From: an uncultured Pelagibacteraceae bacterium | GTDB lineage: Bacteria; Pseudomonadota; Alphaproteobacteria; Pelagibacterales; Pelagibacteraceae | Length of the DNA: 64,000 nt | NCBI GenBank assembly: GCA_902628305.1 | Contig: CACOMK010000003.1 | Location: 1 to 64,000 of the forward strand | Direction of reading: 5' to 3' | Shown: in pieces, positions 1-64,000 of the stretch | Layout of the letters: each line of letters starts with the position of its first letter | Position numbering within the stretch: the first letter of the stretch is position 1 | Translations under genes and position numbers: made by a program | The notes under the pieces: model-generated | What the model was told of the DNA's origin: nothing | What the model saw: the letters and a program-made list of their open reading frames with translations, nothing else | Database searches by the model: none

Positions 1-129
1 TGTTGTTTCTGAATTTGACCTGTTGTTTATATGATTAATTTTTAAATTTTTATTTTTACTTTCGACAATTGATCTAAAAACCATACGACCAATCCGTCCC
101 ATTCCGTTAATTCCAATTTTAATTGTCAT
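1..129 (-). CDS. gap: Glyceraldehyde-3-phosphate dehydrogenase, N-terminal fragment (truncated by window edge)
   Basis: Minus-strand ATG at 129 reads MTIKIGINGMGRIGRMVFRSIV..., the typical GAPDH NAD-binding N-terminus. Confidence 0.85.
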   Translation of the reverse strand, partial: MTIKIGINGMGRIGRMVFRSIVESKNKNLKINHINNRSNSETT

Positions 130-130
130 T

Positions 131-2089
131 TTATTTATTTAATAATTTTTTAGTGATATTTTTAATGTTTGTACTCTCTAGTCCAAAATATTTATAAATA
201 TCTTTATAAGGTGCGCTTTTTCCAAATTCGTCAATTCCAAAAGCAATACCGTTATCTCCTACATATTTTTTCCAACAATCTCTTGATCCAGCTTCAATGG
301 ATATTTTAAATTTTGTTTCTTCTAAAATTTTATTTTTATAAGATTTTGATTGAAATTCAAAAAGTTCCATACAAGGCATTGATATCACTTTGGAATATAT
401 TTTATCTTTGGCTAATTTATGGCTAACCTCTAATGCTAGATTAACTTCAGATCCACTCGCTAATATTGTTAGATTAATTTTTTTATTTGTTCTTAAAACC
501 TCATAAGCACCTAATGAGCATAAGTTTTTATTTGGGTATGTTTTTCTTACTTGATTTAAATTTTGTCTTGTTAAAGATAGCACGCTAGGTGTTTTTGAGC
601 TTTTTAACGCATGTTCCCAACACTCAATAGTTTCAAGTCTATCTGCAGGTCTGAATACATTTAGGTTAGGTATAGCACGTAAGCCCGAAAGTTGTTCTAT
701 AGGTTGATGGGTAGGGCCATCTTCTCCGAGCCCAATTGAATCATGTGTCATTACATAAATGACTCTTTTTTTCATTAAGGCAGACAATCTGATTGAAGGT
801 TTGCAATAATCAGAAAATATTAAAAAAGTACCTCCATAAGGAATCAGATTACTGTGAAGTGCGATACCATTCATAATCCCACTCATTGCGTGTTCTCTAA
901 CTCCGTAGTGAATGTAGTCACCAGTAAAATCTCCAGGTTTAATTATTTTATGGTTTTTAGTTTTTGTATTATTTGATCCTGCTAAATCAGCAGAGCCACC
1001 AATTAAATTATTTTTTTGTTTTGTTAATGCATTCAGTGTCATTTCTGAACATTTTCTAGTAGCTAAACTTTTTGGATCCTTTATTGCACTCTCTTTTTCT
1101 TTCTTAAGCACCGTAGTAAAGTTATTTTTTAAATATTGATTAAATTTTATTCTTTTTCTTTTTAATGCTTTGTTCCATTGTTTTTCTAAAATTTCACCTC
1201 TTTGGCCAATTTTTCTCCATTCATTTAAAATTTGATTTGGGATATCAAAAGGTTTGGTTTTCCAATTAAAGGCTTTTCTTACAAGCTTGATTTCATCCAC
1301 TCCCAATGGACTTCCATGGGACGATGCTTTTCCTGATTTATTCGGTGAACCATATCCAATCTTTGTTTTACAAGAAATCACAGTAGGTTTTTTAGCCTTT
1401 TGAACTTTTTTTAGTGCTTTAAAAATTTCTTTTTCATTATGACCGTTGATAGATATATAATCCCAACCATATCCTTCGAATCTTTTTTTAAAATTATCTG
1501 AAACTGCAAGATTTGTTGGACCATCAATTGAAATTGAATTGTTATCAAATAGCATAACTAAATTTTTAAGTTTTAAATGTCCTGCTAAACTCATTGCTTC
1601 ATGACTTATTCCTTCCATTAAGCATCCATCTCCAGCTAAAACATAAGTTTTGTGATTAATTAAATCTTTACCTAATTTATTTTTTAAAATTTCTTCAGCT
1701 ATTGCAAAACCAACTGCATTAGATATACCTTGTCCAAGAGGACCTGTTGTAGTTTCAATACCTGTTTTCGGATGATACTCAGGATGTCCAGCACAAATAG
1801 AATTAAGTTGCCTAAATTTTTTAATATTATTAATTGATATGCTTTTATATCCAGTTAGGTAAAGCAAAGAATATAGCAGCATAGAACCATGACCAGCAGA
1901 CAAAACAAATCTATCCCTATTTAACCAATCTGGATTCTTTGGATTAAATCTTAAAAAATTTTTGAATAATACTGTTGCAACATCTGCCATACCCATCGGC
2001 ATTCCAGGGTGACCTGAATTTGCTCTTTGAACAGCATCAATTGATAAAAATCTGATGCAATTAGCTAAATCATTGTGTAGTTTGCTCAA
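131..2089 (-). CDS. tkt: Transketolase
   Basis: 652 aa; GHPGMPMGMA, TTGPLGQGISNAVG, GDGCLMEGISHEA motifs. Confidence 0.97.
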   Translation of the reverse strand: MSKLHNDLANCIRFLSIDAVQRANSGHPGMPMGMADVATVLFKNFLRFNPKNPDWLNRDRFVLSAGHGSMLLYSLLYLTGYKSISINNIKKFRQLNSICAGHPEYHPKTGIETTTGPLGQGISNAVGFAIAEEILKNKLGKDLINHKTYVLAGDGCLMEGISHEAMSLAGHLKLKNLVMLFDNNSISIDGPTNLAVSDNFKKRFEGYGWDYISINGHNEKEIFKALKKVQKAKKPTVISCKTKIGYGSPNKSGKASSHGSPLGVDEIKLVRKAFNWKTKPFDIPNQILNEWRKIGQRGEILEKQWNKALKRKRIKFNQYLKNNFTTVLKKEKESAIKDPKSLATRKCSEMTLNALTKQKNNLIGGSADLAGSNNTKTKNHKIIKPGDFTGDYIHYGVREHAMSGIMNGIALHSNLIPYGGTFLIFSDYCKPSIRLSALMKKRVIYVMTHDSIGLGEDGPTHQPIEQLSGLRAIPNLNVFRPADRLETIECWEHALKSSKTPSVLSLTRQNLNQVRKTYPNKNLCSLGAYEVLRTNKKINLTILASGSEVNLALEVSHKLAKDKIYSKVISMPCMELFEFQSKSYKNKILEETKFKISIEAGSRDCWKKYVGDNGIAFGIDEFGKSAPYKDIYKYFGLESTNIKNITKKLLNK

Positions 2090-2142
2090 AATTATCCTGA
2101 CTAGACTAAGAAGAATCTATTTAATAATATAAACATATATAT

Positions 2143-2466
2143 ATGAATTCTATAAACGAAAAAGAAAAAAAATTAAATATTGCATTAGAGGAATTAAAAA
2201 ATTTAGATCTAACAAATCCTGAATTACAAAAAAATATCGAAAATTTAAGCACAAGACAAAATCAATTAGAAATTGAAAAAACACAGATTGAGGAAAAATA
2301 TAAAACGTTACTCGAGGAACATGAAAATCTATCAAAAAAACTTGAGGATTTAAAAAACAAAGAAAAGTTGGAAGAAAGAAAACAAATTGAATTTTCTGAA
2401 AAAATTGACGAACTTAATCAAGAAACTGACACACTATTGGATGAAATAGATAAATGGCAAATGTAA
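2143..2466 (+). CDS. Small coiled-coil protein upstream of zapA, unknown function
   Basis: 107 aa, Glu/Lys-rich coiled coil; overlaps start of zapA-like ORF. Confidence 0.7.
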   Translation: MNSINEKEKKLNIALEELKNLDLTNPELQKNIENLSTRQNQLEIEKTQIEEKYKTLLEEHENLSKKLEDLKNKEKLEERKQIEFSEKIDELNQETDTLLDEIDKWQM

Positions 2467-2900
2467 GTATAAAATTTAACAATAAAGAGTTTTTGCTCGC
2501 TTGTGAAGATGGACAAGAGGAGCACTTAGAAGAATTGTTAATTCAGATTAACCAAAAGTTTAATAATTTAAAAAATGATTTGGGAAATCTAGGTGAAAAT
2601 AAATTATTATTAATTACAGCTGTAAAAATAATGGATGAATATTACGAAACTAAGAAAAAAGTAGACCAAAAAAAAGAAGAATTAAATGATCTATCAAAAA
2701 AATTTAAAGAACTAAAATCTTTAATTTACGATTATAGGGATACAAAAGAATCTGAAATTAAAAAACTAAATCTTGATCATGAAAATTTAAAACAAGAAAT
2801 TGATGATAATCAAAAAAAATACGAAAATTTAATTGATGAAGCTGCTGATCAAATATCAAATTTTGTAAAAAAAGCAAAATTAGAAAACATTTCAAATTAG
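2454..2900 (+). CDS. zapA: Cell division protein ZapA-like
   Basis: N-terminal VSIKFNNKEFLLACEDGQEEHLEEL... ZapA-like followed by a coiled coil; next to fthC as in many proteobacteria. Confidence 0.8.
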   Translation: MANVSIKFNNKEFLLACEDGQEEHLEELLIQINQKFNNLKNDLGNLGENKLLLITAVKIMDEYYETKKKVDQKKEELNDLSKKFKELKSLIYDYRDTKESEIKKLNLDHENLKQEIDDNQKKYENLIDEAADQISNFVKKAKLENISN

Positions 2901-2904
2901 GTCT

Positions 2905-3450
2905 GTGAGTAAATCTAAGCTAAGAAGTAAAATTTTAAATCTTAGAAAAAAAAATTCGAATAAAAAACTTAGTCTCAATCCTGACAGAATTTATCGATTT
3001 TTAAAAAAAAAGAAAATTAATTTCAAAAATGTAGGAGGGTATTACCCTTGTAATCATGAGATTGATGACTTGGATATGCTTTATTTTTTAATAGACAAAA
3101 AGGCAAATATTTCTTTACCAATAATTAGAGAAAATAACCAAATGGATTTTTTTGAATGGACAAATAAAGATCCTTTAAAAATTAATAAGTATGGAATTGC
3201 TGAGCCAACTTTAGGAAAGAAAATTTACCCAGATATAATATTTGTCCCTTTAGTAGCTTATGATGATGATTTGAATAGATTAGGCTATGGTGGTGGATTT
3301 TATGATCGTTATTTAGAAAAAGTATCTAGAATTAAAAAAATATTTAAAATTGGATTAGGATTTTCATACCAGGAGATAAAAAAAATACCCATTAACAAGT
3401 ATGATAAGAAACTTGATTTAATAATAACCGAGAAAAAAATTATACAATGA
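2905..3450 (+). CDS. 5-formyltetrahydrofolate cyclo-ligase
   Basis: LGYGGGFYDRYL motif typical of the family. Confidence 0.9.
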   Translation: MSKSKLRSKILNLRKKNSNKKLSLNPDRIYRFLKKKKINFKNVGGYYPCNHEIDDLDMLYFLIDKKANISLPIIRENNQMDFFEWTNKDPLKINKYGIAEPTLGKKIYPDIIFVPLVAYDDDLNRLGYGGGFYDRYLEKVSRIKKIFKIGLGFSYQEIKKIPINKYDKKLDLIITEKKIIQ

Positions 3451-4250
3451 GAATTTTATTTTTAGGGGATGTTGTTGGAGTTTCAGGATGTTCTAAATTA
3501 ACAAGTAATTTATTAAATGAAATTGATAAAAACAAAATTGATTTTGTAATAGTAAATGGTGAAAATGCAGCAGTTCAAGGTGTGGGGCTAACTAAAGAAA
3601 TATGTAAGGATTTTTTTAATTGTGGAGTTGATGTTATCACAACCGGCAATCATGTTTGGGATCAAAAAGAAATTATGGAATTTATTGATAAAGAGGAAAG
3701 ATTATTAAGACCTAAAAATTTATTTGAACCTGCACCAGGAAAAGGTTTTCAGATTTATAAAACAAAGAATGATATAAAAATTGGAGTTCTTAATTTAATG
3801 GGTAACGTTTTTATGAAAAAGTGTGAAGATGTTTTTGAAGCTTCTCAAAATTTTTTAAAAGAAAATGAAATGAAAAAGGAATTTGATTTACTTGTAGTTG
3901 ATTTCCATGGTGAAATTACTAGCGAAAAAAATGCTATAGGGCATCTATTTGATGGAAAGGCAACTCTCGTGGTTGGAACACATACTCATATTCCAACAAA
4001 TGACGCAAGAATACTTAATAATGGTACTGGATATCAAACAGACGCAGGTATGTGTGGGGATTATGATTCAGTGATTGGTATGAATAAAGAAAATTCTTTA
4101 AATAGATTTTTAAAAAAGAATTCTGTTAAACACTTTCCTGCAACAGGAGATGCTACTTTGTGTGGTGTTATAGTAGATTGTGATATAAAAACAGGATTAG
4201 CAATAGATATCAAAAGCTATGTATATGGAGATCAGCTAAAAAATATTTAA
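3447..4250 (+). CDS. YmdB-family metallophosphoesterase
   Basis: MRILFLGDVVG, NGENAA, TTGNHVWD, GTHTHIPT motifs. Confidence 0.9.
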   Translation: MRILFLGDVVGVSGCSKLTSNLLNEIDKNKIDFVIVNGENAAVQGVGLTKEICKDFFNCGVDVITTGNHVWDQKEIMEFIDKEERLLRPKNLFEPAPGKGFQIYKTKNDIKIGVLNLMGNVFMKKCEDVFEASQNFLKENEMKKEFDLLVVDFHGEITSEKNAIGHLFDGKATLVVGTHTHIPTNDARILNNGTGYQTDAGMCGDYDSVIGMNKENSLNRFLKKNSVKHFPATGDATLCGVIVDCDIKTGLAIDIKSYVYGDQLKNI

Positions 4251-4255
4251 AGACC

Positions 4256-4981
4256 ATGGCAGGACATTCACATTGGGCAGGAATTAAACATAAAAAAGGC
4301 AAGGCTGATAAGCAAAGATCAAAAATATTTTCAAAATTATCTAAAGAGATTACTGTTGCTGCAAAACTTGGCGACAAAGATCCAGCAATGAACCCAAGAC
4401 TACGATCTGCAGTACAGGCTGCCAGATCTGCAAATATGCCTAAAGATAATATTGAAAGAGCAATAGATAAATCTTCTGCAGCTACAGGAGCAAATTTTGA
4501 AAATTTAAGATACGAGGGATTTGGACCAGAAAAGATTGCTGTTATAGTTGAAACTTTAACAGACAACAAAAATAGGACTGCATCAAATATTAGAACAATT
4601 TTTCAAAAGAGCGGAGGGAGCTTAGGAACCCAAGGTTCTGCCTCTCATAATTTTCAACAATTGGGTATAATTAAAATTGATAAAAAAGAGATATCTAATG
4701 AAAACATTTTAGATTTAGCGATTGAGTCTGGAGCTGATGAATGTTTGTCTTATGAGGATTATCACGAGGTCCAGTGTCAAATGAGCGAAATATATAATGT
4801 AAAAAAAAATCTTGAGAATATTATTGTGAATTTTATTTCTACAGAAATTGAATGGGTCCCATTAAATAGTGTTGAGGTAAATAAAGATAAGAAAGATAGT
4901 GTTGTAGATTTTTTAGAAACTCTTGAGGAAGATGACGATGTTCAGAACGTTTATTCAAACGTTAATATAGGTGGTATATAA
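4256..4981 (+). CDS. yebC: YebC/PmpR family protein
   Basis: MAGHSHWAGIKHKKGKADKQRSKIFSKL N-terminus. Confidence 0.95.
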   Translation: MAGHSHWAGIKHKKGKADKQRSKIFSKLSKEITVAAKLGDKDPAMNPRLRSAVQAARSANMPKDNIERAIDKSSAATGANFENLRYEGFGPEKIAVIVETLTDNKNRTASNIRTIFQKSGGSLGTQGSASHNFQQLGIIKIDKKEISNENILDLAIESGADECLSYEDYHEVQCQMSEIYNVKKNLENIIVNFISTEIEWVPLNSVEVNKDKKDSVVDFLETLEEDDDVQNVYSNVNIGGI

Positions 4982-5475
4982 TGATGATTATTGGAATTGA
5001 TCCAGGCATCTCAGGTTCAATCTGTTTTTTTCAGGACGGTACAATAAAGGACGTAATTGAAATGCCAACTATGACAGATGGTAAGAAGAATAAAAGACAA
5101 GTAAATGGTGCTCAAATATTTAATGAAATTAGTGAAAGGATAAACAAATTTGATAAAAAAAACATAAAAGTTGTAATTGAACAAGTTTCTGCAATGCCCG
5201 GACAAGGCGTTACTAGTATGTTTAACTTTGGTCAATCTTTTGGTATTTTAAAAGGAATATGCAGCGCAATGCATTTACCTGTTTATTATGTTAGACCTGC
5301 TAAGTGGAAAAAATATTTTAATCTTATTAATTCAGAAAAAGATGCGAGCAGAACAAGGGCTATTGAAATTTTTCCATATTTTTCATCACAATTGTCTAAA
5401 AAGAAAGATAATAACAAGGCAGATGCTATTCTAATAGCTAGTTTTTTCTACGAAACTTATCAAAAAGAAGAATAA
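4981..5475 (+). CDS. ruvC: Crossover junction endodeoxyribonuclease RuvC-like
   Basis: IIGIDPGISGSI nuclease-fold N-terminus; follows yebC. Confidence 0.75.
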   Translation: MMIIGIDPGISGSICFFQDGTIKDVIEMPTMTDGKKNKRQVNGAQIFNEISERINKFDKKNIKVVIEQVSAMPGQGVTSMFNFGQSFGILKGICSAMHLPVYYVRPAKWKKYFNLINSEKDASRTRAIEIFPYFSSQLSKKKDNNKADAILIASFFYETYQKEE

Positions 5476-5528
5476 TCAATTTAAATTAATAGACAAAATC
5501 ATGACACATTTACGTGTGATGAGTAAGT

Positions 5529-6203
5529 ATGGAAGCAGATATAGCAGCTAAAGCAGTTGAATTAGGAACAAATACTGATTTTTCATTATTTAGTTTATTT
5601 TTTAGAGCGGACATAATTGTTAAGTCTGTAATGATTATATTAATATTGTGTTCAATATATTCTTGGGCTGTAATTATCGAAAAGTTTCGTTTATTTAAAA
5701 AAATAACTAAATCTTCAGAAGAATTTGAGGAAAAATTCTGGAATTCTAAATCTGCTGAAACTTTTTACAATAGTTTACCTAGTAAACTTGAAGATCCAAT
5801 GTCACTTGTATTTCAAGATGCAATGGAAGGATTACTTAGAAAAAAATCAAGAACTAACATTAGTGAAAGAATGAGTGCATCTCTAGAATCAGGAATTGAA
5901 AAACAAATGACAAAAATTGAAAAAGGTTTTACTTTTTTGGCAACAGTAGGTTCAACAGCACCATTTATTGGATTATTTGGAACTGTTTGGGGAATTATGA
6001 ATTCTTTTCAATCTATAGCTATTTCAAGAAACACAAGTCTAGCGATAGTTGCGCCTGGAATAGCCGAAGCTTTATTTGCAACTGCACTTGGTCTATTAGC
6101 TGCAATACCAGCAGTAGTGGCATATAATAAATTCAATAATGATGCCAAAAAATATTCAGAAAAATTAGAAAATTTTTCAAAAAGATTTTTAACAATTATT
6201 TAG
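5529..6203 (+). CDS. tolQ: TolQ, Tol-Pal system
   Basis: MotA/TolQ/ExbB motif; GLFGTVWGIMNSFQ; tol operon context. Confidence 0.95.
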   Translation: MEADIAAKAVELGTNTDFSLFSLFFRADIIVKSVMIILILCSIYSWAVIIEKFRLFKKITKSSEEFEEKFWNSKSAETFYNSLPSKLEDPMSLVFQDAMEGLLRKKSRTNISERMSASLESGIEKQMTKIEKGFTFLATVGSTAPFIGLFGTVWGIMNSFQSIAISRNTSLAIVAPGIAEALFATALGLLAAIPAVVAYNKFNNDAKKYSEKLENFSKRFLTII

Positions 6204-6620
6204 ATGGCATTTAAATTAAATCGTTCTTCTAAAGAACCAATGAGTGAAATAAACGTTACTCCTTTCGTAGATGTAATGCTTGTGTTGTTAATAATTTTTA
6301 TGGTTACAGCGCCGTTGTTAACTGTAGGCGTTCAAGTTGATTTACCAGAAAGTTCAGCAGACTCTTTGCCAGAAGAGACTGAGCCTTTAACACTTTCAAT
6401 CAATGCAAAAGGTGAAATTTTTATTCAAGAAGCAAAAGTTGAATATGATAATATTATCGCAAAGGTTTTAGCGGTTTCTAAAAATAGAACTGATACCAGA
6501 ATTTATGTTAGAGGTGATAAAACTATAAATTATGGAAGAGTTTTAGAAATAATGGGATTATTATCAGGATCTGGTTTTACTAAAGTGGCATTGATTTCAG
6601 AACCATATAAACAAAGGTAA
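6204..6620 (+). CDS. tolR: TolR, ExbD/TolR family
   Basis: INVTPFVDVMLVLLIIFMVTAP. Confidence 0.95.
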   Translation: MAFKLNRSSKEPMSEINVTPFVDVMLVLLIIFMVTAPLLTVGVQVDLPESSADSLPEETEPLTLSINAKGEIFIQEAKVEYDNIIAKVLAVSKNRTDTRIYVRGDKTINYGRVLEIMGLLSGSGFTKVALISEPYKQR

Positions 6621-6624
6621 TAAA

Positions 6625-7488
6625 ATGAATAGAAGTTTAATTATTTCTTCTGTTTTACATGCTTTGTTAATTTTCATTACAGCTATGAGTTTACCTTTTT
6701 TGGCAAAGAAACCACTTGATATTCCACCAATTGTATCGGTTGAATTAATTCAAATAGCAGAAAAAACCAATATTCCATTTGCACCTAAAGCTAAAAAGAT
6801 AATTGAAAAAGTTAAAGAGAAAGAAAAAAAACTTGTTTCAGAACAAGCTCCACCAAAAAAAGTAGAAAAAACGAAAACAAAGACTGTTCTGGCTCCTGAT
6901 CAAAATAATAAAAAAATAGAGAATGAAACACCTGAAGCAATTCCACTTCCAGATAAAACTTTAAAGAAGGTTGAGACAAAAGAGGAAAAAAAACAAAATC
7001 CTGAAAAAGTAGATGATGAAGTTAAACAGGTATCAGAATTTGAAAAAAAAGATTTATTTGATCCAAATAATATTGCTGCTTTAATTGATAAATCAAAAGA
7101 AGACAGCGCAGAAGTTTTAAAAACAAATGATGACATTACTCAAGATCAAGAGAGAAATGTTGAAAATACTGGTCTCACATTAAGCGAAGAAGATGCTCTT
7201 AAAGCACAAATATTTGGGTGTTGGAGTATTCCATTAGGATTACCATATAATGAAAATCTTTTGGTAAGAATAAAGTTAAAATTAAAACCTGATGGAACAG
7301 TATCAAAAACTGAAATTTTGGATCATGCAAGGATGAATAAACCTGGTCAAGGATTTTATAAAGTGTTAGCAGAAAGCGCTTTGAGAGCTGTAAAATTATG
7401 TCAACCATTAAGAGTTCCAACTTCTGGATATGAAAGATGGAAAGAATTGCAATTAAATTTTGATGCAAGAGAGATGTTAGAAGGGTAA
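6625..7488 (+). CDS. tolA: TolA-like protein
   Basis: N-terminal TM, Lys/Glu-rich middle, C-terminal TonB/TolA-like domain; tol operon context. Confidence 0.85.
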   Translation: MNRSLIISSVLHALLIFITAMSLPFLAKKPLDIPPIVSVELIQIAEKTNIPFAPKAKKIIEKVKEKEKKLVSEQAPPKKVEKTKTKTVLAPDQNNKKIENETPEAIPLPDKTLKKVETKEEKKQNPEKVDDEVKQVSEFEKKDLFDPNNIAALIDKSKEDSAEVLKTNDDITQDQERNVENTGLTLSEEDALKAQIFGCWSIPLGLPYNENLLVRIKLKLKPDGTVSKTEILDHARMNKPGQGFYKVLAESALRAVKLCQPLRVPTSGYERWKELQLNFDAREMLEG

Positions 7489-7497
7489 TATATTTAA

Positions 7498-8838
7498 ATG
7501 ATAAAAAAAATTTTAATTTTATTTTTTATATTAATACCTATAAGCGCAAATGCTTTAATAGAAGTTGATATAACTAGAGGAAATTTAAATCCACTTCCAT
7601 TAGCAGTATCTCCTCTATCAATTGATGAAGTATCCAGAAAAAGTTTTGAAAAAATACTTAAAAAAGAAAATATTGGCTCCGAGATATCAAATATAGTTGA
7701 GAATAATTTAAGAACTACAGGATTATTTAATCCTCTTGATAAAAAGGCTTTTTTACAAGCACCCGATATTGCAAATTTAAAACCAAGATTTGAGGATTGG
7801 AATTTAATTAAGGCCCAAGCACTCATTACTGGTAAAGTTAATTATGTTGACGATAAGCTAAGAGTTGAGTTTAGATTATGGGACATTTTAGCCGCTAAAG
7901 AAATGATGGCTTTAGCATTTACTACTGTCCCTAACAATTGGAGAAGAGTAGGACATATTATTTCTGATAAAGTTTATGAGAGGCTGACGGGAGAAAAAGG
8001 TTATTTTGATACAAGAATTATTTATGTTTCAGAAGAAGGTCCAAAAATACAAAGAATAAAAAAATTAGCAATCATGGATCAGGACGGAGCTAACAATAAA
8101 TTTTTGACATTAGGTAATGAATTAGTTTTAACACCTCGATTTAACCCAACAAGCCAAATGGTAACTTATTTGTCCTACTTTAAAAATATGCCTAGAGTTT
8201 ATTTATTAGATATCGAAACTGGAACTCAAGAGGTGGTAGGAGATTTTCCTGGGATGACATTTGCACCACGTTTTTCTCCTGATGGAAAAAAAATAATTAT
8301 GAGTTTTGCGAAAGATGGAAAGTCAGATATCTACACTATGGATTTAGAAAACAGAATTGTTGAAAAAATTACAAACCATCCATCAATTGATACTTCTCCC
8401 TCTTATTCCCCTGACGGAAAATACATTACATTTAATTCTGATAGAAGTGGATATCAGCAAATTTATGTAATGAAAAATGACGGAAGTGATGTAAAAAGAA
8501 TTTCTTTTGGTAACGGTTTATATGGAACACCTGTATGGTCTCCGAGAGGAGATTTAATTGCATTTACCAAATTACATAAAGGTAAATTTTATATTGGTGT
8601 AATGAGGACTGATGGTAGTGGTGAAAGATTGTTAACTGAAAATTATTATCAAGAGGCTCCATCTTGGTCTCCAAATGGTAGGGTTTTGATATTTTATAGA
8701 GAGACAAAAACTAACTCTAAAGGAGAAGGATTTTCTGCAAAACTGTGGTCTATAGATTTAACGGGTTATAATGAACGTCAAATTAAGACGCCAACAGATG
8801 CTTCTGACCCATCATGGTCATCATTATTAAGCAATTAA
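7498..8838 (+). CDS. tolB: TolB, periplasmic beta-propeller
   Basis: Repeated SPDGKxI motifs; signal peptide; operon context. Confidence 0.95.
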
Positions 8839-8936
8839 GAGATTAATTTTTTTAAATTTCTTGATTTTTAGACTTGAAACCTCTATTTAGTTGTGAAAAA
8901 GTTAAGAAATTGAAATTAGCAGCAAGGAGCGATTTA

Positions 8937-9428
8937 ATGAAATTATACAAAATTTTAAAAAACACACTTTTAGTATTAACAGCTTGCCTAGTGCTATCTG
9001 CATGTGCAACTAAAAAAGAAGTGGCAACAGACATTCAAGGTCAAATGCAAGGTGATGTTTATACTGGAACAGACACAGTTGAATATTTAGCTGAGGGTGT
9101 TCCGGACAGAGTTTTCTTTGCAACAAACGAGTCGATATTAACAACTGCATCAAGAGAAACTTTAAGAGCCCAAGCAGCATGGATGAGAAAAAATCCAAGC
9201 ATTAACGTAGTACTTGAAGGTCATGCGGACGAAAGAGGAACTAGAGAATATAACTTAGCGCTCGGGGAAAGAAGAGCAAATGCAGCTAAAGACTATTTAA
9301 TGACTTATGGAATATCTTCAGATAGAATTACTGTTTTAAGTTATGGTAAAGAGAGACCAGTTGACTCTGGTTCAAACCCATTAGCTTGGTCAAAAAATAG
9401 AAGATCAGTAACTGTTAAGGCAAATTAA
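8937..9428 (+). CDS. pal: Peptidoglycan-associated lipoprotein Pal
   Basis: Start moved from 8874 to ATG 8937, giving a lipoprotein signal ...LVLSAC and an OmpA-like domain (EGHADERGTREYNLALGERRA). Confidence 0.93.
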   Translation: MKLYKILKNTLLVLTACLVLSACATKKEVATDIQGQMQGDVYTGTDTVEYLAEGVPDRVFFATNESILTTASRETLRAQAAWMRKNPSINVVLEGHADERGTREYNLALGERRANAAKDYLMTYGISSDRITVLSYGKERPVDSGSNPLAWSKNRRSVTVKAN

Positions 9429-9440
9429 TTATTTAAAATT

Positions 9441-9480
9441 AAAGACCCTAAATCCATTAAAGGTTTTGGGGTCTTTTTTT
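9441..9480 (+). terminator. Rho-independent terminator after pal
   Basis: AAAGACCC...GGGTCTTT inverted repeat followed by a T-run. Confidence 0.8.
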
Positions 9481-9511
9481 TGCCATTTTTATAATCATAA
9501 ATCTAATTTAA

Positions 9512-10519
9512 ATGATGCTCATATTTAAATTAGTAATTTTAAAATTTTTTTTAATCTTAAATTTGTTTTTTATTAATATTTCTTTTGCAGATAACCACAA
9601 TATTTATGAAACATTAGAAATTATAAAAAATGATCTTAAAACTCTTGAAAGAGCAGTTTATTCGGGATCTATTGAAGTGAAAGCAAGCACTGAGGATAGT
9701 TCAGTTTCAAACATGGATCAAAATTCAGAAGATGTTTTAACTAGACATTTATTAAAATTATCTGAAGTTGAGGATCAGTTTAGAGAACTAACTAATAAAT
9801 TTGAAGAAATAAATTTTAAGTTGGATAAATTGTCTACCCGTGTTTCAAAAATTCAAGCAGATAACCAAATAAGATTTCAAGATATAGAGACTAACATTAG
9901 CACAGTAAATACAAGTAACTTGGAAAATCAATTAACTTTAAAGCCAAAAACAGATGAGCAAAAAATTTTACCGGGAAGTTCTCAACCTCAAGATTTAGGA
10001 ACAATTTCATATAAGGATACAGAAACAAACGAAACTTCACAACAAATTCAATCTGTCGATACTACAGCTTCAATAGTAACAGAAACTTTCCAGTCTGAAG
10101 AAAAAATACTTCCCCAGGAATTAAATCCAGATGAGCAATATGAATTTGCAACAAGTTTTTTAAAAGTTGGAGACTATAGCACAGCAGAAAGAGCATTTAG
10201 AGAATTTGTTCTATCTAACCCTGATCATGAGTTAGCTGGAAGTGCACAATATTGGTATGCAGAAACATTTAGAATTAGACAATTATATACAGATGCAGCA
10301 TCCGCTTACTTAGAAGGCTACCAAAAATATCCTAAAGGAAAAAAGGCTCCAATTAATTTATTAAAACTTGGAGTATCCATGGTTCAAATTGGTGAAAAAG
10401 ATCAAGGATGTAAAATGATAAATGGTGTAGAATTACAATATCCTAATGCAAATCAATCTGTAATACAAAAAGCAAAATATGAGTCCAAAAAATTTGAATG
10501 TATCAAACAAGACTCATAA
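9512..10519 (+). CDS. cpoB: YbgF/CpoB-like tetratricopeptide protein of the Tol-Pal cluster
   Basis: Signal peptide, coiled coil, C-terminal TPR (YxFATSFLKVGDYSTAERAFREF). Confidence 0.85.
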   Translation: MMLIFKLVILKFFLILNLFFINISFADNHNIYETLEIIKNDLKTLERAVYSGSIEVKASTEDSSVSNMDQNSEDVLTRHLLKLSEVEDQFRELTNKFEEINFKLDKLSTRVSKIQADNQIRFQDIETNISTVNTSNLENQLTLKPKTDEQKILPGSSQPQDLGTISYKDTETNETSQQIQSVDTTASIVTETFQSEEKILPQELNPDEQYEFATSFLKVGDYSTAERAFREFVLSNPDHELAGSAQYWYAETFRIRQLYTDAASAYLEGYQKYPKGKKAPINLLKLGVSMVQIGEKDQGCKMINGVELQYPNANQSVIQKAKYESKKFECIKQDS

Positions 10520-11507
10520 GTTTTTACTAGATAATTTAAAGGATAAACAAATTTTTCAAATTTATAAAAAATTTGAAAAAGACCTTAAATTAAAAGAGGA
10601 TTTTATTGTTGCAGTTTCGGGTGGATCAGACAGTCTTGCTTTATGTTTTTTATCAAAAATTTATTCAATAAAAAAAAATTTAAAAGTTAAATACTTTCAT
10701 GTCGATCATAAACTTAGAAATAACTCAACAAATGAAGCAAAATTTGTAAAATTACTTCTTAAAAAATTACATACAAATTTGGAAATTTTAACTTGGGTTG
10801 GCAAAAAACCAAAAAGCAATATTCAGTCTGTTGCAAGAGATAAAAGATATTCACTCATGATAAACAAAGCAAAAAAATTAAAAATAAATAATATTTTATT
10901 AGGTCATCATAAAGATGATTTAATAGAAAATTTTTTTATTAGAATTTTAAGAGGTAGTGGTTTAAATGGTATAGTTTCATTTGATCAGCAAACTAATCTA
11001 CAAAATATTAATTTGATTAGGCCTTTATTAATATTTTCAAAAATCAATTTGGGATATATTACCAAAAAAGTTTTTAAAAATTATGTTGAAGATCCTTCTA
11101 ACCAAAATCATGAATTTAAAAGAGTAAAAATTAGAAATTTTATAAAGAATTTAGAGTCAGAGGGATTGGATAATGATAAATTTAAACTAACAATTAAAAA
11201 TTTAAGATTTGCTAATAAATCAATTAAATACTTTGTAGAAAAAAATTTAAAAGACAATGCCACAATTTCTAATATTGATAAGTTTTATATTTTGAATAAA
11301 AGTTTTTTTCTTCAGCCAGAGGAAGTTGTATTTAGGTCATTCACAGAAGTTTTAAAAAGTGTTGGAAAAAAATACTATCCAGTAAGAGGTAAAAAAATTA
11401 ATAAATTGATTTATCAAATTAAAAATGACAATTCATTTAAAACTACTTTAGGAAACTGTGTTATAAAGAAGGTAAATAACACCATTATAGTGTCAAAAGA
11501 GCGTTAA
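10479..11507 (+). CDS. tilS: tRNA(Ile)-lysidine synthase
   Basis: VAVSGGSDSLAL PP-loop; HVDHKLR; GHHKDDLIENF. Exact start uncertain (overlaps cpoB). Confidence 0.92.
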   Translation: MSPKNLNVSNKTHKFLLDNLKDKQIFQIYKKFEKDLKLKEDFIVAVSGGSDSLALCFLSKIYSIKKNLKVKYFHVDHKLRNNSTNEAKFVKLLLKKLHTNLEILTWVGKKPKSNIQSVARDKRYSLMINKAKKLKINNILLGHHKDDLIENFFIRILRGSGLNGIVSFDQQTNLQNINLIRPLLIFSKINLGYITKKVFKNYVEDPSNQNHEFKRVKIRNFIKNLESEGLDNDKFKLTIKNLRFANKSIKYFVEKNLKDNATISNIDKFYILNKSFFLQPEEVVFRSFTEVLKSVGKKYYPVRGKKINKLIYQIKNDNSFKTTLGNCVIKKVNNTIIVSKER

Positions 11508-11570
11508 AGTTGATGAAATATTTGATATTTTGTCACTTGTTAATTTAATAATAATTCTTATTTTAACAAT

Positions 11571-13478
11571 ATGAATTTAAAAAACCTGGCAATGTGGGGG
11601 ATTATAGTTTTTCTAACTATAGGCCTTTATAACATGTTTAAAAATCCTCAGTCTAATATTAGAGGAGGCAATCAAATAATATTTTCAGATTTTTTAAATT
11701 CAGTTGAAAATGGTGAGGTTCTTAAAGTTGAGATCCAAGGAAACAATATAAAGGGTGTTTATTCAAATGGAAATTCTTTTTCAACATATGCCCCTAATGA
11801 CCCAAATCTTATAGAAAAATTATCAGAGAAAGGAGTAAGCATTTCAGCAGCACCTTTAGAAGAAAAAATGCCTTCATTGTTTGGTGTGCTCTTGTCATGG
11901 TTCCCTATGTTATTACTTATTGCAGTATGGATTTTCTTTATGAGACAAATGCAAGGTGGAAAAGGTGGAGCAATGGGATTTGGAAAATCAAAAGCAAAAA
12001 TGATGAACGAATTAAAAGGAAAGGTTACCTTTAATGATGTTGCTGGTGTAGAGGAAGCTAAAGAAGAAGTAGAAGAAATAGTAGAGTTTCTAAAAGATCC
12101 AAGAAAATTTAGTAGGTTAGGTGGCAAAATCCCAAGAGGTGCTCTTCTTGTTGGTCCTCCAGGAACAGGAAAAACTTTATTAGCAAGAGCAATTGCTGGT
12201 GAGGCGGGAGTTCCTTTTTTCACTATTTCGGGTTCAGATTTTGTAGAGATGTTCGTTGGTGTAGGAGCTTCTAGAGTAAGAGATATGTTTGAACAAGGTA
12301 AGAAAAATTCACCATGTATAATTTTTATTGACGAAATTGATGCTGTTGGAAGGAGTAGGGGAGCAGGCTTAGGTGGTGGAAATGATGAAAGAGAACAAAC
12401 ATTAAACCAGTTATTAGTTGAGATGGACGGTTTTGATACAAACGAAGGTGTTATTATTATTGCTGCAACAAACAGACCAGATGTACTCGATCCAGCTTTA
12501 TTGCGACCAGGAAGATTTGATAGACAGGTAGTAGTTTCAAACCCAGATATCATAGGAAGAGAAAAAATTTTAAAAGTCCACGTAAAAAAAATAAAAATGG
12601 CACCAGATGTTAACTTAAGAACAATCGCCAGGGGTACGCCAGGTTTTTCAGGAGCCGATCTTGCAAATATTGTTAATGAGGCAGCGTTGTTAGCAGCAAG
12701 GAAAAATAAAAGAATAGTAACGTTATTAGAATTTGAAGAAGCCAAAGATAAAGTAATGATGGGTGCTGAAAGACGTTCAATGGTCATGACTGAAGATGAG
12801 AAAAAACTTACAGCGTACCATGAAGGGGGGCATGCTTTAGTCTCGTTTAATATGCCTAGCTACGACCCAATACATAAAGCTACTATTATACCAAGAGGAA
12901 GAGCTCTTGGAATGGTAATGAATTTACCAGAAAGAGACAAACATGGTTACTCAATAAAGTATTTAAAAGCGAGATTGGCAGTTTGTTTTGGAGGCAGAGT
13001 TGCCGAAGAATTGATATTTGGAAAAGACAATATTTCTACAGGGGCAGGTGGTGGAAACGGTTCGGATATTAACCAAGCTACACAACTTGCAAGAGCTATG
13101 GTTACAAAATATGGCATGAGTGAAGAAATGGGTCCAGTAGAATATGGAGAAAATCAAGAAGAAGTATTTTTAGGAAGATCAGTTACGCAAACTCAATCAG
13201 TTTCAGAGGAAGTTGCTCAAAAAATTGATAAAGAAATAAGAAAATTGGTTGATGAAGGATATAATCAAGCAAAGAAAATTTTGACAGAAAAAATAGATGA
13301 TTTACATAAAATCGCAAAAGCTCTAATAACATATGAAACATTAACTGGTGAAGAAATAGAGAATATAATTAATAAAAATTTATATCCTAAAGATAAAATT
13401 TTAGATAATCCAGAAGCAAAAGATGATCAAGACTCAGCTTTGGGTGCTATGGGTTTGAAACCTAAAATTGTTCATTAA
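11571..13478 (+). CDS. ftsH: ATP-dependent zinc metalloprotease FtsH
   Basis: GPPGTGKT Walker A, SRH, HEGGH zinc motif ([10 protein letters not shown]). Confidence 0.98.
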
Positions 13479-13484
13479 TAAATA

Positions 13485-14537
13485 ATGCAAAGATATTACA
13501 CAAGAGCGTGTAATTTCTACTTTGGCAGTCAATCAAAAAATTTAGTAAATAAGAAAAAATCTATCCCATTACATGAGATTAAAGAAATATCTTTTGACCA
13601 TGTTGAGATTATTACAAGAAAAAAGATCAGAAGAATTTCTATAAATCAGATCAAGCAATTACCAAATAATTTAAAAAAAAAAATAAACATAGATATTAAA
13701 AAAATAAAATCAAAAAAAATAAATTTTTCAAATTTTAATTTTAAAAAAATTCCAAATATATTAGGAGTGTTAAATCTTACACCTGACAGTTTTTCGGATG
13801 GAGGAAAATTTAACAAAAAACATAAGGGCATCACTCAGGCTATTAATTTATACAAAAGCGGTGCATCTATAATAGATGTTGGTGGAGAGTCTACAAGACC
13901 AGGATCAAAGCCTATAAATGAAAAGCAAGAATGGAATAGAATTAATAAAATATTAAAATTAATTGTAAAAAAAATACCAATATCTTTAGACACAAGAAAG
14001 TCTGGAATTATGGTAAATGGTATTACAATGGGTGTTAAACTTATTAATGATGTTTCAGGATTAAATTATGATCCCAAAACAATAGATATTTTAAAAAAGT
14101 ATAAAATTCCATTTGTAATACAGCATTCAGTTGGGACACCAGAAAATATGCAAAAGAACCCAAAATATAAAAATGAATTATTAGATATATATGATTATTT
14201 TGAAAATAAGATTAAGTTGATAAGATCTAAAGGTATTAAACATAATAATATAATTTTAGATCCTGGAATTGGATTTGGAAAAAATTTGAAACATAATATG
14301 AATCTTATAAGAGGTGTTTCTATTTTTCATTCATTAGGTTTTCCTATATTAGTAGGTAATTCAAGAAAAAGATTTATTAAAGATATATCAAAAAAAAATG
14401 ACAGCAAGATAAGGATCGGTGGAACTATGGCCTCTTCAATATATCTTTTAATGCAAGGAATTCAAATTTTAAGAATTCATGATGTTAACGAAATTATGCA
14501 AGGTATTAAAGTTTTTAACGAGATAGTAAAAAATTAA
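13485..14537 (+). CDS. folP: Dihydropteroate synthase
   Basis: GVLNLTPDSFSDGGKF, DVGGESTRPGS. Confidence 0.95.
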   Translation: MQRYYTRACNFYFGSQSKNLVNKKKSIPLHEIKEISFDHVEIITRKKIRRISINQIKQLPNNLKKKINIDIKKIKSKKINFSNFNFKKIPNILGVLNLTPDSFSDGGKFNKKHKGITQAINLYKSGASIIDVGGESTRPGSKPINEKQEWNRINKILKLIVKKIPISLDTRKSGIMVNGITMGVKLINDVSGLNYDPKTIDILKKYKIPFVIQHSVGTPENMQKNPKYKNELLDIYDYFENKIKLIRSKGIKHNNIILDPGIGFGKNLKHNMNLIRGVSIFHSLGFPILVGNSRKRFIKDISKKNDSKIRIGGTMASSIYLLMQGIQILRIHDVNEIMQGIKVFNEIVKN

Positions 14538-15868
14538 TGACAAAAAAATATTTTGGAACAGATGGAATTAGAGGAGCAGTTAATAGTAAATATATAAATG
14601 GGGATATGTTCTTTAAATTTGGACTTGCTAGTGGAACATATTTTAAATCTCAAAAAAAAAGAAAACAAACAGCAATAATTGCAAAAGATACTAGATTGTC
14701 AGGATATACACTTGAACCAGCTCTTGTTTCAGGTTTGGCTTCAGCCGGTATGCATGTTTATACCTTAGGGCCCTTACCAACTAATGGGTTGGCTATGTTA
14801 ACAAAAGAAATGAAAGCTAACATGGGTATAATGATTACCGCCTCTCACAATCCACATTTTGACAATGGGTTGAAATTGTTTGGCCCTGACGGAATGAAAC
14901 TATCAGATAAAATAGAAAAAAAAATTGAGGGGCTTATAGACAAGAAAATCTCAAAAAACCTCTCCCATTCTGAAAAATTAGGAAGAGTTAAAAGATTAGA
15001 AACAGGTACTAAAAAATATATTAAAATATTAAAAAAAAATTTTACAAAAGAGTTTAATTTAAGAGGACTAAGAATTGTAATTGATTGTGCAAATGGTGCT
15101 GGTTATAAAGCAGGTCCTGAATTATTAAAGTCATTGGGAGCCAAGGTCATAGCTATAGGTGTTAAACCAAATGGTTTAAATATCAATAAAAAATGTGGAT
15201 CAACTTTTCCAAAAAAAATTAGATATGCTGTAAAAAAATATAAAGCTCATATCGGAATATCTTTAGACGGAGATGCTGACAGAATTATTATGTGTGATGA
15301 GAAAAGCAATATAATAGATGGAGATCAAATTATAGCCGCTTTAGCAACAAGATGGAAAAATAAAAAAATGTTAAAAGGAGGAGTTGTTGGAACATTAATG
15401 TCAAATTATGGTTTAGAAAAATATTTTAAATCAATAGGAATAAAATTTTTAAGGGCAAATGTTGGAGATAGATATGTTAAAGAAAAAATGCAAAAATATA
15501 ATTTTAATTTAGGTGGTGAACAATCAGGACATATTATTTTAGGTAAATTTGCAACTACAGGAGATGGTTTGTTAGTAGCTTTAGAAGCTCTTTTTGCTTT
15601 AAGAAAAGGAAAAAAGGCAAGTGAATTCTTTGAACAATTTAAGAAAACACCTCAGCTCTTAGAAAATATCGAAGTAAAAGATAAAAATATTATTAACAAA
15701 CTAGAGATAAAAAAAATTATAAAAAATGCATATAAATTAATTAAAGGTGAAGGAAGAATATTAGTAAGAAAATCTGGAACAGAATCTAAAATAAGAGTAA
15801 TGGGAGAAAGTGAAAACAAAGCTCTTCTATATAAATGCGTGAATATGATTACGAAAAAAATTAAATAA
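14537..15868 (+). CDS. glmM: Phosphoglucosamine mutase
   Basis: KYFGTDGIRGAVN, ITASHNPHFDNG, DGDADR. Confidence 0.97.
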   Translation: MTKKYFGTDGIRGAVNSKYINGDMFFKFGLASGTYFKSQKKRKQTAIIAKDTRLSGYTLEPALVSGLASAGMHVYTLGPLPTNGLAMLTKEMKANMGIMITASHNPHFDNGLKLFGPDGMKLSDKIEKKIEGLIDKKISKNLSHSEKLGRVKRLETGTKKYIKILKKNFTKEFNLRGLRIVIDCANGAGYKAGPELLKSLGAKVIAIGVKPNGLNINKKCGSTFPKKIRYAVKKYKAHIGISLDGDADRIIMCDEKSNIIDGDQIIAALATRWKNKKMLKGGVVGTLMSNYGLEKYFKSIGIKFLRANVGDRYVKEKMQKYNFNLGGEQSGHIILGKFATTGDGLLVALEALFALRKGKKASEFFEQFKKTPQLLENIEVKDKNIINKLEIKKIIKNAYKLIKGEGRILVRKSGTESKIRVMGESENKALLYKCVNMITKKIK

Positions 15869-15869
15869 A

Positions 15870-16682
15870 TTGAAACCTAATTCTAAAATTTTAGTTATTG
15901 CAGGATCTGACTCATCTGGTGGAGCGGGTATTCAAGCTGATATAAAAACAATCACTGCTCTTGGTTCTTATGCAATGACAGCAATAACAGCTGTTACATC
16001 ACAAAATACCACAGGTGTAAAATCAATTGTTGGGATTAATCCAAAAGAAATTTTTAATCAAATTATTTATAGTAGTAAAGATATAAGACCTGATGCAATA
16101 AAAATTGGTATGCTGCATTCTTCAGAGGTTATTAGAATGGTACTAAAAGCTTTGGATGTAATTAAAGTTAAAAAAATCGTATTAGATCCAGTAATGGTTT
16201 CTAAAGGAGGAGCTAAACTGATAGATAGTAAAGCTATTCAATTTTTAAAATTAAAACTAATTAAAAAAGTATCACTTATTACTCCCAATATTCCTGAGGC
16301 AGAAATTTTAACTAAAACAAAAATTATAACAAAAGAGGATATGATTTTTGCCGCTAATAAACTTATCGGTTTAGGAGCTCAAAATGTACTTATAAAAGGT
16401 GGTCATTTAAAACATAAAAATGTATTGGATATTTTAGTAAACACAAAAGATCTAAAGATCTTCAAAAGTGAGCGTCACAAAACAAAGAATACTCATGGTA
16501 CAGGTTGCACTTTATCTAGCTCAGTTACAACTTTTTTATCATGTGGAAAAACAGTAAAGAAATCTTGTGAGCTTGGAATTAAGTATGTAAATTCTGCAAT
16601 TAAATCAAACCCGAAATACGGAAAAGGTCATGGCCCAATCAACCATCTCACTTCCTTAAAAGTAAACAGAAAACTTAGATAA
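15870..16682 (+). CDS. thiD: Hydroxymethylpyrimidine/phosphomethylpyrimidine kinase
   Basis: [27 protein letters not shown]. Confidence 0.95.
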
Positions 16683-17974
16683 TGAAAAATATAGTTGTTG
16701 TTGGATCTCAATGGGGTGACGAAGGTAAAGGAAAAATTGTTGATTGGCTATCTGAACAGGCTGATGTAGTAATAAGATTCCAAGGAGGTCACAATGCTGG
16801 TCATACTTTAGTGATTGATGGTATTACATATAAATTGAGATTACTGCCATCTGGAATAGTTAGAAAAGATAAAATATCAATTATTGGCAACGGAGTTGTC
16901 GTAGATCCGTGGGCTTTATTAGAGGAAATAGACGAAATAAAATCTAAAGGCGTAGAAGTAAATATAAATAATTTTATCATTTCAGACTCTGCAAATCTAA
17001 TTTTGCCTTTTCATAAAGAAATGGATGAGATAAGAGAGGATGCAGCAGGAAAAAGCAAAATAGGAACTACTAGACGTGGAATTGGACCTGCATATGAAGA
17101 TAAAGTTGGAAGAAGATCTATAAGAGTTATGGATCTAAGATCTGAAAAAAATTTAAATCAAAGACTTGACTCTGTATTAATTCATCATAATGCGATTAGA
17201 AAAGGTCTAGGAAAAAAAATTTTTGAAAAAGATCAGCTTAAATCTGATTTACTTAAAATAGCACCCAAAATATTAAAATACTCTCAGCCAGTTTGGCTAA
17301 AGATTGACCAATTTAAAAAACAAAAAAAGAAAATTTTATTTGAAGGAGCCCAAGGCATTTTACTTGATGTAGATCATGGAACTTATCCTTTTGTAACCTC
17401 ATCTAATACTGTTGCTTCAAGCGCAGCAACAGGAACTGGTTGCGGGCCTAATTCGATAAATTATGTTCTTGGCATTACAAAAGCTTATACAACAAGAGTT
17501 GGCGAGGGACCATTTCCTACGGAGTTAACAGATGATATCGGTGAACTTTTAGGAACGCGTGGAAAAGAATTTGGAACCGTTACAAGTAGAAAAAGAAGAT
17601 GTGGATGGTTTGATGGTGTTTTAGTGAGGCAAACAATTAAAGTTTCAGGGATTAATGGTATAGCTTTAACAAAACTAGATGTACTTGATGAATTAGATGA
17701 AATTAAAATATGTGTTGCTTATGATCTTGATGGTAAAAGATTAGAATATTTACCTGCTGCTGTAGAAGACCAGATAAAAATAAAACCAATTTATAAAACA
17801 TTTCCTGGATGGAAAGTTTCTACGAGTGGAGTCAAAAATATGGACTTATTACCTGAAAATGCAAAAAAATATATTTTTGCAGTAGAAGATTTTATTGGTG
17901 CAAAAGTATCGAGCATCTCAACTAGCCCAGAAAGAGATGACACTATTTTAATTGAAAACCCTTTTGAAGTTTAG
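16682..17974 (+). CDS. purA: Adenylosuccinate synthetase
   Basis: [23 protein letters not shown]. Confidence 0.98.
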
Positions 17975-18864
17975 TTTGCTGGTAAAAGATTTTTTGATTT
18001 AGCCAATAGAAGCATATGCTTTTGTAGTTTTTCAAATGCTTTATTTTCTATTTGCCTAACTCTTTCTCTACTAATTTTATATTTTTTACTTAAATCTTCT
18101 AGTGTAGTTGGGTCATCGTTCAGTCTTCTTGAGTATAAAATTTCTTTCTCTCTATCATTAAGGACATTAATAGAATCTTTTAATAAGTCTTTTCTCTGCT
18201 CCATTTCCTCGTGTTGAGCAAATTTTAAATCATGATCAAGTTCTTTATCAACCAACCAGTCTTGCCATTCATCGCCATCTTCACCAACTTGAGCATTTAA
18301 TGAAAATTCCTTCCCAGAAAGTCTTCTATTCATTGAAACCACCTCATCTTTACTTACATCAAGCTTATTAGCGATATGATTAACATGTTCATCTCTAAGG
18401 TCACCTTCGGTTTCTGGAGAAATTTGATTTTTAATTTTCTTTAAATTAAAAAATAGTTTTTTTTGAGCAGTAGTAGTTCCAATTTTTACAAGGCTCCAAG
18501 ATCTTAAAATATATTCTTGAATAGAGGCTTTAATCCACCACATTGCATAAGTTGCCAACCTAAAACCTTTTTCTGGTTCAAATTTCTTGACCGCTTGCAT
18601 AAGTCCCACATTTCCCTCTGAAATCATTTCATTAATAGGCAAACCATATCCTTTGTAACCCATGGCAATCTTTGCAACTAATCTTAAGTGACTAGTGACT
18701 AATTTTTCTGCAGCTTTAATATTACCAGTCGTTTTCCAATTTTTTGCTAGCATATATTCTTCTTCTGCAGCTAACATTGGAAATTTTTTAATCTGCTCTA
18801 AATATGCAGATAGCCCACCTTCATTAGAAAGGGTTGGCAGATTGTTACTCATTGTTGTGCTCAT
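17971..18864 (-). CDS. rpoH: RNA polymerase sigma-32 factor
   Basis: RpoH-type region 2 and C-terminal region 4 [20 protein letters not shown]. Confidence 0.93.
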
Positions 18865-18905
18865 AGAAGTGTTTATTTAATTAATTATACCCAATTTTCA
18901 ATAAT

Positions 18906-19886
18906 TTATTCTTCAGTGTTTCTAAGCATTTTTAGAATATTATTTAGATCTTGTGGCAAAAGTGAGGAAAAAATCATCTCTTTCTTAGTTCGTGGATGTA
19001 TAAATCCTAAAGTTTTTGCATGCAGGAATTGTCTATTTAATTTAGTGATCGAATTTTGGATATCTAGATCAGTATTTTTTAATTTTTTATATTTTTTTTT
19101 ATATTTATCATCACCAACTAGACTATTACCTTTATAATTCATATGAACTCTTATCTGATGTGTTCTTCCTGTTTCTAATTTACATTCAACTAAACTTAAA
19201 GTTGGTGTTTTTTGATTTTCAAAAATTTCAAGTGTTTTATAATTTGTTATAGCTTTCTTACCTTTTGAGTTACTAACCTCCATAAGTTGTCTATTTTTAG
19301 AACTACGAGTAATAAATGTTTCAATTTTCCCTGAGGATGGTCTTAATTTTCCCCATATTAAAAGTTGGTACTCTCTAATAATTGTATGTTCACTAAACTG
19401 TTTTGATAAATTTTCATGAGTTTCATTATTTTTTGCAATTACAACTAAACCAGATGTGTTTTTATCAATTCTATGAACAATACCAGGTCTTAACTCATCA
19501 CCTATATTTGACAAAGAATCTTTATCATAATGCATCAATGCATTAACAATTGTTTTATCATAATTTCCAGCCCCTGGATGCATGATTATTCCGGCAGGTT
19601 TATTAATTACTAATAGATCATTATCTTCGTATATTATTTCTAATTTAAATTCGTAAGGTTTAAGGGATGCTACTTCAGGCTCTGGAATCTTAAGATTTAT
19701 AGTATCACCAATTGAGACTTTTTTTGATGGACTTTTAATTATTTCATTATTTAGTGTTAACTTTTCTTTCAAAATTAAATTTTTAATTCTAGTTCTGCTA
19801 ATTAATTCCTCTCTTTTGTTAATTAAAACATCAACCCTTAAATTATTCTCATCCTCTTTGACTATAAAATTAATGTTTTTTTCCAT
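18906..19886 (-). CDS. rluD: RluA/RluD family pseudouridine synthase
   Basis: PGIVHRIDKNTSGLVVIAKN catalytic motif, N-terminal S4-like domain. Confidence 0.9.
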   Translation of the reverse strand: MEKNINFIVKEDENNLRVDVLINKREELISRTRIKNLILKEKLTLNNEIIKSPSKKVSIGDTINLKIPEPEVASLKPYEFKLEIIYEDNDLLVINKPAGIIMHPGAGNYDKTIVNALMHYDKDSLSNIGDELRPGIVHRIDKNTSGLVVIAKNNETHENLSKQFSEHTIIREYQLLIWGKLRPSSGKIETFITRSSKNRQLMEVSNSKGKKAITNYKTLEIFENQKTPTLSLVECKLETGRTHQIRVHMNYKGNSLVGDDKYKKKYKKLKNTDLDIQNSITKLNRQFLHAKTLGFIHPRTKKEMIFSSLLPQDLNNILKMLRNTEE

Positions 19887-19909
19887 AAAATATAATATTA
19901 ATACTATAT

Positions 19910-19986
19910 GCGCTTGTAGCTCAACTGGATAGAGCGCCTGACTTCGGATCAGGAGGTTCTGGGTTCGACTCCTAGCAGGCGCACCA
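19910..19986 (+). tRNA. tRNA-Arg (anticodon TCG)
   Basis: Full cloverleaf: acceptor GCGCTTG/CAGGCGC, anticodon loop CTTCGGA, T-loop GGTTCGACTCC region, encoded CCA. Confidence 0.95.
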
Positions 19987-19988
19987 AC

Positions 19989-20780
19989 TTATTCACCCAT
20001 ATTTATTAAAGTTCCCTTATCTCTTGCTTTATCGAAAGAGTAATAAAATACAAAAATTGATAAAATTAAATAAAATCCATTTAGATAAATTGCAGTAAGA
20101 ATATTTTCATAATTTACCATACCATTAACTAAAATATTTCTAGTCTCTTCGAATATATAAACTAGTGGAAGTGCGAATGCTATTGATTGAAAGATTTCTG
20201 GTAATATCTCAACCGGATAATAAATACAGCCAAAAGGTGCTAATAAAAACATAGTTGACCATGCAATATTCTCAAAAGATGGCCCAAATCTCAACAATCC
20301 TGCAGAAACAAATAGACCAAGAGTAATTCCAAATAAATATAGACTCAAAAAAAGAAATGATAAAGGAAGACCAAGTTTTAACAAGGATATACCAAACAAT
20401 GGTGAAGTTAATAATATAGCTGGAATTAATCCAATTAATGCTCTTATTAAAGCAGTGAATACAAGAGAAATAATTATCTCACTAATTTTCATCGGTGCGA
20501 TAAATAGATTTGTAAAATTTCTACTCCAAATCTCCTCTAAAAATAACATATTAAAGCCAATACTGGTTCTAAATAAAAAATCATAAAGAATTGCACATGA
20601 AAGTATGACTCCTACTGCACCACTATAATAAGAACTATGGGCTGCAAAAAAATTAGAAATAAATCCCCAAAGAGTAATCTGAATTGAAGGCCAATAAATT
20701 AAATCTAATATTCTAGGAAATGATCTCGTTATTAAATAAAAGTGTCTTAAAAAAAGACCGTAAATTCTAATTAAATTCAT
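19989..20780 (-). CDS. ABC-2 type transporter permease
   Basis: Polytopic membrane protein adjoining an ABC ATPase. Confidence 0.8.
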   Translation of the reverse strand: MNLIRIYGLFLRHFYLITRSFPRILDLIYWPSIQITLWGFISNFFAAHSSYYSGAVGVILSCAILYDFLFRTSIGFNMLFLEEIWSRNFTNLFIAPMKISEIIISLVFTALIRALIGLIPAILLTSPLFGISLLKLGLPLSFLFLSLYLFGITLGLFVSAGLLRFGPSFENIAWSTMFLLAPFGCIYYPVEILPEIFQSIAFALPLVYIFEETRNILVNGMVNYENILTAIYLNGFYLILSIFVFYYSFDKARDKGTLINMGE

Positions 20781-21505
20781 TTTTCTTTTCTCGCTATTTC
20801 TAAAAATACTTCCTCTAAATTCCTTCGTCCATATTTTGTTATTAAATCTTCAGGAGTTCCTCTATCAACAATTAAACCTTCTTTCATCATTAGAACGGAA
20901 CTACATAATCTTTTCACCTCCTCCATATTATGAGAGGCAAGCAAAACCGATATTTTTTTTTCCTTTTTGTAATCCTCTAAAAAAGATCTTACAAAATCAC
21001 CTGTTTCAGGATCCAATGAAGCAGTAGGCTCATCTAACAAAAGTACTGTCGGATCATTTATTAAAGCTTTAGCCAGACTTACTCTATTTTTTTGTCCAGA
21101 GGAAAGTTCTCCAGTAATTTTGTTTAAAAGGTCCTTTAATCTAAGTTTATTTGCAAGTTGTTCTATACGGTCATTTAAATTTTGAATATTATATAATTTT
21201 CCGTAAACAATTAAATTTTGTTTAACTTTAAGTTTTTTAGGTAATTCAATATAGGGTGAAATAAAATTCATTTTGTGGAGAAGTGAAATTTTATTTTTTT
21301 CAATATTCATTCCGTTGATTAAAACTTCTCCACTACTTGGTTTTAATAATCCTAAAATCATTCCAATAGTTGTAGTTTTACCACATCCATTTGGGCCCAA
21401 TAAACCAACCATTTCATTTTCATTAATTTTAAAATTTATATTAGATACTGCTTCTTTATCTTTATATTTTTTAGAAAGATTAATTACTTCAATAGAATTG
21501 GTCAT
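20777..21505 (-). CDS. ABC transporter ATP-binding protein
   Basis: GPNGCGKTTTIGMI Walker A, LSSGQKNR signature, LLLDEPTASLDP. Confidence 0.93.
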   Translation of the reverse strand: MTNSIEVINLSKKYKDKEAVSNINFKINENEMVGLLGPNGCGKTTTIGMILGLLKPSSGEVLINGMNIEKNKISLLHKMNFISPYIELPKKLKVKQNLIVYGKLYNIQNLNDRIEQLANKLRLKDLLNKITGELSSGQKNRVSLAKALINDPTVLLLDEPTASLDPETGDFVRSFLEDYKKEKKISVLLASHNMEEVKRLCSSVLMMKEGLIVDRGTPEDLITKYGRRNLEEVFLEIARKEK

Positions 21506-22437
21506 TAATAATTTGATGCTCTTTTTAATCTATCGTTAATAGTTTTGCCAAGACCTCTGCTCGGGATATTCTCAACTGCAATACTTTTAAATCCATCTTT
21601 TTTTATTTTTCTTAAAGTTGAATATAAGTTCTTTGCAGCTTCTTCTATATTTTTAACTTTGGATAAAAAATAATAGTTTTTATAGTTTGTTTTTCTTTTT
21701 TTTATTAATAAATAAGCCTCATTTTTTTTTGGTTTTTTAACATTAATTCTTAAAGGTATTCCAGGTGAGTAATGCAATGGAAATAAACCAGGGGATAGTT
21801 TTTTTTTTGAATTTGTATTAATTAATAATTTTTTTTTTAAAACTTTTTCAATTTTTTTTATATCAAGACCCCCATATCTTAAGAGAGAAGGTTTTTCTAA
21901 AAGACTCAATATTGTGGACTCAACACCAATTTTGCTTTTTCCACCATCTAAAATATATTTTATTTTTGAACCAAATTCCTCTTTTACATCAGATGGTTTA
22001 ACCGAGCTTAATCTTGAGGATATATTTGCGCTCGGTGCAGCTACTGGATAATCTAAACTTTTTAATAAATTTCTAAATAATTTATGTTTAGGAAAACGTA
22101 CAGCAATACTTTTTTTATTATTAGTGACATATTTTGATATTTTTGAGTTATTTTTTAATTTTAAAATATAAGTTATTGGACCTGGAGAGAATTTTTTGTA
22201 AAGTTTCATTAAATTATCATTGAGATCACAGTCCTCTTTAAGTCTTTGAATATTATAGTAATGGACAATAAGTGGATTGTTTAAAGGTCTTTTTTTAAGA
22301 CTAAATATTTTCTTCACAGCACTATTCGAGTATGCGTTTGCAGCTAGTCCATAAACAGTTTCTGTTGGTACTGCAACACAATGATTATTATCTAAATATT
22401 TTTTTGCTTTTTTGATATTTGATTGAATAGATTTCAT
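21505..22437 (-). CDS. tsaC: L-threonylcarbamoyladenylate synthase (Sua5/YciO/YrdC)
   Basis: VAVPTETVYGLAANA, PSANIS, KRPLNNPL. Confidence 0.92.
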   Translation of the reverse strand: MKSIQSNIKKAKKYLDNNHCVAVPTETVYGLAANAYSNSAVKKIFSLKKRPLNNPLIVHYYNIQRLKEDCDLNDNLMKLYKKFSPGPITYILKLKNNSKISKYVTNNKKSIAVRFPKHKLFRNLLKSLDYPVAAPSANISSRLSSVKPSDVKEEFGSKIKYILDGGKSKIGVESTILSLLEKPSLLRYGGLDIKKIEKVLKKKLLINTNSKKKLSPGLFPLHYSPGIPLRINVKKPKKNEAYLLIKKRKTNYKNYYFLSKVKNIEEAAKNLYSTLRKIKKDGFKSIAVENIPSRGLGKTINDRLKRASNY

Positions 22438-22457
22438 GTATTAATAATTATTATTAT

Positions 22458-22706
22458 ATGAAAGATAAAATATTACCACTTGATTATGATCACTTCTCAA
22501 TTGAGGAGCTTACAGAAAAAGCAAATAAAATTATAGAGTCTCTAGAAAGAGAAAATGATTTAAACAATTCAGTTGAGAGTTATCAAGAACTTCTAAAACT
22601 TAACAATATTATTGAAAAGAAATTTCATAAAAATTTAAAATCTATTGGTGAAGAGACGAATAAAAAGATTAAAGAGATAACAAAAAAAAATGAAAAAACA
22701 GCTTAA
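22458..22706 (+). CDS. xseB: Exodeoxyribonuclease VII small subunit-like
   Basis: 82 aa; FSIEELTEKANKIIESLE; upstream of ispA. Confidence 0.7.
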   Translation: MKDKILPLDYDHFSIEELTEKANKIIESLERENDLNNSVESYQELLKLNNIIEKKFHKNLKSIGEETNKKIKEITKKNEKTA

Positions 22707-23562
22707 TCAAATTGCTAAGGATACCAATATATTTCTTAAAAAATATATTAATTCACAAAAATCTTCTCACTTAAAGTCTCCCATGAAGTATGGTTTATTT
22801 CCAGGTGGAAAAAAAATAAGATCTAAAATCTTAATTGACTTAGGTTCATTATTTTCAATTGATTATAAAACATTAATAATAATTGGGTCAGCTGTTGAAT
22901 GTATTCATGCTTATTCACTTATTCATGACGATCTACCCTGCATGGATGACGATAATATAAGAAGAGGTAAACCTTCAACTCACATTAAATTTGGTGAGTC
23001 TACAGCAGTTCTAGCAGGAAATTCATTATTAACTTTAGCATTTGAAATTTTATCAAATCCCAAATTGAAATTAAATGAAAAGATTAAAATAGAATTAATA
23101 AAAAAATTATCAGAATGCTCAGGTCATCTAGGAATAGCTGGAGGGCAATATTTAGATTTAAGCTACGAGAGAAAGAAAATATCAAAGAACAAAATATTAG
23201 AAATGGAAATAAAGAAAACTGGAATGTTATTTAGTTTTTGTTGTGCTGCTCCAGCAATAATTAAGAAAAAAACAATTAAAGAAATTAAATTTTTTGAAAA
23301 TATTGGATCAAAAATTGGTCTTTTGTTCCAAATAGCTGATGATTTAATTGATCTGAAAAGTAATTCTAAAGAAGCCGGAAAAAAAACAGGAAAAGATCAA
23401 AAAAAAGGCAAGGCAACGCTTATAAACTTAATAGGCCTTGATGACTCAGTTAAGTATTGTGATAAGATAATAAAAGATATTAATAATAATTTAAGTAGAT
23501 ACGGTTCAGGATCTAAAAAAATTAATGAAACCTTGGACTATATATTGAATAGAAAAAAATGA
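22690..23562 (+). CDS. ispA: Polyprenyl (farnesyl) diphosphate synthase
   Basis: [16 protein letters not shown] and QIADDLID Asp-rich motifs. Confidence 0.92.
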
Positions 23563-25475
23563 AGAAAAATTATCAATTTTTAAATGATATAAATTTTCCA
23601 TCTGATTTAAGAAAAGTTTCTGAAAATAATTTACAAAAAGTGGCAGATGAGGTGAGGGAGGAAATGATAGATGCTGTTTCAGAAACTGGAGGTCACTTAG
23701 GTGCAGGTCTGGGAGTGGTTGAATTGACCGTCGCACTTCATTACGTTTTTGATACTCCTAATGATAAATTAATATGGGATGTTGGCCATCAATCTTATCC
23801 ACATAAAATTTTAACTGGTAGAAAAGATAAAATTAGAACTTTACGACAAGGTGATGGTTTATCAGGTTTTACAAAAAGATCTGAAAGTGAATATGATCCA
23901 TTTGGAGCAGCTCACAGTTCAACATCTATTTCATCTGCATTAGGAATTGCCGAAGCAAATAAATTAGAAAATAAATCTTCCAATGTAATAGCTGTAATAG
24001 GTGATGGAGCAATTAGTGCAGGTATGGCTTACGAAGCCATGAATAATGCTGGAGCATCTAAGACAAAAATGATTGTTATTTTAAACGATAATGACATGTC
24101 AATTGCAAAACCAGTTGGAGCAATGAGAACTTACTTAGCAAAATTATTTACTGGTAAAATATATTTTAGCCTTAGAGAAACCTTAAAATTAATTACATCT
24201 GCATTTTCAAAAAGATTTAGTGCCAAAGCAGGAAAAGCAGAGGATTTTTTTCGTTCAGCAGTAACAGGGGGTACACTGTTTAGTTCACTTGGTTTTTATT
24301 ATGCGGGTCCTATAGATGGCCATGATTTATCAAGCCTAGTTCCAATTTTAAAAAATGCAAAAGATTCAAGACACGAGGGTCCTATAATGATTCACATTAA
24401 AACTCAAAAAGGGAAGGGTTATTCCTATGCAGAAAAAGCAAATGACCATTATCATGGAGTTTCAAAATTTAATGTTGAGACCGGAGAACAGTTAAAGAGC
24501 AAATCTAATCTTCCAGCTTATACAAAAGTTTTTGCTAACACGTTAGTGAAACACGCAAAAAAAGATAGCAAAATAGTCGGAATAACAGCAGCTATGCCAG
24601 GAGGTACAGGCATGGATATTTTTGGCAAGGAATTTCCAAGCAGAATGTTTGATGTTGGAATAGCTGAACAACATGCTGTAACTTTTGCTGCTGGCTTAGC
24701 AACTGAGGGTTATAAACCTTACGCTGCAATTTATTCAACTTTTTTACAGAGAGCATATGATCAAGTGGTACATGATGTTGCCATCCAAAGTTTACCTGTG
24801 AGATTTGCAATAGATAGAGCAGGATTAGTTGGTGCTGATGGATCAACACATGCTGGTTCATTTGATATAACTTATTTATCAACTTTGCCTAACTTTGTAG
24901 TAATGGCCGCAAGTGATGAAGCTGAACTGGTTAAAATGATCAATACTTCAGTAGATATCAATGACAGACCTTCTGCAATAAGATATCCAAGAGGAACAGG
25001 TGTTGGTGTTGATCTTCCATCAATAGATGAAAAAATTGAAATTGGTAAGGGAAGAATTATCCATCAAGGAACACAGGTTTGTATTTTAAACCTAGGTACT
25101 CGTCTTGAGGAATGTAAGTTAGCTTCAGAGGAATTAAAAGCAAAAGGAGTTTCGGTAACAGTAATTGATGCTAGATTTGCCAAGCCTTTAGATGAAGAAC
25201 TGATATTAAAATCTGCTAAGGATCATGAACTAATGATTACTGTTGAAGAAGGATCAATAGGAGGTTTTGGTTCTCATGTAAAAAATTTATTAGCTGAAAA
25301 AGGAGTATTCGATAAAGGTTTTAAATTTAGATCAATGACTTTACCAGATAAGTTTATTGAACAAGATGACCCAAAAAAAATGTACGACAAAGCTGGATTA
25401 AACAGTTCTCAAATTTCTAAGAAAATTGCTGATATTTTGTTTCAAAAGGAGACAATAAGAGTTGTGAAAAATTAA
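23559..25475 (+). CDS. dxs: 1-deoxy-D-xylulose-5-phosphate synthase
   Basis: [34 protein letters not shown]. Confidence 0.97.
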
Positions 25476-25481
25476 TTTAAG

Positions 25482-26564
25482 CTAACTACACTGGGCTTTA
25501 TTCATTAAGTAGTGGTCAAGTAAAACACAGTTCATCATAGCTTCACCAATTGGTACAGCTCTAATCCCTACACAAGGATCATGTCTACCTTTAACAGATA
25601 TTGAAGTATTTTTCCCAAATTTATTTATAGTTTTTCTACTAGTTAAAATTGATGATGTTGGTTTAACAGCAAAAGATGCAATAATTTCTTGGCCCGTAGA
25701 AATTCCACCAAGAATACCTCCCGCTTTATTAGAATTGAATTTTAATTTATTTCCTTTTGAAGAAATTTCATCTGAATTTTGTTCTCCACTTAATTGTGCT
25801 GAGTTCATTCCTGCACCAATATTTACACCTTTAACTGCATTAATACTCATTAGACCTGAAGCTATGTCAGTATCTAATTTTGAATAAATTGGAGCACCTA
25901 AACCAACTGGGATACCTCTTGCTCTTATTTCAATCACTGCTCCACAAGATGAACCTGATTTTCTTACACCAAGCAAATATTTTTCCCATAATTTAATCAT
26001 TGATTTATCTGGACAAAAAAATGGATTTTTTGAAATTACTTTATCGTTCCATTGATTTGTATCACATCCAAGAATTCCTAGCTGAGTTACTGCACCAATT
26101 ACTCTAAATTTTTTACCTAATTTTTTTTGAAGTACAACTTTTGCTATTGCACCGGCTGCAACTCGTGCTGCAGTTTCTCTAGCAGAAGATCTACCACCTC
26201 CTCTATAGTCTCTAATTCCATATTTTTTAAAATAAGTAAAATCTGCGTGACCTGGTCTGAACTTATCTTTAATATTACTATAATCTTTGGATCTCATGTC
26301 TTTGTTATAGATTATGAGAGAAATAGGTGTTCCTGTAGTTTTCCCTTCAAATACTCCTGATAAAATCTGAACCTTATCATCCTCTTTTCGCTGAGTTGTA
26401 AATTTAGATTGTCCTGGTTTTCTTTTGTCTAATTCTATTTGAATATCTTGCTCTTTAAGATTTATATTTGGAGGACAACCATCAACAATACAACCAATTG
26501 CAGGTCCATGAGATTCCCCCCAAGTTGTGAAACGAAATAGCTTTCCAAAAGTATTAAATGACAT
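25482..26564 (-). CDS. aroC: Chorismate synthase
   Basis: [34 protein letters not shown]. Confidence 0.97.
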
Positions 26565-26597
26565 TATTTATATTATATAGATTATTTTGTTTAAATT

Positions 26598-27224
26598 ATG
26601 AATCAAAAAAACTCTTTAGGTCTTAATAGTTGCTTTCTTGATATAGATGATCCGATTCAATTATTTCATGAATGGATGGAGGAAGCAAAGAAAACTGAGC
26701 CAAATGATCCAAACGCTGTTGCTTTGTCCACATCAAATCAAAGCAACATTCCTTCAGTTAGAATGGTTTTACTTAAAGATTTCAACAAAGATGGATTTGT
26801 ATTTTACACAAATTTAAATAGTAAAAAGGGAAATGAATTAAAAGAAAATCCATACGCTGCGATGTGTTTCCACTGGAAAAGTCTCTTAAGACAAATAAGA
26901 ATTAATGGAAAGGTTACATTAGTTTCCGATCAGGTTGCAGACGAATATTATTCATCAAGAGCGTATGAAAGTCGAATAGGAGCATGGGCTTCTAATCAAA
27001 GTGAAGAATTAAATTCGCGAGAACAATTGTTAAAGTCCATACAAGATTATAAAAAAAAATATAGTAACAAAACAGATGTACCAAGACCAAGTCACTGGTC
27101 TGGATGGATTTTATCACCAGATAGTATTGAATTTTGGTTAGATGGTGAGAATAGAATTCACGAGAGATTGAAATACAATAAAGATAACTCCGGAAAGTGG
27201 ATAAAGTGTTTATTAAGTCCTTAA
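26598..27224 (+). CDS. pdxH: Pyridoxamine 5'-phosphate oxidase
   Basis: C-terminal RIHERLKY...WIKCLLSP, SVRMVLLKDF. Confidence 0.93.
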   Translation: MNQKNSLGLNSCFLDIDDPIQLFHEWMEEAKKTEPNDPNAVALSTSNQSNIPSVRMVLLKDFNKDGFVFYTNLNSKKGNELKENPYAAMCFHWKSLLRQIRINGKVTLVSDQVADEYYSSRAYESRIGAWASNQSEELNSREQLLKSIQDYKKKYSNKTDVPRPSHWSGWILSPDSIEFWLDGENRIHERLKYNKDNSGKWIKCLLSP

Positions 27225-28234
27225 AAATTTCTTGATAAACTAAATGATGTCAATCTTTTAAGAATATTTTTTTCTTTAGAGTCTTTGAATACACTTAGAG
27301 AATTTGAGGCTAAATTTATATAGTGCTGTGCTTTTTGATAGCATTCCTGAATTATTTTATACTTGTTTATTAGAGCAATAATTTCATTAAAGTCATCTTT
27401 TGTTCTTAACTCTTTTTTAAACATATTTGATAAAATTTTCTTTTCATCATTTCCTAATTTTTGAAAAAGTAAAATTATTGGTAAGGTAATTTTTCCTTCA
27501 AAATAATCTTGACCAATTTTTTTACCAAATAGCTTGAGCTCGGCATTATAGTCTAGTGTGTCATCTGCTATTTGAAAAGTTAATCCTAAGTTTCTTCCAT
27601 AAAATTCTAAAGCATCTTTTTCTTTATTTTCTGCATCAGATAAAATTGCACCAACTTTAGTTGCTGCTGCAAATAACTCAGCAGTTTTTGCTGAGATTAT
27701 TTTTAAATATGTTTCCTCCAGCATATCAACCTCTCCTTTATGTTGAAGTTGTAGAACTTCACCTTGAGCTATTTTAGATGAAGTGGAAGACAATAATTTT
27801 AAAACTTCTAGGTTTCCATCTTCTACCATCATCTCAAAACATCTACTTAATAAATAATCTCCTATCAAAACTGAGGAATGATTGTTCCAAACTTTGTTTA
27901 AAGTTTCTTTTCCTCTTCTAACAGTGCCTTCATCAATTACATCATCATGCATCAAGGTTGCACTATGAATTAATTCAACACATGCAGCTAAATTTATATC
28001 TCTAGAGCCTTTCGAGTAGCCACATAATTTTGCACTACCCAACGTCAGTAAAGCTCTTAGTCTTTTTCCTCCAGTTTCTATGTGATAATCTGTCATTTTT
28101 TGAACCAGCTGTACGTCACTAGATAATTTTGATTTTATTTTTTCTTCGGTTAAAACCAGTTTTTCTTCAACTGAGTCTCTAAGCTGAAAATATGAATCAT
28201 TTATCTGATTTTTAAGCTGTACAACTGTTCCCAT
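27221..28234 (-). CDS. ispB: Polyprenyl diphosphate synthase (octaprenyl-type)
   Basis: LMHDDVIDEGTVRRG and QIADDTLDY. Confidence 0.88.
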   Translation of the reverse strand: MGTVVQLKNQINDSYFQLRDSVEEKLVLTEEKIKSKLSSDVQLVQKMTDYHIETGGKRLRALLTLGSAKLCGYSKGSRDINLAACVELIHSATLMHDDVIDEGTVRRGKETLNKVWNNHSSVLIGDYLLSRCFEMMVEDGNLEVLKLLSSTSSKIAQGEVLQLQHKGEVDMLEETYLKIISAKTAELFAAATKVGAILSDAENKEKDALEFYGRNLGLTFQIADDTLDYNAELKLFGKKIGQDYFEGKITLPIILLFQKLGNDEKKILSNMFKKELRTKDDFNEIIALINKYKIIQECYQKAQHYINLASNSLSVFKDSKEKNILKRLTSFSLSRNF

Positions 28235-28348
28235 AAGATTTTTAAATTAGTATAATTTGTTTATATATATTACTTATCAATTGACGCACCAGTTTCTTCA
28301 ATTATAAGTAGTCTTTATATTCAATAAATAATTCTGTAAGACTTAAGT

Positions 28349-29155
28349 ATGTTCTCGTTTTTTAAAAAGAAAAAAATTGTTGCTCATTTAAAATTAAGTG
28401 GAGTTATTGGTAATGCTGGAAAATTTAAACAGGGTATTGATTTTGCAGGTCAAGAAGAACTAATTAAAAAGGCTTTTTCTCTGAAAAAAGCGTCATGTGT
28501 TGCTATATCAATTAATTCTCCAGGAGGATCACCAGTTCAATCTCATTTAATCTATAGTTTTATTAGACAACAAGCAAAAAAACACAAAAAAAAAGTTATT
28601 GTATTCGCTGAAGATGTGGCAGCTTCTGGAGGTTATTTGATTTCTTGTGCTGGAGATGAAATTTATGCAAATTCAAGTTCAATAATCGGGTCTATAGGAG
28701 TTATATATTCTTCTTTTGGATTTACTGAGTTGATAAAAAAAATTGGGGTTGAAAGAAGAGTTCATACTGCAGGTAAAAACAAAAGCACACTTGATCCATT
28801 TTTAGAAGAAAAAAACGAAGACATTGAAAGATTAAAAAATATTCAATTGGATCTTCATAAAGACTTTATAGATGTTGTTGAAAAAAGTAGAGGATCAAAA
28901 TTAAACAAATCTGATGTAGAACTTTTTTCAGGTGAATTTTGGTCAGGAAGTAAAGCAAAAAATTTAGGTTTGATTGACGGAATAGGTAATGCACATGAAA
29001 TATTAAAAGAAAAATTTGGTGAGGATGTAATTATTAAAAAATTTGAAAAATCAAAAGGATGGTTAAGTCAAAAACTTTCTTCATCTAGCAATCAAGTAGA
29101 TCAAATAGCAAGTATTTTAGATGAAAGATCAATTTGGCAAAGATATGGTTTCTAA
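28349..29155 (+). CDS. S49 family peptidase (SppA-like)
   Basis: [37 protein letters not shown]. Confidence 0.9.
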
Positions 29156-30026
29156 AGTAAATAAAGAAAAAAAAAAAATTCAAACATTCCAAGAAACAAT
29201 TTTAAATCTTCAGAAATTTTGGAGTAAAAAAGGATGCATTATTCTTCAGCCTTATGATATGGAGGTTGGTGCAGGAACTTTTCACCCAGCTACCACCCTA
29301 AGATCACTTGGAAATAAACCATGGAAAGCAGCTTACGTACAACCATCAAGAAGACCTACAGATGGAAGATATGGAGATAATCCAAACAGGTTGCAACACT
29401 ATTATCAATTTCAGGTATTGATTAAACCTTCACCTGAAAATATAAAAAAACTTTATTTGAATAGTTTATCTACTATAGGAATAGATCATAATGATCATGA
29501 TATAAGGTTTGTTGAAGATGATTGGGAAAGTCCAACATTAGGTGCGGCAGGATTGGGATGGGAAGTATGGTGTGATGGAATGGAAATTACTCAATTCACC
29601 TATTTTCAACAAATGGCTGGATTTGATTGTAAACCTGTATCAGTTGAAATTACTTATGGTTTAGAAAGAATTTGCATGTTCACTCAAAAAGAAAAAAATG
29701 TTTATGATTTGTTGTGGAATGACGAAGGTGTGAAATATCACGAAGTATTTCATCAAGCTGAAAAAGAATTTTCAGCATACAATTTTGAACACGCGAATGT
29801 AGAAACACTCTTGAAAATGTTTGACATGCATGAGACTGAGGCAAAGGATTTGGTAGAAAAAAAAATATCTTTACCAGCATATGATCAATGTTTAAAAGCC
29901 AGTCATGTGTTTAATATTTTAGATGCAAGAGGAGCAATAAGTGTTGCACAAAGAGCAGGATATATTGCTAGAATAAGAGATATTACAAAATCTGCAGCAG
30001 GTGTTTGGTTAGAAAGTCAAAAGTAA
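29145..30026 (+). CDS. glyQ: Glycyl-tRNA synthetase alpha subunit (start moved to ATG 29145)
   Basis: [22 protein letters not shown]. Confidence 0.96.
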
Positions 30027-32092
30027 TGTCAGATTTTTTTTTGGAATTATTCAGTGAGGAAATACCCTCAAATCTTCAACAAAATTTAAGGGAAGATTTA
30101 CTTAAAAAATTTAATGAGTTATTTTTTGAAAGATCAATTTTATTTAAAAGAAGCTCATCATACTCAACACCAAATAGATTAGTTCTATTGTTTGAAGGTG
30201 TACAAAAAAACGTTGTAATAAAATCTGAGGAGATAAAAGGTCCAAATATTAAGTCACCAGAGGAAGCATTGGAGGGGTTTGTTAGATCAAATAAAATCCT
30301 AATAAAAGATCTCTACCAAAAAAAAAATGATAAAGGGGAATTTTATTATTTTAAGACAAAGTCAAAAAAATTGTACACACATGAATTATTAGAAAAATCT
30401 ATACCAATATTATTGAATAAAATTCAATGGAAAAAATCAATGTTTTGGGGAACTTTTGACCTAAATTGGGGGAGACCATTAAAGTCAATTCTAGCTGTAT
30501 TTGACAAAAAAAAATTAAATTTTAATTTTCATCATCTAACATCTTCAAACTCTACTTTTATCGATAAAGAATTTGAAGAAAACAAAAAGTCGTTCTTAGA
30601 ATTTAAAAAATATAAAAGTTTTTTCAAAAAAATTGGCATCATTATAGATCATCATGAAAGAAAAAAATTAATAGAAAAAAAATTTAATAATATATTAAAA
30701 AATAAAAATTTAAATATTCAAGATAATCCTAAGCTACTTAATGAGGTTGTAGATTTAACAGATCAACCTAATATCCTCCTATGTGAATTTGATAAGAAAT
30801 TTTTAAATATTCCTAAAGAAATATTAATTATTACGATGCAATATCATCAAAAATATTTTCCAATATTTGATAATAAAGGAAATATTACAAACGAATTTTT
30901 AGTAGTTGCAAATAAGAAAGATAAAAAGGGATTAATTAAATTGGGAAATGAAAGAGTAGTTGAAGCAAGATTAAGTGATGCAGAATTTTTTTGGAAAAAA
31001 GATAAATCTCAAAATATGGTTAAAAAAGTTACTGATTTAAAATCTATGAATTATTTTAAAGGACTAGGAAGCTATTTCGATAAAGCTCAAAGAATGAGAA
31101 AATTGGGTGGAATGATATCCGATGAACTTTTGATTAGTAAGGAAAAAGTTGAGTTATCAGCATCAATTTGTAAAGTCGATTTATTATCAGAGTTAGTAGG
31201 TGAATTCCCAGAACTCCAGGGTTTGATGGGAGGTTATTTTGCTAATGCGCAAGGTTTTGATAAAGATTTGGTGTTGGCCATCAGTGAGCAATATTTACCT
31301 ACAGGTTCTGGTTCGAGAGTCCCCAAAAAACCCTTTAGCATAGCATTATCATTAGCTGATAAGATAGATACTTTAGTTGGTTTTTTTGGTTTGAATCAAA
31401 AGCCAACAAGTTCTAAAGATCCATATGGTTTAAGGAGATTAGCAGTAGGGATAATAAGAATAATAGTTGAAAATAAAAAAGATTTCAAAATAAAAGATTT
31501 AATTAATTATTCCTCAAACCTATATTTTGATCAGGGTTTAAAAATTGAAAATAAATTTTTACAAAAGGAATTATCAGATTTTTTAATGGAAAGATTAAAA
31601 CATCATATGAGGGAAGAAAATATTAGAAATGATATTATTCAAGCCTCAACCAGTTCTTTTAATTTAGATCAATCAGTTATTATTTTTAATAAGGCCAAAC
31701 ATTTAAATAAAATAATTGATAAACAAGATGGCTTGGATATTATTGCAAGCTATAAACGAGCTTCAAACATTTTAGATAGTCAATTTAAAAATGATAATAT
31801 AGAATTATCTAATACAACTGATCCTAGTATATTTAAAACTGAGTTAGAAAAAAACCTATTTAAAAAAATTAGTGAATTAAGGAAATATTTTTCGAATATA
31901 AATAAAGATGAAAATTATGTTCAAACATTGGACAATTTAGCTAGCGTGAAAAGAGAAGTTTTCGATTTTTTTGATAATGTAATTGTAAACGAGGGTGATC
32001 CGGTCATAAAGAAAAATAGGCTAGAACTAATCCAAATGATGTGTAAAACGTTCAACAATTATGTTAATTTTTCTCTAATCTCCCATAAATGA
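30026..32092 (+). CDS. glyS: Glycyl-tRNA synthetase beta subunit (start moved to ATG 30026, TAATG overlap)
   Basis: LELFSEEIPSNL; follows glyQ. Confidence 0.95.
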   Translation: MSDFFLELFSEEIPSNLQQNLREDLLKKFNELFFERSILFKRSSSYSTPNRLVLLFEGVQKNVVIKSEEIKGPNIKSPEEALEGFVRSNKILIKDLYQKKNDKGEFYYFKTKSKKLYTHELLEKSIPILLNKIQWKKSMFWGTFDLNWGRPLKSILAVFDKKKLNFNFHHLTSSNSTFIDKEFEENKKSFLEFKKYKSFFKKIGIIIDHHERKKLIEKKFNNILKNKNLNIQDNPKLLNEVVDLTDQPNILLCEFDKKFLNIPKEILIITMQYHQKYFPIFDNKGNITNEFLVVANKKDKKGLIKLGNERVVEARLSDAEFFWKKDKSQNMVKKVTDLKSMNYFKGLGSYFDKAQRMRKLGGMISDELLISKEKVELSASICKVDLLSELVGEFPELQGLMGGYFANAQGFDKDLVLAISEQYLPTGSGSRVPKKPFSIALSLADKIDTLVGFFGLNQKPTSSKDPYGLRRLAVGIIRIIVENKKDFKIKDLINYSSNLYFDQGLKIENKFLQKELSDFLMERLKHHMREENIRNDIIQASTSSFNLDQSVIIFNKAKHLNKIIDKQDGLDIIASYKRASNILDSQFKNDNIELSNTTDPSIFKTELEKNLFKKISELRKYFSNINKDENYVQTLDNLASVKREVFDFFDNVIVNEGDPVIKKNRLELIQMMCKTFNNYVNFSLISHK

Positions 32093-34749
32093 AAAAACTT
32101 ATTTTAAACTTTAATTCTAAGGACATTAAAAAAATTAAAAATCCTAAAAACTTTTTAGGAGGTAAAGGTGCTAATCTTTCTGAAATGGGAAGAATGGGTC
32201 TTCCAGTGCCTCCTGGCTTTACAATATCAACAAAAGTTTGCGAAATTTTTTATAAGAATAAAAAAAAATTAAATAAAAATCTAATTTCTCTTATTAAAAC
32301 AGAATTAAAAATAATTGAAAAAAATGTCTCAAAAAAATTTGGAGACTTAAAAAATCCACTTTTGTTATCTGTGCGATCTGGAGCAAGAGTATCTATGCCA
32401 GGCATGATGGATACAATTTTAAATCTTGGTCTAAACGATAAAACAGTCAAAGCTTTAGCGATTAAAACTTTAAATGGAAGATTTGCTAAAGATAGTTATA
32501 GACGTTTCATTCAAATGTACGGTAATGTGGTAATGGGTGTCGAAGGTTATCATTTTGAGGAATTAATTGAAAATTATAAACTTACTAAAGGTGTCTTATT
32601 AGATACAGATTTAGATGAAAGCGATTGGGATGGATTAATTGAAGACTTTAAAAGAACAATAAGAGAAAAGGCCAAAAAAGATTTTCCTCAAGATGTCTAT
32701 GAACAATTACTAGGAGCAGTAAGTGCTGTATTTTTATCATGGGAAAGTAGTAGAGCAAAAGTTTATAGAAAACTAAATCAAATCCCAGCAGAATGGGGAA
32801 CTGCTGTAAATGTTCAATCAATGGTGTTTGGAAATATGGGTGATGATTGTGCAACAGGAGTTGTCTTTACAAGAAATCCATCAGACGGATCAAAAGAAAT
32901 ATATGGTGAGTACTTAATTAATGCACAAGGCGAAGATGTTGTGGCGGGTACAAGGACACCTCAATACATCACAAAAAAAGCTAAACGAGATGCTAAAGTA
33001 AAAGAATTATCAATGGAAGAATCTATGCCAAAAGTCTTTAAAGAACTTCAAAAAATTTTGAAAAAATTAGAAAAGCATTACAAAGATATGCAAGACGTAG
33101 AGTTTACGGTAGAATGTAATAAACTATGGATGCTTCAAACAAGATCTGGAAAAAGAACAGCAAAATCAGCTGTCAAAATTGCAGTTGATATGGTAAAAGA
33201 AAAATTAATTTCAAAACGAGAATCTGTATTAAGAATTGACCCAAACTCTTTGGACACACTTTTGCACCCTACTCTAGATGAAAAAAGTACAATTAATGTA
33301 ATAGCAACTGGATTGCCAGCATCGCCAGGAGCAGCCAGTGGAAAAGTTGTATTTACATCAGAAGATGCTGAAAGACTAACTGCAATGATGCAAGATACAA
33401 TTTTGGTAAGAGTAGAAACCTCTCCAGAAGATATTCAAGGTATGCATGCTGCTAAAGGGATTTTGACTGCAAGAGGAGGAATGACAAGTCATGCAGCTGT
33501 TGTTGCAAGAGGTATGGGTAGACCATGTGTATCAGGATCAAGTGAAATTGACATAAACTACGAAAATAAATCTTTTAAAACTTCTTCAATGGAAATTAAA
33601 GAGGGAGACATAATTACTATAGATGGCTCAACCGGGAGAATTATTGCTGGAAGTGTTTCAACTGTTAAACCAGAAATATCTGGTGATTTTTCAAAGTTAA
33701 TGTCTTGGGCTGATAGTTTTAGAAAACTAAAAGTAAGAACAAATTCTGAGACCCCAAAAGATACTAGGATAGCAAAAGATTTTGGTGCAGAGGGCATTGG
33801 TCTATGTAGAACTGAACATATGTTTTTTGATGAAGAACGAATTTTGTCTGTAAGAGAAATGATATTATCAAAAACAAAAGAAGACAGAGCAAAAGCATTA
33901 GAAAAATTGTTGCCGCATCAAAGAAAAGATTTCATTGATATTTTTAAAATTATGAGCGGATTACCAGTCACAGTAAGATTATTAGACCCTCCATTACACG
34001 AATTTTTACCTCATACAGATAAGGAAATTAATGAGGTTGCTAATATAGTTAATCTTCCAGTTAAAGAGGTTTTATCTAGAATTGAAGAACTTCACGAGCA
34101 AAATCCTATGCTGGGTCACAGAGGTTGTCGTCTGGGAATATCTTTTCCTGAAATTTACGAAATGCAATGTAAAGCAATATTTGAAGCTTTAGCACATCTT
34201 CAAAAAAGTAAAATTAAATCTGCATTTCCTGAAATAATGATACCTTTGGTGTCAACAGAGGTTGAGATAAAAATAATGAAAGATTTAGTAATTAGAACTG
34301 CACGCGAAGTTCAACAAGAGCATAAATTGAAAATAGGATTTTTAGTAGGTACGATGATTGAATTACCTAGAGCTGCAATAAAGGCAAAGGAAATTGCTAA
34401 GCATGCAGAATTCTTTAGTTTTGGAACTAATGATTTAACTCAGACTACTTTTGGAATTAGTAGAGATGATAGTGGAAAATTTTTAAATGACTATTTAGAA
34501 AACAAAATATTTTCTGTAGATCCTTTTGTTTCAATAGATGAAGGAGTTTCAGATTTAGTAGAAATAGCAGTAGAAAGAGGAAGAAAACAAAACAAAAATC
34601 TTAAATTAGGTATTTGTGGAGAGCACGGAGGAGATCCTCAAAGCATATCTTTTTGTTCTAAAGCAGGATTGAATTATGTTTCTTGTTCGCCTTATAGGGT
34701 CCCAGTCGCTAGGTTAGCTGCTGCTCAAGCTGAACTTAAAAAAAATTAA
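32089..34749 (+). CDS. ppdK: Pyruvate, phosphate dikinase
   Basis: LGGKGANLSEM, GGMTSHAAVVARGMG, C-terminal PEP-utilising domain. Confidence 0.97.
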   Translation: MKKLILNFNSKDIKKIKNPKNFLGGKGANLSEMGRMGLPVPPGFTISTKVCEIFYKNKKKLNKNLISLIKTELKIIEKNVSKKFGDLKNPLLLSVRSGARVSMPGMMDTILNLGLNDKTVKALAIKTLNGRFAKDSYRRFIQMYGNVVMGVEGYHFEELIENYKLTKGVLLDTDLDESDWDGLIEDFKRTIREKAKKDFPQDVYEQLLGAVSAVFLSWESSRAKVYRKLNQIPAEWGTAVNVQSMVFGNMGDDCATGVVFTRNPSDGSKEIYGEYLINAQGEDVVAGTRTPQYITKKAKRDAKVKELSMEESMPKVFKELQKILKKLEKHYKDMQDVEFTVECNKLWMLQTRSGKRTAKSAVKIAVDMVKEKLISKRESVLRIDPNSLDTLLHPTLDEKSTINVIATGLPASPGAASGKVVFTSEDAERLTAMMQDTILVRVETSPEDIQGMHAAKGILTARGGMTSHAAVVARGMGRPCVSGSSEIDINYENKSFKTSSMEIKEGDIITIDGSTGRIIAGSVSTVKPEISGDFSKLMSWADSFRKLKVRTNSETPKDTRIAKDFGAEGIGLCRTEHMFFDEERILSVREMILSKTKEDRAKALEKLLPHQRKDFIDIFKIMSGLPVTVRLLDPPLHEFLPHTDKEINEVANIVNLPVKEVLSRIEELHEQNPMLGHRGCRLGISFPEIYEMQCKAIFEALAHLQKSKIKSAFPEIMIPLVSTEVEIKIMKDLVIRTAREVQQEHKLKIGFLVGTMIELPRAAIKAKEIAKHAEFFSFGTNDLTQTTFGISRDDSGKFLNDYLENKIFSVDPFVSIDEGVSDLVEIAVERGRKQNKNLKLGICGEHGGDPQSISFCSKAGLNYVSCSPYRVPVARLAAAQAELKKN

Positions 34750-34762
34750 ATCAATTATGCAA

Positions 34763-34783
34763 GCGTTCTGTTGCCAGGTGCCC
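34763..34783 (+). repeat. att-like direct repeat copy 1 (distal, 21 bp match): gcgttctgttgccaggtgccc
   Basis: Identical to the core of the 37151 and 43324 copies; 13 nt after the ppdK stop. Confidence 0.9.
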
Positions 34784-34804
34784 TTAATTTTGTTTTAATT
34801 TAGT

Positions 34805-36094
34805 ATGAGTTTAAAAAAATATTACAACATTGCGAAAATAAAACTCTTTCCTATAACAAGAAGTTTGACAGGTAATGGGGTAAAAAAAACACTAAATATT
34901 ATACAAAAAGAACTTCCTAAACTCAAAATTAAAAGATTTAAATCAGGGACAAAAGTTTTTGATTGGAATATTCCAGAAGAATGGAATGTAAAAGATGCTT
35001 ATGTGATTGATAAATATAATAATAAAATTATTGATTTTAAAAAAAATAACTTACATTTAGTTGGATACTCAACTCCTATTAAAAAAAATATTACAAAAAG
35101 AGAATTATTTAAAAATTTATATTTTTTAAAAGATCAACCTAAAGCGATACCATATATAACTTCTTATTATAAAAGAAGATGGGGTTTTTGTATTTCTTAT
35201 AATGAGTATAAAATTTTAGATAAGCGATATTCTTTAAATGATAAATTTAATGTGGTTATTAATTCAAATTTAAACAAAAGAGGTAATTTAAATTATGGTG
35301 AATTAATTTTAAAAGGTAAATCCAAAAAGGAAATTTTAATTTCTACATATATTTGTCATCCCTCAATGGCAAACAATGAATTATCTGGACCTATAGTGTC
35401 TATGGGATTAATAAATTATTTTAAGAATAAAAAATTAAACAAAACTTTAAGATTTGTTTTTATTCCAGAAACAATTGGTTCAATATCTTATTTGAGTAGA
35501 AATCTTACATATTTAAAAGAGAATGTTATTGGGGGATATAACCTTTCTTGTATTGGTGACGAAAGGCAACACTCTTGTATGTTTTCTAAATATCAAAATT
35601 CACCATCTGACGAAGCGGTTATTGAAGCATATAAATTACTAAAAATAAAAAATTATAAAGTTTATCCATTTTTAAACAGAGGTTCAGATGAAAGACAATA
35701 TAATTCTCCTGGTATTGATTTAAAAATTTCTTCAATTTTTAGAACAAAATATGGTGAATACCCTGAATATCATACTTCATTAGATAATTTTAATCTTGTT
35801 ACATTAAAAGGTTGTGTTGGAGGATTTAATGTTGCTAGAAAATCAATAGAAATATTATTAGAAAGAATTTATCCTAAATGTAAAATAATGTGTGAACCAC
35901 AAATGGGTAAAAGAGGTCTCTATTCAACCTTATCTACTAAAAATGAAAAAAAATTAACCAGAAGTTATATGAATTTTCTTCAATATGCTGATGGAACAAA
36001 TTCTTTAGAAAAGATCTCTAATTTAATTAAATTAGAATTAAATTCTGTTAAAAAAATTAATAGTATTTTATTTAAAAACAATCTACTAGATTAA
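34805..36094 (+). CDS. DUF4910/DUF2172-type aminopeptidase-like protein with C-terminal winged-helix-like region
   Basis: STYICHPSMANNELSGP, RGSDERQYNSPGIDL, EYPEYHTSLDNF; recognised from family memory, not searched. Confidence 0.75.
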   Translation: MSLKKYYNIAKIKLFPITRSLTGNGVKKTLNIIQKELPKLKIKRFKSGTKVFDWNIPEEWNVKDAYVIDKYNNKIIDFKKNNLHLVGYSTPIKKNITKRELFKNLYFLKDQPKAIPYITSYYKRRWGFCISYNEYKILDKRYSLNDKFNVVINSNLNKRGNLNYGELILKGKSKKEILISTYICHPSMANNELSGPIVSMGLINYFKNKKLNKTLRFVFIPETIGSISYLSRNLTYLKENVIGGYNLSCIGDERQHSCMFSKYQNSPSDEAVIEAYKLLKIKNYKVYPFLNRGSDERQYNSPGIDLKISSIFRTKYGEYPEYHTSLDNFNLVTLKGCVGGFNVARKSIEILLERIYPKCKIMCEPQMGKRGLYSTLSTKNEKKLTRSYMNFLQYADGTNSLEKISNLIKLELNSVKKINSILFKNNLLD

Positions 36095-36097
36095 TTT

Positions 36098-36964
36098 ATG
36101 AAAAAAACTAAAGCTTTTCAATTTTTTAACAAAGATACTTCAGTTAAAGAATATTCTGATATGTACAAAAAATTAAGATTAGATATTAGGTATCCTGCCA
36201 ATGTCAAAAGAGAGCAGATTTTTGTAAAACTTTTAAAAAAACATAAACCTAAAAAAATTATAGATGCTGGTTGTGGTGCTGGAATGCCGCTTATTGATAT
36301 TAAAAAGAAAGGTTTTAATATTATTGGTTACGATAAAGCAAAAAATATGGTTATAGAAGCAAAAGAAAATCTTAAAAAAAATAGATTGTCTCCTGATTTA
36401 GTGTTTTATGATGATTTTGAAAATCCTAAAAAAATTAAAAATAATTCTGTAGATTGTATAATTGGTATGGGCGCTTTTTATTATGCTAAAAATGTTAATA
36501 AAACACTTTTAAATCAGAAAAAAAAATTAAAAAAAAATGGTAGGTTAATATTTTCATTAAGAAATAAGTTATTTGATCTAATCACCCTAAATAATTACAC
36601 TAAAAAATTCTTGGATGAGATTTATGAAGTTAAAGATTTAAAAAAAGAATGGAAAAATAAATATAAAAATTTAACAAAGAATTATACTGATAGAAAAAAA
36701 ATAAAGTTAGAAAAAAACATCGATGAAGCAGGTGTTCACAATCACATTCCTCACAACCCCTTAACTATTTCTGATGAAATGGCAAAATTAGGCTTGTCTG
36801 TAGAAGGTATATATTTTTATCACTTTCACGCGTTCCCACCAGTGTTTGAAGTACTTGATAAAAATTATTTTAGAAAAATTTCTTGGAAAATAGACAATCC
36901 ACTTGATTGGAGGGGCTTTTTCTTAGCATCTACTTTTGTTATTGATTGTAAAAAAATCTTTTAA
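36098..36964 (+). CDS. Class I SAM-dependent methyltransferase
   Basis: IIDAGCGAGMPLIDIKKKGFNIIGYD motif I/II. Confidence 0.85.
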   Translation: MKKTKAFQFFNKDTSVKEYSDMYKKLRLDIRYPANVKREQIFVKLLKKHKPKKIIDAGCGAGMPLIDIKKKGFNIIGYDKAKNMVIEAKENLKKNRLSPDLVFYDDFENPKKIKNNSVDCIIGMGAFYYAKNVNKTLLNQKKKLKKNGRLIFSLRNKLFDLITLNNYTKKFLDEIYEVKDLKKEWKNKYKNLTKNYTDRKKIKLEKNIDEAGVHNHIPHNPLTISDEMAKLGLSVEGIYFYHFHAFPPVFEVLDKNYFRKISWKIDNPLDWRGFFLASTFVIDCKKIF

Positions 36965-37035
36965 ACCCTACTTTTCACATATCATCTAATCAAGTTTTCA
37001 AATATATTGACATTTTTCTAATATTTTTATCAAGG

Positions 37036-37125
37036 ATGAATTCTAAATTAATAATTTATAACAAAAGTGATTACTTAAAAATTGTTTTAAAACTCCGTAG
37101 AGAGGTTTTTACAAAAAATTATTGA
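37036..37125 (+). pseudogene. Possible truncated 5' fragment of a CDS ending next to the att repeat
   Basis: aagg-ATG then MNSKLIIYNKSDYLKIVLKLRREVFTKNY*, 25 bp before repeat copy 2; not in the supplied ORF track because it is short. Confidence 0.3.
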
Positions 37126-37150
37126 TATTATTAGATAATATTAAAAAAGA

Positions 37151-37175
37151 GGGGCGTTCTGTTGCCAGGTGCCCC
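37151..37175 (+). repeat. att-like direct repeat copy 2 (25 bp): ggggcgttctgttgccaggtgcccc
   Basis: Exact 25-bp match to copy 3 at 43324. Confidence 0.95.
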
Positions 37176-37583
37176 GAACTTTGTTTCTTGAATCCTGAAA
37201 AACAGTAATCAATCAGGGTGGATCATATCATATGGGTTGTAGGGGTCAAATTAGGAACATCACGACCAAATGTAGACTCAAAAATGAGTCGGGATAAGAC
37301 TCCTGTCGGTCGCTCCTGTTGGAGCTCCCTCCATGGCTCCCCAAGGGATCCTAGTTAAATCCAAGAATTGCAATCCCGTATAATATCGACTCCACCTTTT
37401 ACATAGAAAGGGATCCTACTGCTCTAGGTGTATAGCAAGTCTTTTACAGTCAAACCCATTAAAAACATTTTTAGAAACAAAAGCTTAGCCCAAAAAATTT
37501 TACAAAATTTTGAAACATTTTGACTCAAAATGGACTGGAGCTGCAGGGTGTTTGGCTAATGCAATAAGCATCTTGGATCATGA

Positions 37584-37820
37584 AACTTAACTTGAATTTC
37601 GAGGTAATTTGAATGCATCAGTTACCTTGAATTCCCTTAAATCTTTACTTTGAAAAAAATGAGTCTTTATGCAAATAAGTGAGTCTTTTCAACGTAACTT
37701 AACGTAATATTCAGAGCTACATACGAGTTATTCGAGGTAAGTAAAGGTAACTCCAGGGGGTCTTTTGGAGCTGCTCAAAACTTTTTCAGATTAAGTTTTC
37801 AAGTTAAATAAAGTTAAGTT
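37584..37820. repeat. Cluster of short iteron-like repeats (AACTTAA/TTAAGTT) in noncoding DNA
   Basis: AACTTAA at 37584 and 37696, TTAAGTT at 37791 and 37814; also tcgaggtaa at about 37599 and 37732. Confidence 0.45.
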
Positions 37821-38023
37821 TTGGGGGAATGGCAAGTATTGGTACTTATTAAAACTTTCTGAATTAGTCTCCCGAACAAAAATTCACAGTTACCACTCCC
37901 ATATCTTTCTTACATTGCAACACAGTAAAATCAACAACTCGTCAAATTTTTTTCCATGTTGCAACGGGGATAAATTTTTTTGACAAGTTTGCAATTTAGC
38001 CATGTAGCCGTGTAAGAGAATCA

Positions 38024-40225
38024 TCATTTCGATTTTTTCTTTTTTGTCTTTTTAGTTTTTTTGGTTTTTGATCCAGGGCTCTTGGTACTAGCTGCAGGGA
38101 TCTTGTCCACTGCAACTCTGTGATCTGTAAAGAATGGTTTATAAAGTTTACTGATCTCAGCTGCCGTTTTATTTTTAAGCTCATCATGATTTCTGATTAT
38201 CCAAACTGTAGCTCTTTGAGCAACCTGAGGTATTGGAACTTGTTTCACACATTTACCACCAATTAAGGCTAATGCATTTGCAACTTCTCTTTCTCTGGTA
38301 ACTTTTAATTTTGCTTCTCTTTTTAAGAAATCAAATAACTCTAATGTTGTTACCATAGGTCTATCAAATGGGTGTGATCCCTGAGCAAATTGTTCTTTGA
38401 TATAATCATTGAGAGGTCTATCAGCCATATCGGACATTTCATCTCGATACTTTGTCCAGGGCGCAGGTGCCAATGGGTTAAACTTACTTAAATTTCTATC
38501 AAGTAAATCTGCCAAAACTCCTGCAGGTAAATCGCCAAACAATCTTTGATTATGAAACTCATCAAGCAGCTGCTCATTTCTTTTTGCTTCACTAAAATAA
38601 ACAAAGTACCTAACCTCATTTTTTGGAATAGGGAATGCATCTCTGTAATTGGTATTGATCCAATAATTTGTGACTGTATCTTGCTCAGAGTATTCCTTAT
38701 ACAGCTGCCTTACTCCAATGCTGCCCTCAGTAATAATTGTTTTAAGAGTATTTATAAGCTGTGCTTTTTCACTCCAACTCCCTGAGCTCTTTGCTTCATC
38801 AATTAAAACAGTTTGGTAATTTAATAGATAATTTTTACCTTTATCTAATGCTTCAGCTAATTCAATCTTTCGGGTGTTCTTATGTCCTAAGATATCTCTG
38901 TGCAGGTCAAACAATGATCCTTTCCCTAATTGAAATTCATCTGATTGCATAATGATTGCATTCCTAATTTTTACACCAGGATTTTGCATAGGAAATGAAT
39001 ACCAATCTAAGAAATAATTTCTTTCTTTTTCATGTGGGATTATATGTTCCAACATTGCATAAAAAATATCAGTATCAGCTTTAGGATCTGGCTGCAGCTC
39101 ATTCTTCTCATAGACATTAATCATTATCTTTTTATCTACATGCACAAATCTTTTTGGGTCATTTGGTTTATAAGTAAAATCCACACAGACTTTGCTATCA
39201 GGGTGTTTTTTCCAAAACAGTAACGGGGTGTATTTTGCATCTCTAAAATATTTTGCATATTTCACATCGATAGCTTCTGCATCGTACATTTCCTTATCTT
39301 CCAGATCATAGTATTTTTTTTGTTTCATCATGTATGCAATTCGATTAACAAATTCATGAGTAAACTTTGGCAGCTCTGATCTTCCAGTTATTGCATATAA
39401 GATATTTTTAAAATTATCTTTTTGCTTATCATTCCAACCTAAAGATTTTGCTAATGTAGGTAACCCAACTATCTCTTTGTTTGGATCATCATTTTTATAG
39501 ACATGTTTTACTTTGGCTAATCTTTCTTTAGTGTCATCTCTTGCAAGATTACTAACAACCTCAATCAAGTGTAATGTATCAGCTTCCTCAACTTTGTGGT
39601 GCCATAGTGTTGCTGCTACTTCCCAGATATATTTGTTCCTTTCTGCTTTTGCATAATTCCTAAGAATTACCCCTGCAGCTGCTAACATTGCCGTGGATTT
39701 ATATAAAGAATCATAAGTAGTTTCGCCTATAGTTTCATACTCATTCCATTCAACATGTTCATTTTCAGGATACTTACCTGAGCACATAGAATAATGATCA
39801 TAAGCTCTTAACTCGACTAGGGTCTTTTTTGCAACATCTTCATCTTCAAATATAAAAGCTTTGCGAGTATGTTTTTTATTAAGATCTAAAACTTTATATA
39901 ACCAATGAGATGCAGGTGTACTTTCCCTCCCATATTTCATTTTTGTTGGTGGCATAAACTCATGAGCAAGAGCTCTCGTTTCTGCACAGTCAAGATCTAG
40001 GTCTAAGATGTTACCCTCGCCAGTAATGATATGATAATTTGCAAATGGTTTTATTTCCTCAGTAGATTTAATTATTTTTTTTCTTCGCTTATCCCATGAG
40101 ATATCTACTTGCTTTGTTCCATAATCATATTCAAAGATTGTTGCATTTTCTCTGAGTAGAACTGCTAGGGCATCTTTATTTAGTATTGCAGCTTTATTGT
40201 TGATTTTAGGGGCTTCTGAGCTCAT
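38024..40225 (-). CDS. Primase-polymerase/SF3 helicase-like replication protein (DUF5906-like C-terminal half)
   Basis: N-terminal prim-pol-like GNILDLDLDCAETRAL...GRESTPASHWLYKV; C-terminal ATPase-like GKGSLFD...NYQTVLIDEAKSSGSWSEKAQLINTLKTIITEGSIGVRQLYKE; ...YWINTNYRDAFPI. Confidence 0.75.
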   Translation of the reverse strand: MSSEAPKINNKAAILNKDALAVLLRENATIFEYDYGTKQVDISWDKRRKKIIKSTEEIKPFANYHIITGEGNILDLDLDCAETRALAHEFMPPTKMKYGRESTPASHWLYKVLDLNKKHTRKAFIFEDEDVAKKTLVELRAYDHYSMCSGKYPENEHVEWNEYETIGETTYDSLYKSTAMLAAAGVILRNYAKAERNKYIWEVAATLWHHKVEEADTLHLIEVVSNLARDDTKERLAKVKHVYKNDDPNKEIVGLPTLAKSLGWNDKQKDNFKNILYAITGRSELPKFTHEFVNRIAYMMKQKKYYDLEDKEMYDAEAIDVKYAKYFRDAKYTPLLFWKKHPDSKVCVDFTYKPNDPKRFVHVDKKIMINVYEKNELQPDPKADTDIFYAMLEHIIPHEKERNYFLDWYSFPMQNPGVKIRNAIIMQSDEFQLGKGSLFDLHRDILGHKNTRKIELAEALDKGKNYLLNYQTVLIDEAKSSGSWSEKAQLINTLKTIITEGSIGVRQLYKEYSEQDTVTNYWINTNYRDAFPIPKNEVRYFVYFSEAKRNEQLLDEFHNQRLFGDLPAGVLADLLDRNLSKFNPLAPAPWTKYRDEMSDMADRPLNDYIKEQFAQGSHPFDRPMVTTLELFDFLKREAKLKVTREREVANALALIGGKCVKQVPIPQVAQRATVWIIRNHDELKNKTAAEISKLYKPFFTDHRVAVDKIPAASTKSPGSKTKKTKKTKKKKSK

Positions 40226-40662
40226 TAATCGTCCCTCCCCATACTTAGCCTTAAAAGTGTTCGCACAACTTCTTTTTCAGCTTCGGTCAACTGTGAAAGA
40301 GCTTTACCTGGTGCAACTGAATCTAAATCTAGTTTTTTAATTCTAGGTTTTTCTTTTTGCTTCAAGTAATCAGATAAGAATATAACCTTACCACCTCCAG
40401 CCATTTGCAAAGGTATATTTCTTAAATAGCTTTTAGGTTTTGATTTTAACCAATCAGTAAATGTTTGACCTTTTGTTTTCTCTTTTTCAAAGTCAACCCG
40501 TAACTGTGAGATAATATCTGATTCAAGATCAAAGATTATATCAGCCTCATCTTTTGCTAACTGCTGCAGCTGCTCTTTTTTGATAGGTTTATTTTTGTTC
40601 TCTACATTCCCACCTTTTGCATAAATATTAAATGTGGGATCTTTTATTGTTCTAATTGACAT
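40225..40662 (-). CDS. Hypothetical protein, element-encoded
   Basis: 145 aa ORF, start/stop contact with primase ORF. Confidence 0.7.
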   Translation of the reverse strand: MSIRTIKDPTFNIYAKGGNVENKNKPIKKEQLQQLAKDEADIIFDLESDIISQLRVDFEKEKTKGQTFTDWLKSKPKSYLRNIPLQMAGGGKVIFLSDYLKQKEKPRIKKLDLDSVAPGKALSQLTEAEKEVVRTLLRLSMGRDD

Positions 40663-40987
40663 GTCTAAATACCTCCAATCTCTTTTGTAATTTTTTGATT
40701 TGTTCGTCTTGATCTGACAGCATCTTTTGAGCTGTAGTTAGGAAACCAATTAGACTTTCCTCAGATACTTTGTTTCTTTCCTCTAATGATGCAACAGCTT
40801 TCGCAAGATTTTCAATTACCTTAACTGACTTTCTTGCAAGTAGTGACATTGATTTATAATCAATCTGATCGTGTTGACATACTGCAATCTTCCTGCTCAA
40901 CTTATTTCTTTTGAGTAGAGCTTCTCTGATTGTTTTGGATTTAGGATATCTTTCTGTTAAATGTTTTTTCGGGATCCTAGGCATCAT
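40652..40987 (-). CDS. Hypothetical basic/coiled-coil protein, element-encoded
   Basis: 111 aa, overlaps neighbours by about 10 bp in operon fashion. Confidence 0.65.
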   Translation of the reverse strand: MMPRIPKKHLTERYPKSKTIREALLKRNKLSRKIAVCQHDQIDYKSMSLLARKSVKVIENLAKAVASLEERNKVSEESLIGFLTTAQKMLSDQDEQIKKLQKRLEVFRHVN

Positions 40988-41426
40988 CTACCCCCAAAAT
41001 ATATGCAAGACCTGCTAACTGTTTTTTTGAACGTCTTGGTGGTTTTATCTCTTCAACAGGAATATCTTCGATAGCACCATAAGTATGAGTGATTGTATTC
41101 TCAAATGGATTTATTTTAGGTAATGCTGCAATGTCAATTTTTACTGCAGCCCCAGTATCAGGTTTCTTGCTGAATGGCTCTCTACGTGGCTCTGAGGGAT
41201 TCTTTTTTTTATATTTTCGCTCAATATCTCTGAATTGCTTCTTTTCCTGATTATTAGCAACAGACTTTAAAAGCTTATAATTATCCTGAGCTGTAAATTT
41301 TTTCTTTAATTCTTGCTCAGTATAAATCCCGTCATCAGCTGCATTGTAGATGTAATTTGTACCGTCATACTTATTCATTGCTTCAGTGATTGATTGATTA
41401 AATGTCTTTGTCTTTTTCATTATCAA
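40977..41426 (-). CDS. Hypothetical protein, element-encoded
   Basis: 149 aa, overlapping co-directional ORF. Confidence 0.65.
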   Translation of the reverse strand: MIMKKTKTFNQSITEAMNKYDGTNYIYNAADDGIYTEQELKKKFTAQDNYKLLKSVANNQEKKQFRDIERKYKKKNPSEPRREPFSKKPDTGAAVKIDIAALPKINPFENTITHTYGAIEDIPVEEIKPPRRSKKQLAGLAYILGVDDA

Positions 41427-41847
41427 CCTCCTTAACTAATTCCAAAATTCTAGGATCTTCGCTGCCTCTAAAGTATGCAGCTGCGTCCCCACTTAAATCA
41501 AACACCTCATTGAATTCTCTATCCATTTCTTTGTAGAGCTCATAAGCTTCATCTTGATTTAATTTTTTAGGCTTATATTTTTTTCTTAAATCTTTCTTAT
41601 TTGTTGCAGGGTTTGGATCATGCTTCATGATAAACTCGTTATGTCTATCCACATTGAAATTCCAGTTTTCCTGCTCTTTTGTTAGAGCTGCTTCTCTCTT
41701 AAATAGATTGCTTAATTTAAGCCAAAGATTAAGAGCTGCATCACTTGCTTTTACTGAAGATCTATAAGCATCTTTTAATGTATCTTTAAATGCATCTTCT
41801 ATTAATAGGTTTGAGTTGTGTCCTATATCACGTTTGTTTTTTTCCAT
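41398..41847 (-). CDS. Hypothetical protein, element-encoded
   Basis: 149 aa, MEKNKRDIGHNSNLLIEDAFKDTLKDAY...; overlapping co-directional ORF. Confidence 0.65.
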   Translation of the reverse strand: MEKNKRDIGHNSNLLIEDAFKDTLKDAYRSSVKASDAALNLWLKLSNLFKREAALTKEQENWNFNVDRHNEFIMKHDPNPATNKKDLRKKYKPKKLNQDEAYELYKEMDREFNEVFDLSGDAAAYFRGSEDPRILELVKEVDNEKDKDI

Positions 41848-42038
41848 TTATTACTCGCTGATTGTTTGGGAGGGTTACAGAGTGCAGCTGCACCCTCCAC
41901 ATTGATTTCATCAGCAATGGACTTTAGATGAATATTGTAGGTGTAAGAATTGGGAATATAATTATCGTTGCAACGATTAACCCAAATATTTCTGTGTATG
42001 TATTTCTCACTATTTATTTTTATCATTATAAACTCCAT
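41823..42038 (-). CDS. Hypothetical small protein, element-encoded
   Basis: 71 aa, first ORF of the run after the gap following int. Confidence 0.45.
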   Translation of the reverse strand: MEFIMIKINSEKYIHRNIWVNRCNDNYIPNSYTYNIHLKSIADEINVEGAAALCNPPKQSASNKWKKTNVI

Positions 42039-42225
42039 TACCTTAACTGCACTTATCTACGATGTTTCTTGATTATTTTTTCTTTGGTAAGATAGGAATT
42101 TATTTAAGCTCGTACTATCAACGAACAATACTTATATACAGATCAATCATGACTCTTTCAAGGCACATAATTGAGCTCAGCATATGCAAGTTTGGAAACC
42201 ATTAACCTGTAGGACTCTCTGTATA

Positions 42226-43257
42226 TTATCCTATAGATTTTTCTATTTTTTTAACTTTTTCAATTAAGTCTTCAGGTTTAATTCTTGCGTATCTTTGCAA
42301 CTGTTTCCAATCTTTATGTCCACTTAAAACTGACACCTCTGGAATTGTCATTCCACTTAATAATGCATTCGTACAGAAACAAGCTCTTAGATCATGAAAT
42401 CTAAAGTTACTAATAGCAGCTCTTCTACATGCAATATTGAAATGCTTTCTTAATCTTCTTGCTAAGATATTAAATAATGTATCCCCGAACCTGTGTCTTT
42501 TTAAAATTTCAAATGCTGTATCTGATAGAGGTATTGTTCTATCTTCCCCGTTCTTAGTGTCCAAGAATGTACAGAGTCTTTTTTCAAAATCTACATGATC
42601 TCTTTTGAGTTTTAATATTTCGCCCTGTCTTGCTCCAGTCTCATAAGCAAAGATAACTATATCTGATAGCACTGGCATATTGCCCATTAAACATGCTTCA
42701 AGTAACTTTTCATACTCAGCTTTTGTAAGTACACGATCCCTTGCATTTTTAACTTTATGCATCGTGACTAATTCAAATGGATTATACGGAGGCATTGTTA
42801 TTCCCCAAACTCTTTTTGCAGTGTTCCAAACATTTTGCAACATATGCAAATATTTATTTGTTGTAGCAGGAGCTCTAACTAGATCCGATTCTTTTTTAAA
42901 CTTATATAAATGATGAGCTTTCAACTGTGTAATTGTATAATTTGAAACTTCATTCCTAACTAATAGATTTATCTTTGCAGTCTCTTCCTTAACACCCTTT
43001 TTGTTGATAGTGATTTCATCTCTGTATTTTTCAAGCAAAGCTCTCACTGTAGTTTTAGATGCTTTAGTTAAATCTTCAAATTGACCTGTTTCAATTTCAT
43101 GCTCAATCTTCCTGCCCCACTTCTTACCAATCTTTAGGTCATCAAAACTTTTAGATAATCTTGGATAACCTTTACGTTGGATTTCAATTAACCACTTTCC
43201 TGATTTTTTTCTTCGATAGTACATTTCAATCACTTTCTGCAAAATAATCACAACCAC
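42226..43257 (-). CDS. int: Tyrosine recombinase/phage-type integrase
   Basis: TGARQGEILKL (Arg I), FRFHDLRACF (HxxR), LSGHKDWKQLQRYARI (H/Tyr) catalytic motifs; adjacent to att repeat. Confidence 0.95.
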   Translation of the reverse strand: MVVIILQKVIEMYYRRKKSGKWLIEIQRKGYPRLSKSFDDLKIGKKWGRKIEHEIETGQFEDLTKASKTTVRALLEKYRDEITINKKGVKEETAKINLLVRNEVSNYTITQLKAHHLYKFKKESDLVRAPATTNKYLHMLQNVWNTAKRVWGITMPPYNPFELVTMHKVKNARDRVLTKAEYEKLLEACLMGNMPVLSDIVIFAYETGARQGEILKLKRDHVDFEKRLCTFLDTKNGEDRTIPLSDTAFEILKRHRFGDTLFNILARRLRKHFNIACRRAAISNFRFHDLRACFCTNALLSGMTIPEVSVLSGHKDWKQLQRYARIKPEDLIEKVKKIEKSIG

Positions 43258-43323
43258 AGCCCGACCAAATTGCTTAACTGTTTAATTAACGATTGATTTG
43301 CTTAACGTTTCTTGAAAAGTTTA

Positions 43324-43348
43324 GGGGCGTTCTGTTGCCAGGTGCCCC
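43324..43348 (+). repeat. att-like direct repeat copy 3, forming the 3' end of the tmRNA coding piece
   Basis: 25-bp exact match to 37151-37175; contiguous with the ssrA coding piece on the minus strand. Confidence 0.95.
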
Positions 43349-43490
43349 GGACCCCGTTTGCTTAATTAACTAAGTTAATTAGGCAGCAAGTGCGTAACTT
43401 TCGTTAGCAATTATAATTTAGCCCGTTACGGTGGAACAATCCCGAACGAAAGAATAGCCTTTAGTCACCCGTCGAATCTAGTTCACCCCC
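43324..43490 (-). ncRNA. ssrA: Two-piece (permuted) tmRNA, coding piece, tag ANESYALAA
   Basis: Minus strand GGGGGTGAACTAGATTCGACGGGTGACTAAAGG..., then GCT AAC GAA AGT TAC GCA CTT GCT GCC TAA at 43408-43379, post-stop hairpin TAATTAAC-TTA-GTTAATTA. 3' end approximate. Confidence 0.93.
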
Positions 43491-43501
43491 ATAAGTTGTA
43501 A

Positions 43502-43595
43502 TGGTGGAGGTGGTGGGTACTGCCCCCACGTCCGAAATGGTTATTACGAAATTCGTTTATCGTCGTAGTTGGAAAACCAACTTTATTAATATAAA
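43502..43595 (-). ncRNA. ssrA: Two-piece (permuted) tmRNA, acceptor piece (5' end approximate)
   Basis: Minus strand ...GGACGTGGGGGCAGTACCCACCACCTCCACCA with encoded CCA; CACCTCC pairs with 5' GGGGGTG of the coding piece; 11-nt intervening segment 43491-43501. Confidence 0.9.
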
Positions 43596-43623
43596 AGTAA
43601 TTACAACAGATTCAATAACAATC

Positions 43624-44571
43624 ATGAAATTAACTAAAGAACAACAAGAAGAAATAAAAAATCAACAATCTCAAAGCAATCAAACGAAAAGAGTTACTGC
43701 ACCGGAGCTTGAAAAAATCCTATATGAAGCAATCCCCGCTTTAGATCATGGTTTTGTTAGAGTAGTTGATTACATGGGTGATGATACATCTATAGTACAA
43801 TCAGCTAGAGTATCATATGGAAAAGGAACAAAACAAGTTTCAACAGACAAAGGTTTAATTAAATATTTAATGAGACATTGGCACAGTACACCATTTGAAA
43901 TGTGTGAAATTAAATATCATGTAAAGCTTCCAATATTTATCGCAAGACAATGGATCAGACACAGAACAGCAAATGTAAATGAATACTCTGCAAGGTATTC
44001 AATTCTAGATAAAGAATTTTACCTTCCTTCACAAGAAAATTTAGCAGCTCAATCAACAAGCAATAGGCAAGGAAGAGGAGATATTTTGGAAGGAAAGCAG
44101 GCCGAGGAAGTATTAGAACTTTTAAAAAATGATGCAGAGAGAACCTATGATAATTATGAGACTATGCTTAATGAAAGATTTGATGGATCAACAATTGACC
44201 AAAATAAAAAAGGCTTAGCAAGAGAACTTGCAAGAATGAATTTAACATTAAATACTTATACTCAATGGTATTGGAAAACTGATTTATTAAATTTAATGAA
44301 TTTTTTAAGATTAAGAGCAGACAGTCATGCTCAATATGAAATTAGGGTGTATGCCGATATAATGTTAGAGTCTGTAAAAAAATGGGTTCCCATAACCTAT
44401 GATGCTTTTATGGATTATAGAGTTGGTGGAACAGAAGTTTCTGCAAAAGGAAAATTAATTATTCAAAAACTTATTAAGGGCGAAAATGTAGATGAAGAAA
44501 GTTCTGGATTATCTAAAAGAGAGTGGAATGAATTAATGACTGCTTTTGATCTCAAAGATAAGTTGATTTAA
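43624..44571 (+). CDS. thyX: FAD-dependent thymidylate synthase (start moved from 43501 to ATG 43624)
   Basis: [43 protein letters not shown] (RHR motif). Confidence 0.95.
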
Positions 44572-45376
44572 TTTTTTCAGCAAAATTTATATATATTTTT
44601 GAAATTTCATGGTCAGGGTAAGCTTCTACTATTGGTTTACCTTTATCTCCAGTTATTCCAACTTCAGGATTGATTGGTATTTCACCTAAAAATTCTTTTT
44701 GAAATTCCTCTGCAGTTTTTTTAACCCCACCTTCTCCAAAAATTTTGTATTTTTTTCCATCGTCTCCAATAAAAAAACTCATATTATCAACTAAACCTAA
44801 AATTTTAACTCCAAGCTTATCAAACATTTTAATTCCTCTTTTAACATCTAAAAGAGCTACTTCTTGAGGTGTGCTTACAATTATAGCACCATCTATTTTA
44901 ATTTCTTGAGAAAATGTAAGTTGAGTATCTCCAGTTCCTGGAGGCATATCCACTATAATAAAATCTAAATCTTTCCAATTTACCTTTTGAGTAAAAGTTT
45001 TAATTGCACTTGTAACCATAGGACCACGCCATATCATTGGAGTTTGTTGATCAGCTAAAAAACCAATTGACATACACTGAATGTCATATTTTGTAATTGG
45101 ATCTAATTTTTGACCATCACTTTTTGGTTTTTCATTAATGTCAAACATTTTAGGGATTGATGGACCATAAATATCTGCATCTAAAAGACCGACTTTGCAT
45201 CCAACTTTCTTTAAAGCTAGAGCAAGATTCGTTGCAAACGAAGATTTCCCAACACCACCTTTTGCACTAGAAATTGCAATTGTAAACTTAGTTCCAAGAA
45301 TAGGATTTTTGGTGAATTTTTTAGGTTCTAGCTTACTTTTCATTGCGGCACTAAGTTCTGGTTTTTTATAGGTCAT
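44552..45376 (-). CDS. mrp: Mrp/ApbC family P-loop ATPase (Fe-S carrier)
   Basis: [32 protein letters not shown]. Confidence 0.93.
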
Positions 45377-45427
45377 AAAAGTATCATTACTTGTTTTTTA
45401 AAATAAAGACACTATATACTTTCGCAT

Positions 45428-46528
45428 ATGTCAGACGATTTTAAAGGTCAAAGTCCTTGGGGTACACCTCCAGGAGGTGGAAGTGGAAATGGGTCGGGTA
45501 AAGGTCCAACACCACCAAATGTCGATGAATTAATACGAGATCTTCAAGATAAAATTAAAAGATTTTTACCCGGAGGAAAAACTTCTGGAGGAAAATCAAT
45601 AAGTTTAATTTTATTAGTTTTAGTTTTTGTATGGTTAGCTAGTGGACTTTATAGAGTGCTACCAGACGAACAAGGTGTAGTTTTAAGATTTGGTAAATTT
45701 GTAAAAACAACCCAGCCAGGTTTGAATTATCATATACCTTTCCCCGTTGAAACTGTGCAAACACCAAAAGTCACAAAAGTCAATAGAATGGATATCGGAT
45801 TTAGATCTGAGAGAGACAGTGGTTTTTCTACTGGTGGTGGAGTTGCAGATGTTCCACAAGAAAGTTTAATGTTAACTGGAGATGAAAATATAGTTAATAT
45901 AGATTTTTCAGTATTTTGGGTAATTAAGGATGCGGGTAATTTTTTATTCAAAATTCAAGACCCAGAAGGAACTGTAAAAGCAGCAGCTGAGACTGCTATG
46001 AGAGAAGTTATTGCTAAAAGTGATATTCAACCAATCTTGACGGAAGGAAGGTCTAAAATTGAGCTTGAAACTCAAGAAATTATCCAAACAATTTTAGATG
46101 ATTACGAAAGTGGAATTCAAATTACGCAAGTGCAAACCCAAAAAGCAGACCCACCAGATCAAGTAATTGATGCATTTAGAGATGTACAGGCCGCTAGAGC
46201 AGATATGGAAAGATCTAAAAACGAAGCTGAAGCTTATGCTAATGATGTAATTCCAAGAGCAAGAGGGGAAGCACAAAAAATTTTACAAGCTGCAGAAGCA
46301 TATAAAAAAGAAGTTGTTGCAAAAGCTGAGGGTGAAGCAAGTAGATTTATTGCAATTTATAGTGAGTATAAAAATGCTAAAGCTGTGACACAAGAAAGAA
46401 TGTATCTTGAAACAATGGAAAAAGTTTTAGCAGACATTGATAAGGTAATTATAGAAAAAAATGCGGGCTCAGGTGTAGTACCTTATCTACCTTTACCTGA
46501 ATTAAAAAAGAAGAAAGCGACAAATTAA
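45428..46528 (+). CDS. hflK: HflK, FtsH modulator
   Basis: SPHF/Band7 domain, Gly-rich N-terminus; followed by hflC. Confidence 0.93.
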   Translation: MSDDFKGQSPWGTPPGGGSGNGSGKGPTPPNVDELIRDLQDKIKRFLPGGKTSGGKSISLILLVLVFVWLASGLYRVLPDEQGVVLRFGKFVKTTQPGLNYHIPFPVETVQTPKVTKVNRMDIGFRSERDSGFSTGGGVADVPQESLMLTGDENIVNIDFSVFWVIKDAGNFLFKIQDPEGTVKAAAETAMREVIAKSDIQPILTEGRSKIELETQEIIQTILDDYESGIQITQVQTQKADPPDQVIDAFRDVQAARADMERSKNEAEAYANDVIPRARGEAQKILQAAEAYKKEVVAKAEGEASRFIAIYSEYKNAKAVTQERMYLETMEKVLADIDKVIIEKNAGSGVVPYLPLPELKKKKATN

Positions 46529-46529
46529 A

Positions 46530-47402
46530 ATGAAAGCTGGAAAAATATTAGCAGGAGTATTAGTTGCAATTGGTGTTGTGGCTTTTTTATCAGTAATAAT
46601 CGTTAAAGAAGTTAATCAAGCAATAATTCTACAATTTGGTGATCCTAAACGAATTATAATGAAACCAGGGTTAAACTTTAAAATTCCATTTATTCAAAAC
46701 GTTGTTTATTTAGATAAAAGAATTTTAAATTTAGATGCTCCACCTGAGGAGGTTATTGCATCAGATCAGAAAAGATTAATTGTCGACGCATTTGCCAGAT
46801 TTCAAATTGTTGACCCACTTAAATTTTATATTTCAGTTGGTAATGAAAGAGTTGCAAGATCAAGATTATCTACAATTATAAACTCAAGAATTAGAAATGT
46901 GTTAGGTCAAGAAGAATTACAAACATTACTATCTAAAGATAGATCTAAACAAATGGCTTTAATTAAAGAAGGTGTAAATAATGAAGCGCAGAACTTTGGA
47001 ATAAACATTGTTGACGTAAGAATTAAAAGAGCTGATCTTCCTCAAGCAAATAGTGATGCAATTTACAGAAGAATGCAGACTGAAAGGGAAAGAGAAGCAA
47101 AAGAATTCAGAGCAAAAGGTGCAGAGATGGCTGTAACTATTACATCAACAGCAGATAAGGAAGTTACGGTAATCTTAGCTGATGCTCAAAAACAATCTGA
47201 GATCATGAAAGGTGAGGGCGATGGACAAAGAAATAAAATATTTGCCGATGCCTTTGGTCAAGATCCTGAGTTTTTTGCTTTCTATAGAGCTATGCAAGCA
47301 TATGAAAAAGCTCTTATTGGTGGTGAAACTTCGTTAATTTTATCGCCCGATAGTGAATTTTTTAAATTTTTTGGAAATATAAAACCAGAAATTCAACAAT
47401 AA
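46530..47402 (+). CDS. hflC: HflC, FtsH modulator
   Basis: Band7 domain; RMQTEREREAKEFRAKGAE. Confidence 0.93.
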   Translation: MKAGKILAGVLVAIGVVAFLSVIIVKEVNQAIILQFGDPKRIIMKPGLNFKIPFIQNVVYLDKRILNLDAPPEEVIASDQKRLIVDAFARFQIVDPLKFYISVGNERVARSRLSTIINSRIRNVLGQEELQTLLSKDRSKQMALIKEGVNNEAQNFGINIVDVRIKRADLPQANSDAIYRRMQTEREREAKEFRAKGAEMAVTITSTADKEVTVILADAQKQSEIMKGEGDGQRNKIFADAFGQDPEFFAFYRAMQAYEKALIGGETSLILSPDSEFFKFFGNIKPEIQQ

Positions 47403-47409
47403 TTCTTAA

Positions 47410-47595
47410 ATGCGTGAGCTAGTTATAGCTTTTGGTCTTTTCTTATTTGTTGAAGGAATTTTATACGCCTTATTTCCAGCAAAAATGAAAAGTATGTTAA
47501 AAAAATTAGAACTTGTTAAGGATAGTCAGCTTAGATCAGGTGGACTTATTTTTGCTCTAATAGGTTTTATAATTATTTATTACATTAAGAGCTAA
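47410..47595 (+). CDS. DUF2065-like small membrane protein
   Basis: 61 aa, two hydrophobic segments, between hflC and degP-like gene. Confidence 0.75.
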   Translation: MRELVIAFGLFLFVEGILYALFPAKMKSMLKKLELVKDSQLRSGGLIFALIGFIIIYYIKS

Positions 47596-47596
47596 T

Positions 47597-49012
47597 ATGA
47601 AAAAAATTAAAATTATATTTTTAACAATAGTTTTATCGTTCTCTTTCTTAATAAATGTAAACTCTAAACCAGTTCCCTCGTCTTTTGCAGATCTTGCAGA
47701 AAAATTAATGCCGTCTGTAGTTAATATTTCCACTACAACAACAGTAGTATCTAACACTAATCCTTTTCCTTTTCAATTTCCTCCAGGATCTCCTTTTGAG
47801 GATATGTTTAAAGAATTCGGGACACCACAGGAAAGAAAATCAGCTGCCTTAGGTTCAGGATTTATTATTGATGAAAAAGGAATTGTTGTTACAAACAATC
47901 ACGTAATTCAAGATGCTGATGATATCATTGTTAGAGTGAATGGTGATCAAGAATTTAAAGCAAAAGTTTTAGGTGCTGATCCACTTATGGATATAGCTGT
48001 TTTACAACTCGAAACAGAGGAAAAATTTATTCCAGTAGCATTTGGTGATTCCGATAAAGCAAGAATTGGAGATTGGGTTTTAGCAATTGGAAATCCGTTT
48101 GGTTTAGGAGGAACAGTCACAGCTGGAATTATTTCAGCCAGAAATAGATCAATTGGTTTATCAAGATATGAGGATTTCATTCAAACAGATGCCTCAATTA
48201 ACTCTGGAAATTCAGGTGGACCTTTGTTTGATATGGACGGAAATGTAATTGGGATTAATACGGCGATACTTGGTCGTAATGGTTCAATTGGAATTGGGTT
48301 TTCTATACCATCAAATAGTGCTCAAATTGTAATTAAGCAATTAATAGAGTTTGGAGAAACAAAGAGAGGTTGGCTGGGTGTAAGAATTCAAGACGTAACA
48401 AAAGAAATTGCTGAGGTTGAAAAATTAGACAAAGCACGAGGAGCATTAGTTGCTAGTGTTGCTGAAAATAGTCCTTCAGAAAAAGCAGGAATTCAAGCTG
48501 GTGATATTATTTTAGAATTTAATGGAGAAAAAATTAATCAAATGAAAGAGCTCCCCGCTATTGTTGCAAGAACAGAAGTTGGAAAAAAAGTCAAAGTAAA
48601 AATTTGGCGAGATAAAAGGGAGATTGAAAAAAATGTTATTTTAGGAAGATTAGAAACTTCAGATGATTTCAAGATAAGTAAAAATCAAGAAACTCAAGAA
48701 AAGAATAATGAAGAGATAATTGAAAGTTTAAAAATAGCAGTAAGACCTTTGACTAAAGAGGATATAAAAATTAGAAAACTACCAAATCAGACGACAGGAC
48801 TTGTTATAACAAAAATTGCAAACACTAGCCCTGTTACAAATTCAATAGAACTTAATAGTATTATTGTTGAAGCTCAAAAGAAAAAAATTAGATCTGCAAA
48901 TGATTTAAGAAATATTATTAAAGAAGTTCTTAACTCAAACCAAAAAACAATTTTACTTGCTATTTATAATAATCAAAATCAACGAAGATATATTGGTATC
49001 AAGCTAGATTGA
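47597..49012 (+). CDS. degP: Do/DegP family periplasmic serine protease with PDZ domains
   Basis: TNNHVI, DxAVLQL, TDASINSGNSGGPLFD. Confidence 0.95.
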   Translation: MKKIKIIFLTIVLSFSFLINVNSKPVPSSFADLAEKLMPSVVNISTTTTVVSNTNPFPFQFPPGSPFEDMFKEFGTPQERKSAALGSGFIIDEKGIVVTNNHVIQDADDIIVRVNGDQEFKAKVLGADPLMDIAVLQLETEEKFIPVAFGDSDKARIGDWVLAIGNPFGLGGTVTAGIISARNRSIGLSRYEDFIQTDASINSGNSGGPLFDMDGNVIGINTAILGRNGSIGIGFSIPSNSAQIVIKQLIEFGETKRGWLGVRIQDVTKEIAEVEKLDKARGALVASVAENSPSEKAGIQAGDIILEFNGEKINQMKELPAIVARTEVGKKVKVKIWRDKREIEKNVILGRLETSDDFKISKNQETQEKNNEEIIESLKIAVRPLTKEDIKIRKLPNQTTGLVITKIANTSPVTNSIELNSIIVEAQKKKIRSANDLRNIIKEVLNSNQKTILLAIYNNQNQRRYIGIKLD

Positions 49013-49923
49013 TCATGGATTTAAAATCCAAGATTATATTAATTTCGGGTCCCACAGCATCAGGAAAATCAAGTTTTGCAATTAAAGTTGCAAAAAAAGT
49101 CGATGGTGAGATTATTAATGCAGATAGCATGCAAGTATACAAAGAGCTTAAAATCTTGTCAGCTAGACCAGATCAAAAAAAATATCATAAAATAAAACAT
49201 CACTTATATGGTTTTCATAATGTAACAAAAAACTTCTCCACAGGTGATTGGCTTAAGCTTGTAATTAAAAAAATTAAGGAAGTTAAAAAAAGAAAAAAAA
49301 CTCCAATTCTTGTTGGAGGGACAGGTTTATATTTTAAAGCTTTGACTGATGGTTTAGTTAAAATACCAAATATTTCATTAAAACTAAGAAATCAAATTAG
49401 AGATTTACAAAAAAAACTTGGACAAAAGAAGTTTTATGAAGAACTATTAAAATTAGATCCACTTTCAAGAGGAAAAATCAACCCTACAGATACCCAAAGA
49501 TCTATAAGAGCTTATGAAGTTAAAAAGTTTACAAAAAGATCTTTGAGTGAATGGTTTAATAATACAAAATCAAACTTCGTGGAAGATGATTTTTTTAAAG
49601 TTTATATTGATTTTCCTAGACAAGAATTAATTGAGCGTATCAATTTAAGAACAAGGGAGATGATTGAAAATGGAGCAATTAAAGAAGTTAAAGATTTCAT
49701 AAAGCTAAGGGTTGGAAAAGATAAAAGTGCTAATAAGGCTATTGGAGTTAATGAAATTACAGAATATTTAAAAAAACAAAAAAATTTGAATGATACTAGA
49801 GATAAAATAGCCATAAAAACTAGACAATACGCCAAAAGACAAAGTACTTGGGCTAGAGGCAACATGATCAGTTGGATGAAACTAAAGCCACAAGACATAA
49901 ATAATTTTTTGAAAAAAATTTAA
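49009..49923 (+). CDS. miaA: tRNA dimethylallyltransferase
   Basis: ISGPTASGKSSFAI, NADSMQVYKEL. Confidence 0.95.
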   Translation: MIMDLKSKIILISGPTASGKSSFAIKVAKKVDGEIINADSMQVYKELKILSARPDQKKYHKIKHHLYGFHNVTKNFSTGDWLKLVIKKIKEVKKRKKTPILVGGTGLYFKALTDGLVKIPNISLKLRNQIRDLQKKLGQKKFYEELLKLDPLSRGKINPTDTQRSIRAYEVKKFTKRSLSEWFNNTKSNFVEDDFFKVYIDFPRQELIERINLRTREMIENGAIKEVKDFIKLRVGKDKSANKAIGVNEITEYLKKQKNLNDTRDKIAIKTRQYAKRQSTWARGNMISWMKLKPQDINNFLKKI

Positions 49924-49975
49924 AATTTTCATTCTTAAACTTGACCAATGAGTACAACTTCAGCTAGATTGCCTA

Positions 49976-51742
49976 ATGCCAAAATTATTAACTGGAGCAG
50001 AAATTGTATTTAAATGTCTTGAAGACCAAAAGGTAGAGTATATCTTCGGTTATCCAGGTGGTGCTGTGTTACCGATTTATGATGAATTAAAAAATCATCC
50101 TTCTATAAAACATATTTTAGTGAGACATGAACAAGGTGCTGGACATGCAGCCGAAGGTTATGCAAGATCATCTGGAAAACCAGGCGTAGTTTTAGTTACA
50201 TCAGGTCCTGGGGCTACTAATGTTGTTACAGCTTTGACAGATGCTTATATGGATTCGGTTCCATTGGTATGTATTTCTGGTCAAGTTCCAACACACTTAA
50301 TTGGAACAGATGCGTTTCAAGAATGCGATACTACAGGAATAACAAGACCTTGCACGAAACATAATTGGTTGGTTAAAGATATAAACGATCTTTCAAAAAT
50401 TATGCACGAAGCTTTTAGAGTTGCTACAACCGGAAGACCTGGTCCAGTTTTAATTGATATTCCAAAAGATGTTCAGTTTGCAAAAACAAAATATAAAAAA
50501 CCAAATAAAGAAAAAAAATTAAATGGAAAATCACATAATAAATTCTCTCAAGATCAAATTGATGAATTATTAAAACTATTAAGTAAAGCAAAAAAACCAA
50601 TCATCTACAGTGGTGGAGGAGTGATTAACTCAGGACCAAAAGCAAGTCAGGCTTTAAGAGAATTTGTTGAGATCACTGGATTTCCAATTACATCCACACT
50701 CCAAGGTTTAGGTGCATATCCTGGAGATGATAATCAATTTTTAGGAATGCTTGGTATGCATGGTACATATGAAGCAAACAATGCGATGCATGATTGTGAT
50801 CTATTAATTAATATTGGTGCAAGATTTGATGACCGTATTACTGGTAAGATAGACGAGTTTTCACCAAACTCAAAAAAAGTTCATATTGATATTGATCCAT
50901 CTTCAATTAATAAAATAATCAAGGTTGATCTTGCAATAGTTGGAGATGTATCAAGTGTAATAAACAAGATTAATAAAACAATTATAAAAAGTAAAAATGG
51001 TCACAGCAAATCAAATAAATCAAATATTGCTAAGTGGTGGGAGCAGATTGAAAAATGGAGAGAAAAAAATTCTCTTAATTTTGTAAATAGCACTGACAGT
51101 ATTAAACCACAACATGCTGTTCAAAGACTTTATGAATTAACTAAGGATCAGGATACTTATGTTACTACTGAAGTTGGACAACATCAAATGTGGGCTGCCC
51201 AACATTATAAATTTAACAAACCAAACAGATGGATGACCTCTGGTGGCTTAGGAACTATGGGGTATGGATTACCAGCGGCTGTTGGTGTACAGATTGCACA
51301 TCCAGAAAAACTTGTAATTGATATTGCAGGAGAAGCTTCAGTATTAATGACAATGCAAGAAATGTCTACTGCAGTTCAATATAATCTTCCTATAAAAATA
51401 TTTATTTTGAATAATCAATACATGGGAATGGTTAGACAATGGCAGGAATTACTTCATGAAAAAAATTATTCTGAGAGTTATTCAGAAGCATTACCAGATT
51501 TTATGAAAATGGCTGAAGCATATGGATGTAAAGGAATTAAAGCAGATGACCCAGCTGATCTTGACGATAAAATTCAAGAAATGATTGATTACGACGGGCC
51601 AGTAATATTTGATTGCCATGTTGATCCAAATGAGAATTGCTTCCCAATGATACCATCTGGAAAACCTCATAACCAAATGATCTTAGGTCCAAAAGATCAA
51701 GAGGAAAATAAAATTAAAGGAAAAGGCAAAGCCTTAGTATAA
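49976..51742 (+). CDS. ilvB: Acetolactate synthase large subunit
   Basis: [20 protein letters not shown]-binding [15 protein letters not shown]. Confidence 0.96.
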
Positions 51743-51747
51743 TTGTA

Positions 51748-52296
51748 ATGCCGAAATCAAAATCAGCTTATAGCGTGCCTACGAGAAAAGAAAAACCAGA
51801 TACATATATTTTTGTGGTTTGGGTAGATAATGAGGCTGGAGTTCTTGCACGGGTAGTTGGTCTTTTTTCAGGCCGAGGCTATAATATTGAGTCATTAGCT
51901 GTTGCAGAGGTTGATGCAATTAAAAATATTTCTAGAATAACAATTGTTACAACCGGAACACCCCAAGTAATTGATCAAATAAGACTACAATTAACTAAAT
52001 TAGTGCCCGTTCATAAAGTTGCAGAGTTTAAAAGAGAAGACAAAAGCGTAATATTTAAGGAAATGGCTTTATTTAAAGTTGTAGGAAAAAGAAATAAAAT
52101 TGAAAAATGTTTAAATGCTTGTAAAAAATTTAATCCCGTAATATTAGATGAAACAAAAAATTCAGCAGTAATTCAAATAACTGCTCTTAGAAGAGAAATA
52201 GATATAATGAACAAAAAATTAAAGCCTTTAGGACTTATAAGTACATCGAGAACAGGGGCAGTTGCTATGACAAGAGGTGCTAAAATATTTAATTAA
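51748..52296 (+). CDS. ilvH: Acetolactate synthase small subunit
   Basis: ACT domain; NEAGVLARVVGLFSGRGYNIESLAV. Confidence 0.95.
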   Translation: MPKSKSAYSVPTRKEKPDTYIFVVWVDNEAGVLARVVGLFSGRGYNIESLAVAEVDAIKNISRITIVTTGTPQVIDQIRLQLTKLVPVHKVAEFKREDKSVIFKEMALFKVVGKRNKIEKCLNACKKFNPVILDETKNSAVIQITALRREIDIMNKKLKPLGLISTSRTGAVAMTRGAKIFN

Positions 52297-53337
<1,041 letters not shown>

Positions 53338-53418
53338 ATTTTATTAGTAAATTATTGCTACAATAATTCGATTATTTCACCTATACTTTTTTAAATAAAT
53401 TTAAAAACGAGGGAAATA

Positions 53419-54981
53419 ATGAAGACTAAAAATATACTAAGAATACTATTGTCATTAGTTCTAGTATTTGGGTTTTCTTCTGCATGGGCAAAGACTATTA
53501 AATGGTCTATGCAAGGAGACAGTCTAACACTAGATCCACATGCGCAAAACGAAGGTCCAACTACTCAGGTATCAAGACAAGTCTATGAAGCACTTGTTCA
53601 AAGAGGCCTTGATATGAAAATAGGACCTGCTTTAGCAACAAAGTGGAGAGCAACAGATCCAAATAATTGGGAATTTACATTAAGAAAAGGTGTAAAATTT
53701 TCTGATGGTTCTGATATGACATCAGAAGATGTTGTATTTAGCATATTAAGAGCTAAACAAAGGACATCAGATTTTAAAGAGTACATAAGTACAATTTCGG
53801 GAGTTAAAGCGATTGGAGATCATACTGTTGTGATTACAACCAGTAAACCAAATCCTATTCTCTTAAATCAACTTTCAAATATTTTTATCATGTCAAAAGC
53901 ATGGTCAGAGAAAAATTTTGCAATGGCACCACAAAATTGGGATGCAGGGCAAGAAACTTTCTCAGCTACTAATGCATTAGGAACTGGGCCTTTTAAAATT
54001 ACTTTGAGAGAACCTAATACTAAAACTGTGTTTAAAAGAAATAAACACTGGTGGGGCGAGATGAAAGATAAAAAAGTTACTCAAATTGAATTGCTGCCAA
54101 TTAAAAATGCAGCAACTAGAGTTGCAGCTTTATTATCTGGAGAAATTGATATAGTTACAGATGCACCTGTTCAGGATTTAAAAAGAATTGGTTCTTCATC
54201 AGGTCACAAAGTTGAAAGCACTGCACAAATGCGTACAATTTTCCTAGGAATGGATCAAGCAGCTGACAAGTTAAGAACAGGTAACACAGGAGATAATCCA
54301 TTTAAGAAAAAACAGGTAAGACAAGCTCTTTATCAAGCAATTGATATAGAGGCCATCAAGAAAAAAGTTATGAGAGGTTTAAGTGAACCAGCAGGGATTA
54401 TAACTTTCCCAGGTGTAAATGGTTACACTAAAGATCTTGATAAAAGATTACCTTACGATGTTAATGCTGCAAAAAAACTATTAGCGGATGCAGGATATCC
54501 AGATGGTTTTGATGTTGAGCTAAGATGTCCAAATGACAGATATGTTAACGATGAAGCAATTTGTACAGCTGTTGTTGGAATGTTAGGTAAAATTGGTGTC
54601 AACGTGAACTTGTTTGCACAAACTAAAAGTAAACATTTCAAAGAGCTAAAAGATAACCAGGGTGATTTCTATATGCTTGGTTGGGGTGTTCCTACTTTAG
54701 ATAGTCACTATGTATTTCATTACTTATATGAGTCAGGTGCTAGCTGGAATAAAGTTAACTTTAGCAACTCAGAAGTAGATGCTGCTATCAGAGTTATGGA
54801 AGGTGAAGTTGATTTAGAAAAAAGAAATGCTGCAATTGCAAATGCTTGGAAAATTGTAAAAGATGATATTTCTTATCTTCCTTTGCATCACCAGGTAATT
54901 TCTTGGGCATCTAAAAGCAATGTTAATGTACCTATCAGACCGAATAACGAACCGTTATTCAGAACTGCTAGTTTTAACTAA
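53419..54981 (+). CDS. ABC transporter substrate-binding protein, family 5 (peptide type)
   Basis: Signal peptide; family-5 SBP pattern (LDPHAQNEGPTTQVSRQVYEALVQRG). Confidence 0.92.
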   Translation: MKTKNILRILLSLVLVFGFSSAWAKTIKWSMQGDSLTLDPHAQNEGPTTQVSRQVYEALVQRGLDMKIGPALATKWRATDPNNWEFTLRKGVKFSDGSDMTSEDVVFSILRAKQRTSDFKEYISTISGVKAIGDHTVVITTSKPNPILLNQLSNIFIMSKAWSEKNFAMAPQNWDAGQETFSATNALGTGPFKITLREPNTKTVFKRNKHWWGEMKDKKVTQIELLPIKNAATRVAALLSGEIDIVTDAPVQDLKRIGSSSGHKVESTAQMRTIFLGMDQAADKLRTGNTGDNPFKKKQVRQALYQAIDIEAIKKKVMRGLSEPAGIITFPGVNGYTKDLDKRLPYDVNAAKKLLADAGYPDGFDVELRCPNDRYVNDEAICTAVVGMLGKIGVNVNLFAQTKSKHFKELKDNQGDFYMLGWGVPTLDSHYVFHYLYESGASWNKVNFSNSEVDAAIRVMEGEVDLEKRNAAIANAWKIVKDDISYLPLHHQVISWASKSNVNVPIRPNNEPLFRTASFN

Positions 54982-54991
54982 TTAAAAATTA

Positions 54992-55025
54992 TTACAAGCC
55001 CTTTAAAAATTTAAAGGGCTTGTAA
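54992..55025 (+). terminator. Strong stem-loop between SBP and permease genes
   Basis: TTACAAGCCCTTTAAA / TTTAAAGGGCTTGTAA, 16-bp perfect stem, 2-nt centre. Confidence 0.75.
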
Positions 55026-55042
55026 AATTTAATCTTCTTAAA

Positions 55043-56026
55043 TTGATAAAATATTTTTTTAAAAGGCTGTTTCAATCTGCTTTGGTGATGTTGGTGGTCG
55101 CCTTTGTATCTTTCTCATTATTTAATTTTGTTGGAGACCCTATAAATAATATGGTTGGTGAAGAAACCTCTGACGAGGAAAGAGCTGAATTGAGGGATAC
55201 ATTAGGTTTAATGGACCCAATCCATGTGCAGTTTTCAAGGTTTATAGTTAATGCTTCTAAGGGTGAGTTTGGAATTTCATATCAACTAAGAAGACCTGTT
55301 TCAGAATTAATAGTTGAAAGATTACCAGCTACAATTGAGCTAGTGGTTATTTCGGCACTTATTGCGTTAATAACTGGTACATTATTAGGAGTTTATACAG
55401 GCATTAATCGAAAAGGATTTTTAAGCGATTTTGTATTGGCAATCTCTTTACTAGGTGTTTCACTCCCCACATTTGTTATTGGAATATTATTCATATATTT
55501 ATTTGCAGTAATTTTAGGAATATTGCCATCTTTTGGAAGAGGAGAAGTTGTTGATCTAGGTTTTTGGACTACAGGATTTTTAACAGTCTCTGGGCTTAAA
55601 GCGATTATACTTCCTTCAGTAACTTTAAGTCTTTTTCAAATGACTTATATCATCAGACTTGTACGTGCTGAGATGATGGAAATACTTCAGACTGATTATA
55701 TTAAATTTGCACGTGCAAGAGGAATTAGTGAAAATAGTATTAAATATAAACATGCATTAAAAAATGGATTGATACCCGTAATAACTATTGCTGGTATTAA
55801 TATTGGAACTTTAATTGCATTTTCAATTATTACTGAGACCGTTTTCCAATGGCCGGGAATGGGTTTCTTATTTATTCAGGCAGTTCAATTTGTAGATATA
55901 CCTATAATGTCAGCTTATTTAGTTTTTATAGCTTTTGTCTTCGTAATGATAAATTTTATAGTTGATATTCTTTATTATTTCATTGATCCAAGAATAAGAG
56001 TTAAGGGAGATACCGCGAGTGGATAA
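55043..56026 (+). CDS. Peptide-type ABC transporter permease (DppB-like), TTG start
   Basis: BPD-transport inner membrane pattern; operon. Confidence 0.92.
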   Translation: MIKYFFKRLFQSALVMLVVAFVSFSLFNFVGDPINNMVGEETSDEERAELRDTLGLMDPIHVQFSRFIVNASKGEFGISYQLRRPVSELIVERLPATIELVVISALIALITGTLLGVYTGINRKGFLSDFVLAISLLGVSLPTFVIGILFIYLFAVILGILPSFGRGEVVDLGFWTTGFLTVSGLKAIILPSVTLSLFQMTYIIRLVRAEMMEILQTDYIKFARARGISENSIKYKHALKNGLIPVITIAGINIGTLIAFSIITETVFQWPGMGFLFIQAVQFVDIPIMSAYLVFIAFVFVMINFIVDILYYFIDPRIRVKGDTASG

Positions 56027-56948
56027 CAGGACTTTGACTACTTTGGCAAGAATTAAAGATAGTGATGTCTATCACAGCTTTATAAAGTCTCCGACTGCAA
56101 TAGTATCTTCAACTATTTTGTTTATAATTTTTTTCTGTTCTTTTTTCGTAGAACTCATAACACCTTATAATCCATTTGACCCATCATCTTTATCTTTAAT
56201 GGAGGCATTCACCCCTCCTTCATGGACTGATGACGGTCTAGCTAAATTTATCTTGGGTACCGATGGACAAGGTAGAGATATGTTGTCGACTATTTTATAT
56301 GGATGTAGAATTTCTCTAATTGTAGGATTTTCTGCAATAATATTTAGTTTAGTTCTTGGAGTTGGATTAGGATTAACAGCTGGATTTTTTGGTGGAAAAT
56401 ATGAAATGATAGTAATGAGGTTAACGGATGTACAATTAACTGTACCAAGTATTTTGATGGCACTTTTAGTTGATGGTATAGCTAGGGGATTAATTTCAAG
56501 AGAAATGCATGATGAAATGGCAATTTATGTTTTGATATTTGCAATTGGAATTTCAGAATGGCCACAGTTTGCAAGAGTTTCTAGAGCTGCAACTTTAGTA
56601 GAAAAAAATAAAGACTATGTTTCAGCGTCAACAATAATTGGAGTTTCAAATTTAATCATTATGTTTAAACATATTTTACCAAATATTTTAAGACCAGTGT
56701 TAGTAATTGGAACTATTGGTTTAGCTCTTGCTATTTTAGCAGAGTCTACTTTAAGTTTTTTAGGAGTTGGTGTACCCCCAACGACACCTTCATTAGGAAC
56801 TTTGATTAGACTTGGCAATGATTTTTTATTCTCAGGAGAATGGTGGATAACTTTTTTTCCAGCAATTTTCTTAGTTATTCTAGCTTTTTCAATAAATTTA
56901 TTAGGTGATTGGATGAGAGATACTTTAAATCCAAAATTAAAAAAATGA
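56019..56948 (+). CDS. Peptide-type ABC transporter permease (DppC-like)
   Basis: LGTDGQGRDMLSTILYGCRISL; operon. Confidence 0.92.
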   Translation: MDNRTLTTLARIKDSDVYHSFIKSPTAIVSSTILFIIFFCSFFVELITPYNPFDPSSLSLMEAFTPPSWTDDGLAKFILGTDGQGRDMLSTILYGCRISLIVGFSAIIFSLVLGVGLGLTAGFFGGKYEMIVMRLTDVQLTVPSILMALLVDGIARGLISREMHDEMAIYVLIFAIGISEWPQFARVSRAATLVEKNKDYVSASTIIGVSNLIIMFKHILPNILRPVLVIGTIGLALAILAESTLSFLGVGVPPTTPSLGTLIRLGNDFLFSGEWWITFFPAIFLVILAFSINLLGDWMRDTLNPKLKK

Positions 56949-58627
56949 CATTTTTAAAAATTAATAATCTTAGTGTTGATTACGAAATGAGAAAAGAAAC
57001 AGTTTACGCTGCTAAGAATGTAAATATTGAAGTAAATAAAGGTGAAATTTTAGGATTGGTAGGAGAGTCTGGATCAGGAAAAAGCACTGTAGGAAACGCT
57101 ATTATAAATTTAATTGATGATCCAGGTAAAGTTTCTAGTGGTTCAGTTTTTTTAGGTGATCTTAATATTCATGAAAATTCTGAGAGTATTATTAAATATA
57201 GGGGAAATAAAATTGGCTTGATATTTCAAGATCCCCAAACTTCGCTAAATCCAATTTTAACAGTAGGTGAACAGTTAATAGAAACTATTCAAACACATCT
57301 TAAATCAAGCAAAGAGGAAGCTAAAAATAAATCTATAAAGTTATTACAAGAAGTTGGTATAAAAGATGCAGAGAAAAGATTCAATAACTATCCACACCAA
57401 TTCTCAGGTGGAATGAGACAAAGGGTTGTAATTTCTTTAGCTTTATGTTGTGAACCAGAATTATTAATTGCAGATGAGCCAACAACAGCATTAGATGTTT
57501 CAATTCAGTCTCAGATTTTAGAACTTATAAAAAAATTAACAAAAGAGAGAAATCTTGCAGTAATTTTAATAACTCATGATATGGGTGTAATAGCTGAAAC
57601 TACTGACAGAGTTGCAGTTATGAAAAGTGGTAATTTGGTCGAAATCGGGGAAACAAAAAAAATACTAACTAATCCAAAAGAAAATTATACAAAAAGTTTA
57701 GTAAGCTCAGTTCCTCCAACCAATAAAAAAATTTCAAGATTTATAATAGTTGAAAAAGAAGATAAAAATAAAAAAGAAAATAATATAAAAATATTAAATA
57801 GATGGGAAAAGAAAGAAATAATAAATCAAGATTTAGTACAGATAAAAAATCTTAATAAAAGTTTTGATGATAATTTCTTTACAGAAAATTCTAAAAATTC
57901 TGTAATGGCTGTGAATGATGTTTCATTTAATATTAAAGAAGGAGAGTCTTTTGGCCTGGTTGGAGAAAGTGGAAGTGGAAAATCAACTATTGCAAAAATG
58001 ATTGTAAGTTTATTTAAACCAACTTCTGGAGACATCTTCTTTGACAAAGTTTGTATTACAAAAATAAAACAGAGGTCTGAGTTAATGAAATTTAGAAAAC
58101 AAATTCAAATGATTTTTCAAGATCCTTACTCATCATTAAATGGAAGATTAAAAGTAAAAGATATAATTGCAGAACCAATAACACTTCACAATCCATCAAT
58201 AACAAACATAGATTTAAATAATTATATATATGATTTATTGGAGTCCGTAGAATTAACTCAAAAATCTGCAGACCGATATCCACATGAATTTTCAGGTGGT
58301 CAGAGACAAAGAATATCAATTGCGAGAGCACTCGCTACACAACCAAGACTTTTAGTTTGCGACGAACCCACCTCTGCTCTAGATGTTAGTATCCAAGCTC
58401 AGATATTAAACTTGCTAAAAGATCTTCAAGAGCAATTAAATTTAACAATTTTATTTATTAGCCATGACCTTCCAGTTGTTAGACAAATGTGTGATAGAAT
58501 TGGAGTATTAAAAGATGGTAAGTTATGTGAAATTTCAGAAACCGAGGATTTGTTTTTAAAACCTACTCATGAATACACAAGGGAACTTTTACGCTTAATG
58601 CCTAAAATTGAGTCTATTTATAATTAA
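56945..58627 (+). CDS. Fused double-ATPase of peptide-type ABC transporter (DppD-DppF-like)
   Basis: Two GESGSGKST Walker A motifs and two signature motifs in one ORF; start moved to ATG 56945 (ATGA overlap). Confidence 0.92.
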   Translation: MTFLKINNLSVDYEMRKETVYAAKNVNIEVNKGEILGLVGESGSGKSTVGNAIINLIDDPGKVSSGSVFLGDLNIHENSESIIKYRGNKIGLIFQDPQTSLNPILTVGEQLIETIQTHLKSSKEEAKNKSIKLLQEVGIKDAEKRFNNYPHQFSGGMRQRVVISLALCCEPELLIADEPTTALDVSIQSQILELIKKLTKERNLAVILITHDMGVIAETTDRVAVMKSGNLVEIGETKKILTNPKENYTKSLVSSVPPTNKKISRFIIVEKEDKNKKENNIKILNRWEKKEIINQDLVQIKNLNKSFDDNFFTENSKNSVMAVNDVSFNIKEGESFGLVGESGSGKSTIAKMIVSLFKPTSGDIFFDKVCITKIKQRSELMKFRKQIQMIFQDPYSSLNGRLKVKDIIAEPITLHNPSITNIDLNNYIYDLLESVELTQKSADRYPHEFSGGQRQRISIARALATQPRLLVCDEPTSALDVSIQAQILNLLKDLQEQLNLTILFISHDLPVVRQMCDRIGVLKDGKLCEISETEDLFLKPTHEYTRELLRLMPKIESIYN

Positions 58628-58730
58628 TTTGTAAGTAGCCTAAAATGGTCCATCAAAATTACTCAATTTTACTAATTATTTTGCAATCTCTCTTATAGAT
58701 TGTATTATAGATTTTCAAAATAATTTAGAT

Positions 58731-60308
58731 ATGGCTGATAAAGACAAAGTATATATTTTTGATACTACGATGCGAGATGGTGAACAGTCACCAGGTGCAT
58801 CAATGAGTGTTGAGGAAAAAATTCAAATATCAAGAGTATTTGACGATATGGGAATTGATATTATTGAAGCTGGTTTCCCAATCACATCCCCTGGAGATTT
58901 TGAGGCTGTTTCTGCAATAAGCAAAGGTTTAAAAAATTCAATTCCTTGTGGTTTAGCAAGAGCTAAAAAGAAAGACATTGATGCATGTTATGAATCGTTA
59001 AAATTTGCAAAGAGATTTAGAATTCATACTTTTATATCTACTAGTCCAGTCCATATGAAGCATAAACTCAATATGAGTGATGAGCAAGTTATAGATGCAG
59101 TAAAAGAAAGTGTGACTTACGCAAAAAAATTTACAGATGATGTTGAGTGGTCTTGTGAGGATGGAACTAGAACCACTTTAGACTTTATGTGTAAAACAAT
59201 AGAACTTGCAATTAATTGTGGAGCAACAACTATTAATATTCCTGATACAGTAGGATATTCTATTCCTGAGGAATTTGCAAAAACAATTACACATATAAAA
59301 AATAATGTTCCCAATATTGATAAGGCGATAATTTCTGCACATTGTCATAATGATTTAGGGTTAGCGGTTGCTAACGCGTTAGCTGGATTATCAGCAGGAG
59401 TGAGACAAATAGAATGTACGATAAATGGAATAGGAGAGAGAGCTGGAAATGCAGCTCTTGAGGAAATTGTAATGGCAATTAAAACACGAAATGATTTAAT
59501 GCCATATGATACTGGAATTAAAACTGAATTAATTAGCAAAGCATCAAAAATGGTTTCTAACGCAACTGGTTTTCCTGTACAATTTAATAAAGCAATTGTT
59601 GGAAAAAACGCTTTTGCACATGAGTCAGGAATTCATCAAGATGGAATGTTAAAAAATAGAGAAACTTATGAGATAATGTCTCCTGAAAGTGTTGGAGTTA
59701 AAAAAACATCTTTAGTTATGGGAAAACATTCAGGAAGGCATGCATTTAAAGATAAATTAAGTGATTTAGGATACACAGATGTAACAGATGATGTCATTCA
59801 AGAAGCATTTGGAAAATTTAAAGTTTTAGCAGATAAAAAAAAACAGATATATGATGAAGATATAATCGCTTTAGTTGATGATAGCTTAATTGTCGATAAT
59901 AAAATAAATGCAATAAATTTAAAATCTTTAAAAGTATTTGCAGGCACTGGAGAACCTCAAAGAGCTGAGATGACACTAGATGTTTTTGGAGATATTAAAC
60001 AAACCACTCAAACTGGGGATGGTCCAGTTGATGCAATTTTCAAATGCATAAAAGAATTATATGAGCATGATGTAAAACTATCCTTATACCAAGTACATGC
60101 TGTTACTGAGGGCACAGACGCACAAGCAACTGTAAGTGTAAAAATTGAAGAGAATGATAGAACAACTGTAGGTCAATCTGCAGATACAGACACATTGGTA
60201 GCTTCTGCAAAGGCTTATTTAAACGCATTAAATAAAATGCTTATTAAAAGAGAGAAAAAATCTTTCTCAGAAAATATTGAACACCAAAAGGTAAAAGGAG
60301 GAGTTTAA
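58731..60308 (+). CDS. leuA: 2-isopropylmalate synthase
   Basis: FDTTMRDGEQSPGASM; C-terminal LeuA allosteric domain. Confidence 0.95.
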   Translation: MADKDKVYIFDTTMRDGEQSPGASMSVEEKIQISRVFDDMGIDIIEAGFPITSPGDFEAVSAISKGLKNSIPCGLARAKKKDIDACYESLKFAKRFRIHTFISTSPVHMKHKLNMSDEQVIDAVKESVTYAKKFTDDVEWSCEDGTRTTLDFMCKTIELAINCGATTINIPDTVGYSIPEEFAKTITHIKNNVPNIDKAIISAHCHNDLGLAVANALAGLSAGVRQIECTINGIGERAGNAALEEIVMAIKTRNDLMPYDTGIKTELISKASKMVSNATGFPVQFNKAIVGKNAFAHESGIHQDGMLKNRETYEIMSPESVGVKKTSLVMGKHSGRHAFKDKLSDLGYTDVTDDVIQEAFGKFKVLADKKKQIYDEDIIALVDDSLIVDNKINAINLKSLKVFAGTGEPQRAEMTLDVFGDIKQTTQTGDGPVDAIFKCIKELYEHDVKLSLYQVHAVTEGTDAQATVSVKIEENDRTTVGQSADTDTLVASAKAYLNALNKMLIKREKKSFSENIEHQKVKGGV

Positions 60309-61343
<1,035 letters not shown>

Positions 61344-61348
61344 GAAAA

Positions 61349-62197
61349 ATGGCTACTGGCAGAGATGACTTTGTAATTGCCATTAGGTCAGCTTTTTTAA
61401 AAAAAAAAGATAAACAAAAATTTTCTTTACTAACTTTAATTTTTCTATCAATTTTTGTAATTATTTTAAGTAATTTTAACTTCAAAGCAATTCAGCTTAT
61501 TAAATTAGGAATTAATGAATTAATTTATAGGTCATCTTATATTGCATCAATTCCAGAAAATAAATTAAAAGAGGTAACTTCCAAAATTAAATCTCACATG
61601 GAATTACATGAAAATTATCAAAAAAAATTAACCGAAAAAAAAAATTCTGAGCAACTTGCATTACAAAATGATTTTCTAACCTTAGAGAATAAAAAGCTTA
61701 GAGAGTTACTTGATGAAAGTATAGGTTCAGAAGAAATATTTGCCAGAGTTTTAATTGACAAAAACAGTCCATATTTAAAATCTGTAGTTTTGAACAAAGG
61801 TAGTAAAGATAATGTGAAAATTGGAATGGCGGTTGTTGACGAAGTTTATCTAGTTGGTCAAATAATTGAGGTAAATTATACTAATTCAAGAGCATTATTA
61901 TTGTCTGACCTTAATAGTAAAATACCCTCTGTCCTAGAGCCAGATGATATACAGGCTGTAGTTTCTGGAACAGGTAATGATTTTGGCACTATCGAACATA
62001 CTCAAGGGAACTATACGGAAAGTTTTGAAAATAAAAAAATTATTGCTTACACTTCAGGCCTTGGAGGCCTATTTAAACCTGGTATTCCAATTGGAAAAAT
62101 TGATGGCTCATCAGAAGGAAAAATTAATTTTTTTTCTGATTTCACTCAGTTGAATTATGTAAAAATAATCTCTTATAAATTTGGTGAGGAAAAATAA
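61349..62197 (+). CDS. mreC: Rod shape-determining protein MreC
   Basis: MreC pattern, follows mreB. Confidence 0.92.
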   Translation: MATGRDDFVIAIRSAFLKKKDKQKFSLLTLIFLSIFVIILSNFNFKAIQLIKLGINELIYRSSYIASIPENKLKEVTSKIKSHMELHENYQKKLTEKKNSEQLALQNDFLTLENKKLRELLDESIGSEEIFARVLIDKNSPYLKSVVLNKGSKDNVKIGMAVVDEVYLVGQIIEVNYTNSRALLLSDLNSKIPSVLEPDDIQAVVSGTGNDFGTIEHTQGNYTESFENKKIIAYTSGLGGLFKPGIPIGKIDGSSEGKINFFSDFTQLNYVKIISYKFGEEK

Positions 62198-62715
62198 TGT
62201 CTTCACTTAACAAGAGCCCTTTTTTAAAAATTTTTTTATCCTATCTACCTTTAATTATGTTATTTTTTTCTGTATTTAATGATTTTGATTTTAATTACTT
62301 AAATCTTGACTATTTTGCTTTCAATTTTGTTCATTTATTAATTTTCTTTTGGACTTTAAGAAATCCCGATCAATTAGGTTACCTCGCAATTTTTTTTGCT
62401 GGAATAATTAATGATGTTGTAATAGGAATACCTATAGGAATTAGTAGTTTTTGCTATCTCATTCTTTGTTCAGTAACAGCTTACATTAGAAACATTACTT
62501 TATCTCCAAACTTTATTAAGGACTGGATGTCATTACTATTTACAATCTTATTAATAAACTCAATTCAAGTTATTGTTTTAGATTTAGTTTTTTTAATTAA
62601 AGTTGATTATACTAATTATTTAATTAACTCCGGATTTACTTTTCTATTTTATCCAATATTTTTTTTATTTTTTAATTTTTTAAACGAAAGAATTTCATTT
62701 CAAAAAAATGATTAA
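62197..62715 (+). CDS. mreD: Rod shape-determining protein MreD-like
   Basis: Polytopic 172 aa protein, operon position. Confidence 0.85.
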   Translation: MSSLNKSPFLKIFLSYLPLIMLFFSVFNDFDFNYLNLDYFAFNFVHLLIFFWTLRNPDQLGYLAIFFAGIINDVVIGIPIGISSFCYLILCSVTAYIRNITLSPNFIKDWMSLLFTILLINSIQVIVLDLVFLIKVDYTNYLINSGFTFLFYPIFFLFFNFLNERISFQKND

Positions 62716-64000
62716 ATCTAATTCAGGAATAAGAAAAGCTGATGTGATAAACAGACGGATGTTTATAATTGGAGCAGCAAAAGTAATAGTTTTTGCTGGT
62801 ATTATTGCTCGTTTGTTTTCTCTACAAATAAACGAAAATAAAAAATATCTTACACTGTCAGATAAAAATAGAATTAGAGAATGGAAACTTCCCCCTACAA
62901 GAGGAAATATAGTTGATTATTTTGGAAATATAATTGCAGGAAATTTAAAAGTTTATCAATTACATATAATTCCAGAACAAGTTGAGAATTTTAATTATTT
63001 ATTAGTTAGATTAAAAAATCTTTTAGATCTAAGTGACAAAAAAATTGCAAAGATAAATAAATTAAAATCAGAACTGAAACCTTGGGATAGCATTATTGTT
63101 TCCGAAAATTTAAGCTGGAGCCAATTTGTAAAAATTAATAATTATTTATACGATCTTGTAGGGGTAAAGCCTGTAATGACAATCTCCAGAAACTATCCAT
63201 TTAATGATGTATATACACATGTTCTTGGATATGTCAGTCAACCCAATGAGCAAGAAATTTTAAACAATCAAACAATCCAAGAAAGATTTGTGCCTGGGAT
63301 GAAAATTGGAAAACTGGGCTTAGAGAAAAGACTTGAAAATCATTTAATAGGCACAAATGCCATTCAAAGGTATGAAGTTAATGCTTACGGTAAAAGAATC
63401 AATCAACTTGAACATCAAAAAGGTAAGCAAGGGTCAAAAATACGGTTAACTGTTGATACGGAAATACAAAAAGCTTGTGGAGAATTGTTGGATCAAAAAG
63501 CAGGATCTATAAGTGTAATGGATATTTATACTGGAGATGTCATAGCAATGTATTCATCTCCTTCTTATGATCCAAATTTATTTCTATTTGGAATAAGTCA
63601 AGATGATTGGCAATTAATAAGAAATAATCCATTAAAACCATTGGTTAACAAGACACTTTCGGGTCTCTATTCCCCTGGTTCAACGATAAAACCTATAGTT
63701 GCTCTATCAGCGTTAGAAAACAAAGTGATAGACACAAAGTTTAAAGTTAAATGCACAGGTAAGATGGAGTTATACGGACAAACATTTCACTGTTGGAAGG
63801 AGAAAGGGCACGGTTGGGTAAGTTTGAATAATGCAATGAAGCAATCTTGTGATACTTATTTTTATGAGGTAGCTAGATTATTAGGTGTTGATAGATTAAA
63901 CATTACTGCTGAAAAGTTTGGTTTGGGCAAAAAAGTTCTTGGCGATTATTTTGATAACGAGAAGAAAGGACTATTCCCAAATACAAAATGGAAAAAAAAT
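62708..64000 (+). CDS. mrdA: Penicillin-binding protein 2 (MrdA), truncated by window edge
   Basis: MIKSNSGIRKADVINRRMFIIGAAK...; PPTRGNIVDYFGN; SGLYSPGSTIKP (SxxK); runs off the window. Confidence 0.92.
   Translation, partial: MIKSNSGIRKADVINRRMFIIGAAKVIVFAGIIARLFSLQINENKKYLTLSDKNRIREWKLPPTRGNIVDYFGNIIAGNLKVYQLHIIPEQVENFNYLLVRLKNLLDLSDKKIAKINKLKSELKPWDSIIVSENLSWSQFVKINNYLYDLVGVKPVMTISRNYPFNDVYTHVLGYVSQPNEQEILNNQTIQERFVPGMKIGKLGLEKRLENHLIGTNAIQRYEVNAYGKRINQLEHQKGKQGSKIRLTVDTEIQKACGELLDQKAGSISVMDIYTGDVIAMYSSPSYDPNLFLFGISQDDWQLIRNNPLKPLVNKTLSGLYSPGSTIKPIVALSALENKVIDTKFKVKCTGKMELYGQTFHCWKEKGHGWVSLNNAMKQSCDTYFYEVARLLGVDRLNITAEKFGLGKKVLGDYFDNEKKGLFPNTKWKKN

Follow-up and report, generated by a model that had tools for sequence, protein, structure and literature searches.

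Evidence for site-specific integration at ssrA in a SAR11 chromosome, and a genus-wide set of integrase-less gene cassettes

The evidence supports reading three direct repeats beside ssrA in a SAR11 (Pelagibacteraceae) chromosome as attachment-site copies, which arose when elements integrated site-specifically at the 3' end of this gene. The window analysed here is the whole stretch of 64,000 nucleotides, and congeneric genomes were compared with it. Integration at the ssrA end, a satellite-like element, and an older passenger are likely to represent together one case of a genus-wide system of cassettes mobilised in trans. The SAR11 bacteria are among the most abundant bacterial groups; they are often called streamlined and poor in mobile elements. 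The present findings suggest that the streamlined SAR11 genomes swap genes in an integron-like manner.

Organization of the ssrA island

The features of the island and its two flanking genes are listed below.

32089-34749, + strand: ppdK (pyruvate phosphate dikinase), conserved chromosomal hotspot flank (ORF; synteny in relatives)
34763-34783, + strand: core copy 1 (att1), 21 bp, far island edge, without outer GGGG or element-type arm
34805-36094, + strand: DUF4910/DUF2172 protein with winged HTH, distal passenger segment
36098-36964, + strand: SAM-dependent methyltransferase, distal passenger segment
37036-37125, + strand: ORF stub of 29 codons that directly precedes copy 2, probably from the start of a truncated gene (sequence reading)
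37151-37175, + strand: core copy 2 (att2), distal end of the integrase element
37176-38023, no strand: arm region without coding sequence in the integrase element; may contain a replication origin
37264-37281, + strand: candidate P' arm-type sites GACCAAA (37264-37270) and GACTCAA (37275-37281), 11 bp apart
38024-40225, - strand: DUF5906/phage-type primase-helicase (PF19263, 1.5e-7; phrog_1156 DNA primase, 8e-25)
40225-40662, - strand: small ORF of the satellite-like element, 145 aa (64% identical in L073, 50% in L076)
40652-40987, - strand: small ORF of the integrase element, 111 aa (34% identical in L074)
40977-41426, - strand: small ORF of the integrase element, 149 aa
41398-41847, - strand: second small ORF of 149 aa, integrase element
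42226-43257, - strand: tyrosine integrase (PF00589, 6.7e-21; invariant R210/H288/R291/Y323 present)
43252-43269, + strand: candidate P arm-type sites AACCACA (43252-43258) and GACCAAA (43263-43269), 11 bp apart
43324-43348, + strand: core copy 3 (att3), the 3' terminal hairpin of ssrA
43320-43619, - strand: ssrA, permuted two-piece tmRNA gene, integration target (Rfam alpha_tmRNA)

The original prediction of three att-like direct copies in the same orientation was borne out by exact matches of the 21-bp core GCGTTCTGTTGCCAGGTGCCC at 34763-34783, 37154-37174, and 43327-43347, all on the + strand. The window has no further match with up to three mismatches, and 100 dinucleotide shuffles gave none. 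Copies 2 and 3 had been described as identical over 25 bp; they share the 25-mer GGGGCGTTCTGTTGCCAGGTGCCCC, and in fact 27 bp counting AGGGG..CCCCG. Copy 1 reads AAGCG..GCCCTT, without the GGGG flank; as had been noted, it begins 13 nt past the ppdK stop (34749). Its assignment as the far island edge agrees with several relatives, in which a ppdK-proximal core copy lies at the same place. Copy 3 belongs to a permuted alphaproteobacterial tmRNA gene (alpha_tmRNA, 225 bits). Copy 2 was matched as a fragment of this RNA (alpha_tmRNA 37148-37261, 27.6 bits, which is under the family gathering score of 50).

Next to ssrA, from 37151 to 43348, lies an integrase/DUF5906-primase element of 6.2 kb (6173 bp), bounded by the 27-bp direct repeats of the tmRNA 3' end. 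By its gene content it appears to be a small, satellite-like element resembling phage satellites, and its gene set recurs at tRNA genes in relatives. The primase has a 60% identical counterpart in the relative L074; the four small ORFs have no Pfam or PHROGs match. The tyrosine integrase, with its R-H-R-Y residues kept, adjoins the tmRNA 3' end, about 67 bp from copy 3. The true start of this gene is probably the ATG at 43224. An N-terminal arm-binding-like domain of three strands and a helix was predicted at residues 13-56, and the model matches the fold of Tn1549/lambda Int. The closest relative of the integrase (52%) is also located at ssrA; the relative in G407, checked for the same location, was found at tRNA-Glu instead.

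The distal segment (34763-37151) contains no integrase and no detected ICE/IME genes; a recognisable element-type arm is missing both next to copy 1 and at the right end. As in CIME-type units, it is att-bounded, integrase-less, and distal to an integrase element in a tandem array. The better description is an older, decayed passenger that was left arm-less between copies 1 and 2, because the segment has neither integrase nor recognisable arms and ends in the 29-codon stub. On these features, a second autonomous element between copies 1 and 2 is not supported. In this part the original prediction lacked support as worded; serial integration at one site, which it also proposed, agrees with the att copies at the ssrA 3' end and with the empty site and arrays found in relatives.

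Integration sites and cassettes in relatives

The gene order in relatives is glyQ-glyS-ppdK, a variable region, and ssrA-thyX-mrp-hflKC. A comparison with related genomes in which ppdK adjoins ssrA had been proposed as a check; such an empty site was found in L044, in which the two genes are ~24 bp apart. Tandem arrays of 2-5 core copies at ssrA recur across the genus; in many genomes the core is single-copy. Dispersal of the repeat elsewhere in the genome had been named as evidence against insertion boundaries. The rest of the source genome (assembly 69.7% complete) contains no further core copy. In relatives the core does occur at the ends of other genes, among them rnhA and pnp, but these behave like additional integration sites, some of which hold a cassette while others are empty. 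At the thrC/rnhA site, the occupied allele of L021 and the empty allele of L033 have flanks of 88-92% identity and share one 33-bp core match; the cassette is precisely absent from the latter.

The core together with an element-type arm marks gene cassettes in 65 of the 399 congeneric genomes. These cassettes, often of 0.4-4 kb, are located at ssrA and at several other gene ends. No integrase ORF and no integrase remnants were detected in the cassette loci. Integrase elements are rare (2/399 genomes), and integrases for most of the arm specificities were not found. A strict arm filter was failed by 40 of the 88 parsed segments, so many core-bounded segments are decayed or of another kind. The cassette cargo is compact and mostly unique; the same cargo was found at different sites, with 93-94% DNA identity and different arm types. 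GIY-YIG domains occur in 5 of 128 cassette proteins, and HNH_2, T5orf172, and PD-(D/E)XK nucleases are also present. After the 5' repeat pair, many cassettes have a putative -10-like box and a near-leaderless start codon.

Arm repeats and the proposed mechanism

At each end, the cassettes have two 7-bp direct repeats at a spacing of 11 bp. Among 131 distinct 5' arms, the direct-repeat pair lies at exactly 11 bp; for types A, B, and C, the mean best match is 7.06-7.25 of 8 at this offset, versus ~3.6-4.5 at other offsets. The repeat varies among cassettes, yet agrees between the two ends of one cassette. The end-to-end match is 11.90/14 (n = 91 cassettes), compared with 8.76±0.17 after permutation (maximum of 500: 9.2) and 9.55±0.19 after within-type permutation (maximum of 2000: 10.2).

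Integrase-bearing relatives have the same end architecture, with four arm sites each: TGCGACC four times in G290, TCGTCAT four times in G362, GGACACA three times plus one variant in G407, and four GACGCCA-like sites in G413. The tRNA-Met element of G396 has no such repeat pairs. In one integrase-less cassette (L135), the arm stretches are 87-91% identical to those of the closest integrase relative, at ssrA. The heterobivalent, lambda-like attP arrangement, with the same repeats in both arms around the core, is found in the cassettes and the integrase-bearing elements; it is absent in the tRNA-Met element and weak in the window element, whose imperfect arm pair was equalled in 1 of 60 shuffles and is weak taken alone. 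Judged by sequence, the paired repeats look like lambda-type P/P' arm sites, a likeness which would imply mobilisation in trans by the rare integrase elements.

In the proposed mechanism, the core-binding and catalytic domains of the tyrosine integrase would act on the core, and its N-terminal domain on the arm-type repeats. The element would be spliced in such that the intact 3' end of ssrA is kept; we infer the recombination reaction itself. The distal unit may be an older arm-less passenger, stranded between copies 1 and 2. Integrase-less cassettes, which share this core and have a full set of lambda-like P and P' arms, accumulate at ssrA and several other gene ends. Mobilisation in trans by rare integrase-bearing elements would be the parsimonious mechanism, and the cassette-specific arm repeats might decide which integrase acts. 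A Xer-like host recombinase (~317 aa, conserved in sampled relatives) was rejected as the agent: it has no recognisable arm-binding domain and is located elsewhere.

Transfer between cells would probably take place in phage particles. In viral contigs, no relatives of the window integrase or primase, no core-plus-arm matches, and no free or encapsidated form were found. Eight core-only matches were rejected as satellites; their contigs have phage-like genes and a tmRNA gene of their own.

Each cassette might instead be what remains of an autonomous element after integrase deletion, and would then move only in cis, through accretion to an element that has an integrase. The window order of decayed unit, integrase unit, and target is as in CIME-IME-target arrays, with the most decayed unit most distal (PMC7563491), and arms are missing from many segments. 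However, 91 cassettes keep both ends with fixed spacing and matched, co-varying repeats, and the lack of integrase remnants and the compact cargo shared between sites with different arm types also argue against decay, which is considered unlikely. Regulation of the cassette genes might also explain the repeat pairs, given the promoter-like features after the 5' pair, and a double role would be possible. As the sole role it is disfavoured by the matching pair at the opposite end; the pair also occurs in integrase-bearing elements, and the nearest gene in the G413 element is directed towards the arm, not away. An operator or promoter in place of a recombination site is improbable. Cutting of the ssrA end by the cassette-borne endonucleases (GIY-YIG, HNH, and others), with spread by repair and no integrase, is more doubtful still. 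Most cassettes have no recognised nuclease, and homing was rejected as the general mechanism; the nucleases are also compatible with defence cargo, and the matched arm repeats and the same ends in integrase-bearing relatives indicate an integrase. A dispersed ancestral or convergent terminator hairpin unrelated to insertion is hardly credible: the core hairpin is followed by T-rich DNA and lies just past stop codons at secondary sites, but the L021 and L033 alleles differ exactly by a core-bounded insert, the core is single-copy in many genomes, and conserved element arms abut it.

Mobilisation in trans is preferred over these explanations. On balance, SAR11 may have an integron-like cassette economy with lambda-type chemistry, in which rare satellite integrases of matching arm specificity move integrase-less cassettes in trans between ssrA and a handful of other gene ends, and thereby spread restriction systems and other small cargo. 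If true, a genus-wide, sequence-defined cassette system would explain part of the SAR11 flexible gene pool, and the readable compatibility repeats would make the integrase-cassette pairing directly testable.

Comparison with known systems

Integrons and CALIN clusters contain arrayed small cassettes that are promiscuous and encode no integrase of their own. The SAR11 cassettes are similarly small, promiscuous, integrase-less, and arrayed; however, their core is presumably double-stranded and is accompanied by paired arm sites, and an integron integrase is missing. The 25-bp core forms a short hairpin. The window integrase scored 41 bits against integrase_gron (cut-off 265), and the cassette loci have no integrase.

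The tmRNA-integrating IntY islands of Pseudomonas (PMC12595487) also encode a tyrosine integrase, are inserted immediately at the tmRNA 3' end, and have short direct repeats; they likewise lack transfer genes of their own, and defence-type cargo is carried by related units. Here, the tmRNA is permuted and two-piece, the element is only 6.2 kb, the tandem units are mostly integrase-less, and the core occurs at several protein-gene ends in relatives. The CIME/ICE/IME accretion arrays (PMC7563491) likewise contain tandem att-bounded units, including integrase-less ones, and decay is greatest in the units farthest from the target gene. Here, genes for conjugation or mobilisation were not seen, and in the SAR11 cassettes the co-varying att arms are complete at either end.

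The PICMI satellites of Vibrio (PMC10803314) are also ~6 kb, direct-repeat bounded, and composed of an integrase, a DUF5906 primase, and a few small ORFs; induction and packaging by a virulent helper phage characterise PICMI. In contrast, no AlpA was found here (Pfam/PHROGs, four small ORFs), and the target is ssrA or tRNA, not fis. Tycheposons, as quoted in PMC10872708, are cargo-carrying tyrosine-recombinase elements of 4-200 kb at tRNA genes; by the definition quoted there, the recombinase and size of the window element fit, whereas its target is a tmRNA. The additive flexible genomic islands of streamlined marine bacteria (PMC7771536, PMC10872708) also gain cassettes one after another at an RNA gene, with direct repeats of the 3' end of that gene as marks. 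In the present case the target is ssrA; an integrase family is identified, and the analysis defines the ends, the arm repeats, and the multiple target sites.

Core repeats and the ppdK-ssrA locus

Three exact copies of a 21-bp att-like sequence (the core) are present in the window in a single orientation, as originally predicted, at 34763-34783 (copy 1), within 37151-37175 (copy 2) and within 43324-43348 (copy 3). They bound two units:

34763-37151, distal segment on the ppdK side (copy 1 to copy 2): DUF4910 protein and methyltransferase, then a 29-codon ORF stub at the end
37151-43348, minus strand for all genes, integrase element (copy 2 to copy 3): tyrosine integrase, DUF5906/phage-type primase and four small ORFs

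No further core copies were found within three mismatches in the window, nor in shuffled sequence, and the rest of the genome assembly (913 kb, 69.7% complete) contains no other. Copies 2 and 3 have 27 bp in common; copy 1 shares only 21 bp with them, its outer GGGG being lost. Copy 3 forms the terminal hairpin (GGGGCACCTGGCAACAGAACGCCCC) at the 3' end of ssrA, the permuted tmRNA gene, which lies on the minus strand. Copy 2 was matched as a tmRNA fragment by the covariance model, with a score below the gathering score.

Relatives have variable DNA here between two conserved flanks, glyQ-glyS-ppdK and ssrA-thyX-mrp-hflKC-degP. The empty site envisaged in the original prediction does exist: in L044, a locus of genome G024, the ends of ppdK and ssrA are about 24 bp apart. 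Other relatives have a core copy directly behind ppdK, like the window (e.g. L018, L114, L158, L163), and copy 1 therefore does mark the far edge of the island, as had been proposed.

Cassettes in relatives

The core with its element-side arm was present in 65 of 399 congeneric genomes. In one-genome-per-species contigs 101 such stretches were found; among the matches listed, all are Pelagibacteraceae or Pelagibacterales, many of them single-cell genomes. From about 96 loci, 88 core-to-core segments were parsed (median 1.27 kb, range 0.15-7.5 kb), and a stringent filter on the arms was passed by 48 of the 88. Those 48 contain 96 ORFs of 80 aa or more, of which 85 point away from the 5' arm. 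No integrase was detected in the cassette loci with an integrase-family profile; integrases close to that of the window occur in 2 of the 399 genomes.

The cargo is varied, including GIY-YIG and MrcB_N/NOV_C proteins, type I restriction-modification systems, HNH and PD-(D/E)XK nucleases, trypsin-like proteins and exported proteins. The same cargo was found at different sites (93-94% DNA identity, e.g. L023/L154 and L014/L156). L117 and L047 carry type I restriction-modification genes in core-bounded segments beside ssrA, the L117 set being complete. Many cassette genes start with a near-identical signal peptide (MKKLLGIVVLGLL...), beyond which their sequences are unrelated (L015, L113, L124, L130, L140, L144, L156), as though recombination were joining leaders to different mature parts.

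The core also lies directly behind rnhA, pnp, an M23-peptidase-like gene, a methionine-synthase-like gene and a small ORF, all named from sequence inspection rather than family search. At the thrC/rnhA site, a single core without a cassette is present in L033, core-cassette-core in L021, and none in L275 and L277; the L021 and L033 flanks align directly. Degenerate core-like hairpins stand behind rnhA in several genomes without cassettes (L275-L304), and are possibly decayed scars. Eight viral contigs with phage-like genes (L166-L173) have their own tmRNA gene ending in an identical core, which suggests that phage-borne ssrA itself could be a target of these elements.

Arm sites

A direct-repeat pair at exactly 11 bp was found in 131 distinct 5' arms. 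The mean best 8-mer match was 7.06-7.25 in arm types A, B and C, versus about 3.6-4.5 at other offsets; the pair is weak (mean 5.1) in 19 arms of no clear type. Its distance to the core is fixed, while its sequence varies between cassettes. The same pair occurs in the 3' arms, at about -67 to -82. In 91 cassettes selected on a good 5' pair, blind to the 3' match, the within-cassette 5'/3' match was 11.90/14, versus 8.76±0.17 over all permutations and 9.55±0.19 within arm types. The observed value was reached in 0/2000 permutations for types A and C and 3/2000 for B. Counting related cassettes as independent overstates the significance, an effect held down by permuting within types and by the presence of 38 different motifs.

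Integrase-bearing elements have the same four-site architecture, each with its own sequence (TGCGACC x4; TCGTCAT x4; GGACACA x3 plus a variant; GACGCCA-like x4). The pattern is weaker in the window element, where GACCAAA occurs in each arm (1/60 shuffles equally good); no such sites are seen in the tRNA-Met element. Inspection of the end sequences found no arm repeats at either end of the distal segment, which is without an integrase. In the L135 cassette, also without an integrase, stretches of the arms share 87-91% identity with the arms of the G413 integrase element.

Such ends are the anatomy expected of a heterobivalent, lambda-like attP. It is directly observed that the repeats exist, that sites occur both empty and occupied, that the ends are conserved and their repeats matched, and that integrases are missing; mainly from the arm anatomy, we infer that the cassettes may be acted on in trans by integrases.

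The integrase element and known systems

The tyrosine integrase (PF00589, 6.7e-21) has a predicted structure (mean pLDDT 86.7, pTM 0.61) matching the Tn1549 and lambda integrases. Its predicted N-terminal three-strand-plus-helix domain would be as expected for arm binding. The nearest integrase (52%), in G413, is likewise at ssrA. An element of G290 (L074; 6.4 kb, bounded by 62-nt tRNA-Asn repeats) has a primase 60% identical and a co-linear small-ORF set, with a different integrase; tRNA-Arg, tRNA-Met and tRNA-Glu repeats bound other related elements. The window element is thus one of a family of small integrase elements in SAR11 that have changed their target genes. The non-coding stretch at 37176-38023 is unusually long for SAR11, with repeated AACTTAA/AACGTAA-like motifs, and may be where replication of the primase element starts. 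Elsewhere, a tyrosine recombinase of about 317 aa (L305-L309) is conserved, with a single copy in the genomes of most sampled relatives; its scores do not reach the cut-offs for XerC or XerD, and an arm-binding domain was not recognisable in it.

No description of a SAR11 ssrA cassette system was found in the open-access literature. Other streamlined marine bacteria are reported to have cassettes inserted in series, with tRNA repeats as marks (PMC7771536; PMC10872708), and integrase-bearing tmRNA islands are reported from Pseudomonas (PMC12595487). PICMI satellites (PMC10803314) have a gene content similar to that of the window element, which however lacks AlpA and the fis target. In CIME-IME-target arrays as described (PMC7563491), a decayed unit is followed by the integrase unit and then by the target gene, and the window shows this same order.

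Follow-up and report, generated by a model that had tools for sequence, protein, structure and literature searches.

A probable integrated phage satellite at the tmRNA gene of a Pelagibacteraceae genome, with related elements in Pelagibacterales

A 6,173-bp unit flanked by 27-bp exact direct repeats, located in a 64,000-nucleotide stretch of DNA from an uncultured Pelagibacteraceae bacterium (the window), is probably an integrated phage satellite. This reading rests on the integrase of the unit, its attachment (att) site in the tmRNA gene, empty sites in relatives, a primase/helicase, the lack of detectable virion genes and membership in a family; packaging, a helper phage and excision are inferred. 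An initial annotation had proposed a satellite, and its proposal gains support from the failure to detect virion genes, the empty sites, relatives that carry a terminase small subunit (TerS) and one extrachromosomal relative. SAR11-killing phages may be the most abundant phages in the ocean. A satellite family associated with SAR11 and its phages would be a third player in the sea's main phage-host interaction, and baggage for which these hosts were thought too streamlined.

Integration site and gene content

The tmRNA gene is of the circularly permuted alphaproteobacterial type, the att repeat forms its 3′ end, and the gene is still intact with the element inserted (Table 1). The integrase-proximal repeat folds as a GGGGC..GCCCC hairpin, with a stability no better than that of shuffled sequences. 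Exact 25-bp direct repeats had been reported around 6.2 kb of DNA; the repeats are real and exact, but 27 bp long. A chance repeat was rejected given this length of exact identity, the location inside the tmRNA gene and the empty sites. Empty sites were seen in three close relatives, where ppdK directly abuts the intact tmRNA 3′ end, and the element was absent from this locus in 20 of 20 congeners. Site-specific integration, as required of a phage satellite, is therefore met by the element's own integrase, the 27-bp att repeats and the empty sites.

The gene layout is as initially annotated, with an integrase, five small ORFs (71, 149, 149, 111 and 145 aa) whose neighbouring ends touch or overlap, a 733-aa protein and then noncoding DNA, the estimated 0.85 kb of which corresponds to 847 bp without a long ORF. 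From comparison with the relative L093, an ATG at 43224 is predicted to be the more likely integrase start, and the 149-aa core protein (GLAYILG motif) probably starts at the ATG at 41420. By its position, the 71-aa ORF is a candidate regulator or excisionase. The 733-aa protein matched PF19263 (DUF5906; E 1.5e-7, 32.5 bits, above the curated cut-off of 27.6) and a PHROG DNA primase family (E 8e-25). The element thus meets a second expectation for satellites, replication genes of its own, namely, an SF3-type helicase and a primase whose functions are inferred from sequence only. The replication protein had no match by sequence search of the PDB, and the quality of its AlphaFold model (pLDDT 45) and of that of the 145-aa protein (pLDDT 55) was insufficient for fold searching.

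None of the small ORFs had a significant match in Pfam, PHROGs, NCBIfam or PADLOC. Three of them had no match by tblastn against 50,697 phage records, and the only phage matches to a short motif from the 145-aa family were in Gordonia phages, at chance level. Pfam and PHROG scans of the element's ORFs yielded no capsid, portal, tail or large terminase subunit (TerL) match and no TerS gene, and TerS, capsid-remodelling and defence genes also went unrecognised in the four profile collections taken together. An anti-phage defence island was rejected in the absence of significant PADLOC matches. The initial annotation, which had reported no virion genes, thus agrees with the profile searches. It had also named two observations that would refute it: structural or terminase homology in the small ORFs, which neither these searches nor the phage tblastn revealed, and retention of the segment at the locus in all relatives without an empty site, which is ruled out by the empty sites.

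Table 1. Features of the element and of the adjoining DNA (positions in the window)
Feature	Position	Strand	Evidence or remark
Third att core copy	34763..34783		21/21 bp; outer end of the islet
att-flanked cargo islet, beside the element	34784..37149	+	DUF4910 peptidase-like protein and SAM methyltransferase (Pfam)
DUF4910 peptidase-like protein	34805-36094	+	Pfam
SAM methyltransferase	36098-36964	+	Pfam
att repeat, distal copy	37150..37176		Exact 27-bp match
GCTCC-AACA-GGAGC hairpin	37312..37325	-	Stem covaries across ten elements
TAGGATCCC box 2 of family cis-site	37345..37353	-	
TAGGATCCC box 1 of family cis-site	37410..37418	-	
31-bp noncoding site	37870..37900		Also present in L092 and L085/L094, with no more than 2 mismatches
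Replication protein, 733 aa	38024..40225	-	SF3-type helicase (DUF5906), primase-like N-terminal motifs; AEP-TOTE domain and DUF5906 in relatives L014 and L103
145-aa core protein	40225..40662	-	Motifs IKDPTFN..KGGNVEN and GQSFSDWL; family marker; homologues in at least 10 elements
111-aa ORF	40652..40987	-	Predicted coiled-coil-like; homologues in L013 and L092
149-aa core protein	40977..41426	-	C-terminal GLAYILG motif; homologues in at least 8 other elements
149-aa ORF, unknown	41398..41847	-	N-terminal IGHN motif; no family match; possible homologue in L013
71-aa ORF, unknown	41823..42038	-	Homologue in L092 (40%, E 1e-6)
Tyrosine integrase	42226..43257	-	PF00589, E 6.7e-21; PHROG integrase, E 8.7e-56
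att repeat, integrase-proximal copy	43323..43349		Exact 27-bp copy; terminal hairpin of tmRNA coding piece
Permuted tmRNA gene (ssrA)	43320..43619	-	ARAGORN; Rfam RF01849, 225 bits, E 6.9e-64; 3′ end is the attachment site

Related elements and a shared cis-site

About 15 related elements of 4 to 9 kb with a conserved gene order were found in Pelagibacterales, the relatives of the window's element being Pelagibacteraceae. Their insertion sites, with direct repeats, are tRNA genes (Asn, Leu, Glu, Thr, Met, Arg and Gly, or near Asp/Val) and the tmRNA gene. Common to the family are the 145-aa and 149-aa (GLAYILG) proteins, which are otherwise unknown, and integrases and replication proteins are swapped around them. 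Homologues of the 145-aa protein occurred in 11 of 397 family genomes. L092 shares the core proteins and a primase at 81% identity with the window's element, but its integrase is only 29% identical and it sits at tRNA-Gly. L093 has the core proteins, an integrase at 59% identity and a tmRNA insertion with the same 25-bp att, and differs by its helicase and by the presence of TerS. Weak HTH_17/AlpA matches were obtained in relatives; no capsid, portal or tail gene was seen in any relative having the same core proteins.

One relative, L103, is a 9-kb IMG/VR contig that comprises an entire element, identical over 81 bp at its two ends, without any host DNA. The identical ends indicate a circular or concatemeric molecule, although a cellular episome could also assemble in this manner, and the sample type is unverified. 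In the viral contig set, single-protein scans that used the primase and integrase of the window's element recovered no relative, alignment scans with the primase and the 149-aa protein found one weak relative or none, and exact DNA patterns found none.

The noncoding region had no Rfam family match. The idea that its 31-bp site is an origin to which a single replication protein binds was rejected, because L085 has the site but an AAA_25 helicase. The family cis-site consists of two TAGGATCCC boxes approximately 64 bp apart, followed by a covarying AACA-loop hairpin. Of 349 congeneric genomes, 5 had the paired boxes, and each of these 5 bears an element; the control had none. This site, with its strong sequence signature, is the best candidate for a packaging or replication start. 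Phage searches gave no significant match to either the 31-bp site or the box region, and no box pair or GC-rich hairpin was found in HTVC027P or HTVC023P. Both sites thus lack a matching helper cos or pac sequence.

Terminase genes and competing explanations

TerS (PF03592) scored above cut-off in four relatives, L083, L084, L093 and L095, which have no recognised capsid or portal gene. This combination points to a satellite rather than to a decayed prophage. Comparison with phages covered L083 and L084. The best phage match of the L084 protein was HTVC027P (E 6e-19); for that of L083, HTVC027P was tied with a second marine phage (E 1e-10), and there was also a weak match to the Staphylococcus record PT1028. 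In addition, the N terminus of the L014 replication protein is 32% identical to the HTVC027P primase. The phage-like TerS is evidence of packaging for the relatives at most.

The terminase genes also bear on an unlikely but not negligible alternative, an integrative replicon that is autonomous and plasmid-like and needs no phage particles to spread, moving instead by vesicles, transformation or an unknown conjugative helper, TerS having been acquired by some relatives only. A Terminase_2 protein beside the same core proteins in four relatives would make little sense without a capsid, L103 came from a viral contig set, and searches of the window's element against Pfam, PHROGs, NCBIfam and PADLOC turned up no relaxase, no partition gene and no toxin-antitoxin gene. 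Nevertheless, an integrase and a primase/helicase suffice for an integrative replicon, DUF5906 proteins occur on small plasmids too, the window's element has no TerS, and L103 could be an excised episome.

The third att core copy shows that a 2.4-kb islet and the 6.2-kb element are arranged in tandem at this locus. We consider it very unlikely that the element is tycheposon-like, with the moving of host genes at the tmRNA hotspot as its main role and the adjacent islet as its cargo. The recombinase and site of a tycheposon are present, as are three tandem att copies in the window and insertion at tRNA/tmRNA genes, and att-flanked islets without an integrase, like the adjacent one, occur in many congeners; yet no recognisable cargo lies inside the element, and the islet forms an att-bounded unit of its own, with a methyltransferase that is found in L054 without the element. 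Satellite and cargo-mobilising roles are not mutually exclusive. Finally, decay of a prophage with loss of its structural genes, suggested by the phage-type integrase and primase, was rejected as highly improbable, because compact gene order and coding capacity are kept across divergent elements and structural genes were seen neither in the PHROG scan of the window's element nor in relatives with the same core proteins.

If the element is a satellite, infection by a helper pelagiphage, probably a lytic phage of the HTVC023P type (~59 kb), would lead the integrase to excise the unit in circular form. This circle would be copied by the replication protein into head-to-tail concatemers, which the helper terminase would package in full-size helper capsids, at roughly 9 to 10 copies per capsid given the helper genome size. 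The box-hairpin site may provide the start for packaging or replication. In members with their own TerS, that protein would redirect packaging; the window's element, having none, would need a sequence that the terminase of the helper itself recognises. For the two core proteins, a role at the interface with the helper is proposed. The related elements most likely hitch rides inside SAR11-killing phages, packaging being inferred. With less than even confidence, we further suggest a distinct, uncatalogued SAR11 satellite family that exploits HTVC023P-type pelagiphages, defined by two unique core proteins and a cis packaging or origin site (the paired boxes and AACA-loop hairpin), with interchangeable integrases, helicases and TerS and a tmRNA-hotspot integrase that also mobilises att-flanked islets in trans. 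The family is a compact, testable system. TerS suggests a helper, the box-hairpin site is a candidate packaging or origin site, excision is predicted to join the 43322 side to the 37177 side through one 27-bp att, and there are cultured phage-host pairs, HTVC027P with HTCC1062 being an established one.

Relation to known elements

The initial view of the element as the best candidate for an undescribed system was too strong, as marine satellites of such size and plan are already known (PICMI and VEIME). Like PICIs, the window's element has an integrase and its own replication protein; a private TerS, the further PICI-like trait, is lacking in it and present in the four relatives named above. 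It is smaller than PICIs, has different core proteins and has no recognised homologue of the named PICI interference genes. Tycheposons, of Prochlorococcus and others, resemble it in having a tyrosine recombinase, in being inserted at tRNA/tmRNA genes of marine bacteria with streamlined genomes and in lying close to cargo islands, but they are large and cargo-carrying (4 to 200 kb; PMC10872708), whereas the element is compact and without cargo of its own. HTVC023P-type pelagiphages are full lytic phages of ~59 kb having virion genes; the likeness lies in the TerS of L083 and L084, closest to or tied with that of HTVC027P, and in the N terminus of the L014 replication protein.

VEIMEs are a class defined by capture and are not known to be a family with shared proteins. 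These virion-encapsidated integrative mobile elements, reportedly the subject of a study by Eppley et al. in 2022, are marine, have been found packaged in virions and are proposed to be satellites (PMC10803314, PMC11389934, PMC10690885). Of the family, one relative (L103) is in IMG/VR, its sample fraction being unverified. The window's element plausibly falls in this broad, loosely defined class, without a sequence-level comparison.

The phage-inducible chromosomal minimalist islands (PICMIs) of Vibrionaceae are ~6.1-kb elements inserted downstream of fis, with a virulent helper and demonstrated concatemer packaging (PMC10803314). The likeness extends to size, an integrase, a primase and few unknown small genes, short direct repeats, and the lack of capsid-remodelling genes and terS; concatemer packaging is only predicted for the window's element, with L103 as the sole basis. 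The differences lie in the host (Pelagibacterales versus Vibrionaceae), in the site (tmRNA/tRNA versus downstream of fis) and in the two core proteins and box-hairpin site, for which the consulted part of the PICMI paper has no description (PMC10803314). The int, alpA, primase core of PICMIs is not met, since Pfam revealed no AlpA-like protein in the window's element, and some Pelagibacterales relatives do have TerS. The best reading of the window's element is a minimalist phage satellite whose plan resembles that of the Vibrio PICMIs.

Boundaries, genes and attachment site

The element is a unit of 6,173 bp between exact direct repeats, which measured 27 bp rather than the 25 bp of the initial annotation; the segment layout described there otherwise held with small corrections only. 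On the integrase side, the repeat makes up the 3' end of a circularly permuted tmRNA gene. Read by eye, it matches the coding piece of the tmRNA at its terminal hairpin (GGGGC...GCCCC) and does not fall in the tRNA-like acceptor part. This hairpin folds as predicted, yet shuffled sequence folds equally well.

All element genes lie on the minus strand, and they form the proposed set of an integrase, five small ORFs and a primase/helicase-like protein; matches to PF00589, PF19263 and PHROGs bore out the first and the last of these. In the 733-aa protein we read, without a tool result, a primase-like DLDLD and S..H motif in the N-terminal region, Walker A GKGS, Walker B LIDE and motif C WINTN. 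The archaeo-eukaryotic primase domain and DUF5906 both score in the relatives L014 and L103. The small ORFs gave no significant match in the four libraries scanned.

Features of the element and its surroundings in the window
Feature	Position	Strand	Details
att direct repeats	37150-37176 and 43323-43349		27 bp, exact; element ends
tmRNA gene	43320-43619	minus	circularly permuted, alphaproteobacterial
Third att core copy	34763-34783		21 bp
TAGGATCCC boxes	37410-37418 and 37345-37353
Second cis-site	37870-37900		31 bp
Integrase		minus	PF00589, E 6.7e-21
Five small ORFs		minus	71, 149, 149, 111, 145 aa
733-aa protein		minus	DUF5906 (PF19263), E 1.5e-7; PHROGs DNA primase, E 8e-25

In the closest congeners, loci L051, L052 and L053 are empty sites, where ppdK stops a few bases short of an intact tmRNA 3' end, and neither the integrase nor the primase was found at any of 20 congeneric tmRNA loci. 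The third att core copy implies two tandem units, the element and an adjoining islet (34784-37149) coding for a DUF4910 peptidase-like protein and a SAM methyltransferase. Several congeners have integrase-less islets flanked by two or three core copies. The tmRNA 3' end is therefore a hotspot of integration in the genus.

With its att copies the window's islet (34763-37176) also lacks an integrase, and it is possibly mobilised in trans by tmRNA-specific integrases. Its methyltransferase recurs at the matching site in genome G313 (L054). Different islets, bounded by one to three att-core copies, occupy congeners' tmRNA loci L055 and L058-L066 as an integrase-free cargo hotspot; that of L063 carries apparent sugar-nucleotide enzymes.

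A family with exchangeable modules

Relatives were sought in Pelagibacteraceae genomes with the primase as first query and the 145-aa protein as second. Most are bounded by direct repeats of 38-75 bp.

Sites and sizes of related elements
Element	Site	Size
L013	tRNA-Asn	6.4 kb
L014	tRNA-Leu	7.8 kb
L100	tRNA-Leu	8.8 kb
L016	tRNA-Glu	4.2 kb
L015, L086	tRNA-Thr
L084/L097	tRNA-Met	5.7 kb
L085/L094	tRNA-Arg	6.4 kb
L092	tRNA-Gly	6.1 kb
L095	beside tRNA-Val/Asp	8.8 kb
L093	tmRNA	5.4 kb

The 145-aa family occurred in 11 of 397 genomes of the bacterial family and, in a broader sample, in 13 of 298. By protein clustering, the 145-aa type (10/12 elements) and the 149-aa type with its GLAY(I/L)LG end (9/12) are near-constant, whereas the replication protein varies. 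By eye, a 216-aa ORF in an element cut by a contig edge (L120:1540-2190) appears to fuse a 149-aa-type N-terminus to a 145-aa-type C-terminus. Larger members share a 113-115-aa nuclease-like protein (L014:7657-7998, L018:7745-8092, L103:3314-3655); the copy in L014 has a PHROGs match to a Holliday junction resolvase (E 2e-11) and also matches PDDEXK weakly.

L092 resembles the window's element in its primase (81% identity) and its 145-aa (77%), 149-aa (75%) and 111-aa (60%) proteins; its integrase is only 29% identical. L093 shares the window's 25-bp core and has an integrase 59% identical to the window's, with a different replication protein (AAA_25) and a terminase small subunit (TerS). In this pair, integrase type tracks the site and core proteins track the family. 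L083 and L095 lack the primase/helicase; a 616-617-aa protein, by eye of DNA polymerase A or exonuclease type (L083:10295-12145, L095:12417-14270), makes a third kind of replication module.

Shared sites in noncoding DNA

Family members have in common a TAGGATCCC box, present twice in att-distal noncoding DNA at a spacing of ~62-65 bp, with box 1 inside a longer conserved stretch in several. The paired pattern occurred in 5 of 349 congeneric genomes (reversed control, 0). Four matches lie inside known elements; the fifth, L120, has ORFs similar to core proteins next to it, at the window's nadA-ppdK locus.

In six elements, the window's among them, a hairpin with an AACA loop follows box 2, or the sole box, by 23-37 nt. 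Ten elements carry such hairpins in noncoding DNA; L013, L015, L083 and L100 do not. In nine elements tested, 0-1 of 300 shuffles matched the observed hairpin, and the only one with a stem of at least 5 in the window's 64 kb sits at the box region. The stems differ yet covary: 88.6% of cells are paired, and double changes number 23 where 8.4 were expected. The pairing count is in part a product of selection, as the loop was chosen after some sequences had been viewed and hairpins were picked as such.

Among the loci compared, the 31-bp site recurred only in L092 and L085/L094; a search of 397 genomes found it in 2. Neither cis-site was found in known phages. Since they are common to elements with different integrases and helicases, the simplest reading is that one and the same factor acts on them in trans, for instance the terminase of a helper.

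Links to phages and known satellites

TerS (PF03592, above cut-off) is encoded in L083, L084, L093 and L095. The best phage match of the L084 protein is pelagiphage HTVC027P (37.6%, E 6e-19), followed by 023Pt_psg01; for L083 these two tie at E 1e-10, ahead of HTVC023P. The viral contig scan returned, with a 145-aa alignment, a 9,003-bp IMG/VR contig (L103) holding a whole element without host genes or recognised virion genes; its 81-bp identical ends make it circular or concatemeric. Projects with nearby numbers are presumably marine viral metagenomes; the contig's own sample type is unconfirmed.

In HTVC027P, the candidate helper, the TerS gene adjoins gp30 (L088:15768-15944), the ribosome rescue factor ArfA (PMC12753301); the proposed satellite lies in the gene that encodes the host's own rescue RNA, tmRNA. 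This may be coincidence.

Integration, empty sites, gene content, the family, an extrachromosomal relative and TerS in relatives are observed. By inference, helper infection would trigger excision, the excised element would replicate into concatemers, and an HTVC023P-type helper would package them; the parts played by the cis-sites and core proteins in this cycle are likewise inferred.

The suggestion of an undescribed system has to be narrowed, as marine satellites in general are not new: PICMI, VEIME and tycheposons are known examples. The SAR11 family itself was not found described in the literature searched, which did not include the VEIME paper, where such elements may figure. Among systems that have been worked out, PICMI115 of Vibrio comes nearest: it spans 6,110 bp with 17-bp repeats, encodes an integrase, AlpA, a primase and three unknowns without terS, and is packaged by a virulent phage as 8-copy concatemers (PMC10803314).
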